Of a stretch of 38,196 bases of DNA, positions 1 through 38,196 are shown piece after piece. A program made the position numbers and the translations under genes. Every line of letters begins with the position of its first letter. The stretch's first letter is position 1. Source of the DNA: Opitutaceae bacterium (GTDB lineage Bacteria; Verrucomicrobiota; Verrucomicrobiia; Opitutales; Opitutaceae); assembly GCA_005799525.1 (NCBI GenBank), contig SYGN01000120.1, forward strand, positions 1 through 38,196, written 5' to 3'. Below the pieces are notes generated by a model. It was not told where the DNA came from. It saw only the letters and a program-made list of their open reading frames with translations, and did no database searches.

Positions 1-1079
1 CTCCCCCAACCAGAGTTTGTTGCCAAACTCCACGTCGGCTCCGGCCTTGCCCCGCTTGAGCACCTCCACCTCGGCTTCATACAAACTCAGGACTTTCTCC
101 CCGTTGGGCACCGGGTGCCCGCCGATGATGCGTTCGTGCGCTTGGCTGATCGCGGCGGGCAATTGTGCAAGTATATTATCGATACGAGCAATGATCGCTT
201 GCGCCTGCTTTTCCGTCAGCGCCGTTTCCGCCCAGTGCCGGGCCAGCAGCGCGCGGTGCGCCTGGGCGTGGCGCGTGACTTTGTTTTGCAGCGCCTTCAT
301 CTGCCGGAGCACGCGCTTGCGCTGTTTTTTCGCGTCGGGCCGCCAGCCGCTCGCGCTCATCACCATTGTCAGTTTGTTCATGTCGCTCAAAAACTCCAGC
401 GGGGCCTGTGGCATGCGCTGCTTCAGGCCCTTCCGGCGGATGAGTACGGTGGCCTTCCTGAGCGTGCGGGTGGCGTCGCGCAGGAGCACCCAGTCGACGG
501 GAAAGTGCATGTTCGCCTTGAGACAGGTGCTGTCGAGAAACACGTCCATCGTTTCGACCACCTCGGTCAGACCCAACGGCTGCGGCGCGCCGGCGCTGGC
601 CGGGGTCACCGCCCGGGTGACGAGCTTGAGGTGGATTTGCGTCATCGTCTTCTCGCGGACCCATTTGCTGTAGCGCTCCAGCGCGCTCTTCGAGGGAACT
701 TTCACCCGGTCCAGCTCGCCGATGCGCAGGAACCATTGCGCAGCAGGCTGCTCTCGGCCGCGCGGACCGCAAAATCCCGAAAAGTCTGGCTGGTGAGCAC
801 CCGCGCGACGTTGCAGCGCAGCGCCAGCACGCTCTGGCGGGCGAACGACTGCAGCTGCGCCGCGGTGGCGGCGACCCGTTCGGCCGGATTCTCCGCCACC
901 GCGGCCTGGACGAAGGCCGCCTCGACGCCGCCTTCGACCAACATCCGATCGATCGTCACCAACCGCTCGCGATAGACTTGGAAGTCCACCGGTCCGTAGA
1001 CGCAAGGCAGGGCTGGACGCAGCGAGGGTTGATAGATCATGGTCGGGGCGGTTTGGATTGTGGTGTTCGTTTTGTTCAC
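1..1079 (-). pseudogene. DDE transposase, frameshifted and cut by the window edge
   Basis: The gene reads leftward off position 1. The N-terminal part can start at GTG 1079 or, more likely, at ATG 1040 (MIYQPSLRPALP) and runs to a TGA at 702. Its natural continuation (AQWFLRIGELDRVK, then a long frame with DVFLDSTCLKANMHFPVDW, a catalytic-Asp-like stretch, and EAEVEVLKRGKAGADVEFGN near the left edge) lies in another frame. Adding one base near 737-748 would join the two as SLLAQWFLRIGEL, so one G appears to have been lost there. The second frame is open from about 750 to position 1. This is a DDE-type insertion-sequence transposase; it resembles ISNCY-type enzymes, but I cannot assign the family firmly. 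A programmed frameshift is possible, though no slippery heptamer is evident. It is probably a decayed element. Confidence 0.8.
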
Positions 1080-1103
1080 ATCAAAGACCTACGACCTGAA
1101 CGG

Positions 1104-1137
1104 GAGGCATGGAATGGCGAAAGCCGCTCCATGCCTC
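1104..1137. repeat. Strong hairpin upstream of the transposase
   Basis: Perfect 10-base inverted arms lie at 1104-1113 (GAGGCATGGA) and 1128-1137 (TCCATGCCTC). Inside them is a second small stem, GGC-GAAA-GCC, capped by a GNRA-type tetraloop (1116-1125). Only three T follow on the plus strand. It sits 25-65 bases upstream of the transposase start and could be part of the element's end, a REP-like hairpin or a weak terminator. Confidence 0.6.
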
Positions 1138-1418
1138 TTTAGTATCGGATCTGATCTGCGATTTTATACGTATGATGTTCTATGATACACCGGAGATCGG
1201 CGGCCGCCGCCGGAGCGCCCGGCCGCAGGGACAGCCTCAGCGGCACCGCCCTCGTGAGCGTTCCGCTGCCGGGCCGCCAAACGCACCGTCCAATTTATAG
1301 ACCCGGTTTTTGCCCTCAAACCTGTCTTTTGACCTCGCCAATCGTGTTCGCCTCGCGCCGCTTTTTCTCGTCTCACCCATGAAAAATGGGGCCACCGTCG
1401 TTTTGGGACAGGCTCTAG
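1138..1418. other. Stretch without a supported gene
   Basis: It lies between the hairpin in front of the transposase and the ATP-binding-protein remnant. The short frames here have no family features. I see no tRNA, no terminator with a T-run and no long repeat. It may contain the outer end of the insertion sequence, but no matching terminal inverted repeat can be identified because the other end of the element is outside the window. Confidence 0.5.
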
Positions 1419-1958
1419 CTAAGCGCCATTCGGCCCTGACCCTGACTCTGACCTGCCCACCACCTTTGCGGGAACGGGTGCTGTGGCTGGAGGCGGCCGA
1501 CGAAGAATCTGAATGACTTGGCCATGCTCCTGACGGAACCTAGGAGGCGGGAGCCCGGCGGCGCGGCACAACTCAATCATGTCGAGCGTGCCGGTGCCGG
1601 CCCGCTCGATGTAGCGGGTCAGAAACAGCGGCTCGGCAATCAGCGGATTGCGCGGGATCGACGGATGCGGTTTGCGAAGGGCTGCCGCGGTCAGCGGCGG
1701 ATACAGCTCGCCAGAGTTCCAAATTTCCAGCCGGTCGGCGAAGAGCATGATCTGAACCGAGGCGTTGGAGGCGTAATCGCGATGAGCGATCGCGTTGACG
1801 ATAGCCTCGGACACGGTATCGGGCGGGAGTTCGTAAGTTTCCGGGGCCTGATTGCTCCTGGCGCGCGTGCCGACGGCGCGGTCAAGCTTGGAAATAACAA
1901 AGTCTGGCGCGCACGACGAATTCGTATGCGTCCGGAGCGTCTTGAAAGCAGCTCTCAC
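1419..1958 (-). pseudogene. C-terminal fragment of an AlbA/RecG-like ATP-binding regulator
   Basis: The translated piece contains FVISKLDRAVGTR, YELPPDTVSEAIVNAIAHRD, LFADRLEIWNSGELYPPLT and YIERAGTGTLDMIELCRAAGLP. These are the hallmarks of the C-terminal ATPase-like domain (HATPase_c_4) of putative transcriptional regulators and RecG-like helicases that begin with an AlbA/Schlafen domain. The family is usually 400-600 residues; here only about 165 recognisable residues remain and the AlbA domain is missing. Upstream of about 1930 homology stops abruptly, and the only start is a GTG at 1958. The tail after QVIQILRR is proline-rich and atypical. I call it a truncated, non-functional remnant next to a transposase, which could have caused the loss. 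Confidence 0.75.
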
Positions 1959-2063
1959 GATTCAAGGCGGAGTATGGCTGACACCATCCGTCCCATCCCG
2001 CGTGATCTGCGGTAAAATCTCTTGCGATCGAGAGGCGCTCGCGGCGACCTGCTGCTCCCCTCT

Positions 2064-3944
2064 CTACGGTAACTCGTAGACTTCTACGATGGCGGTGCCG
2101 GCGCTGGAGCCGATTCCGCTGACGCGCGCACTGTAGGCGCCGGGCGCAAGGGTTACGAGGAGCACGGCGTCTTTTGTCGCGGTGTCCGCGAGGGCGAAGG
2201 CGCCGACCGAGGCGGCGGCGTCCATGAGCTGCGCGTCGCCGCCCCAATTGTCGTTCTCCGTTATCTTCGAGCCCGTGTCGTTGTTGAACAGTTCCAGCTT
2301 GGGATCGGACATGACACCGCCGAGGCCGAAGATCGTGCCGAGCGAGGGGCCGATGCCGCGCACGAGGACCGTGCGAGCAGTCGAACCGCGGAGCACGAAG
2401 CCAACGGCGAGATTGGCACCAGCGTCGATTTGCGTGAGTGACGAGAGGTTGATGAGGCGCGGGCTGGTCGCGGTGCGTCCCGTGCTGTTATCGTAGATTT
2501 CGGCGATGACGAGGCCGCTGGTGTCAGCCTTGCCGGTCACCTGCACGGTGTAACCACCAGGCGTGGCATTGGAGAGTGCGGAGCTGTCGAGGCTGTTGGC
2601 GGGAAGGGCAAAGGCACCCACCGCGGCAAAGGCGGCGTTGAGCGGAGTGCCGCCGCCCCAATTGTCGTTGTTCGCGATGGGCGCGGCGACACCGGCGGCG
2701 TTGAGGGTGAGAACGGGGTCGGCGAGCACACCGCCAATGCCGAAGGCGGTATTGAGCGTGGGACCGACCGCGCGAATGAGGAGAGGGAGCGAACCGGAAA
2801 AATTCAGCGGACCGACGACGGCGCCGACGGTGAGGACTTTGGCGCCCGGGCCGGCCGTGGTGAGGATGGAGAGGTTGACGAGGCGGCCGAGGTCCGTGGT
2901 CGCGACCGGGTTCACGATGAGCGTGGCGTCGCGACTGGTGGTTGCGCCTGCGGAGTTGGTGGCGATCACCCGATACGTTCCGGCGTCGAGGGCTCCCGCG
3001 TTGAGCACGACAAGGTTGGCGGACGTAGCGTTGAGGAGATCCCCGTTATTGCGCTGCCAGCGATAGGCGGTGGCGCCCGTGGCGGTTGAATTGAAGACCA
3101 CCGTGGAGCCAATCCCCACCGTAACCGAGGCGGTGGGCAGCGTCGTAAACGCGGGTGAGCCCACCGCCGTCGAGTTGACGGTAAGAATGGCCGATTCGCT
3201 CACGGTGGTGCCGGCCGAGTTGGTGGCGGCCACGCTGTAGGCACCGGCCTGCCCAAGCTGGACATTTGTGAGGGTGAACGAAACGCCGACGGCGGCAGGG
3301 ATCACGACGCCATCTTTGCGCCATTGAAATGTCGGGGACGGCGTGCCACTCGCCGAGGCGGTGAACGTAACGTTGCTACCGACCGCGACGGTCCGACTCG
3401 CCGGTTGCAGCGAAAAAACTGCGGTGACCGGGGTGGCGGGGGCGATGACGAAGGCGACCGTGGTGGGGCCGTAGGCATCGCCGCGCGCGCCGGCATTTTG
3501 GTAGGCGGTAATCGCCGCGAGGAACGTGCCACTGGCGGTCGGCGTGCCGCTCAGGGTGCCGGCGGAGCCGTTGAAAATGCCATTGGCGGCAACGCCGGTG
3601 ATCGTGACACCGGGCGGGAGACTAGTGACGCGATAAGAGCCGGGCGACGCAGGGGAACCGCTAACGGAAAAGGCGACCACGGGGACCGCCGCACCGACGG
3701 TGCCGGAGACCGAGGTGCGGCTGACGACGAACTGCGTCGCGCCTGCGAGCGCGTGGGCGGCACCGAGCGAAGCGACGGCGGTGAACGCGGAGCGCAGCAC
3801 GTGGCCGACGGGGGACGCGTGCACGAGCGACTCAGCTGCGGAGACGAGGCGCAAGAGCGGCGTGCGCTGGAGCAGCGCAAGGAGCGCGGCGACGGGGAGA
3901 TTAATCCACAGAAGGTAGCGATGGAAACGGAGGAGGAATTTCAC
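2064..3944 (-). CDS. Secreted Ig-like protein with two RAVGPTL/NDNW modules
   Basis: I chose GTG 3944 (626 residues) because the longer frame (GTG 4061) would overlap the DUF4266 gene. The N-terminus has a hydrophobic export segment (LLWINLPVAALLALL). Then follow, approximately: a putative Ig/cadherin-like domain (residues 80-175, with SYRVTSLPPGVTI), two I-set-like Ig domains (185-265 with FQWRKDG, and 270-350 with YRWQRNNG), and two copies of a roughly 130-residue module (360-490 and 498-626). Each copy has NLS, IRAVGPTL or VRGIGPSL, NDNWGG, VGAFAL and a closing EIYD or EVYE. The same module occurs twice in the DUF1800 protein of this window. The protein is probably exported and surface-exposed or adhesive; its ligand is unknown. 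It follows DUF4266 by 61 bases and may be co-transcribed. No Shine-Dalgarno sequence is visible. Confidence 0.8.
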   Translation of the reverse strand: MKFLLRFHRYLLWINLPVAALLALLQRTPLLRLVSAAESLVHASPVGHVLRSAFTAVASLGAAHALAGATQFVVSRTSVSGTVGAAVPVVAFSVSGSPASPGSYRVTSLPPGVTITGVAANGIFNGSAGTLSGTPTASGTFLAAITAYQNAGARGDAYGPTTVAFVIAPATPVTAVFSLQPASRTVAVGSNVTFTASASGTPSPTFQWRKDGVVIPAAVGVSFTLTNVQLGQAGAYSVAATNSAGTTVSESAILTVNSTAVGSPAFTTLPTASVTVGIGSTVVFNSTATGATAYRWQRNNGDLLNATSANLVVLNAGALDAGTYRVIATNSAGATTSRDATLIVNPVATTDLGRLVNLSILTTAGPGAKVLTVGAVVGPLNFSGSLPLLIRAVGPTLNTAFGIGGVLADPVLTLNAAGVAAPIANNDNWGGGTPLNAAFAAVGAFALPANSLDSSALSNATPGGYTVQVTGKADTSGLVIAEIYDNSTGRTATSPRLINLSSLTQIDAGANLAVGFVLRGSTARTVLVRGIGPSLGTIFGLGGVMSDPKLELFNNDTGSKITENDNWGGDAQLMDAAASVGAFALADTATKDAVLLVTLAPGAYSARVSGIGSSAGTAIVEVYELP

Positions 3945-4005
3945 GAAGGAGAAGAAGGAAGGAGGAGACGCAAAGGCGAGCTGAAGTGTTGGGCGACGGG
4001 GTCGC

Positions 4006-4272
4006 TTAATTGCAACCGCACCCGCTGCCGCCGACGCCACGGCCGCCCGTGGCCGTTTCACGGGAGAAGAAGGTGTGCTCGGCTAGGGAGCGTGCCAGCG
4101 GGTCGCGGCCGGGGTTCATCGTGTAGTCGGTGAGCGCGGCGCGCTCCCACGGCTTGACGCGGACGAGGTTCGTAGTGGTGCAACCGGAGGAGCAGGCGGC
4201 GAGGAGTGCGGCGAAAAGGAAGAGGGAGAGACGGAGAGAACGAGAGCGAGGGAGAACGGGCGAAGTGCGCAT
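4006..4272 (-). CDS. DUF4266 small lipoprotein
   Basis: 88 residues from ATG 4272. A basic N-terminus and hydrophobic stretch end in a lipobox LAAC (Cys27), so the mature protein should be lipid-anchored. The mature part has the DUF4266 pattern: VRVKPWERAALTDYTM, then an HTFFSRE segment, and a glycine-rich end GVGGSGCGCN with two cysteines. The gene begins 6 bases after the stop of the TlpA-like gene, so the two are almost certainly co-transcribed. DUF4266, DUF3570, ApbE and a thioredoxin occur together here. The biochemical role of DUF4266 is not known; the C-terminal cysteine pair and the neighbouring thioredoxin suggest a redox-active or metal-binding partner of the outer-membrane protein (inference). 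Confidence 0.88.
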   Translation of the reverse strand: MRTSPVLPRSRSLRLSLFLFAALLAACSSGCTTTNLVRVKPWERAALTDYTMNPGRDPLARSLAEHTFFSRETATGGRGVGGSGCGCN

Positions 4273-4278
4273 GGAAAT

Positions 4279-4800
4279 TTAGATTTTTTCAGCGAGGAGC
4301 GTTTCGATTTGGGAACGGAGGAGTTTTTCGGTGGCGGCGCCGTGGAAGCCGTCGTGGACGAAGCGGACTTTGCCGGTACGATCGACGAGGTAGCTGGTCG
4401 GCATCGTGGGGACGCCGACTGCTTTCACGAGCTGCTGCTCTCGGTCGTGGAGGGTGGCGAAGGGCGGCGCGAGTTTCTTGGCGAAGGCGGCGGCGGCGGC
4501 GGGTTTTTCGTCGACGCTGATGGCGAGGAGGACAAGACCGCGCGGGGCGAGATCGGTGTGGATTTTTGCGAGGGAGGGAAAGGAGGCTTTGCACGGCCCG
4601 CACCACGAGGCCCAGAAATCAATGAGCACGACTTGGCCGGCGGTCGCCGGCACGGCGGTACCGGAAAACGCGACAACTCCCGCCGGAGCGAGCGCGGGAA
4701 ACGTATCCCCTACCTTGATATCGGCGCGGGCGAGCGCGGCGAACGCGAGGGTGTACGCGCTCAACAGGACGAACAATGGCGGGCGTAAAGCCCGCCCCAC
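4279..4800 (-). CDS. TlpA-like thioredoxin, exported
   Basis: Periplasmic thiol-disulfide oxidoreductase of the TlpA/ResA/AhpC-TSA type. With the GTG start at 4800 it has 173 residues: a signal peptide (basic MGRALRPP, hydrophobic core, LARA cleavage region), then DFWASWCGPCK with the catalytic CxxC at 67-70, a DEKP segment, and PTMPTSYLVD holding the cis-proline. The frame stays open back to 5145, but the extra part is intergenic repeat DNA and overlaps apbE, so I reject it. An ATG at 5046 would overlap apbE by 17 bases; a TTG at 4776 is also possible. A 7-base-stem hairpin (4778-4796) lies in the first codons. It probably keeps thiols reduced or inserts them in the DUF4266/DUF3570 partners. 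Confidence 0.85.
   Translation of the reverse strand: MGRALRPPLFVLLSAYTLAFAALARADIKVGDTFPALAPAGVVAFSGTAVPATAGQVVLIDFWASWCGPCKASFPSLAKIHTDLAPRGLVLLAISVDEKPAAAAAFAKKLAPPFATLHDREQQLVKAVGVPTMPTSYLVDRTGKVRFVHDGFHGAATEKLLRSQIETLLAEKI
4778..4796. repeat. REP-like hairpin at the start of the thioredoxin gene
   Basis: Inverted arms GGCGGGC (4778-4784) and GCCCGCC (4790-4796) around a GTAAA loop. The plus-strand context GGCGGGCGTAAAGCCCGCC resembles short extragenic palindromes. It falls within the likely first codons of the TlpA-like gene, so it either folds over the translation start or means the real start is the TTG at 4776. Confidence 0.6.
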
Positions 4801-5029
4801 CAGCAAGGCGATCAAAGAAAATGCACGCACCGGAAATGCGATCAGCCGTATCCACGTAGTCGCAACCAGCTTCACAGATGAATGATTGAGCGCCAAAAGA
4901 CGTCGGGCTGGCGCTTGTCGCCACGCCGTGGTTTTTCGTCGCGCAGCGGCACGTCGGTAAGCGACGGCCCTACGCTCGACTGAATGGTTACCGCCGAGAG
5001 GAAAGCCATCCACGGGGCGGGTGTTGGGG
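4801..5029. other. Intergenic repeat-like stretch between apbE and the thioredoxin gene
   Basis: The stretch is open in the thioredoxin frame but codes for arginine/alanine-rich sequence without domain features. It contains GTCGGTAAGCGACGGCC at 4953-4969, which recurs with small changes at 12968-12984. I read it as non-coding DNA made of mobile palindromic repeats. Confidence 0.5.
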
Positions 5030-6022
5030 TTAGTTCGAGGCGACATAGTTAAAAAAGCCCCGGGTTTGGGCGCGGGTGTCGGACGTGAGGAGAAGACCTT
5101 CCGCGCCCGGGCAGGCTTGGATGAACTCGATGCCCTTCGGGACACCGAGCACGAAGGCGGTGGTCGAGAGGACCCCGGCTTGGAGGCAGGAGCCGGCGAG
5201 GACGGTGGCTTGCGTGCAGCCGTTGGCTACGGGCCAACCGGTGCGCGGGTCGATGATGTGGCCGTAGCGTTTTCCACCGACGATGAAGCTGCGCAGATAA
5301 TCTCCGGAGGAGGCGACGCCCTTACCGGTGACGCCGATGCTGCCGGCGGCGGTGCCGGGGCGGCGCGGATCTTCGAGACCAATGTGCCAGGCGGGACGAC
5401 CGGGAGGAGTGCCGAGGGCGCGGAGGTCGTGGCCAAAATCAACGAGCGCGCTGGTGATGCCGTGGTCGAGCGCGAGCTGCGCGACGATATCGACGGCGTA
5501 TTCTTTGCCGAAGCCACCGAAGTCCAGGGCCATGCCGGCCGCGGGAAGAAAGACGCGGCCGGGTGCGCGCTGAACTTGCTTCCAGCCGACGAGCGCACGG
5601 GCGGCGGCGATCTCGGCGAGGGAGGGGACGCGCGGTGATTCAGCTTGGTAGTTCCAGAGACGAATCAGCGGGAGCATCGTCGGATCGAGCACGCCCTGGG
5701 TCATGAAGTGCAGCGTGTCGCAAAGCTTGAGCAGCCCTTCCATCTCGGCGTCGACGACGATCCAGCCGCGACCGGCGGCGGCATTGATGCGGCTGATGAG
5801 ACTATCTGCGCGAAAACGGGAATATTTGGCTTCGAAGGCGGCGACCCAGGCAACGGCGGCGCGCTCGAACGTCACGGCCTGATCATCGCCGGTGGGGGCA
5901 GTGTAGTGGACTTCGCATTGCGTACCGAGGGCGGGAAACGTGAGCTTCCGCAAAGGCAACGCGTCGGCCGGCCCGGATGGAGCGGGCGGCGGGGTGCGGT
6001 GTTGTTGAGCGACGATGGACAC
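5030..6022 (-). CDS. apbE: FAD:protein FMN transferase ApbE
   Basis: 330 residues, GTG start. ApbE uses FAD and Mg2+ to attach FMN covalently to Ser/Thr of target proteins outside the cytoplasm. Family landmarks, in order: FPALGTQCEV (29-38), YSRFRADSLISRIN (67-80), LDPTMLPLIRLW (112-123), ALDFGGFGKEYAVD (165-178), VDFGHDLRALG (194-204), ASSGDY (237-242) and GHIIDPRTG (254-262). Two oddities: there is no recognisable signal peptide, although most ApbE proteins are exported; and the usual Mg2+-ligand Asp in the C-terminal ADALxT motif is Gly283 here (QAGVLSTTAF), with GHD in place of GGD. It may be a divergent subfamily specific to DUF3570, or partly impaired. It sits between DUF3570 and the thioredoxin gene. 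Confidence 0.9.
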   Translation of the reverse strand: MSIVAQQHRTPPPAPSGPADALPLRKLTFPALGTQCEVHYTAPTGDDQAVTFERAAVAWVAAFEAKYSRFRADSLISRINAAAGRGWIVVDAEMEGLLKLCDTLHFMTQGVLDPTMLPLIRLWNYQAESPRVPSLAEIAAARALVGWKQVQRAPGRVFLPAAGMALDFGGFGKEYAVDIVAQLALDHGITSALVDFGHDLRALGTPPGRPAWHIGLEDPRRPGTAAGSIGVTGKGVASSGDYLRSFIVGGKRYGHIIDPRTGWPVANGCTQATVLAGSCLQAGVLSTTAFVLGVPKGIEFIQACPGAEGLLLTSDTRAQTRGFFNYVASN

Positions 6023-6041
6023 GAGGGTGGCGACGGAAGGG

Positions 6042-6090
6042 AAATCTAGAATCTGGCAGCAGGTATCTAGAATCTGGGATTTCGGAATTT
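6042..6090. repeat. Heptamer-phased repeat between DUF3570 and apbE
   Basis: Seven consecutive 7-base units follow one another exactly in phase. GAATCTG occurs at 6049-6055 and 6070-6076; variants AAATCTA, GTATCTA and GGATTTC fill the other registers, and GCAGCAG is the most divergent unit. It fills the space between the DUF3570 stop and the apbE start. Confidence 0.6.
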
Positions 6091-6108
6091 TCGGAGCGGC
6101 GTGACGGG

Positions 6109-7269
6109 TTACCAGGAGAATTTGACGCCGGCGGTCACGATGCGGGCCTTCGCGTAAGCGCTCGCGGGGGTGACCCCGTCGCGACCGTGCATGTCGTAGT
6201 GCTCGAGGGCGGCGTCGAGGGTGAAGGCGTCGGTGACATTCCAGATCACCTTGAATCCATAGGTGATCGTGCGGAACGCGGAGAGGCGGAAATCGGAGGA
6301 GTAGAACGGCCCGGCGACGCGTGGTGGGCCGGAGGCGGGAGCGAGCGAAGTGTTGTCGAGTTTGTAGCGGTAGAAATCGGCGGCGGTCTGGTCGTAAAAA
6401 CGCAGCCCCGGGCGGAGTATGATCTTTTCTCCCACGCGCTGGAACCAGGCCACGTCGAAGGTGTGCGCATCCGTAGCGTAGGTGTCGCGGTAGTAGCGAT
6501 AGCTGGCGTCGACGGCACCGCGAAATTCAGGAAAGCTGCGATTGAGGCCGAGGAAGAGCATACCCTTGTTGCGCTCGTGGGGACGGTTTTCGGGAAAGGT
6601 GAGCGGGAGTGAGACGCCGGGGAAGAGCTCGGTGTTTTTTTGCACGAGCTTGTATGGGTCCGCCAGAAAACCGGTCGCGCGGGCCCAGGTGACGTTGAGC
6701 GAGACGGACGTGCGCGGGTCGAGCAATTGGGTGACGCCGACGATGAGATCGTTGGTGCGTTTCTTCACGAGGGGCCGTTGGAAGAAGACCTTGATATCGT
6801 CGTCGGTGCCGGCGACGCCGGCGAGGAGTGTGGTGTTTTTTTGATTAAAGTCGGTGAGTGTATTCACCGACCAACCCGTGGAGACGTAGTCGCTCTCGCG
6901 GCTGTTGCCGACACCTAGGGCGATGTTGATTCCGGAAAATTGGCGGGAGAAGTCGGCATTCCACGCCTTGCGGCGATCCGTGAGTTTCGAAAGGGGCACT
7001 TGATCGCTACCGGCCGGGGCGGGTTGGCCGCTCGGAGTGGCGCCGGTGATGGCGTCGAGGACGCCCTCGAACTTGAGGTGCAGCGCGGTGCCGAGGGCCT
7101 GCTGAAAATAGGCCCCCTGAGTTTGGACGGCGATGCGACCGTTCGCTTCGCGGTAGTCGGAATATTTATAGGCGACGGAATTTTCGGCGCGGACGTCGCG
7201 CGGAGCGAGCCAGACAAGGAGCGTGGCGAGGGCGAGCGAGCGAAAGTTCGGAAGCGGCTGGGTGGGCAT
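6109..7269 (-). CDS. DUF3570 outer-membrane protein with predicted FMN site
   Basis: 386 residues from ATG 7269; a GTG/TTG-led extension to 7368 is unlikely because MPTQPLPNFRS begins a normal signal peptide (cleaved near VRA, 27). The remainder alternates polar and aromatic residues as in an outer-membrane beta-barrel and ends in Trp (AGVKFSW), a typical Omp C-terminal residue. Near the mature N-terminus, residues 72-78 read DAITGAT, matching the Dxx(S/T)GA(T/S) sequence in which ApbE links FMN to the last Thr (known from NqrC, RnfG and similar proteins); that residue would be Thr78 (7036-7038). The gene leads the set ahead of apbE, the thioredoxin and DUF4266. The family function is unknown; an FMN-bearing barrel would suggest electron transfer at the outer membrane (inference). 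Confidence 0.85.
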   Translation of the reverse strand: MPTQPLPNFRSLALATLLVWLAPRDVRAENSVAYKYSDYREANGRIAVQTQGAYFQQALGTALHLKFEGVLDAITGATPSGQPAPAGSDQVPLSKLTDRRKAWNADFSRQFSGINIALGVGNSRESDYVSTGWSVNTLTDFNQKNTTLLAGVAGTDDDIKVFFQRPLVKKRTNDLIVGVTQLLDPRTSVSLNVTWARATGFLADPYKLVQKNTELFPGVSLPLTFPENRPHERNKGMLFLGLNRSFPEFRGAVDASYRYYRDTYATDAHTFDVAWFQRVGEKIILRPGLRFYDQTAADFYRYKLDNTSLAPASGPPRVAGPFYSSDFRLSAFRTITYGFKVIWNVTDAFTLDAALEHYDMHGRDGVTPASAYAKARIVTAGVKFSW

Positions 7270-7444
7270 GAGCGGGCGAGCGGAGAAAGGGCGTGAGGGT
7301 CGGGTTCGGCTTAGGACGGGCAACCTTGGCGCGGGTTCCCCGCCGTCGCAACCGAGGATGGGTAACAAATCGTGCAGATTTTCCCGGCGCCCGGCGCTCG
7401 GCGTCGCCGCTCAGGCCCCGGAGTCGAGCGCGGGAGGCGGCGTT

Positions 7445-7987
7445 TTAACGAGTGAGGTTCACTTCTACCGAAGAGACCGTGAGCGCGAGGTTGAGTTGCG
7501 CAGGATTGGCGCGGTCCGAGTTCAGCGTAAATTTTTCGATGCCGATGTAGGGCGAACGCGCAGACAGGGCGACGTAGAATTTTTTGAGGGATTCCCAGTC
7601 GGCGCGGTTGATGGTGTAGGGCAACGTGTGAATCGAAATCTGGCCGCTGCTCTGGTCGGTCGGCGTGCCGCTGCTCGTATTGCGGAGGCCGGCTTCGGCG
7701 GCCAGCGTGCCGACGGCCGCGAGGAGACGGGTGCCGTCGAGGGTCTGCGCCGGGTCGAGGCGGCTCGCGGCTTTTTGAGCGGCGTTCTCCAAGACCTTGC
7801 GGTTGTCGAGCCAACGCTGCTGATCAGCAAGAGCCACCGTGGTGGTGTGCTGTTCGCGCCAAAACGCGCCCAAGCGTTTGCTGGTGTCGGAGAGCCACAT
7901 GAGGACGCCGAGGAGGGCGAAGGCGACGAGCAGAAGTTTCTCGCGCAGGAGGCGACCGAGGAAAAAGGCGCGCAGGGTGCGAATCAC
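7445..7987 (-). CDS. gspM: Type II secretion GspM-like protein
   Basis: 180 residues. A short cytoplasmic N-terminus, one membrane helix (about 17-33, EKLLLVAFALLGVLMWL), then a periplasmic coiled region and a ferredoxin-like C-terminal part with LKKFYVALSARSPYIGIEKF. This is the layout of GspM/PilO-type inner-membrane platform proteins, which pair with GspL. The GTG start overlaps the gspL stop by four bases (GTGA), implying translational coupling. It is the last gene of the pseudopilin operon; a gap of about 175 bases follows before the DUF3570 gene. Sequence identity in this family is low, so the call rests on topology and position. Confidence 0.75.
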   Translation of the reverse strand: MIRTLRAFFLGRLLREKLLLVAFALLGVLMWLSDTSKRLGAFWREQHTTTVALADQQRWLDNRKVLENAAQKAASRLDPAQTLDGTRLLAAVGTLAAEAGLRNTSSGTPTDQSSGQISIHTLPYTINRADWESLKKFYVALSARSPYIGIEKFTLNSDRANPAQLNLALTVSSVEVNLTR

Positions 7988-9168
7988 AGCAGAGCTCCCG
8001 GTTTGATGGCGTCAGATTTAAAGGTGATCACGAGGGTGAAGGTGGCGTTTTCGCCGCGGGCTTGGAGGCCGCGAGTCTCGACGCTTTCGATACCGGCGAC
8101 GGCTTTGAGGGCGGAGGTGTAGACGGAGACGGTGCTGACGCTGGTGGTCTGGGCGTCGATCGAGACCGTGTAAATGCCGCTGCCCGGAGTCGTATAAACG
8201 CGACCGAAATAAATCTCCTTGGGCAGGGTCGCTTTGTTGGTGCCAATGACCGCCATCATCATCTCCCACGGGAGCAGGCGCTTCGTGGCGAGATCGTCGA
8301 TCCGGCGGCCGAGCGCATCGGAGGTCATGATCTTTTCGACGAGTGGCCGTTGGGCGCGGAACTGGGTGTCGCGCACTTTTTGCCAGGCGCGTCCACCGAT
8401 CAGCCCGAGTTCGCCGATGGCGAAGAGGCCGAGCGCGGCGGCGCAGCCCAAGGCCACGCGCCACAGCATGATGTCGCGACGGCGCGCGGCGCGCAGGGAG
8501 GCGAGTTCGCCTTTGTCGCGAACATCGAGGGCACTGGTGACGGTCCCGGACAGGGGCGAGACCCAGTCACCGGAACGAAAGGTCACGTCGCGATCGCTGC
8601 GGGCCCGTTCGGCGGCGGGCGGCGCGGTGAGGTCGATGACGGTGTGGCTGCCGCCGGCGTCGCGGATGAGTTCAGCGCGGAGGCGAGCGCGGGCCTCCTC
8701 GAGTTGGGCTGGCTCGGGTTCAGGCGTGCCGTCCGGAGCGGCTGGCAGCGGGCGGAAGAGGACGGAGGCGGGGACGCGAGCGTCGGTCCAATGAATTGCC
8801 GTCAGGCCTTCCGGGGAGGCGAGAATGACGGTGGTGGCAGGCTTGGCTTCGGCCCCGAGGAGTGCAGCAAACGACGGCAGCACGAGTGCGGAGCCGCTCC
8901 ACGCGGCGATTTGTTCGGCGGTGAAACGGCGGCGGTAGGCCGCGAAGGTGAAAGCGGTCTCGGCGCCGGGCGTCCAAAAATAGCCGTAGAACAGTTGCGC
9001 GATGGGAAAGGGTGAGACGGCTTCGAGCCCGAGCTCGATCTGAGTTGCGGCCTCGGCGGGGCTCGCACCGACGGCGACCGGGAGGGCACGGGTGAAGAAC
9101 AGACCGTCGGGAAGGAGGGCGACTTTGGGCGGGGGCGGGCCGGCGCGAAGAGTGGCGAGAAAACTCAT
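7984..9168 (-). CDS. gspL: Type II secretion GspL-like protein
   Basis: 394 residues from ATG 9168. The cytoplasmic part (1-230) has the PilM/GspL actin-like style (KVALLPDGLFFTRALP, then GLEAVSPFPIAQLFYGYFW). One membrane helix (about 233-258) follows, then a periplasmic PilN-like ferredoxin-fold domain (YTVSIDAQTTSVSTVSVY, ALKAVAGIESVE). GspL normally connects the GspE ATPase to the inner-membrane platform. The start lies three bases after the gspK stop and the end overlaps gspM. gspE, gspF and gspD are not in this window, so the core machine must be encoded elsewhere if it exists. Confidence 0.78.
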   Translation of the reverse strand: MSFLATLRAGPPPPKVALLPDGLFFTRALPVAVGASPAEAATQIELGLEAVSPFPIAQLFYGYFWTPGAETAFTFAAYRRRFTAEQIAAWSGSALVLPSFAALLGAEAKPATTVILASPEGLTAIHWTDARVPASVLFRPLPAAPDGTPEPEPAQLEEARARLRAELIRDAGGSHTVIDLTAPPAAERARSDRDVTFRSGDWVSPLSGTVTSALDVRDKGELASLRAARRRDIMLWRVALGCAAALGLFAIGELGLIGGRAWQKVRDTQFRAQRPLVEKIMTSDALGRRIDDLATKRLLPWEMMMAVIGTNKATLPKEIYFGRVYTTPGSGIYTVSIDAQTTSVSTVSVYTSALKAVAGIESVETRGLQARGENATFTLVITFKSDAIKPGALL

Positions 9169-9171
9169 GAA

Positions 9172-10344
9172 TCAAGGTTGCGGCGGTGGTGGTGCTGGCG
9201 GAGGAATCTCATCATTTTCTCGAATTTCCAAGAGCGTATATGGGTAGTTGAGATTGCGCGAGGCGGCATTCTGCGCGGGCGCGCTCGGGTTTGCAGGCGG
9301 CGGCGGCGCGGTAGCGGCCGTGGTGGTAGCGGACGGCTTGCCAGTCGCGGACGTTGCCTGAGTTTGCACCGCTTTAGCGGCGTTACCGGCGGTCACGACG
9401 CAGGAAAGGCGAAACTGGGAGCGACCGTCATGAACGGTGAGATTGATCCGGAGAGCGCTGATCGTGGTGACAAAGGCGGCGGAATTGCCACCGGTGCCGC
9501 CGGTGATGCGATCCGCTTCATTGGGATTTTGAAAAAACGCGGGGCCCTGCGTCCGGTAACTGCCCTGGCCCGAGGTGTAGTCGGTGAGGTTGCGTTGTTG
9601 GGTCTGATCGAACTGGCCGAGGGCCCGGAGGACGTCGGGTTTGGCGGCGTTGAGGTTGGGTTTCGCGAAATCGAGCAGTGAAACGTTGTCGGCAAAGCGA
9701 CGCCAGAGTTCGTTGGGGCGACCGTCTTCTCCGTAAAAAATTTCGCGCACCTTTTCGATCGCGGCGAGCTCGTGATAGGAGCGCAGGGGGCGACCGGGAG
9801 CTTCGTAGGGAACGGCGCCGCGGTCGTAGTCGGGGGTGACTGCGGTCGTGTAGGTGTGGCCATGTTTCATCCAGCCGGCGAGGGCGTCGGCCGCGGCGTC
9901 GGCGTCGGCGACGGAGAGCTCCCACACTTGGAAGAGGCGGGAGAGAATCTGGGCGTTGGCGTGGGACAGGGAGAGTTTCGAGCTCTCGTCGTCGAAGGAG
10001 ATTTCGACCGTGCGATCTTCGGTGGGGGTATAGCCGACGAAGCCGAGCGGGTCGTTCCAGCCCTCGGCGGGACTGTGCAGGCCGTTGGTCGCGAGGCGAA
10101 AATCCTCCAGCACCGCAAGGGTCACTTCGAGGGCGGAGTAGGCCTCCATCCGTAATCGGCGGGCTTGGGCTCCCCGGTGTTCGACGAGGAGATCGTTACC
10201 GGCTTTTTCAATGAAGGCGACGAGGGCGAAGGCGGTAAACAAAATCGTAATCATTACGATCACGAGGACGCTGGCGCGCGGCTGCGCGCGGCAGAATTGC
10301 CGATGGGCGATGGGCGACGGACGAGTGGGCGCGCAGGGAGTCAT
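9172..10344 (-). CDS. gspK: Type II secretion minor pseudopilin GspK
   Basis: 390 residues. The N-terminus has a hydrophobic pilin helix (ASVLVIVMITILFTAFALVAF) without the usual Glu5, as is normal for GspK, and no obvious prepilin cleavage Gly. The large soluble domain contains the GspK-type helical insert (LQ-type helices, DADAAADALAGWM; FDQTQQRNLTDY) and FADNVSLLDFAKPNLNAAKPDVL, close to the family's 'vN.Nta..evL' segment. The C-terminus is an Ala/Thr/Pro-rich linker plus a final NLNYPYTLLEIREN strand. The start codon shares its A with the gspJ stop (TGATG). The first 14 codons contain a 7-base repeat patch (10302-10329). GspK caps the pseudopilus with GspI and GspJ. Confidence 0.85.
   Translation of the reverse strand: MTPCAPTRPSPIAHRQFCRAQPRASVLVIVMITILFTAFALVAFIEKAGNDLLVEHRGAQARRLRMEAYSALEVTLAVLEDFRLATNGLHSPAEGWNDPLGFVGYTPTEDRTVEISFDDESSKLSLSHANAQILSRLFQVWELSVADADAAADALAGWMKHGHTYTTAVTPDYDRGAVPYEAPGRPLRSYHELAAIEKVREIFYGEDGRPNELWRRFADNVSLLDFAKPNLNAAKPDVLRALGQFDQTQQRNLTDYTSGQGSYRTQGPAFFQNPNEADRITGGTGGNSAAFVTTISALRINLTVHDGRSQFRLSCVVTAGNAAKAVQTQATSATGKPSATTTAATAPPPPANPSAPAQNAASRNLNYPYTLLEIRENDEIPPPAPPPPQP
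10302..10329. repeat. Heptamer patch in the gspK leader
   Basis: On the plus strand two perfect GATGGGC units (10302-10315) are followed in phase by GACGGAC and GAGTGGG. The patch codes for the PTRPSPIAH part of the gspK leader. A unit gain or loss would shift the frame. Confidence 0.5.
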
Positions 10345-11138
10345 CAGAAGAGCGGCAAGGTGCTGGTCGGCGCAGGCAGGGTAATGACGGATTCGCGCGT
10401 GAGTTTGTTGTAGACGAACTTCAGGCGCAGGCGTTGGGGCGTCAGCGGGTTGCCACTATTGTCGAGCTTGAGCGTGGTCTCGGTGGTCCAGCGCTTGAAG
10501 TCGGCGTCGTAGTATTCGTAGGCCAGCGCGGTGACGAGTGGCGTGACGATGGTTTCGCGGGGCGGATCGGACTCGAAATTTTTCTCGAGGCGCGAGTGCC
10601 AGAGCAAAAAGAGGCCCTCGCGGTCGCGCACTTGGAGGGAGCAGACGACTTCGGGGAGAGGGCGCTCTGGCCAGACGAAGAGGCGACAGCCTGCGGGAAG
10701 TTCGAAGGTGAGGAGCTTTTCGGTGGCGCCAGACTGGGGACGGATTTCCTGCAGAGCGATGGGCGCGACGTTGGGGCGCGCCGCAGGCGGGAGGACGGCT
10801 GAGCGAAGTTCGCGATCGAGAAAACGAGTCACGGCGCGCGCGTGCTGATCGAAGAGATGCACATCGGCGCCGCGGCCCCAGAGCTCGCCCATCGAAAATA
10901 CAAAGGTATTGAGCGAGACGAGCATGAGCGCGACGAGCGCGAGCGAGAGGAGGATTTCAAGCAGTGTAAACGCGCCGCGCGATGCGCGATGGCTGGGTCG
11001 CCGGCCAAGGGCTGAGGATGAAAGCCCAAGGCCCCCAGTGCGGCGGGTTGCAGGCGGGTGGGGCGGCGCGCCCGCATGTGCGGTTGCGGGATGGAGCGCG
11101 GAGCGTGGGGCCTTGGTCATTACGCCTTGGGCCTTCAT
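10344..11138 (-). CDS. gspJ: Type II secretion minor pseudopilin GspJ
   Basis: 264 residues from ATG 11138, overlapping the gspI stop by four bases (ATGA). The prepilin motif is ASRGA|FTLLEILLSLALVALML with Glu at +5, but position -1 is Ala56 instead of the near-universal Gly. The leader is about 56 residues, against the usual 6-30, and is bracketed by two heptamer-repeat patches (11005-11032 and 11109-11136), so it seems to have been enlarged by inserted repeats. The mature domain has the GspJ-like segments VTRFLDRELRSA, ALQVRDREGLFLLWHS-type strands and ALAYEYYDADFKRW. It forms the pseudopilus tip with GspI and GspK. Confidence 0.85.
   Translation of the reverse strand: MKAQGVMTKAPRSALHPATAHAGAPPHPPATRRTGGLGLSSSALGRRPSHRASRGAFTLLEILLSLALVALMLVSLNTFVFSMGELWGRGADVHLFDQHARAVTRFLDRELRSAVLPPAARPNVAPIALQEIRPQSGATEKLLTFELPAGCRLFVWPERPLPEVVCSLQVRDREGLFLLWHSRLEKNFESDPPRETIVTPLVTALAYEYYDADFKRWTTETTLKLDNSGNPLTPQRLRLKFVYNKLTRESVITLPAPTSTLPLF
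11005..11032. repeat. Heptamer patch, distal, in the gspJ leader
   Basis: Plus-strand units CCAAGGG, CTGAGGA, TGAAAGC and CCAAGGC follow in exact 7-base phase. They encode about residues 36-44 of the gspJ leader, just before the pilin helix. Confidence 0.45.
11109..11136. repeat. Heptamer patch over the gspJ start
   Basis: Plus-strand units GGCCTTG, GTCATTA, CGCCTTG and GGCCTTC are in exact 7-base phase. They cover the first ten codons of gspJ, including the edge of its ATG and the end of the overlap with gspI. The units resemble the CCAATG-type units in the glycerate kinase gene read on the other strand (GTCATTG). Confidence 0.5.
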
Positions 11139-11614
11139 TTTTTCTTCCCCTGCATTTCCGCAATGCGCGTTTTCGCCTGCTCGCGGAGTTTGGAGCGCTC
11201 GCTGGGATCAATGGACCACGTTGGGCGCAGCAGCATGAACGTTTGCACGGTCTTTTGCGCTTCGGTTTCGCCGAGAGCACTGATCGTGCAGGTAAAGTTC
11301 ACTGAAAAAAGGTCGGCCGTGGTGGTGGCAAGAATTTCGACTTCCCATTTGGTGTGGCGGCCATCGGCAGTATCGAACTCACCCCCTTGCTCAAGTTTCT
11401 TGCGGTCCGGTTCCGTGAGCACCAAAGAGCGCGCGAACGTGAGGTCGGCACTGGATTGGGCGACGCGCTCGACGAGCATGTAGCTGTTGAGGACGTTGAC
11501 GTAGGCGGAGGCCAAAATGATTGCTGAGAGAGCGAAGATCATAATCGCCATCAGGACTTCGACCAAGGTGAAGGCGCGAGGACCGCGAGTGCGCCCGAGC
11601 GGAATTGTCGTCAC
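11135..11614 (-). CDS. gspI: Type II secretion minor pseudopilin GspI
   Basis: 159 residues from GTG 11614, which overlaps the gspH stop as GTGA. The frame is open upstream to 11995, but that part is antisense-like arginine-rich sequence inside gspH and is rejected. A short leader ends in GPRA|FTLVEVLMAIMIFALSAIILA, a prepilin helix with Glu at +5; position -1 is Ala14 rather than Gly, as in GspJ. The mature part (YVNVLNSYMLVERVAQSSADLTFARSL) and an immunoglobulin-like strand set (TKWEVEILATTTADLFSVNFTC) fit a GspI/V-type minor pseudopilin. It nucleates pseudopilus assembly with GspJ and GspK. Confidence 0.82.
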   Translation of the reverse strand: MTTIPLGRTRGPRAFTLVEVLMAIMIFALSAIILASAYVNVLNSYMLVERVAQSSADLTFARSLVLTEPDRKKLEQGGEFDTADGRHTKWEVEILATTTADLFSVNFTCTISALGETEAQKTVQTFMLLRPTWSIDPSERSKLREQAKTRIAEMQGKKK

Positions 11615-12192
11615 GGCGGCGGGGCGTTGGGATCGGCCGGAGTGAGGACGGCGGCGCAGGTCCACGGGTCGATCCCGAGCGTGGTGACGGCGCCGTTTTT
11701 CTGAATCTGGCCCCGAAACGGTGAGCAGGTGCCGTCGGAGTAAAACGTCACAAACAAGACCGTCTGCGTCTCGACCGCGACGCCCCCGAGGAGAATCATG
11801 CTCGCGCCCTTTTGCGTGGTGAGAAACGTGAAGACGAGGTCGTCGTTGGGTGGGGGGATCGGAAACTCTTGAATGGTGGCGTCGATCCCTGAAGCGTCGG
11901 AGAGAATGAATTTTTTTTCCTTGGGCTCGAAGCCGAGGCGGACGTCTTGGCCGGTCTTCAGGGCAGTCTTGCGGCACGCTTGCACCGTTTTCCAAAACAC
12001 TTCGGTGGGAGTGGCCGTGCGGTCGTTGAGCAAGGCCGCGGAGCCGCCGATGAGCACGCTCCCTAACAAGGCGATGATCGCGAGAGCGAGGAGGATCTCC
12101 AGCAGCGTGAAACCACGCGGTGCGCGGTTTGCCTGGAGCGCAGAGCGGAAGGAGGCATCACAGCGGGTGGGCCGGGACCGGGGCGGGTGCAC
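11611..12192 (-). CDS. gspH: Type II secretion minor pseudopilin GspH
   Basis: 193 residues if started at GTG 12192 (MHPPRSRPTRCDASF); the longer frame to 12495 lies inside gspG and is rejected. The prepilin motif is APRG|FTLLEILLALAIIALLG with Gly27 and Glu at +5. The soluble part (KTVQACRKTALKTGQDVRLGFEPKEKKFILSD) has the long basic helix followed by beta strands of GspH/FimT. It lies 43 bases after gspG and is coupled to gspI. It is the minor pseudopilin between the GspG shaft and the I/J/K tip. No Shine-Dalgarno sequence is clear, so the exact start is uncertain. Confidence 0.82.
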   Translation of the reverse strand: MHPPRSRPTRCDASFRSALQANRAPRGFTLLEILLALAIIALLGSVLIGGSAALLNDRTATPTEVFWKTVQACRKTALKTGQDVRLGFEPKEKKFILSDASGIDATIQEFPIPPPNDDLVFTFLTTQKGASMILLGGVAVETQTVLFVTFYSDGTCSPFRGQIQKNGAVTTLGIDPWTCAAVLTPADPNAPPP

Positions 12193-12235
12193 GAGGTTTA
12201 CGTTTCGGGTGCAGGCCGCGGGCGACGAGAACGGG

Positions 12236-12736
12236 TCACTTGGGCGCTTCGACGGAGTGGGCATCGTCCCAATTGCCGATATCATCGGCGGTGCCGCTCT
12301 GTTTGTCGGGGCCCTTGGACCAGAGATCATAGCCACTCTTATTTTTCTGGCCGGGACTCGCGTATTGGTAGGGCTCATTCCACGGGTCGAGGGGAACCTT
12401 GCCGCCTTCGATGTAGGGGCCGCGCCAGCTGCCGGCTTTGTTGCCCGGTGCCGTGATGAGGGCCTGCAGTCCGTCGGCTGTGGAGGGGTAGTCACCCATC
12501 GTCATCCGGTAGGTAAACAGAGAGGTCTTCATGCTCTCTTTGACGAAGAGCTGGGCGGTGGAGGCTTGGGCGCCGCCAAAAATTCCGGTGACATTGGAAA
12601 TCGCGAGGCCGGCGAGTAGGCCGAGAATGGCGAGGACCACGAGGAGCTCCATCATGGTGAAGCCGCGCGTGACGGCACGGTGGGTGAGAGCGGGGCGAGT
12701 GAGCGTGCGGCGGCGATCGAGAGCGGAGGTTTGCAT
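12236..12736 (-). CDS. gspG: Type II secretion major pseudopilin GspG
   Basis: 166 residues from ATG 12736; ATG 12814 (192 residues) is the alternative. The prepilin motif is VTRG|FTMMELLVVLAILGLLAGLA with Gly25 and Glu30 (+5). The soluble domain is textbook GspG: YRMTMGDYPSTADGLQALI, then WRGPYI, VPLDPWNEPYQY, and the calcium-binding C-terminal loop SKGPDKQSGTADDIGNWDD. It is the shaft subunit of the pseudopilus and heads the G-H-I-J-K-L-M series. DUF1501, DUF1800 and a related small gene lie just upstream. Confidence 0.93.
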   Translation of the reverse strand: MQTSALDRRRTLTRPALTHRAVTRGFTMMELLVVLAILGLLAGLAISNVTGIFGGAQASTAQLFVKESMKTSLFTYRMTMGDYPSTADGLQALITAPGNKAGSWRGPYIEGGKVPLDPWNEPYQYASPGQKNKSGYDLWSKGPDKQSGTADDIGNWDDAHSVEAPK

Positions 12737-12967
12737 CGGGAGATTGGGAGGGAAAGATGAGCGGTGGTCGTGAGATGTCGAGACGCGGAAGTGAGTGGAA
12801 AGTTGCCGCGACATGAGCGGGCGAAAAAGTTGCCGCGCGAAGGCGCGAGTTGCGAGGCGTGGCGTGAAGGCGCTAAGTTGCGAGGTGCGAAGGGGCGAAG
12901 GCGCGGGGTGCGAGGCGCGAGGTGATGGAGCGACGACGCGGGTGTTTGGTTCGCACGGTGACAGCGC

Positions 12968-12989
12968 GTCGGCGAGCGACGGCCTACGG
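12968..12989. repeat. Copy of a 20-base dispersed repeat
   Basis: GTCGGCGAGCGACGGCCTAC here and GTCGGTAAGCGACGGCCCTAC at 4953-4973 differ by two substitutions and one inserted C. This copy overlaps the stop codon of the 12984-13526 gene. It is short and REP-like. Confidence 0.5.
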
Positions 12990-13526
12990 GAAGAGCGCGT
13001 CGTCGTCGGTGGCGAACGTGCGATCAGGGCCGGCGGAACGGATCTCCATTTGCGTGCCGCTCACTTGATGAAAGCGAAAAGGCGTACCCCAGCGGTCGCA
13101 GAGTTCGCCCCGGGTATTGATGGCGCGGTGCCGCGGTGAGATGAAAACGAACTGAACGGGATTAGCGCCGGAGAGGGCGGCGGTGATCTCGTGATTCTCG
13201 CCGACGGGATTGCCGAGACGAGGGAAGTTGGTGTGAAACGCGCCGAAGAGCTCGTCGAGAATGTGCAGATCGCGGCGTACGGTGCCATCTGGGGCGTTGA
13301 GGGCGTCGGCGATCGGGGAACCGGCCGGGGGAACTGGCGGACGTTGAGAGTCGAGCGACGAGCGTTGAGCGTTCGAAGGCGCGATGGAAGTGGACACGGG
13401 CGCGGGCGACGGAGCGCCCGGCGTGGCGGGCAGGGCGCGGTCGCTGGCCGAGCGACGCAGGAAAAAAAAGGCCGCGATTCCGAGGGAAATTGCGACGGCG
13501 AGGGCGAGATGGAGGCGCGGGGACAT
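12984..13526 (-). CDS. Membrane-anchored protein with a GspG-like tail
   Basis: 180 residues from ATG 13526; the longer frame would run into the DUF1501 gene. An N-terminal helix (LHLALAVAISLGIAAFFFL) has no prepilin FTxxE motif. A Pro/Ser/Ala-rich linker follows, then a conserved-looking part with ILDELFGAFHTNFPRLGNP, and a C-terminal DRWGTPFRFH plus AGPDRTFATDDD, which resembles the DPWG and GPDxxxxTDDD calcium loop of GspG. I infer an inner-membrane-anchored accessory of the pseudopilus. It sits between DUF1501 and gspG, 32 bases after the DUF1501 stop and about 250 bases before gspG. Confidence 0.72.
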   Translation of the reverse strand: MSPRLHLALAVAISLGIAAFFFLRRSASDRALPATPGAPSPAPVSTSIAPSNAQRSSLDSQRPPVPPAGSPIADALNAPDGTVRRDLHILDELFGAFHTNFPRLGNPVGENHEITAALSGANPVQFVFISPRHRAINTRGELCDRWGTPFRFHQVSGTQMEIRSAGPDRTFATDDDALFP

Positions 13527-13541
13527 CGCGGGCGCAGCAGA

Positions 13542-13557
13542 GCGGACTGCAGTCTGC
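13542..13557. repeat. Near-palindrome after the DUF1501 gene
   Basis: GCGGACTGCAGTCTGC is self-complementary except for one position. It lies in the short gap after the DUF1501 stop. A related hairpin with the same GGAxTGCAGTCC style occurs at 37218-37235, just after the TonB receptor stop. It could be a REP-like element or a weak transcript-end hairpin; there is no T-run. Confidence 0.45.
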
Positions 13558-13558
13558 C

Positions 13559-14992
13559 CTACCCCATGAAACCGAGGTCGGAACTGGCGAAACGGCCCAG
13601 ATTTGGGAGGACGACGGGCATATCCGTTGCGCTGACACCGAACCATTTCGCGAGAGTGCCGGCGTATTGGTCGACACTCGTTGTGGGTATCCACCGGCCG
13701 CGGCCGGTGTCGTCAGGGCCGTCGATCGCAAAGGTGGGCATTTTGCCGTAGATGTCACCGCCTTGCACGGCACCACCCATGAGGAAGTGATGGCTGCCCC
13801 AACCGTGGTCGGAGCCGTCGCCGTTGGTATTGTAGGTGCGGCCAAAGTCGGAGGACGTAAATGTGGTGACTTGATTCTGGGCGCCGATTTGTGTTAGGGC
13901 GTTGTTGAAGGCGTTAAGCGACAAGCTGATATCGCGGAGAAGATTGGCGTGTGAGCCTGAGGTTGTGGCACCGGCCGTGACCTGATTGTCGTGGAGGTCG
14001 AAGCCGCCGACGCGGACAAAAAAGATCTGGCGCTTGAGATTGAGGGACTGCTGGGCGTTGACCAGTCGCGCGACCATGTGGAGTTGCTGGGCGAGGCCGC
14101 TGTTGTTGGCGGCGTTGAAGAGCGCGGTGAAGGGGCTGGCACCGGTGATGACGCTGGAGACGAGGGAACTGGCACCGAGAGCTCTGGTGGTGACGCCACC
14201 GAAGGCCGTCTCGAAGAGGTTGCCGTTCTGCATGGCGAGGGCGTCGTTGAGCGCGGCGGTGCGGAGACCGTTGACGGACGTGCCGGTGCCGGTGCCGGTA
14301 AGGGTGATGGCGCCGCCGGTGCCGACCGCGTATTGATTGATGCTCTTGCCGACCTGAAAGGAGTTTTGTCCGTTCAGCGTGATCGACATCGAAATGCGGT
14401 TGTTCGCGTTGAAGGCATTGGTGAGGTCAGCGAGACGGCCACCCCAGCCGGTAACGAACGGTTTGTCGGCGATGCTGCTCTGCCATTCGACCTGCTGATC
14501 GTTGTGCGAGAAAAGCTGTGACGGTCGCGGGACGGAGCCATTGGTGTATTGCGCCTTCGTCATCGGGTAGGCGAGCGTGCCGACGTTGGCGAGGACAGCG
14601 AACTGGCCGCTGTTGAACAGATTTCTGAGCTCGGTCATTGCCGGATGAATACCCCACGTGCGACCGTCGTTGGTGCGCGGGGTAATGGGGAGGACGGCGT
14701 TTTGCGGGAGGGCGAGGGCACCGCGACCGGCGGCGTAGGCGGCGTAGGTAGCCGCATCGGTGGGGATGACGAGATTGTTCGCGTCGTTGCCACCAGCGAG
14801 GAAGAGACAGACGAGCGCTTTGTAGTCGGGCTGCGGCGCCCCGGCCCGAGGCGGGGAGACCGGACCGTTATCGGGACTGGCGACGGCACCCATCAGGCGG
14901 AGCTGCGCGAGCGTTGACAACAAGCCGGTGGCGCCGACGGATGCGCAGCAAGCGCCGAGAAATTTGCGACGGGAGAGATCGGTGGCGGGCAT
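13559..14992 (-). CDS. DUF1501 protein with Tat signal
   Basis: 477 residues from ATG 14992. The N-terminus LSRRKFLGACCASVGATGLL is a twin-arginine signal, so the protein should be exported folded. The body has DUF1501 landmarks: KALVCLFLAGGNDANNLVIP (55-75 region), WGIHPAMTELRNLF, FAVLANVGTL, SHNDQQVEWQS, VRVGGFDLHDNQ, TFTSSDFGRTYNTNGDGSDHGWGSHHFLMGG (family motif around FGR..N..GtDHG). DUF1501 belongs to the alkaline-phosphatase-like superfamily; its substrate is not known. DUF1501 and DUF1800 genes are usually neighbours in Planctomycetes and Verrucomicrobia, as here (61 bases apart). Direct linkage to pseudopilin genes downstream suggests surface delivery (inference). Confidence 0.9.
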   Translation of the reverse strand: MPATDLSRRKFLGACCASVGATGLLSTLAQLRLMGAVASPDNGPVSPPRAGAPQPDYKALVCLFLAGGNDANNLVIPTDAATYAAYAAGRGALALPQNAVLPITPRTNDGRTWGIHPAMTELRNLFNSGQFAVLANVGTLAYPMTKAQYTNGSVPRPSQLFSHNDQQVEWQSSIADKPFVTGWGGRLADLTNAFNANNRISMSITLNGQNSFQVGKSINQYAVGTGGAITLTGTGTGTSVNGLRTAALNDALAMQNGNLFETAFGGVTTRALGASSLVSSVITGASPFTALFNAANNSGLAQQLHMVARLVNAQQSLNLKRQIFFVRVGGFDLHDNQVTAGATTSGSHANLLRDISLSLNAFNNALTQIGAQNQVTTFTSSDFGRTYNTNGDGSDHGWGSHHFLMGGAVQGGDIYGKMPTFAIDGPDDTGRGRWIPTTSVDQYAGTLAKWFGVSATDMPVVLPNLGRFASSDLGFMG

Positions 14993-15053
14993 GGTAAGAA
15001 GGGTCTGGGATTTAGGTTTTCGGGTCGGGGCGTCGGACCGGGGGGCGCCGGGG

Positions 15054-18000
15054 TTATTTCTGAATGGCTCCCTGGGGAACGCTGATCGTGAGGTAGAACG
15101 CCGAGCGGACGCGCTCGATATCGTTCGCGGTGGTAAAGGTGGCTCCGGTGCCGATCGGCATGGCGGTGAGGGCGGTCACGAAACGGTCCGTGACGGCTTT
15201 CGGGAGCGAACCCGCGGCGAGGAGGAGATTGGCCTCGTTGACGAGGGCGGCGGGGGTGCGGGCGAGGGGGAGGAAACGGCCGAGCGGGATGCCGACGGTC
15301 GCCTCAATTGTGTTCGTGGTGGAACGGTTCGCGTAGATGAAATTCCAGAGCTGATTGGGCAGACTGATGGCCGTCGTGTCGTTGAGAATCTGATATTCCG
15401 GAGCGTAGAGACCGGACGCGGCGAGGGGGCCCGGATGAACGAAATTCGGCTCGAAGAAATTGAAGGTCGTAGGCGCATGGAGGGGGGCTTGGCCAAGCGT
15501 GTTCTCGGTGTTGATCGAGGTGTGGAAAGGGGCGTTGGCGTATCGGCCAAGGTTGGACGCGCCTTCGAGGCCGCGGAGGAGGGCCGTGGCGCGCAGGAGG
15601 GGTTCCTTGAGCTTGCCGAAGCTCGCGGTGGCGGTCACGGCACCGGAGCGGGCTTCGTAATCGGTGAGAATGGCGCGGACGACGGCACCGAGATTGCCGC
15701 GCGTGCCGGCGCCGTCATCGGCGAAGGCCTGTGCGACGCGGTAAACGTAGCCGGGGCTAGGGTTGCTGGTGATGAGGCGTTGAATGAGCTGGCGGGAGAT
15801 GAAGGGTCCGGTGTTGGCGTGGTTGACCAGGGCATCGAGCATATCCTTGAGATCTTTCGCGCCGCCTTGGTTGGCAGGAATCTGGATACCGTTGAAAATC
15901 GTCTTGGGCCCGTCGTCGTGAAAGGTCGGGAAGAGCACCATGGGGGCGAGGTAGTTGGCGGCGGCGCCCCGGAAGTTGTTCACGTTGGTTGTGTCGGAAG
16001 CGAAGGCCCAGCCGGTAAATACTTTGGCGACTTCGGTGATCGTCTTTTGGTCGTAGGTCGGGATAGGGAGGCCGGAAGGGTCGAGCTTGAGGGTGCCGTC
16101 GGGTTGGAGCTGATTCAGGCCGATGGTAAAAAGCTGCATGACCTCGCGGGCGTAATTTTCATCGGTGGAGGTCAGCGTAGCGCCGCGGGCGTCAAAGGTG
16201 GCCTTGGCGTTGCGCAGCGAAGTGAGGTAAACGCCCATTATGGGGCTGAGGGTAACGTTTTCGAGGAGCTGGCGGAAGTTGCCGAAGGCCCCGTTGACGA
16301 GGTGATCGTAGTAATGGGCGAGGTTGAGTGAATTATTGTAGAGGGTGGAATTTTGCTCGGAGACGACGAGAATCTGGCTGAGGGCAAAGGCGACGCGCTG
16401 GCGAAGCTGGTCCGGAGAGGTCAGGGCAAGCTTCCACCACGCGGATTGGCGGTTGCGCCAGTCGAATTGCGGATTCTCGCCGGTCGCGGTGAAGGTGGCG
16501 AAATCTTCAGTGGTGGCCACGCGGTGCAATGATGCGGGCAAGGCCATTTGGGCGGCGATCCAAGCGCGGAGGTCCGACGGGCGTTTGCCGGTGAGTGCAT
16601 CGATTTCAGATCTGGTCGGGCCAAAGGTGGCTTGCGTGAGGAAGCGGGCGGACTCGGCCGCAGTGAGGGGCGCGTCGGGCAACGCCGGCGGAGCTGCCGG
16701 GGTAGTGAACGCCAGCGTGGCGTTGTGCTGGATGAAGCTGCCCTTCAATTCACCGGCGGGGTAGTTTGTCGATTCGATGCTCAGGAAAATCCGGCCGTCC
16801 TTGATCGCCTGAACAATCCCGCTGGCGGTGAGCGCGCCTTCAGTGGGAAATTCCCAGCGTTGTCCGGCTACTTGGCCGTTCGCGAGGCGGAGCACTTCGG
16901 TGCCGACTTCGCCGGGGATACCGAGACGGAGGTAGGCGACGGTCTGGGGCGAACTGAGACTCGAAAAATTGAGGTTCACGACCGCGAAGGTGCTGTCGCC
17001 GCTCAACTGGATGGTGGCGGTGCCAAACGCCGTCGAGCTCGGGGCGGAGGAGGGCGAGCGGAGCGCAGCGATGTAGTTCGTGCCCGGATTGTAGAAAATC
17101 GTGACCGAAGCCACGCTCGTGGCTGCCCCAATCGTATAGCCGGCGCCCGGAGCCAGCGAGAGCGTGGCAATGCGGCTGATCGTATCACTCGCGCCATCGC
17201 TGCGCGGAGTGAGGCTCACGCTGGCCGTGCTGGCACCGGGAGGAAACGTCACCGTGCCCGTCAGCGCGGCATAGTCCACCCCGGGTGCCGCCGTGCCACT
17301 GACCTGGTAGTAGACGGTGAGTGCAGCGGCGGGGGGGCCGGTGCGAGAAAACGTATAGACACCGGGCGCGGTGCCCTTGGTATCGGTCGTGGCGTTGGTG
17401 GCGACCACGCCGACGATCGTGAGATTGTCGGGGGTGATGTCGTAGACTTCGACCAAAGTAGCACCCGTCGCGGCGCCAACGCCGCTCACTTGAATCGAGT
17501 AACTTCCCGGCGCGAGGTCGGTGATCAACGCGGCGTCTTTGGAACCGCTCTGGAAGGCAAAGGCACCGGATTGGCCGAAGGCGGCATTGAGGGAAGCGAC
17601 ATTCGTGCCGGAGCCCCAATTGTCGTTGGCGGCGATGCGGACGTTGGGGCTGGCGTTGTTGACGATCTCGATTTCCGGGTCGGCGAGGGCGCCGGCCACG
17701 CCGAAGCCGGTGAGGGCGGGACCCGCTGCGCGCACCAAGATTTGGCGGCGACCGGAGCCCGGCGCGATGACGAGACCCGAAATGATGATGCCCGAGCCCG
17801 TGCCGACGAGCGCACGCGTAGAAAGATTCATCAAGCGGGCGGTGCCGGTAACGTCGTAAACTTCCACCAGCCCGACACCGACCGCAGTGCCGACTCCGCT
17901 GACGGTCGCGGTGTAGGGACCGGGAGCGAGATTGGTCGCAAGAATCGCCGCATCCCGGCTGTTGGTCGCGAGATTAAACGCGCCCACGGAAGCGAACGTC

Positions 18001-18320
18001 GTCGCACTACCGACGGTGGTCGCGGACCAATTGTCATTGGTGAAAATCACGCGACCGAAGGCATCGGCGACGTCGATCTTCGGGTCGCTGATTGCGCCGG
18101 GGACGTTGAAGGGCGCCGCCCCGAGCGTTGGGCCGACGGCCCGGATAAGAATATTCTTGTTGGAACCTTGCCCGACGACGAAACCGACCACGGCGATATT
18201 TCCGCCGGAACCGATTTGAGTGCGCGTGGACAGATTGGCGAGGCGCTGAGCCTGAACCTGAGTGAGTCCGAAAGTAGCGCTGAGCAATGCGAACAAAACG
18301 GAGGGAAAGAAGATTTTCAT
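15054..18320 (-). CDS. Multidomain secreted DUF1800 protein
   Basis: 1088 residues from ATG 18320. Sec signal peptide to about residue 24 (VQAQ). Then, approximately: two RAVGPTL/NDNW modules (25-150 and 155-285) with LIRAVGPTL or LVRAAGPAL and NDNW, each ending in EVYDVT or EVYDIT; a Calx-beta-like domain (290-400; TFSRTGPPAAALTVYYQVSG, APGVDYAALTGTVTFPPG); a CHRD-like domain (410-530; ending YPAGELKGSF); and DUF1800 (about 550-1085), starting TAAESARFLTQATFGPT, with RVAFALSQILVVSE, NYAREVMQLFTIGLNQL, VFTGWAF and LGQAPLHAPTTFNFFEP. It is paired with DUF1501. The biochemical role of DUF1800 is unknown. The modules are shared with the Ig-like protein at 2064-3944. Confidence 0.9.
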   Translation of the reverse strand: MKIFFPSVLFALLSATFGLTQVQAQRLANLSTRTQIGSGGNIAVVGFVVGQGSNKNILIRAVGPTLGAAPFNVPGAISDPKIDVADAFGRVIFTNDNWSATTVGSATTFASVGAFNLATNSRDAAILATNLAPGPYTATVSGVGTAVGVGLVEVYDVTGTARLMNLSTRALVGTGSGIIISGLVIAPGSGRRQILVRAAGPALTGFGVAGALADPEIEIVNNASPNVRIAANDNWGSGTNVASLNAAFGQSGAFAFQSGSKDAALITDLAPGSYSIQVSGVGAATGATLVEVYDITPDNLTIVGVVATNATTDTKGTAPGVYTFSRTGPPAAALTVYYQVSGTAAPGVDYAALTGTVTFPPGASTASVSLTPRSDGASDTISRIATLSLAPGAGYTIGAATSVASVTIFYNPGTNYIAALRSPSSAPSSTAFGTATIQLSGDSTFAVVNLNFSSLSSPQTVAYLRLGIPGEVGTEVLRLANGQVAGQRWEFPTEGALTASGIVQAIKDGRIFLSIESTNYPAGELKGSFIQHNATLAFTTPAAPPALPDAPLTAAESARFLTQATFGPTRSEIDALTGKRPSDLRAWIAAQMALPASLHRVATTEDFATFTATGENPQFDWRNRQSAWWKLALTSPDQLRQRVAFALSQILVVSEQNSTLYNNSLNLAHYYDHLVNGAFGNFRQLLENVTLSPIMGVYLTSLRNAKATFDARGATLTSTDENYAREVMQLFTIGLNQLQPDGTLKLDPSGLPIPTYDQKTITEVAKVFTGWAFASDTTNVNNFRGAAANYLAPMVLFPTFHDDGPKTIFNGIQIPANQGGAKDLKDMLDALVNHANTGPFISRQLIQRLITSNPSPGYVYRVAQAFADDGAGTRGNLGAVVRAILTDYEARSGAVTATASFGKLKEPLLRATALLRGLEGASNLGRYANAPFHTSINTENTLGQAPLHAPTTFNFFEPNFVHPGPLAASGLYAPEYQILNDTTAISLPNQLWNFIYANRSTTNTIEATVGIPLGRFLPLARTPAALVNEANLLLAAGSLPKAVTDRFVTALTAMPIGTGATFTTANDIERVRSAFYLTISVPQGAIQK

Positions 18321-18421
18321 CAGGGGAAAGAAAAGGAAGGGGGCACCGAGGCAGCGACGCCACCTGAAAGTAATTTCAGAAGGTTAATCATGCGCACGGA
18401 GGGGAGAAAGTCGAGAGATTG

Positions 18422-18449
18422 AATGCAAAACAGCGGTAAATGCAAAACA
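18422..18449. repeat. Direct repeat upstream of the DUF1800 gene
   Basis: AATGCAAAACA occurs at 18422-18432 and again at 18439-18449, 17 bases apart (about one and a half helix turns). It lies 100-130 bases in front of the DUF1800 start, between that gene and the tRNA. It could be part of a promoter or operator, or chance in an AT-richer spot; no -10/-35 pair stands out. Confidence 0.35.
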
Positions 18450-18515
18450 CTGGCAAAGACGCTCCGCTTGCTGGTACGGCCGCAGAGCCCCCCAGCGTGC
18501 CTCCGAAAAAAGAAA

Positions 18516-18591
18516 TGGTGCCCCCGTCCGGACTTGAACCGGAATCCACGGTTTAGGAAACCGCTGCTCTATCCAGTTGAGCTACGGGGAC
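18516..18591 (-). tRNA. tRNA-Arg (anticodon CCU)
   Basis: On the minus strand the sequence folds as a standard tRNA: acceptor GTCCCCG/GGGGGCA with an encoded CCA end, D-arm GCTC..GAGC, an anticodon stem closing a 7-base loop TTCCTAA (anticodon CCT), and a T-arm CCGGT-TCAAGTC-CGGAC-type stem with TTCAA. A T-rich run (TTTCTTTTTT) follows the CCA and may end the transcript. No phage or integrase genes are next to its 3' end. Confidence 0.93.
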
Positions 18592-18638
18592 GTATGTAAT
18601 ATTTGCGTGATCTCCAATCAATCAAAATACTCCGATTT

Positions 18639-18806
18639 TCATCGTTCCGTGTAAACTGTATTGTTCACTTGCTCCGCCCCAGCGCCCGAAACCTCCTTCA
18701 CGCGCGCCGATGCGCCCGCCGGCTTCTCCTTGGTCCCCTGCTTCCACCCCTCAGCACGCGCCGGCACCGTGGTCTCCGCGATCACGCCCGAAGCCCGATG
18801 ACCCAT
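18639..18806 (-). CDS. Possible 55-residue protein
   Basis: The reading frame starts at ATG 18806, with AGAAGGA a few bases upstream, one of the clearest Shine-Dalgarno-like sites in the window. It encodes MGHRASGVIAETT, a Lys/Gly/Ala-rich middle and ends QVNNTVYTER. No membrane helix, cysteines or known domain are seen. It lies upstream of the tRNA gene on the same strand. It may be a small real gene or a gene remnant; only the ribosome-binding site and the clean stop support it. Confidence 0.3.
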   Translation of the reverse strand: MGHRASGVIAETTVPARAEGWKQGTKEKPAGASARVKEVSGAGAEQVNNTVYTER

Positions 18807-19402
18807 GACGTTCCTTCTCGTTACGTCCTGCCGTTTGGCTTACTGGCGTTGCGCACGGTGCTGATTCCAAATCGCTTTCAAGTTGAGTCCAGCGGACCCG
18901 AGGGACGGGCCTGCCTTCAGGCGATTCAGGATGTAAAAATCGCCCGCAAGCCGGCTCCTACCTCCAAGCCGCTGGAGCTTATCTTGAACGCAACGTTGAA
19001 TGCGATGGTGAGGCCGAGGAGTTGGTCGATGGTGCGGCGGTGGCGGCGAGGTCTCGGCCGAGCAATTCGAAGAGCGGGTCGAGGAACGTATGGTCAGTGT
19101 GCTCGGTCTCCTTGTGGTCGGAATCGGGGCGGAATCGACGGTTTGGTCGAAGGTATTGCCGCGTTCGCGGAGGCTCGCAGGGATCGGCATGGCGTGGGCC
19201 GATGGGAGGGCTCGCACGTGGGGACGCGGCGCGAAAGGCGTCGGTCGAGGACGGGGTCAAAGTCGTTATCCCGATCTTGCTCGTTTCTCTTTCGACAGGG
19301 TTTGCCGACGGGAGAGAACGATGAGGAGACAGAGGGCCGAGAACGATGACTCGGAACGAAAGCGATTTGAACACGGACCCCGGCGTCGGTCCCCTGTGCG
19401 GC
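18807..19402. other. Gene-poor stretch between RND operon end and tRNA region
   Basis: Frames here encode arginine/proline-rich or charged low-complexity sequence without family features. On the minus strand a 17-residue hydrophobic run (LLGLTIAFNVAFKISSS, near 18960-19020) could be a remnant. A short perfect inverted repeat CCGCGCG-ATT-CGCGCGG (19408-19424) overlaps the end of the last permease gene but has no T-run. I see no intact gene. Confidence 0.5.
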
Positions 19403-22400
19403 CTATTCCGCGCGATTCGCGCGGCCGACGCCGGCGGCGGGCGTGGAGCGGGTAAAAATCGAGGTCCAAACGCGACCCATGAATTCGCGCAGGTCGTCAA
19501 GCAACGCGTAGAAGAGGGGGACGATGACGAGGGTGAGCAGTGTCGCGGCGAGGAGGCCGCCGATCATCGTGCGGCCGAGCGGTGCGTAGGCCATGCCGAC
19601 GACTTTCGAGGTGCCGAGCGCCATCGGGATCAGGCCGCACACCGTAGTGAGCGTCGTCATCATGATCGGACGGAAACGATGGCGGCCGGCTTCGATCAAC
19701 GCGTCGTAGCGCGTCTTGCCTTGTGCCCGCAGGCGGTTGGCCATGTCGACCAGCACGATGGCATTGTTCACGACGACGCCGACCAAGATCACGATGCCGA
19801 TGCGCGCCATCATATCGAGCGGTGTCTCGGTGAGGTAGAGCGTCCAGACGACGCCGAGGTAGGCGAACGGCACGGCGGTGATCACGGCGAGCGGCAGCAC
19901 GAACGATTCGAAGAGCAGGCCCATGAGCAGAAAGACAAACGTGATGGCGAGACTGCCCGCGAACATCATCGCTTTTTCCTGCTCGCCGGCCTCGCGGTAT
20001 TCGCGCCCTTTGTCCCAGCGGTAACCACGGGGCATTTCGAAATCGGCCATCGCTTTGTCCACGGCTTCGAAGAGGCGGCGGGAGTCGGCGCGCGGGGCTT
20101 TGGCGGTGATTTGCAGCATCGTCTGTCGGCCCTCGCGACGGATTTGGCCGAGCGTGCGGGAGACGCGGAGGTCGGCGAGCGTTTCGAGCGGGACCTCGAC
20201 GCCGGTTTCGGTGCGAAAGGTCATGCCGCGCACGTCGTCGAGGCCGGCGCGGTCGGCTTCGCCGAGTTGGGCGAAGATTCGAAGATCGCGGCCGTCGGCC
20301 CCGGGGAAGCGGCCGACTTCCTGACCACGCATGGTGTATCCGATGCCGCTGGACACGGCGCGGGGATCGATGCCGAGACGGCGGGAGCGGTCGCGGTCGA
20401 TTTGGACCTGGAGTTCCTGGCCGCCGCGCTCGGTGTCAATGTCCACGGCGAGGAGGCCGGGGATACCGCGGAGGCGACGCACGGCTTCATCCGCAATTTG
20501 GAGGAGGGTGCCGGTGTCTTCACCGTAGAGGTTCATCGACATGCCGGGGTCGATGATGCCGCCGCCCATGGCGCGACCGAGTTGCGTGATGCCGGCGGGC
20601 ATTTTGAATTTTGCGCGGAAGTCGGCCTCGATGTCACTGCGGTCCATGGGGGCGGGCGTCGGTTGGATATTAAAGAGGCCTTGCACGCGGCGGGCGAGGT
20701 CGGTGCGGACGAAGGAGTCCCACGCGCTGCTAAACCACTGCTGGCTGGTGTCGCTGCGGAGGCGGATCTGGATCCGGCCGTTGTTGTAGGCGAAGCGCGT
20801 CTCCATGCGGTCGAAGTTATAGCGCGTGGCGTTGGCGGTGAGGAAGGCTTCGACCTGAGTGAAAAATGCATCGGCGCGCTCTAGGGTGCCGCCGGTCGGA
20901 AGATTGAAGTAGAAATAGAGCGTCGTCTCGCCGGTGCCGCCGCCCATGCCGCCGGTGGGCATCCGGATTTTGCTTTGCGCGAAGGGGAGGGTCCACATCG
21001 CGGCGACGACGACGAGGAGCGACTCGATGCGGTGATTGAGCACCCAGTGGAGCGAGGCGACGTAGCGTTCGCGCACCCAGACGACAGCGCGGAGCTCGGG
21101 GTGTTGGGTCCCGCGCGTGACGCGCTGGGCGGCAAGGGGCACGAAGATCAGGGCGATCAGGAGCGAGGCGAGGAGCGAAGCGATGACGGGAAGACCGAGG
21201 CGGAGCATCCAAAAAGAAAAATCGCCGCCGCCCTTCATCAGAATCAACGGCAGAAATACGACGATAGAGGTGAAGGTGGACATCACGACGGCGAGGCCGA
21301 CCTCGCCGGCGCCGACGATGGAGGCTTCCGTGGCGTCGGCGCCCTCCTGCCGGAGGCGATAGATATTTTCGACGATGACGATGGAGTTATCCACGACCAT
21401 GCCGACGGCAAGGAGGAGACCCATCATGGTGGCCATGTTGAGCGACCAGCCGGTAAAAAACAGGACGACGATGGTGCAGAGGAGTGAAAGCGGAATGGAG
21501 AGCGTAAGGATCGCGGTCATACGCGGCGCACGCAGGAACAGATAGACGATGAGAGCGGCGAAGATGCCGCCCCAGAGGCCGGACTCGGCGAGGTTGTCGA
21601 CGGACTGCTTTACCTGCACGCCCTGGTCGAAGAAAATATTGAAACTAACGCCCTTGAGCTGCGGGAGTTTTTGTAACTCGAGGAGCGTGGCGCGGACCTC
21701 GCGGCTAATGCGCTCGATGTTGCCGGTGGAATCGCGCGTGATCTGGATGCCGATCGCAGGCTGGCCGTCGACGCGGTAGACGTATTCGCGGCGCGGTGGG
21801 CGGAAGCGCACGAGGGCGACGTCGCTGAGACGGAGGCGGCGCTCGTTGTCGACGATGATGGCGGCGATGTCTTCGAGGGTGTTAAAGCGGCCCATCGAGC
21901 GGACGTAGATTTTACGACCGCCGTCGATCACGTAGCCGCCGGAGATGGCGAAGTTCTGGTTGCGCAGCGTGCCGAGCATGGTGCCCACGTCGATCCGATG
22001 GCTGCGGAGACGGTCATCGATAAGTTCGATCTGCACCTCGCGGATCGAAGTGCCGTAGATGTCGACGTTGCCCACGCCTTCGATGCGTTGGAGCGCAGGC
22101 TTGACGAAATTTTCCAGACGGTAAGCCGCGTCGTCGATGGTGGGCGGGACGGACGCGATGATGTTCATCATGGGCGCGTCGGTCTGCGCGTAGCGGCGGA
22201 CATCGATGCGGTCGACGTCGGTGGGCAGGAGCGGTTTTACGCGGTCCATGCGGTCCGTGATCAAGGCGTAGGTCTCGCGCAGGCTGGTACCGGTTTGGAG
22301 TTCGACGCGGACGGACGAGGAGCCGTTGCTGGAGTAGCTCGTGAGGCGCTTGATGTTGGGGACCGTGCCAAGGATGTCCTCGATCTTGCGGGTAACTTTT

Positions 22401-22633
22401 TCCTCAACGTCGCGCGGGGAAGCGTTGGGGTAACGCGCGGAGATGTTGAGCTGGTTGCTCTCGTAGCCCTCGGGGAAGAGGGCGAGCGGGATGCGGTCAA
22501 GGGCGATGAGGCCGACGACGAGAATCGTCGCGAGTATCATTAAGATCGTGACGGGGCGCGAGACGGCGAATCGCGGGATGGCGTAGGCCAAGGGCTCGCG
22601 CGGGGCGCGCGGCGGATCTTCGTCGGCGCTCAT
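19403..22633 (-). CDS. RND efflux permease (HAE/HME type)
   Basis: 1076 residues, the usual length for an inner-membrane RND pump. Features: N-terminal cytoplasmic start and TM1 (RPVTILMILATILVVGLIAL), the porter half LFPEGYESNQLNISARYPNASP, the TM4 motif LLLAVGMVVDNSIVIVEN with the proton-relay Asp, and in the second half a TM10-11 region IGIVILVGVVVNNAIVLVDMANRLR and RFRPIMMTTLTTVCGLIPMAL. It overlaps the upstream permease gene by four bases (ATGA), and the adaptor gene is in the same operon. Two non-identical permeases in tandem suggest a heteromeric pump of the MdtB/MdtC kind. Substrate unknown. No outer-membrane TolC-type gene is present here. Confidence 0.92.
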   Translation of the reverse strand: MSADEDPPRAPREPLAYAIPRFAVSRPVTILMILATILVVGLIALDRIPLALFPEGYESNQLNISARYPNASPRDVEEKVTRKIEDILGTVPNIKRLTSYSSNGSSSVRVELQTGTSLRETYALITDRMDRVKPLLPTDVDRIDVRRYAQTDAPMMNIIASVPPTIDDAAYRLENFVKPALQRIEGVGNVDIYGTSIREVQIELIDDRLRSHRIDVGTMLGTLRNQNFAISGGYVIDGGRKIYVRSMGRFNTLEDIAAIIVDNERRLRLSDVALVRFRPPRREYVYRVDGQPAIGIQITRDSTGNIERISREVRATLLELQKLPQLKGVSFNIFFDQGVQVKQSVDNLAESGLWGGIFAALIVYLFLRAPRMTAILTLSIPLSLLCTIVVLFFTGWSLNMATMMGLLLAVGMVVDNSIVIVENIYRLRQEGADATEASIVGAGEVGLAVVMSTFTSIVVFLPLILMKGGGDFSFWMLRLGLPVIASLLASLLIALIFVPLAAQRVTRGTQHPELRAVVWVRERYVASLHWVLNHRIESLLVVVAAMWTLPFAQSKIRMPTGGMGGGTGETTLYFYFNLPTGGTLERADAFFTQVEAFLTANATRYNFDRMETRFAYNNGRIQIRLRSDTSQQWFSSAWDSFVRTDLARRVQGLFNIQPTPAPMDRSDIEADFRAKFKMPAGITQLGRAMGGGIIDPGMSMNLYGEDTGTLLQIADEAVRRLRGIPGLLAVDIDTERGGQELQVQIDRDRSRRLGIDPRAVSSGIGYTMRGQEVGRFPGADGRDLRIFAQLGEADRAGLDDVRGMTFRTETGVEVPLETLADLRVSRTLGQIRREGRQTMLQITAKAPRADSRRLFEAVDKAMADFEMPRGYRWDKGREYREAGEQEKAMMFAGSLAITFVFLLMGLLFESFVLPLAVITAVPFAYLGVVWTLYLTETPLDMMARIGIVILVGVVVNNAIVLVDMANRLRAQGKTRYDALIEAGRHRFRPIMMTTLTTVCGLIPMALGTSKVVGMAYAPLGRTMIGGLLAATLLTLVIVPLFYALLDDLREFMGRVWTSIFTRSTPAAGVGRANRAE

Positions 22634-25600
22634 TTCACGAGGAGTGCGGTGCTCTCGGTGGCGTGAGCGGTGGCGGCGGCTTCGATGGAGGTGATGCCGC
22701 GACTTCCGGGGAACATGTAATACAGCGTTGGGATCACGACCAGGGTCAAAAGAGTGGAGACGCTGAGGCCGACGATCACCGTGACGGCCATGGGGGCGCG
22801 GATTTCGGCGCCTTCACCGATGCCGAACGCCATCGGGACCAGGCCGACGACGGTCGTGCCGGCGGTCATCAAGATCGGCCGCAGGCGGGCGCGACCGGCT
22901 TCGGCGATGGCGGTGGAAAGCTCAAGGCCGCGGTCGCGCAGAGTGTTGATGTAGTCGATGAGGACGATGGCGTTGTTGACCACGATACCGGCGAGGATGA
23001 TGAGGCCCAAGAAGACCATAATGCTAATGGGGATACCGCCGATCCACAGGGTGAGGGCGACGCCGATGAGCGCGAGGGGCACGGTCACCATAATGAGGAG
23101 CGGCTGGAGCAACGACTCGAACTGGCTCGCCATGACGATGTAGACGAGGAAGAGCGCGAGGCCGAAGGCGAGGAGCAGGCTGTTAAGGGAGGTCTGCATT
23201 TCCTTGTTCTGACCGGCGACGACGTAGGTGAAGCCGGCGGGGAAGGCCATGGTGTCGAGCGCGGTCACGATGTCGCGGGAGACGGTGGCGAGGTCGGCCT
23301 CGCGGAGATTCGCGGTGATGAGGGCGGTGCGCTGTTGGTCGACGCGGCGGATTTCGCTCGGGCCCTCGTTGATGGTGAGATCGGCAACGACGGAGAGCGG
23401 GATGGGCACGGCCCCGTTGGGGTTAATGATGAGGCCGCGCAGCTCCTCGATGCCGAAACGGTCCTGCTCGCGGAGGCGAACGACGATGTCGATCATCTGG
23501 TCTTCTTTGCGGAACTCGGTGGCGATGCGGCCCTGGACTTTGTTGCGCACGAGATCGGCGACGGTGCGGAGGTTGAGGCCGTATTCGGCAAGGCGGTCGC
23601 GTTTGTAGACGACCTGGATTTCGGGGTGGCCGCTCTGAAGCGTCGAGCGCACATCGGCGAGACCGGGCACGGTTTCGGTGAGGAGCGTCTCGGCCTCGCG
23701 GCTGAGTCGTTTGAGGGTGGCGAGATCGTGGCCACGAATTTCCACTTCGACGGGGCTCTTGAAGCTGAAGAGCGTGGGGTAGGAAACTTCTAGCTTGGCG
23801 GCGGGGAGGCTGCGGAAGCGGTCGCGGATGCGCTCGATGAGCCGGGGCTCGGCGAACGCCGGGAGGCCGGTCTTGAGTTTCACGGTGAGGCGCGCGGTGT
23901 GTTCGCCGGCGGAGATGGACGTGCTCGCACCTTCCTCGGCGCCGACGGTGAGGGCGGTGCGTTCGACCTCGGGCTCGGCCTGCACGGCGTCGTCGATCTG
24001 CGCGACGACGTCGGCGGTGCGTTCGAGGGGCGTGCCGATGGGGAGGGTGACGTCGAGGTTGAACTCGCCCTGGCTGACTTGCGGGATGAGTTCGCGGCCG
24101 ATGCGCGGCACGATGACAAACCAACAGACCAGAAACGCGACGGTGGAGCCGCCAAGCACGGCGTAGCGTTGGCGGAGCGAGGCGGAGATGAGAGCCGGAT
24201 AGGCACGCTGCAACGTTTGATAGCCACGCTCGAACCATTCGAGGCCGCGGCCCACCACGCCGCCGTCGACGGAGGAGACGCTGCGCCAAATTCCGATCGC
24301 GCACAGGCCGATGGACAAGAGGAGTGTGAGGATAACCGTGCCGGCGAGGCGTAGGAGGATTTCCAGGACGGCGCGGGCCACGCTGAAAACGAGCGGCACA
24401 ACGCCGGGCACGAAGAGCAGGACGAGCCACCACCACGGTTGCACCACGAACCAATGCCACACGACGAGGTAGAAGGGTTTCAACGGCGCAAGGGCAGAGG
24501 AGGAGCCGCCGAAAGTCGGTGCGACCGCCGGCACCGTAACGCCGCGGGAGAACCAGAGCACGGCGGCAACCGCGAGCGCGGGGAGGACGAGCAGGCCGAG
24601 CCAACGCCGGGGCTGGGCGGTGAGCCACGACCCGCTCCGGGCGAGGTTGGCGCCGAGGGTCGCCGGGGCGACGAAGGAGAGGAGACCGGGCCAGACGCGC
24701 GAGGCTTCGAGGCGGCCGAGGCGGTCGGCGTTGGACCAGGCGATGAAGGACGTCCACGCGTTGCCGGCTTTCTTCCCAAGAAAGCGCGTGAGCAGCCAGA
24801 GGAGCGGCCAGAGGGCGATGAAGAGCGTGACGACGACGGCCTTGATAGTGACGGCAACAAGCATGACGGCGGCCCAGCTGAGACGCTGCGCGCCGATCAG
24901 GAAGAGGGCCAGCGGGCTGGTCGCGCCGGCGGTGGGGAAGCGGAGGTAGTCGCTCGTGCGGGCATCGAAGTCGAGGGGAGATGCGAAGCGGCGCGAGGCG
25001 AGCATCGGAATCAAGAACAGCGCGGCGATGAGCGAGGCGACTTGGGAGAAGACCACGGTGAGCGCCATATCGCCGAACATCTGGCCGGCCACGCCCTCGA
25101 CGAAGACGATGGGGAAAAATACGGCGACGGTCGTGAAGGTGGAGGCGATGACGGGCATGCCGACTTCGCTCGTGCCGCGCACGACGGCGGTGATGTGATC
25201 ATCGCCTTCCTCACGACAGCGAAAAATGCTCTCGAGCACGACAATGGCGTTGTCGACAAGATTGCCGATGCCGAGGGCGAGTCCGCCGAGCGAGATGATG
25301 TTCAGCGAGACATCGGCCATGTACATCGGCGCAAACGTCGCGAGGACGGAGATCGGAATGCAGAGGCTGACGATGAGGGTTTGGGTGACGTTGCGGAGGA
25401 AGAGATAGAGGACGGCGATGGCGATGAGCGCGCCGGAGATGCCGTTTTCTTTCACCTCGTTGATGGAGTTTTTGATGAAGACGGATTGGTCGGCGAGGAG
25501 CTCGACCGTGGCGCCGGGCGGGAGCTGTTGGCCGATAAAATTTGTCATCGCCCGGCGCGTGATGACTTCTCGGGCGGCGGCGCGTTGTTTCGCGGCCTCG

Positions 25601-26787
25601 GCCTGGGTGGCGACGAGGGCGACGCGCCGGGCTTCGTTTTGCGCTTCGGTGCGTTGTTTTTCGGTCGTGGCTTTTTCGGCTTTCTTTTTGTCGGTGACCG
25701 TGCGTTTGGCGTCGGTGTTTTTTCCGGAGGCGACGGCTTTGGCGTCGAAGAACGAACTGGAGGAGGAGCGTTTTGCGGGCGCGGGGGTGGCAGCGGGTTT
25801 CTCGCCGGCTTTTTCGCGGGCGAGGTAAGCCTTTTGTTCGGGTGTGCCAAAGAGGGTGTGCCGCACGGTCTCGGCGACGACGAGGATGTTGGCATCGGCC
25901 TCCTTGAAAATTTCGATTTCAACGCTCTCGCGGCCGTTGACGCGGGTGATGACGTCGCGGTCTTTGTGGAAGCGCGTGACGGTGGCGATGTCGCGGAGGC
26001 GGATGTCGACGGCGTTGTTGGTGCGGGAGACGATCAGAGCACCGATTTCCTCGATGGATTTAAATTCGTTGAGGGTGCGGATGACGTATTCGGTCTGGCC
26101 CTCGCGGAGGTTGCCGCCGGGCATGTTGACGTTGCCTGCCGCGAGGCGTTGGCCGATCTGGGTGATGTCGAGGCGGAGTTGGGAGAGTTTGCTCTCGTCG
26201 ATGGCGACGAGGAATTCCTCTTCGAGCCCGCCTTTGACCTGCACGGCGGCGACACCATTGAGGGATTCGAGGCGGCGCTTCACATCGTGCTCGGCGATGT
26301 GGCGGAGTTCGAAGAGCGACTGAGGGCCGGCGAGGCCGACGCGGAGAATCGGATCGAGGGACGGATCGAAATGGAGGAGGAGTGGACGTTGCGCGCCCTC
26401 GGGAAGACGGAGGCGATCGATTTTTTCGCGGACCTCCTGAGAGACCAGGTCCATGTCGGTTTTCCATTGGAACTCGAGGGTGACATCGCTCTGGCCGGCT
26501 TTGGAAACGGAGCTGATGGAGACGAGCTTCGGGATGACGCCGAGCTGCTGTTCGAGCGGGCGGGAGACGACGCTCTCCATTTCCTCGGGGGCAGTGCCGG
26601 GATAAACCGTGCGCACCGTAAGGGTGGGGTAGCTCATGTTGGGCATGAGCGTGAGGGCGAGGCGCTGGACGGAGACCCAGCCGAACACCACGACGGCCAT
26701 CACCACCATCAAAATCGAGACGGGGCGCTTGACGGTGAAGGCGTAGAACGAGCCGTCGGCCCGGAATTTCGGGGGGCGGGTGCTCAT
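22630..26787 (-). CDS. Oversized RND permease with two insertions
   Basis: 1385 residues from ATG 26787, against about 1020-1080 for the family. The core is normal: TM1 RPVSILMVVMAVVVFGWVSV, porter segments (MSYPTLTVRTVYPGTAPEEME), TM4 GGLALGIGNLVDNAIVVLES with one Asp, and a C-terminal half with GLIILAGIVVNNAIVLIDYIN and RLRPILMTAGTTVVGLVPMA. Insertion 1 (residues about 318-412) is Lys/Ala/Glu-rich and probably coiled-coil, in the first periplasmic porter region. Insertion 2 (about 605-865) separates TM6 from TM7 and carries several extra hydrophobic segments (about 624-668, 730-746, 770-802, 808-834). It is in an operon between the adaptor and the second permease. The function of the insertions is unknown. 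Confidence 0.92.
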   Translation of the reverse strand: MSTRPPKFRADGSFYAFTVKRPVSILMVVMAVVVFGWVSVQRLALTLMPNMSYPTLTVRTVYPGTAPEEMESVVSRPLEQQLGVIPKLVSISSVSKAGQSDVTLEFQWKTDMDLVSQEVREKIDRLRLPEGAQRPLLLHFDPSLDPILRVGLAGPQSLFELRHIAEHDVKRRLESLNGVAAVQVKGGLEEEFLVAIDESKLSQLRLDITQIGQRLAAGNVNMPGGNLREGQTEYVIRTLNEFKSIEEIGALIVSRTNNAVDIRLRDIATVTRFHKDRDVITRVNGRESVEIEIFKEADANILVVAETVRHTLFGTPEQKAYLAREKAGEKPAATPAPAKRSSSSSFFDAKAVASGKNTDAKRTVTDKKKAEKATTEKQRTEAQNEARRVALVATQAEAAKQRAAAREVITRRAMTNFIGQQLPPGATVELLADQSVFIKNSINEVKENGISGALIAIAVLYLFLRNVTQTLIVSLCIPISVLATFAPMYMADVSLNIISLGGLALGIGNLVDNAIVVLESIFRCREEGDDHITAVVRGTSEVGMPVIASTFTTVAVFFPIVFVEGVAGQMFGDMALTVVFSQVASLIAALFLIPMLASRRFASPLDFDARTSDYLRFPTAGATSPLALFLIGAQRLSWAAVMLVAVTIKAVVVTLFIALWPLLWLLTRFLGKKAGNAWTSFIAWSNADRLGRLEASRVWPGLLSFVAPATLGANLARSGSWLTAQPRRWLGLLVLPALAVAAVLWFSRGVTVPAVAPTFGGSSSALAPLKPFYLVVWHWFVVQPWWWLVLLFVPGVVPLVFSVARAVLEILLRLAGTVILTLLLSIGLCAIGIWRSVSSVDGGVVGRGLEWFERGYQTLQRAYPALISASLRQRYAVLGGSTVAFLVCWFVIVPRIGRELIPQVSQGEFNLDVTLPIGTPLERTADVVAQIDDAVQAEPEVERTALTVGAEEGASTSISAGEHTARLTVKLKTGLPAFAEPRLIERIRDRFRSLPAAKLEVSYPTLFSFKSPVEVEIRGHDLATLKRLSREAETLLTETVPGLADVRSTLQSGHPEIQVVYKRDRLAEYGLNLRTVADLVRNKVQGRIATEFRKEDQMIDIVVRLREQDRFGIEELRGLIINPNGAVPIPLSVVADLTINEGPSEIRRVDQQRTALITANLREADLATVSRDIVTALDTMAFPAGFTYVVAGQNKEMQTSLNSLLLAFGLALFLVYIVMASQFESLLQPLLIMVTVPLALIGVALTLWIGGIPISIMVFLGLIILAGIVVNNAIVLIDYINTLRDRGLELSTAIAEAGRARLRPILMTAGTTVVGLVPMAFGIGEGAEIRAPMAVTVIVGLSVSTLLTLVVIPTLYYMFPGSRGITSIEAAATAHATESTALLVK

Positions 26788-26860
26788 GCGGCGGGTGGAG
26801 GCAAGCAGGCGAGGCCGGCTGTGGGGGAACCGCGGGTCCGGGAGGCGGTGGCGGGCAGAC

Positions 26861-28240
26861 TCACAATTTCCCGGGGGGAACAGGAGTCGACGTGGCGACG
26901 GGCGGCGTAGTCGGGCTCTTTGCGGCGGACTCCTCGGGTGCCTGCGGGATCGGGGCGAGCGCGTTGACGCCGCGGACTGAAGCGCCGTCTTTCAGGCCGC
27001 TGTGGCCGACCACGATCACCTCGGCGCCGGGCTCGATACCGGAGACGGCCTCGATGTTTTGCGGGTCTTCGAAACCGGCGACGAGTTTGCGTTTGCTGGT
27101 GAGGTCGTTTGTGACGGTGAAGACGTAGCGCTCGCCGCCCTCGTAAACGACGGCGCGTTTCGGGATCAGCACGGCGCTCTCGCGGGTGGCCGTGATCACC
27201 CGGACGCCGACGAAGAGCCCCGGTGGCAGCTCGGTGGGCTTGTCGCCGCGCACGCCGACGGTGACTTTGAAGGTGCCGCTCTTGGGATCGATGACGGGGC
27301 TGATGCGTTTGACCCAGCCTTTGAAGGATTTTTCGGGCAGGAATTCGGAGGTGATGACGGCGGGTTGGTCGGCGGCAACGATGGCTAGGTAGCGGCCGGG
27401 GACGAAGACGCGAGCGACGATATCGTCGAGTTTCACCATGGAGAACACCTTGGTGCCGGCGGCGACGCGGGCGCCGATCTGGGTCTCACGGGAGACGATC
27501 ACGCCGTCGAACGGTGCGCGCACGGTGGCGTAAGCGTGGCGGAGCGTCGCGCGCTCGTAGCGGAGGCGGGCCTGATCAAATTGGAATTTTTGTGTCTCGT
27601 GATCCTGTTTATTGACGAGCTTGCGGTTGAAGAGGTCATCGCTGCGGCCGAAATTACGCTGGAGTTGCTCAAAGTTGACGCGGGATTCCTCGGCATCGAG
27701 GCGGAGCTCGCTATCCTCGATCTTGAGGAGCGGATCGCCGGCCTTGACGATGCGCCCTTCCTCGGCGAACAGGGTTTGTACTTGGCCGGTGGTCTGCGGG
27801 TAGATGTCGACGGCGGCTTCGGTTTCGAGGGTGGTATTGAACGAGAGAAACGAGGAGATCGGGCCACGCACGACCTCGGCGGTTTCAACCGGGACTTTCT
27901 CGATGGCGTTTTGGCGGGCGCGATCTTTTTCAGACTGCCGGGCAGCCGTGGCGGCAGCGGTAGTCGCAGCGGGTGCAGCGGCGGTGGCTGGGGCGGCGCC
28001 CGGCGGAGGCGTGGTGGCGGCCGGAGCGGCGGCGGTCGCGGCCTTGGCGGCCGGAGCGGGCGGGGTGCGATCGCAACCAAAGTGCAGCAGAGCGATGCCG
28101 AGGGCTGCGACTAGGCCTCCGGCACGGCAGAGAGGGAAGCAGCAGGGCAGGCGGCGGGGAGCGGGGAGCGGCACGGGAAAAAAGGAGAGGGAATGGTGGT
28201 CGTGAAGCCGCCGGACGTTAGGACGGGGTAACGGTTTCAA
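26861..28240 (-). CDS. RND periplasmic adaptor (membrane fusion protein)
   Basis: 459 residues from TTG 28240; GTG 28174 (437 residues) is a good alternative. A hydrophobic segment ends at LLHFGC, a weak lipobox-like site, then a long Ala/Thr/Pro linker (about 60-110). The adaptor domains follow: the barrel-sandwich strand PQTTGQVQTLFAEEGRIVKAGDPLLKIEDSE, an alpha-hairpin (RVNFEQLQRNFGRSDDLFNRKLVNKQ), YATVRAPFDGVIVSRETQIGARV, and a beta-barrel/MPD part (RESAVLIPKRAVVYEGGERYVF). It connects the two permeases downstream to an outer-membrane channel encoded elsewhere. It is the first gene of the operon; 73 bases separate it from the large permease. Confidence 0.9.
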   Translation of the reverse strand: MKPLPRPNVRRLHDHHSLSFFPVPLPAPRRLPCCFPLCRAGGLVAALGIALLHFGCDRTPPAPAAKAATAAAPAATTPPPGAAPATAAAPAATTAAATAARQSEKDRARQNAIEKVPVETAEVVRGPISSFLSFNTTLETEAAVDIYPQTTGQVQTLFAEEGRIVKAGDPLLKIEDSELRLDAEESRVNFEQLQRNFGRSDDLFNRKLVNKQDHETQKFQFDQARLRYERATLRHAYATVRAPFDGVIVSRETQIGARVAAGTKVFSMVKLDDIVARVFVPGRYLAIVAADQPAVITSEFLPEKSFKGWVKRISPVIDPKSGTFKVTVGVRGDKPTELPPGLFVGVRVITATRESAVLIPKRAVVYEGGERYVFTVTNDLTSKRKLVAGFEDPQNIEAVSGIEPGAEVIVVGHSGLKDGASVRGVNALAPIPQAPEESAAKSPTTPPVATSTPVPPGKL

Positions 28241-28898
28241 GTAACCACGCAGCTACGTCAAGGAGGCAGGATTGGGCTTCTGAAATCGAGCGAAGTCTTG
28301 GGACGGTGGAACGTGTGAAGCGGGCGTCCCGACGAGAAGCGTGCGGGGGGGCCGCAGCTGGGTGTCCGGCGGAATGTAATACCAACGTCCTTTGAACTCT
28401 GGACTTTTCGGTAGCCGCGAGCGCGAGCGAGTGGACGGATCACCACTCGCTGGCGCTCGCGGCTACCCGGCAAAGAAAGTCTGAATCTTTTGGGCGATTG
28501 ATGTAACGTCTCCCGCGCTGCCCCGCTGCTGCTGCGGTAGCCGGGTCGCATGTAGTTTGCATCGAGGATGGGATGCGCGCTTTCACGATGCTCGGAGTGG
28601 GTGCATGGATGACCCTCGGATGTGATCTGATTTTGATCGACGCACCAGTCAAGGGGATCCATAGCACGGGATCGTGAACCGGGGACTCGCCGACCTCAAC
28701 CGAATGGAATCGGCGTTGTGGTGAAGCTCGCATCCGCCGCCCTGACAGATGTGAGTTTACATCGAAACCATCCTCCCGAGTCACCTGACCTCGCGACGAT
28801 CACCGCAGGTCGTTTACGCCGGGCATCCGATCAGCTTACGAGACTGAGTGGTCAAAGTCTCATGTGACTATCCTGCGGAGCGCGCGATGCGACGGGCG
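28241..28898. other. Intergenic region with a long hairpin
   Basis: No gene is supported in these 658 bases between the adaptor gene and the oxidoreductase. Its main content is the 25-base-arm hairpin at 28410-28467. The remainder has no T-run terminator or recognisable riboswitch. The promoter of the efflux operon should lie near 28241-28300, but no clear box pair is seen. Confidence 0.5.
28410..28467. repeat. Long inverted repeat, 25-base arms
   Basis: Arms 28410-28434 and 28443-28467 are complementary at 24 of 25 positions around an 8-base loop. The right arm contains TGGCGCTCGCGGCTACC; near-copies of this arm (TGGCGCTCGCCGCTAC) occur twice at 37111-37180. It belongs to a dispersed, probably mobile, hairpin family. 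Confidence 0.75.
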
Positions 28899-30068
28899 CT
28901 ACAGCTGCGGAAACTTCACCCACTTCGCGCCGGCTTGGCCGCTCTTCACGGCGGTCTCGATGAACGCCATGCCGGCGAGGCCGTCGTTGATCGTTGGGAA
29001 ATCGTAGCCTTCCTTCGGAGCTTTGCGGCCGGCGATGGAGTCGGCTATGGCGACGGTGGCGCTGCGATAGACGTTGGCGAACGCTTCGATGAAACCTTCG
29101 GGATGGGCGAACGGGGTGCGCGTGGCGCCCTGCGCGGGGGCGGAGAGGTAGTTGTTGCCGCGACGATAAACTTGCTGCGGGGCGTCGGCTTTTTTCCAGA
29201 TGAGTTCGTTGGGGTTTTCCTGGAACCACTGCAGCGAGCCTTGGGTGCCGAAGACGCGGATGTTGAGGTTGTTTTCCTCGCCGCTGGAAATCTGCGAGGC
29301 GAAGAGGATGCCTTTTACGCCGCCGCTGAAGCGGACGAGGCAGTTGCCGTCGTCGTCGAGGAGACGGCCGGGAATGAAGGTCGAGAGCTCGGCGCAGATC
29401 GACTCGACTTCAAGGCCGGTGATGTAGCGGGCCAGGTTGTGTGCGTGGGTGCCGATGTCACCCATGCAGTTGGAGACGCCGGAGATTGTGGGGTCCATGC
29501 GCCAGTTGGCGATTTTGCTCACGGTCTTCGCTTCGAGCGCGGTGATCGCGTAGCCCTGCGGATACTCGACGACGATCTTCATGAGCTGGCCGAGTTTACC
29601 GCTGCGGACCCACTCGCGGGCTTCTTTCACCATCGGGTAGCCGGTGTAATTGTGGGTAAGCGCGAAAACTTTTCCGGACTTTTTCACGATGTCGCGGAGC
29701 TTGCGGCCCTCGGCGAGGGTGAAGCAGAGCGGCTTGTCGCACACGACGTGGAAGCCGGCTTCGAGGACGGCTTTCGCGACGGGCGCGTGAGTGTTGTTGC
29801 GTGTGACGATCGAGACAAAGTCGATGCGCTGGTCGGCGGGGAGGGCGGCCTCGGCCTTGGCCATTTCCTGGTAAGTGCTGTAGACCCGGGCGGGATCGAG
29901 GAAAAGATCAGCGCCGGAGGCTTTGGATTTTTCGGGGTCGGAGGAGAAGCAGCCGGCGACGAGATCGATCTCGCCGTCGAGACGGGCAGCCATGCGGTGG
30001 ACGGAGCCAATGAAGGCACCACGGCCGCCGCCGATCATGCCCATGCGGAGTTTGCGATTAAGTTTCAT
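28899..30068 (-). CDS. Gfo/Idh/MocA oxidoreductase
   Basis: 389 residues from ATG 30068. An N-terminal Rossmann domain binds NAD(P) (GMIGGGRGAFIG, 10-21). The family EKP motif is CDKP (110-113). The second, beta-sheet domain has HNYTGYPMVKEAREWVRSGKLG and GVSNCMGDIGTHAHNLARYITG, with the His pair usual in these enzymes. They oxidise or reduce sugars, inositols or their derivatives; the substrate cannot be read from sequence. The 5' neighbours are a zinc-ribbon protein and another Gfo/Idh/MocA enzyme on the same strand. The upstream region has a CCCTCCT stretch next to the ATG instead of a Shine-Dalgarno sequence. Confidence 0.9.
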   Translation of the reverse strand: MKLNRKLRMGMIGGGRGAFIGSVHRMAARLDGEIDLVAGCFSSDPEKSKASGADLFLDPARVYSTYQEMAKAEAALPADQRIDFVSIVTRNNTHAPVAKAVLEAGFHVVCDKPLCFTLAEGRKLRDIVKKSGKVFALTHNYTGYPMVKEAREWVRSGKLGQLMKIVVEYPQGYAITALEAKTVSKIANWRMDPTISGVSNCMGDIGTHAHNLARYITGLEVESICAELSTFIPGRLLDDDGNCLVRFSGGVKGILFASQISSGEENNLNIRVFGTQGSLQWFQENPNELIWKKADAPQQVYRRGNNYLSAPAQGATRTPFAHPEGFIEAFANVYRSATVAIADSIAGRKAPKEGYDFPTINDGLAGMAFIETAVKSGQAGAKWVKFPQL

Positions 30069-30127
30069 AGGAGGGATGATAATGAGATTTGAAAAGGAAG
30101 AATCTAGCTACGCCGGTCAGGCTCTTG

Positions 30128-30394
30128 CTATAAAAGATGAAGGCGTAGCATTAGGGTCATCGCTGCGAGAGTGGGCACAAGCCATGCGACAAGACATGCG
30201 ATACTGCCCCACGTGTTATCGGGTGCGAAGCAATAGACCCGAATCAATGTCGCCCAAACGAGGGCCGCAAAAAACACGGCCAACGTTTCTTTTGAATCAA
30301 AGCAGCTCCTTTTTCCGCAGCTTGGACACCGATACGTGCGCACAAGTAATCGGAGCGAACCTGCTCGGTTGTCGCAATGTGGACAATGGATCAT
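30128..30394 (-). CDS. Small zinc-ribbon membrane protein
   Basis: 88 residues from ATG 30394. A double-CxxC zinc ribbon (CPHC at 4-7 and CPSC at 23-26) is followed by two predicted membrane helices (LAVFFAALVWATLIRVYCFA and ACLVAWLVPTLAAMTLML). Its base composition looks visibly less GC-rich than its neighbours, suggesting recent gain. No function is known for this combination; it may be a membrane-anchored regulator. It sits between two oxidoreductase genes, 59 and 54 bases from them. Confidence 0.65.
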   Translation of the reverse strand: MIHCPHCDNRAGSLRLLVRTYRCPSCGKRSCFDSKETLAVFFAALVWATLIRVYCFAPDNTWGSIACLVAWLVPTLAAMTLMLRLHLL

Positions 30395-30448
30395 AAGCTC
30401 AATTCTTGGCCGGCGAGACGTGATCAGCCCACCCCCCCCCCGCCGCGC

Positions 30449-31531
30449 TCAGAGCGCGACGGGTTTGCCGGTGGCGGCGGACTTGTAGGCGCCGTCGATG
30501 AGTTTCATGAGCGACAGGGCTTGGGACGGGGTGTTGAGGGGTTTTTCGGTGCCTTCAATGGTGCGGATGAAGTTGGTGGCGGAGCGGGTGCGGCCCATCG
30601 TTTCGTCGGCTTGGACGATGATGTCGCGGTTTACGTGGCGGCCGTTTTCGAGGGTGTAGAGCTGGCAGGCGTCGATCGCGGTGTTGTCGAGGCCGTCGGT
30701 GCTGAAGAGGCGGCGAACGAGGCCGCCGGCTTTAGTGCCCTGGAACGTCACCGAGACTTCTTCGCGTTGGTTCATCTCGGCCCACGAGACGGCGAAGTTC
30801 ATCGACTGACCGGTCTTGAAGGTGACGAAACCGTGCGCGGCGGCTTCGACGTCGGTCGTGCCGTTTGCGACATCGGGGATGCCCCACGGGCCCTTGAAGG
30901 CTTTGTTGGAAATGTGATCCTTGTAGGTGCGCGCGAGGACGTGCGCGGGCTCGGGATAGCCCATGAAAAACATGCCGAGGTCGACCATGTGGAGGAGGTC
31001 GATGAGGGGGCCGCCGCCGGACATGGCCTTGGTGGTGAACCAGCCGCCGAAGCCGGGGATGCCGGCGCGGCGAATCCATTTCGCCTGGCAGGAGTTGATG
31101 GTGCCGATGGTGCCGTCGGCGACGTAGTCCATCATCGCGTAGCTCTCGGGGCGGGCGCGGTTGTTGAAATTAAACATTAGCGTCTTCTTCGCCTTGGCGG
31201 CGGTGGTCTGCATGACCGCCATTTCCTTGGCGCTGAGGGCGGGCGGTTTTTCGCAGAAGACGTGCTTGCCGGCCTCGAGGGCCTGGAGGGCGAGGGGCGC
31301 GTGGAATTTGTTGGGGACGATGACCGAGACGGCGTCGAGCTCGGGGTGTTTTTTCAACATTTCGGCGACATCGGTGTAGACGCCGGGGATGTTGTGCTTG
31401 GTGGCGGCTTTGTGGGCGGCGCCTTGGTTGACGTCGCAGAGGGCGATGATTTCGGCGCCGGCTTGGCGGAAACCGGTGGCGTGATAGGCGGCCATGCCGC
31501 CGGCGCCGATGATTGCGATTTTAGTGCTCAT
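30449..31531 (-). CDS. Gfo/Idh/MocA oxidoreductase
   Basis: 360 residues from ATG 31531. The Rossmann motif is IIGAGGMAAYHATG (7-20), the EKP motif is FCEKP (92-96). The second domain contains MDYVADGTIGTINSCQAKWIRRAGIPGFGGWFTTKAMSGGGPLIDLLHMVD-type sequence, with the catalytic GGGPLIDLLHMVD segment (Asp and His of the family). It differs clearly from the oxidoreductase at 28899-30068, so this is not a recent duplication. The sugar isomerase upstream is on the same strand, and together they fit a pathway that oxidises and isomerises a sugar or inositol (inference). Confidence 0.9.
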   Translation of the reverse strand: MSTKIAIIGAGGMAAYHATGFRQAGAEIIALCDVNQGAAHKAATKHNIPGVYTDVAEMLKKHPELDAVSVIVPNKFHAPLALQALEAGKHVFCEKPPALSAKEMAVMQTTAAKAKKTLMFNFNNRARPESYAMMDYVADGTIGTINSCQAKWIRRAGIPGFGGWFTTKAMSGGGPLIDLLHMVDLGMFFMGYPEPAHVLARTYKDHISNKAFKGPWGIPDVANGTTDVEAAAHGFVTFKTGQSMNFAVSWAEMNQREEVSVTFQGTKAGGLVRRLFSTDGLDNTAIDACQLYTLENGRHVNRDIIVQADETMGRTRSATNFIRTIEGTEKPLNTPSQALSLMKLIDGAYKSAATGKPVAL

Positions 31532-31568
31532 GAGAGTACGGAGACTTGGTTTTGGAGCCGCTAAGCTA

Positions 31569-31676
31569 CGCTAATTTTCGGAAACTAGAGGCGGGGCGAC
31601 GGCTTGCGTGCTTCCCCTAATCGGCGAAGCGCTATGACGTGGTGTGCTTCCGGTTTCTAATCAGCGAAAATTAGCG
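31569..31676. repeat. Inverted repeat in the gap before the second oxidoreductase
   Basis: Arms CGCTAATTTTCG (31569-31580) and CGAAAATTAGCG (31665-31676) are perfectly complementary, 84 bases apart. The pair fills most of the gap between the sugar isomerase stop and the oxidoreductase start. It is AT-richer than its surroundings and looks like a miniature inverted-repeat element. Confidence 0.5.
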
Positions 31677-31693
31677 GTTAAGAACTGTTTTGA

Positions 31694-32731
31694 TTATTTC
31701 CGATCAAACTGGGCGTCGAAGACGATGGCGCTGGAGGGGAAGTCGACTTTGCGGACGAAGGCGGAGGCTTCGGTGGCGCCGTGGATGCGGTCCATCCGGC
31801 TGTCTTCCCACTCGACAGAGAGGGGGCCGCGATAGCCGACGTCGTTGAGGGCGACGATGATTTCCTCGAAGTTGATGTCGCCGTGGCCGAGGGAGCGGAA
31901 ATCCCAGGCGCGGCGGGCGTCGCCGAAGCTGACGTGGCCGCCGAAGACGCCGACGGTGCCGTCACCGTGACCCCACCACACGTCTTTCATGTGGGCGTGG
32001 AAGATGCGGGGGCCGAAGGCGCGGATGAACTTCACGTAGTCGACGCCTTGGTAGCCGAGGTGGGACGGGTCGTAGTTGAAACCAAAACGTTTGTGGCCGC
32101 CGACGGCTTCGATGGCGCGTTGGGCGCTGGCGATGTCGAAAGCAATTTCGGTGGGGTGAACCTCGAGGGCGAAGTTGACGTTGGATTTCTCGAAGGCTTC
32201 GAGGATGGGGCCGAAACGTTTGGCGAAGTCGGTGTAGCCAGCGTCCCAGTAAGCTTGGGAGGTGGGCGGGAAGGCGTAGATGGAGTGCCAGATGGAGGAA
32301 CCGGTGAAGCCGTTGACGACGGCCGGGTAGTCGTCCTTGCCGTTGTTGCCGGGTTTGGCGTCGAAGAAGGCGCGGGCGGCTTTGCCGGCGGTGATCATCT
32401 TCTTGGCGGCGCGCTTGCGGACGCCTTCGGGATTGCCATCGCCCCAGACATCGGCGGGAAGAATGGATTTATGGCGCTCGTCGATGCGGTCGCAGATGGC
32501 CTGACCGACGAGATGGCTGGAGATGGCGTAGCAGGTGAGGCCGTGGTCCTTCAGCATCGCCCATTTTTCGTGGACGTATTTCTTGGAGGTGGCGGCGACG
32601 TCGACATCGAAGTGGTCGCCCCAGCAGGCGAGTTCGACGCCATCGTAGCCCATTTTTTTGGCGAGGGGCGCGAGTTTTTCGAGGGGGAGGTCGGCCCATT
32701 GGCCGGTGAACAGCGTGACTGGACGTGGCAT
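31694..32731 (-). CDS. Sugar phosphate isomerase/epimerase, TIM barrel
   Basis: 345 residues from ATG 32731. It is a xylose-isomerase-like TIM barrel (AP_endonuc_2 superfamily). The metal site is visible: Glu190 (FALEVHP), Asp221 (NYDPSH), His247 (HAHMKD) and Glu307/309 (SVEWED). N-terminal strand [18 protein letters not shown] and [17 protein letters not shown]. These enzymes isomerise or epimerise sugars and inositol-derived keto compounds and commonly accompany Gfo/Idh/MocA oxidoreductases, as here. A GAGAAC hexamer repeat lies 40-65 bases upstream of the start. The exact substrate cannot be read. Confidence 0.9.
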
Positions 32732-32772
32732 CGTATTTGTTTTCGGAGGGTTGAGGGAAGGATGGGAAGGGG

Positions 32773-32796
32773 GAGAACGAGAACGAGAACGAGAAA
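32773..32796. repeat. Hexamer repeat in front of the sugar isomerase gene
   Basis: GAGAAC occurs three times in tandem, then GAGAAA. It lies 42-65 bases upstream of the isomerase start, where a promoter or leader would be. Changes in copy number could alter spacing. Confidence 0.5.
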
Positions 32797-32884
32797 TAAG
32801 GGCACGCGGAGCGTACTACGGGTCTCTCCTCGGACGTCGAGGGCCGCAAGAGGAAATCTGATTTATGGCGGGCAAAGTAGCGGG

Positions 32885-34027
32885 TCAGGCGGCGGGCGGG
32901 AGGCACTCGAGGAGGTCGAGCGTGGGCGACGGGTCGAGTTGCCACGGGCCGAGGCCGGCGGGGACAAAAATTTTATCGAAGGGACGCAGGGCGAGAGTCT
33001 CGTCACCGACGGTGAGGGTGCCGGTGCCGGCGGTGACGATGCCGATGAAGCACTCGCGATCGCGGCGGGTGACGGAGCCACGATGATGGCTTTTGCGGAT
33101 ACGGAAGCAGGGCGTGCGCTCGGCGCCGATGAGCGCGTCTTGAAAGGAGTCGGGGCCGAGCGCACGGGCGCGGCGCGGGGGACAAAAGGCTTCGGTCGCC
33201 ACGCGGTCGCGGGACCAGCGGCTGAAATCGAAGACATCGAGGCAGAACTCGAGGCCACGGCCCATGAAGCGCGCGCTCTCGGGGAGGGTGTAGCCGCCGC
33301 GTTCGAATTCGAAGCGCACGACGAGATCGCTGGGCTCCATGATTTCCGCGAGCAGGAGACCCGGGCCGAGGGCGTGGGGTACGCCTCCGGGGACGATCAG
33401 GGTGTCACCGACTTTGACCGGGATGCGGTCGAAACAGGCTTCGAGGCCGGCGATGTCTTGGGTTGCGATGAGGTGGCGGAGTTGGTCGCGGGAAGGTGGC
33501 CGCTGGAATCCGAGATACAGATACGGCGGATGCGGAAGATCGTCGCGGATGGCGAGGAGGTGGTAGGCCTCGGTTTTTCCCGAAGGGGCGTTGAGGAATT
33601 TTTGGGCAAACGCCGCCGTCGGGTGAGTTTGGAGATGGAGCCGGATCGAGGGGTCGAGCAACTTGACGAGGAGCTGGGGGCTGGCGCCAAAGCGGGCGGC
33701 GTGCGCGGCGCCGAGGTAGTAGGCGGGGTCGGCGGCGAGGAGGTCGGCGAAATTGTGCGGCGTCGGGTCGTCGCCACAGTGGACAGGGGAGAGGCCCTCT
33801 GAGAGTTGAGAGGCGGCGGCGGTGTGGCGGGTGGCGTCGGGGGGATTGATGGCGCGGGTGGTGGAGGCGATCCAGTCTTCGGGGAAGTGGGTGTCGGCGG
33901 GGGAGAATGCGGGCACAGGGACGTGGCCGCCCACCTCGGAGGCGAGGTGGTCGAGGGTGCGGCCGCCGAGGTAGGTGCGCCAGACGCGATTGGGCGGGAG
34001 GCGCAGGATTTTTCCGTGAGGAGCCAT
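32885..34027 (-). CDS. manA: Mannose-6-phosphate isomerase, class I type
   Basis: 380 residues from ATG 34027. It interconverts mannose-6-phosphate and fructose-6-phosphate with a Zn2+ in a cupin fold. Metal ligands: Gln133 and His135 (LHLQTHPTA), Glu153 (GKTEAYHLL) and His218 (PGGVPHALG); FPEDWIAST resembles the family's ESW segment. The C-terminal cupin (GIVTAGTGTLTVGDETLALRPFDKIFVPAG) completes the fold. It may serve glycan building or use of mannose-type sugars together with the next genes. A small membrane-protein frame and the NamZ-like gene lie upstream on the same strand. Confidence 0.9.
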   Translation of the reverse strand: MAPHGKILRLPPNRVWRTYLGGRTLDHLASEVGGHVPVPAFSPADTHFPEDWIASTTRAINPPDATRHTAAASQLSEGLSPVHCGDDPTPHNFADLLAADPAYYLGAAHAARFGASPQLLVKLLDPSIRLHLQTHPTAAFAQKFLNAPSGKTEAYHLLAIRDDLPHPPYLYLGFQRPPSRDQLRHLIATQDIAGLEACFDRIPVKVGDTLIVPGGVPHALGPGLLLAEIMEPSDLVVRFEFERGGYTLPESARFMGRGLEFCLDVFDFSRWSRDRVATEAFCPPRRARALGPDSFQDALIGAERTPCFRIRKSHHRGSVTRRDRECFIGIVTAGTGTLTVGDETLALRPFDKIFVPAGLGPWQLDPSPTLDLLECLPPAA

Positions 34028-34036
34028 CGTTGAGGA

Positions 34037-34396
34037 TTAGGCGGAGGGATGGAGTTTCGTCGAGGCATACGCGCTCATCACCAGCCGTGCGCCGATCACG
34101 ATGACGAAGCCGCCACCACCGAGGAAGGCGAGGCCGCCGACGAGGGCACGGGGAATGAACGCGAGCAGGCTGGCGGCGTGCGGTAGAAAGCCCGTGGGAG
34201 TTGTGAGATCGGTGGGGGCGGGACGGGATGGTGGTTCGGGAATCCCATTGGATTCTTCGCCGGGCTCAGAGGGACAAGACGGATCAGCGGTAGAGCCAGT
34301 ATTTTTGGCTCTGCTGCTGGTAGATTTTCGCCTGCTCCCGCCACTGTTTGAGCCACCGCTCGATGTCGGTGTTTTTGCCGTTGGCGGCGAGGTCAT
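34037..34396 (-). CDS. Possible small membrane protein
   Basis: Reading frame of 119 residues from ATG 34396, of which the last 60 carry a hydrophobic hairpin (LLAFIPRALVGGLAFLGGGGFVIVIGARLVM) followed by a short charged tail. The first third is Ser/Thr/Pro-rich and overlaps the end of the DUF1343 gene by 113 bases, so the true start is probably downstream, but no ATG or GTG is obvious there. No family is recognised. It ends 9 bases before the manA start. Confidence 0.35.
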   Translation of the reverse strand: MTSPPTAKTPTSSGGSNSGGSRRKSTSSRAKNTGSTADPSCPSEPGEESNGIPEPPSRPAPTDLTTPTGFLPHAASLLAFIPRALVGGLAFLGGGGFVIVIGARLVMSAYASTKLHPSA

Positions 34397-35654
34397 TGAA
34401 GAACGCGCGCGAGCCCATCAGATTGAGAAACAGGCTGCGTTGCGGAGTGGGGGCGAAGGTAAACGGATTTCTAGGTTCCAGTTTACAGGCGAGTCGCATG
34501 AGATGGAAATTCAGCTCGGTGGGGCGCCAGGCGTCGTAGTCCCGGATCTCAATGTAGAGTCCGGTGCCGGCTTTGCCGGTCTTGGTGTTGGGCGCGCTGA
34601 CGCGGCGGAAGTCGATGCCGGGGAGTTTGAGGGCCCGTAGTTCTTTTTCGTAGACGTCGATCTTGGTCGTGAGGTGAAGCACGCCGCGGAACTGGTATTG
34701 CGAACCCACGCCGTGTTTGAAGCCACCGAGTTCGCAGCCGAGGCCGGTCATCGGGTAGCCCTTGACGGCTTCGAAATCCGAGATGAGTGGCGAGGTGGGA
34801 ATCCAGGTGAGGCCGGTCTCGGTCCAGCGCATCGAGCGGGTCCAGCCGCGCATGGGGATGACGGTGAGTTTGCCTTTCGTGCGTTGGGCGTCGGTGAGGG
34901 CGTGACGGCCGGGTGCCTCGGGGGCGTCTTTCGTCATGCGGGCGAGTTCGCCCATGGTGAGACCATGCACGTAGGGAACGCGGAAGGCGCCGACGTAGCT
35001 CAGGAGGTCGGCGTCCATGGGCGGGCCATCGGCCTTGAGGCCGCCCAGCGGATTGGGGCGATCGAGGATGATGATTTCGACGCCGTATTCGAAGCAGGCG
35101 GACATGGCGCCCTTCATGGCGCTGATAAATGTGTAGCTGCGTGTGCCGATGTCCTGCAGATCGACGACGAGGGCGTCGAGGTCCTTGAGCTGGGTTTGGG
35201 TAGGCTTGCGAGTCTTGCCGTCGTAGAGCGTGCGAACGGGGAGGCCGGTACGTTTGTCGATGTAGTCGTTGAAGTTTTTCCCGGCGGGAAATTCGCCGTT
35301 GATGCCATGCTCGACGGCGAAAAGGGCGACGAGTTTGACGCCGGGGGCGCGGCGGAGGATGTCGGCGGTGGGAATGCCGCGGCGATTGACACCTGCGGGA
35401 TGCGTGAGGAGGCCGAGGCGTTTGCCTTTCACGGCGGCGAAACCATCGGCTTCGAGGACGTCGATGCCGAGGAGGAGCGGACTGGATTTTTCTACCGGCG
35501 CGGGCGGAGGCGTGACCGTGATCTGCGGGGCGACGAACGGTGCGGTGGGCTTCGGAGTCGGCGGCTGGCTCGCGCTGCAACCGAGGAGGCCAAGCAGCGG
35601 CACGAGGAGCGGGAGCAGAGGCTGGAGGAACGGGAGACGGAGCGCGCCGAGCAT
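34284..35654 (-). CDS. NamZ/DUF1343 lipoprotein (exo-N-acetylmuramidase family)
   Basis: 456 residues from ATG 35654; the GTG at 35738 is too far upstream for a good signal peptide. LPLLVPLLGLLGC gives a lipobox (Cys26). The DUF1343 domain follows: VKGKRLGLLTHPAGVNRRG, VALFAVEHGINGE with the conserved EHG (115-117), GLPVRTLYDG, ALVVDLQDIGTRSYTFISAMKGAM, IILDRPNPLGG and GLTMGELARM. Members such as YbbC/NamZ remove N-acetylmuramic acid from the end of peptidoglycan chains during wall recycling. Lipidation would place it in the periplasm or at the surface. It lies close to a glycerate kinase and a mannose isomerase and fits a sugar-salvage role. Confidence 0.88.
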   Translation of the reverse strand: MLGALRLPFLQPLLPLLVPLLGLLGCSASQPPTPKPTAPFVAPQITVTPPPAPVEKSSPLLLGIDVLEADGFAAVKGKRLGLLTHPAGVNRRGIPTADILRRAPGVKLVALFAVEHGINGEFPAGKNFNDYIDKRTGLPVRTLYDGKTRKPTQTQLKDLDALVVDLQDIGTRSYTFISAMKGAMSACFEYGVEIIILDRPNPLGGLKADGPPMDADLLSYVGAFRVPYVHGLTMGELARMTKDAPEAPGRHALTDAQRTKGKLTVIPMRGWTRSMRWTETGLTWIPTSPLISDFEAVKGYPMTGLGCELGGFKHGVGSQYQFRGVLHLTTKIDVYEKELRALKLPGIDFRRVSAPNTKTGKAGTGLYIEIRDYDAWRPTELNFHLMRLACKLEPRNPFTFAPTPQRSLFLNLMGSRAFFNDLAANGKNTDIERWLKQWREQAKIYQQQSQKYWLYR

Positions 35655-35810
35655 AAAGGTACTCGAGAGTGGGCTGCGCAGCGGGGCGCGGTCACGTCCA
35701 AAAGCGCACTGAAAGTGCGAAGAGCGTGCCAAACGCACGGATGAGCGCCAGACGGGATGGCGGATTTTGTATTCCTAAGAGGTTACCAATGACCGACGCA
35801 CGAGGGGCGG

Positions 35811-37055
35811 TCAGAGGGACTGGCGGATGGCGGCGGTGAGAAGGTCGGGGGCTGCGCGCAGGGCGTGGGCGAGCGGGGTGCCGGCTGGCGTGATCGCGTG
35901 AAGGGTGAGGTGGGCGCGGGGTGTGAGCGTGGAGACGGCACCGGCGAAGACGTGGACGGGTTTGCCGAGGGCGAGAGCGCGGGCGGCGACGGCGCCGGGA
36001 CCTTTGCCGGTGAGCGAGGTGTCGTCGAAGCTGCCTTCGCCGGTGATGACAAGATCGGCGGCGGCGAGTTTCCGTTCGAGGTCGAGCCATGCGGAGACGA
36101 GATCGAACCCCGGGAGGAGTTTCGCATCGGCGGCCGCCATGAGGCCGAAGGAAATGCCGCCGGCTGCCCCGGCGCCGGGGAGGTCCATGAGAGCGTTGGG
36201 GCGGCCGGTGTGCGCGCAGAGGAGGCGGGCGAGGCGCGCGCATTCGTGATCGAGGCGGGCGAGGTCGGCGGGGCGCAGGCCTTTTTGTGGGCCGTAAGTG
36301 GCGGCGGCCCCGCGGGGACCGAGGAGGGGATTGGTGACGTCGCAGGCGATGCAGATCGGTGGGAGCGGGTCGGTAGGAAAGGAGCCGGAGGAGACGGGGC
36401 GGGAGGGGAAGGGGACGGGGTTTGGGGTCTGGGGTCTGGGGAGGGAAAGGCAGCCGGTGAGGTGGACGACGCGGGGCCAGTGGGCGGGGATGGGAGGGGA
36501 GACGGGCGCATCGTCGGCGAAGTGACAGGTGAGGCCGAGGGCGGCGAGGGCGCCGAGGCCGAGGTCGCTCGTGGCGCTGCCGCCGACGCCGAGGAGAATG
36601 GCGGCGACGCCGGGGCGGGCGGCGGCGAGACGGATGAGTTCGCCGGTGCCGAGGGTCGTGGTGTGCCACGGGTCGCGTTGGTCGGGGGCGAGGAGGGCGA
36701 GGCCGGAGGCGGTGGCCATCTCCACGACCGCGACGGTCGGTGGAATGTCCAATGACCAATGACCAATGTCCAATGACAGGAGGGTGCGGGCGGGGCTGGG
36801 AATGTTGGTGACGGGGACGAAGCCGATCGTGGCGAGCGTGGGGGTGCCTCGGGGGCCGGTGACGGTGTGCGTTTCGACGGTGCCGCCGGCGGCGCGAGTG
36901 AGGATTTCGCAAAAGCCTTCACCGCCGTCGGCGAGCGGGCAGAGGTCGAGCGTCCAATCGGGGTGACGTTCGCGCAGGGCGGCGGCGGTGAGTTCGCACG
37001 CGTGCGGCGCGGTGAGCGAATCTTTGAATTTGTCGAAGGCGAGGAGGACGTGCAT
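35811..37055 (-). CDS. Glycerate kinase, GarK/GlxK type, with repeat insertions
   Basis: 414 residues from ATG 37055, about 35 more than the usual 375-380. The family motifs are all present: LLAFDKFKDSLTA (4-16), PLADGGEGF (39-48), GVGGSATSDLG, ACDVTNPLLGPRGAAATYGPQKG, LPGAGAAGGISFGL and LVITGEGSFDDTSLTGKGPG. It phosphorylates D-glycerate with ATP. Two stretches not seen in the family, SLDIGHWSLDIPP (about 92-106) and RPQTPNPVPF (about 205-214), are encoded by two separate heptamer-repeat patches (36744-36775 and 36417-36444) yet stay in frame. It lies upstream of the NamZ gene on the same strand. Confidence 0.92.
   Translation of the reverse strand: MHVLLAFDKFKDSLTAPHACELTAAALRERHPDWTLDLCPLADGGEGFCEILTRAAGGTVETHTVTGPRGTPTLATIGFVPVTNIPSPARTLLSLDIGHWSLDIPPTVAVVEMATASGLALLAPDQRDPWHTTTLGTGELIRLAAARPGVAAILLGVGGSATSDLGLGALAALGLTCHFADDAPVSPPIPAHWPRVVHLTGCLSLPRPQTPNPVPFPSRPVSSGSFPTDPLPPICIACDVTNPLLGPRGAAATYGPQKGLRPADLARLDHECARLARLLCAHTGRPNALMDLPGAGAAGGISFGLMAAADAKLLPGFDLVSAWLDLERKLAAADLVITGEGSFDDTSLTGKGPGAVAARALALGKPVHVFAGAVSTLTPRAHLTLHAITPAGTPLAHALRAAPDLLTAAIRQSL
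36417..36444. repeat. Heptamer patch, downstream copy, in glycerate kinase
   Basis: Plus-strand units GGGGTTT, GGGGTCT, GGGGTCT and GGGGAGG follow in exact phase. They encode the PQTPNPV insertion in the protein. Two middle units are identical. Confidence 0.6.
36744..36775. repeat. Heptamer patch, upstream copy, in glycerate kinase
   Basis: Four tandem WCCAATG units (36748-36775) follow a partial AATG. The four full units encode the SLDIGHWSLDI segment. Seven is not a multiple of three, so gain or loss of one unit would frameshift the kinase. Confidence 0.65.
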
Positions 37056-37110
37056 GAGCGCGGAGCAAATTGATTGCCGCGTCGCTGGGGGCTCCGAGCA
37101 ATATCAAAAC

Positions 37111-37180
37111 GTGGGTCGGTTTGCTGGCGCTCGCCGCTACCGGGCGGGGCGTGGGTTGGCTCGCTGGCGCTCGCCGCTAC
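37111..37180. repeat. Direct repeat of a hairpin-arm sequence
   Basis: Two 30-base units, 37111-37140 and 37151-37180, agree at 27 positions; both end in GCTGGCGCTCGCCGCTAC. They lie 40 bases apart between the TonB receptor and the glycerate kinase gene and match the arms of the hairpin at 28410-28467 closely. Confidence 0.6.
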
Positions 37181-37217
37181 GGGGTGCTCGAGGCTACGGG
37201 GCGCGATTGGCTAGAAA

Positions 37218-37235
37218 GGCGGAGTGCAGTCCGCC
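37218..37235. repeat. Hairpin after the TonB receptor gene
   Basis: GGCGGA-GTGCAG-TCCGCC forms a 6-base stem with a 6-base loop, starting just after the receptor's stop in transcription order. It resembles the near-palindrome at 13542-13557. It could act as a weak transcript end, but no T-run follows. Confidence 0.45.
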
Positions 37236-37241
37236 CGACTC

Positions 37242-38196
37242 TTAAAAGCCGCCGGTGACGCCGGGGGTGTAGGTGAAGCCGAGGTTGTTCGCGATGGCGA
37301 AGCGGCTCCAGTCGGGGGCGCCGTCGACGACGCGGTAGCGCGTCTTTTGGGCGTTGGTGACGTTGCGGCCGGAGACGAAGAGACGGGCCCAGCTGGTGAC
37401 GCGGATGCCGGAGCGGGCGCCGAGGGCGAAGGATTCGTGGTCGGTCGTGAAGAGGGCGTTGTAGGTGAAACGGGCGCGGCTCGCCTCGAAGGCGGAGCGG
37501 CGGATCATGTTCACGGATCCGCCGATCGCGTTGGCGCTGTCTTCCGGTTTGCGGAGGAGGCGGACCTCGACGCGCGAGATGTCGGCCGAGGAGGAGCCCA
37601 TCATCTCGAAATTGCGGTCGCGGTTGCCGGTGCCGAGAGTGGAGGTGGAGGCGGTGGGCAGGCCGTCGAAGCGAATCTCGGTGTTGACGGCGTCGAAACC
37701 GCGTACGCTGACGCCGATGATGTTGTTGGCGAAATACTCCACGCTGACGCCGGGGAGCCACTTCATGAGTTCGCCGGGATTGGAATCGGGGAGCGTCCCG
37801 AACTGATCGGCGGAGATGACGCTCTTCTGGCCGAGGCCGACGCGCTGCTCGTTGACCGCGATGGCGGCGGCGTCAGTTTCCTTTTTCGATTGCACGGTGA
37901 ACGCGTTCATTTGCACGGGGGAGTTGGTTTCTCCGTAGCGGGCCTGACTCGCGAGGGTGATGTCGCGTTGCGCGGTTTGGCCGGCGGTGATGGTGAGGGT
38001 CACTTCCTGATCGTCGAACCCGGCGAAGCGTACGCAGAGGGTGGCGGCACCTGTGGGCACGCCGGCCAGGCGAAACGTGCCACTCTCATCGGTGAGGGCG
38101 ACGAACTCGGTGCCTTTCAGGGAGACGCGGGCGTTGTTGAGGTAGTCGCCGGAGACGGCGTTTTTCACGCGGCCCTCGATGGTGCCGGTCGTGGCC
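37242..38196 (-). pseudogene. TonB-dependent receptor missing most of the barrel, 5' end outside window
   Basis: The frame is open to the right edge (ATTGTIEGRVK precedes the GTG at 38168), so the beginning is outside the window. Residues below count from that GTG. First comes a carboxypeptidase-regulatory-like domain (about 1-75: VSLKGTEFVALTDESGTFRL, GVPTGAATLCVRFAGF), then the TonB plug (about 105-220: GTLPDSNPGELMKWLPGVSVE, VSVRGFD, EIRFDGLP, ISRVEVRL, IGGSVNM). Only 88 residues remain after the plug, and their last 45 (LFVSGRNVTNAQKTRYR, LGFTYTPGVTGGF) look like the normal C-terminal strands of these receptors. Barrels need 22 strands (500-700 residues), so most of the barrel is missing with the frame preserved. 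It would import a large nutrient if intact; as it stands it cannot form a full channel. Confidence 0.72.

Follow-up and report, generated by a model that had tools for sequence, protein, structure and literature searches.

Candidate ApbE substrates in a DUF3570 gene cluster of an Opitutaceae bacterium: a predicted outer-membrane barrel and a secreted Ig-repeat protein

The locus described here raises the question of how a protein predicted to reside in the outer membrane could receive a covalent flavin from a transferase that has no recognisable export signal. The window, which is the whole 38,196-nucleotide stretch of Opitutaceae DNA that was analyzed, includes five minus-strand genes in the transcription order DUF3570, ApbE, TlpA-like, DUF4266 and large Ig-repeat protein (Table 1). 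It comes from a draft genome of 4.7 Mb, split into 343 contigs and 83.75% complete, in which there are a single DUF3570 locus and three ApbE matches. We consider it fairly probable that this cluster makes a covalent cell-surface flavoprotein by way of a cytosolic ApbE, is fed by thiols and uses the fifth protein as a second substrate.

Table 1. Coordinates of the cluster genes and motifs within the window
Feature	Position	Strand	Basis
DUF3570 protein (PF12094)	6109-7269	minus	Pfam E 1.8e-65; AlphaFold pLDDT 96.3; Foldseek
DAITGAT codons, presumed FMN site (last Thr)	7036-7056	minus	read from sequence; Thr/Ser in 102/102 rows
ApbE flavin transferase, no recognisable export signal	5030-6022	minus	PF02424 E 1e-73; GTG start at 6022
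TlpA-like thioredoxin protein, signal-like stretch, WCGPC	4279-5145	minus	Redoxin, AhpC-TSA; start codon uncertain
DUF4266 small lipoprotein-like protein ending CGCN	4006-4272	minus	PF14086 E 3.7e-20
Large Ig-repeat protein, candidate second ApbE substrate	2064-3944	minus	Pfam I-set, Ig_3; GTG start at 3944 chosen
N-terminal module of the fifth protein (alignment A6, row 1)	3561-3932	minus	alignments
HALAGAT codons, ApbE-like motif, His at position 1, Ala at position 4	3735-3755	minus	alignment

The first gene product is a member of the DUF3570 family (221.9 bits against a PF12094 gathering cut-off of 25), with a signal peptide followed by a predicted 16-strand outer-membrane barrel, and reads FEGVLDAITGATPSGQPAP around the site. 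The initial annotation had described an ApbE-type motif, DAITGAT, at residues 72-78 of this product and an apbE gene immediately downstream. Counting from the ATG at 7269 gives the same residues, and apbE is indeed the next gene on the same strand; the description of the motif thus stands, but the coordinates given for it, 7030-7048, lie 6-8 bases off its codons. If the mature chain begins with ENSVAY, a cleavage point of our choosing, the motif occupies mature residues 44-50. The pattern D..[ST]GA[ST] arose in 211 of 50,000 shuffles of the mature protein. The identity of the transferase is clear from its score (248.6 bits against a PF02424 cut-off of 25.6), from its similarity to solved ApbEs (best E 2.3e-36) and from the conserved blocks DFGGFGKEYAVD, SGDYLRSF and HIIDPRTG; its GTG start aligns by eye with the ATG of relatives (L086, L089).

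Flavinylation of a relative has been published. Using co-expression, UV gels and site mutants, Meheust et al. (2021; PMC8238504) showed that the DUF3570 protein of Chlorobium luteolum is flavinylated by its ApbE, and that the modification is lost only when both of its motifs are mutated. The same study found DUF3570 in 227 of 285 DsbD clusters, along with ApbE, a thioredoxin-like protein and DUF4266, and reported 316 such clusters without DsbD. The window has all four genes of that arrangement (PMC8238504), among them a DUF4266 with its C-terminal CxC, and DUF3570, there the demonstrated ApbE substrate, is the presumed one here. It differs in that its type of DUF3570 has one motif, unlike the tested Chlorobium protein with two, and in that the thioredoxin-like protein, assigned to PF13899 in the published clusters, matches PF08534 and PF00578 here and PF13899 only below the cut-off (13.8 versus 27 bits). 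As in NqrC and RnfG (PMC8238504), the flavin would come from ApbE and be carried by a Thr/Ser of an [ST]GA[ST]-like motif. Unlike these FMN-binding domain proteins, the seven window proteins scanned with Pfam contain no FMN_bind domain at E up to 1, and a nearby FMN_bind protein was accordingly set aside as a candidate. The main text of PMC8238504 does not contain "Verrucomicrob-", "beta-barrel" or "cytosolic ApbE", and mentions the outer membrane once, with regard to siderophore receptors. Beyond the available text of that paper, the present analysis adds a predicted outer-membrane barrel with the orientation of its site, two cluster subtypes with a signal-less ApbE beside an exported DUF3570 in the first of them, and a fifth gene with a motif-bearing module.

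To describe the conservation of the site, DUF3570 loci were collected from a sample weighted toward the PVC group, in which Bacteroidota, Chlorobiota and Gammaproteobacteria are represented only by one Vibrio and one Hymenobacter record. Among 288 genomes sampled from the phylum of the window, 30 have DUF3570, as do 23 of 246 genomes from the phylum of G288, a Phycisphaerales-titled record. ApbE was found in 29 of the 31 loci fetched around the first DUF3570 set (L046 and L061 are the exceptions). A scan of the genome collection confirmed 562 stretches, of which the best 80 were added as further loci, almost all of them from records titled Verrucomicrobia, Lentisphaerae, Kiritimatiellae or other PVC; alignment A1 had no stretch conserved enough for scanning, and the narrower set A2 was used instead. 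In alignment A3, which comprises 102 rows and leaves out the incomplete L082 and L132, the last residue of the site is Thr/Ser in all 102 rows, the first is Asp/Asn in all 102, and the Gly is kept in 99. Among 104 unique DUF3570 proteins, counted without L055 and L074 (gene in three ORFs), L061 (no profile hit) and exact duplicates by C-terminal sequence, 98 carry G[AS][STA]PxG at the site, two have GMT (L126, L138), three have two sites and one is truncated. Composition over the 98 is D 83 and N 15 at position 1, S 62, A 18, T 15 and V 3 at position 4 (21 of 98 neither S nor T), and T 76 and S 22 at position 7; a plain [ST]GA[ST] pattern misses proteins with A/V at position 4 or S at position 6. 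A motif of the [ST]GA[ST] type is thus conserved among apbE-linked DUF3570 proteins.

Three forms of DUF3570 can be distinguished, the first two under subtype labels of our own. Type I, the kind found in the window, has one site and accounts for 100 of the 104 unique proteins. Type II carries DxVSSASIxRL...QSGASGD or close variants, in which 14 residues separate a pair of candidate sites; the 19 rows of alignment A4 represent L057, L058, L063 and 16 of 28 loci retrieved from the G288 phylum. Loci L211-L215 show a third form, marked by TTSAS, and other loci of the G288 phylum are variants or type I (L190, L193, L217). As side observations, two genomes hold two complete DUF3570 clusters each, about 13 kb apart in G169 (L041, L042) and about 10 kb apart in G181 (L043, L044), and in L055 and L074, presumably from the same genome, the three-ORF DUF3570 gene lies next to ApbE.

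For 96 of the 104 DUF3570 proteins, the fetched stretch also includes an ApbE. Two of the eight others end at contig ends (L132, L082) and one has scant downstream room (L088); the remaining five are L046, L081, L095, L096 and L130. A similar ApbE was found elsewhere in the genome in all four cases checked (G283, which holds L046, and the genomes of L081, L095 and L130); these ApbEs have the GKE[YFH]AVD block and no leader by eye, and stand outside the tree described below. Conservation of the site, co-occurrence of apbE and the published flavinylation of a relative (PMC8238504) together support the initial proposal that DUF3570 is the ApbE substrate, an idea that was already in print.

The fifth gene encodes a similar motif. 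In the 102 loci with a DUF4266-like ORF, a long ORF comes next in 66, none does in 23, and 13 lie too close to a contig end; in three type II loci among the 66 the ORF picked is DUF3570 itself. The fifth protein of the window is matched by 47 of the 66 ORFs, its own included. Their shared N-terminal module spans about 120 residues and opens with a hydrophobic helix; LQRTP or a similar sequence, one basic residue and another hydrophobic stretch lead up to the motif [DHNQ]xx[SATV]GA[TS], after which comes an Ig-like domain. The motif is in place in 45 of the 47 proteins (L079 and L110 are without) and departs from the textbook form: in 18 of the 45 loci it begins with His, and in 29 its fourth residue is Ala. 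No NCBIfam model covers the module in the seven proteins scanned. Alignment A6 (42 rows) omits the near copies L092, L095 and L143 as well as L079 and L110, where the motif is missing; alignment A5, with 76 of 125 neighbour ORFs, holds unrelated proteins and served only as a container for the Pfam scan.

Because the 45 proteins had been found by the motif pattern itself, a profile search is the fair test of conservation. Full-length matches numbered 24, all at E 5.4e-25 or better, and came from 15 of the 288 genomes, with at most 15 candidates scored per genome, so that absence is not absolute. Of these, 23 were examined and every one keeps GAT, including 12 that are not among the training rows; the 24th, G160:C202, was outside this set. 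Judging from their coordinates, 18 of the 24 have a DUF3570 cluster no more than about 5 kb away, and six are on other contigs. The full module occurs in 15 of 30 sampled genomes with DUF3570 versus none of 258 without, nine of which gave partial matches, mostly to the Ig half. No full module was found in the 246 genomes of the G288 phylum (at most 18 candidates scored per genome), so that it is apparently missing from the type I clusters of that phylum and of other classes. In seven further loci, out of 55, a similar motif follows hydrophobic residues just downstream of DUF4266. A match in G435:C197 was dropped, as its frame looks transporter-like by eye. The genome of the window encodes two more module proteins, at G000:C200:7295-7648 (L219, HTLAGAT) and G000:C103:15644-16006 (L220, HSLAGAT).

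In a background control with a home-made gene finder and the module labelled by profile, 466 of 963 gene-like ORFs in the loci had a hydrophobic N-terminus. The motif was near it in 92, all of which match the DUF3570 (58) or module (34) profile; among the 374 without the motif, 343 match neither profile, 28 match DUF3570 and 3 the module. The motif is therefore found in none of the 343 ORFs outside the two profiles. Furthermore, position 4 is identical in the DUF3570 and module motifs of the same locus in 24 of 45 loci (S/S 11, A/A 10, T/T 2, V/V 1), a level reached in 0 of 20,000 shuffles, in a test that counts near copies and leaves shared ancestry uncorrected. The V/V pairing on its own falls short of significance (1802 of 20,000), and at position 7 the two motifs give no such signal over the 45 loci.

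Signal peptidase I prefers small residues at positions -3 and -1, and the module motif could be read as such a cleavage site only, cut before GAT and carrying no FMN. Its composition over the 42 aligned rows suits this explanation, with A/S/T/G/C at position 2 and A/S/T/V at position 4, as does the K/R that precedes the second hydrophobic stretch in 40 of the 42. To our knowledge, however, signal peptidase needs no G-A-T after the cut, so that the retention of GAT, also in rows that did not train the profile, argues against a mere cleavage site, and so does the confinement of the full module to genomes with DUF3570 within the limit of 15 scored candidates per genome. We regard cleavage alone as a serious possibility, though one with clearly less than an even chance, and hold that the fifth-gene protein may, judging from its sequence, be a second ApbE substrate.

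The second issue is where the ApbE acts. The window ApbE has no N-terminal signal peptide or lipobox as judged by hydropathy and by eye. For comparison across loci, the highest hydropathy of a 12-residue window was taken over the stretch preceding the fold, about 50 residues long and 70 in type II, with a threshold of 2.0, a crude stand-in for a signal predictor. By this measure none of 94 type I ApbEs reaches 2.0 and four reach 1.8; the window ApbE has 1.95 in a stretch that lies partly upstream of its own start. At the same type I loci, 69 of 100 DUF3570 proteins and 75 of 81 TlpAs reach the threshold. Type II ApbEs do so in 14 of 17 cases, the exceptions being L195 (0.82), L202 (1.17, in an ORF that also matches TlpA) and L057 (1.93); L058 and L192 were left out of this count for want of an anchor, and L058 gave 2.12 in another measurement. 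A FastTree phylogeny of 130 ApbEs contains a branch (support 97) that sets apart all 96 type I rows together with a row from a Vibrio plasmid and the second ApbE of L140; the program cautioned that L190 and the Vibrio row sit on long branches. In the Vibrio record THAF191d the DUF3570 motif is single, DTVSGASPS, and the cluster also has TlpA, DUF4266, an ApbE that lacks a leader and a frame resembling DsbD by eye; the Hymenobacter record has a DUF3570 with YYSSAS and an ApbE split over two frames with a leader on the first. Single ORFs that match both TlpA and ApbE occur at L192:5373-6809 (plus), L202:3368-5056 (minus), L211:5822-7429 (plus) and L215:3386-4870 (minus), and look like thioredoxin-flavin transferase fusions in type II and III clusters.

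These leader patterns suggest that the type I ApbE stays in the cytosol. The competing explanation is ordinary periplasmic flavinylation, in which ApbE reaches the periplasm by an unseen route and modifies DUF3570 before insertion. It has in its favor that a review (PMC12052999) describes the ApbEs of secreted substrates as lipoproteins that are themselves secreted, and that type II clusters mostly have exported ApbEs or TlpA+ApbE ORFs. We nevertheless consider it unlikely, given the consistent lack of a leader in type I ApbEs next to the leaders of their neighboring TlpAs, and given that several type I ApbE ORFs start within about 20 residues of the fold. A cytosolic ApbE has a precedent in the Klebsiella enzyme without signal peptide that serves a soluble fumarate reductase (PMC12052999), although that substrate is cytosolic, whereas the window substrate has a signal peptide and a predicted place in the outer membrane. 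In PMC8238504, signal-truncated constructs were used for a DUF2271 pair and a similar strategy for DUF3570, which was found mostly in the cell pellet; modification inside the cell is therefore possible. Against the cytosolic route, it would require the modified chain to cross SecYEG, and our search of the open-licence literature found no paper on such a passage.

The placement of DUF3570 in the outer membrane, which the initial annotation had assumed, is supported by structure prediction. AlphaFold modelled the mature protein with the 102 aligned rows at a pLDDT of 96.3 and a pTM of 0.90, and by our count the model has sixteen long strands and a hairpin. Among the 50 of 1031 Foldseek matches listed, all are outer-membrane proteins by title (TonB-dependent receptors, FadL, OmpG, BcsC), the best query TM-score being 0.58. 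In beta-signal proteins, the last strand ends in the periplasm; of the 102 DUF3570 rows, 96 end in F, W, Y or L. Turns on the side that would accordingly be periplasmic have 2-4 residues and the other loops 2-37, and outward-facing hydrophobic residues adjoin the short turns in most strands, with strand 2 as a misfit (hydrophobics at the opposite end) and a few strands mixed. In strand 3 the hydrophobics are L35-F39; residues 44-50 therefore come after the belt, toward the outside, and Thr50 shares the parity of the inward-facing residues. DAITGAT thus appears to lie at the extracellular end of strand 3 and to point into the lumen, an orientation derived from strand counting and hydrophobic residues rather than from coordinates. 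Once the barrel is inserted, such an outward site would be nearly out of reach of a periplasmic enzyme. Attachment should therefore come first, and a cytosolic ApbE fits this order; FMN is probably attached before the barrel is inserted.

The type II model is less certain (pLDDT 87.7, below 50 at residues 76-79) and places both motifs in the loop between strands 3 and 4. In nine loci (L052, L053, L054, L056, L059, L060, L062, L064, L065) the outer loop contains, directly after PTGAPP or similar, a long insert enriched in proline, serine and acidic residues. That the type I motif is a structural barrel element kept for folding, with no flavin, seems very improbable: the published test concerned the two-motif Chlorobium form rather than type I, and Ala/Val is tolerated at position 4, but a relative's DUF3570 is flavinylated (PMC8238504), the last residue of the site is Thr/Ser in all 102 rows, and apbE accompanies the gene in 96 of 104 cases.

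The products of the other two genes may supply electrons. CxxC is present in 81 of 82 type I TlpA-profile frames, and DUF4266 ends in CGCN in 99 of 99 type I loci, counted with duplicates and picked by a GCGC[NYFH] ending, since our DUF4266 profile picked up overlapping frames. TlpA and DUF4266 are therefore candidate thiol carriers, as judged from their sequences. The DUF3570 and fifth-gene proteins of the window contain no cysteine, which excludes a thiol-exchange role for both. DsbD is absent from the window cluster, and the genome has one DsbD_TM homologue on a different contig.

In the mechanism that we propose, the cytosolic ApbE would take FMN from FAD and attach it to the final Thr of DAITGAT while the DUF3570 precursor is still unfolded; the substrate status has been published for a relative, while the cytosol as the place of modification is our inference. 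The flavinylated precursor would then cross the inner membrane by Sec and fold into the outer membrane as the predicted barrel, so that the FMN residue would come to lie at the extracellular end of the third strand, facing the lumen. Electrons would arrive from periplasmic thiols through TlpA and the CxC lipoprotein DUF4266, which may in turn be fed by a DsbD-type protein such as the homologue on the other contig. The large secreted product of the fifth gene is probably, though less certainly, a second ApbE substrate that would pass electrons outward. The full version of this scheme, in which one ApbE flavinylates both the barrel and a family of secreted module proteins before export, and the two form a cytochrome-free flavin wire from periplasmic thiols to the outside, is put forward tentatively, at slightly less than even chances.

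If this is true, covalent flavins can be attached before secretion, an order undescribed for exported substrates in the available text of PMC8238504 and PMC12052999, and flavins could give Verrucomicrobiota a means of electron transfer across the outer membrane. The module also provides a concrete list of candidate ApbE substrates without an FMN-binding domain, which bear on the question of orphan apbE genes raised in PMC8238504.

Directly upstream of DUF3570, at 7445-11995 on the minus strand, lie type II secretion-like genes, comprising a K protein (PF21687), two weak prepilin-type N-termini and a weak M match. They were rejected as part of the unit, being present in 12 of 111 cluster loci. 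Similar genes lie beside one of four stand-alone module genes inspected (L261).
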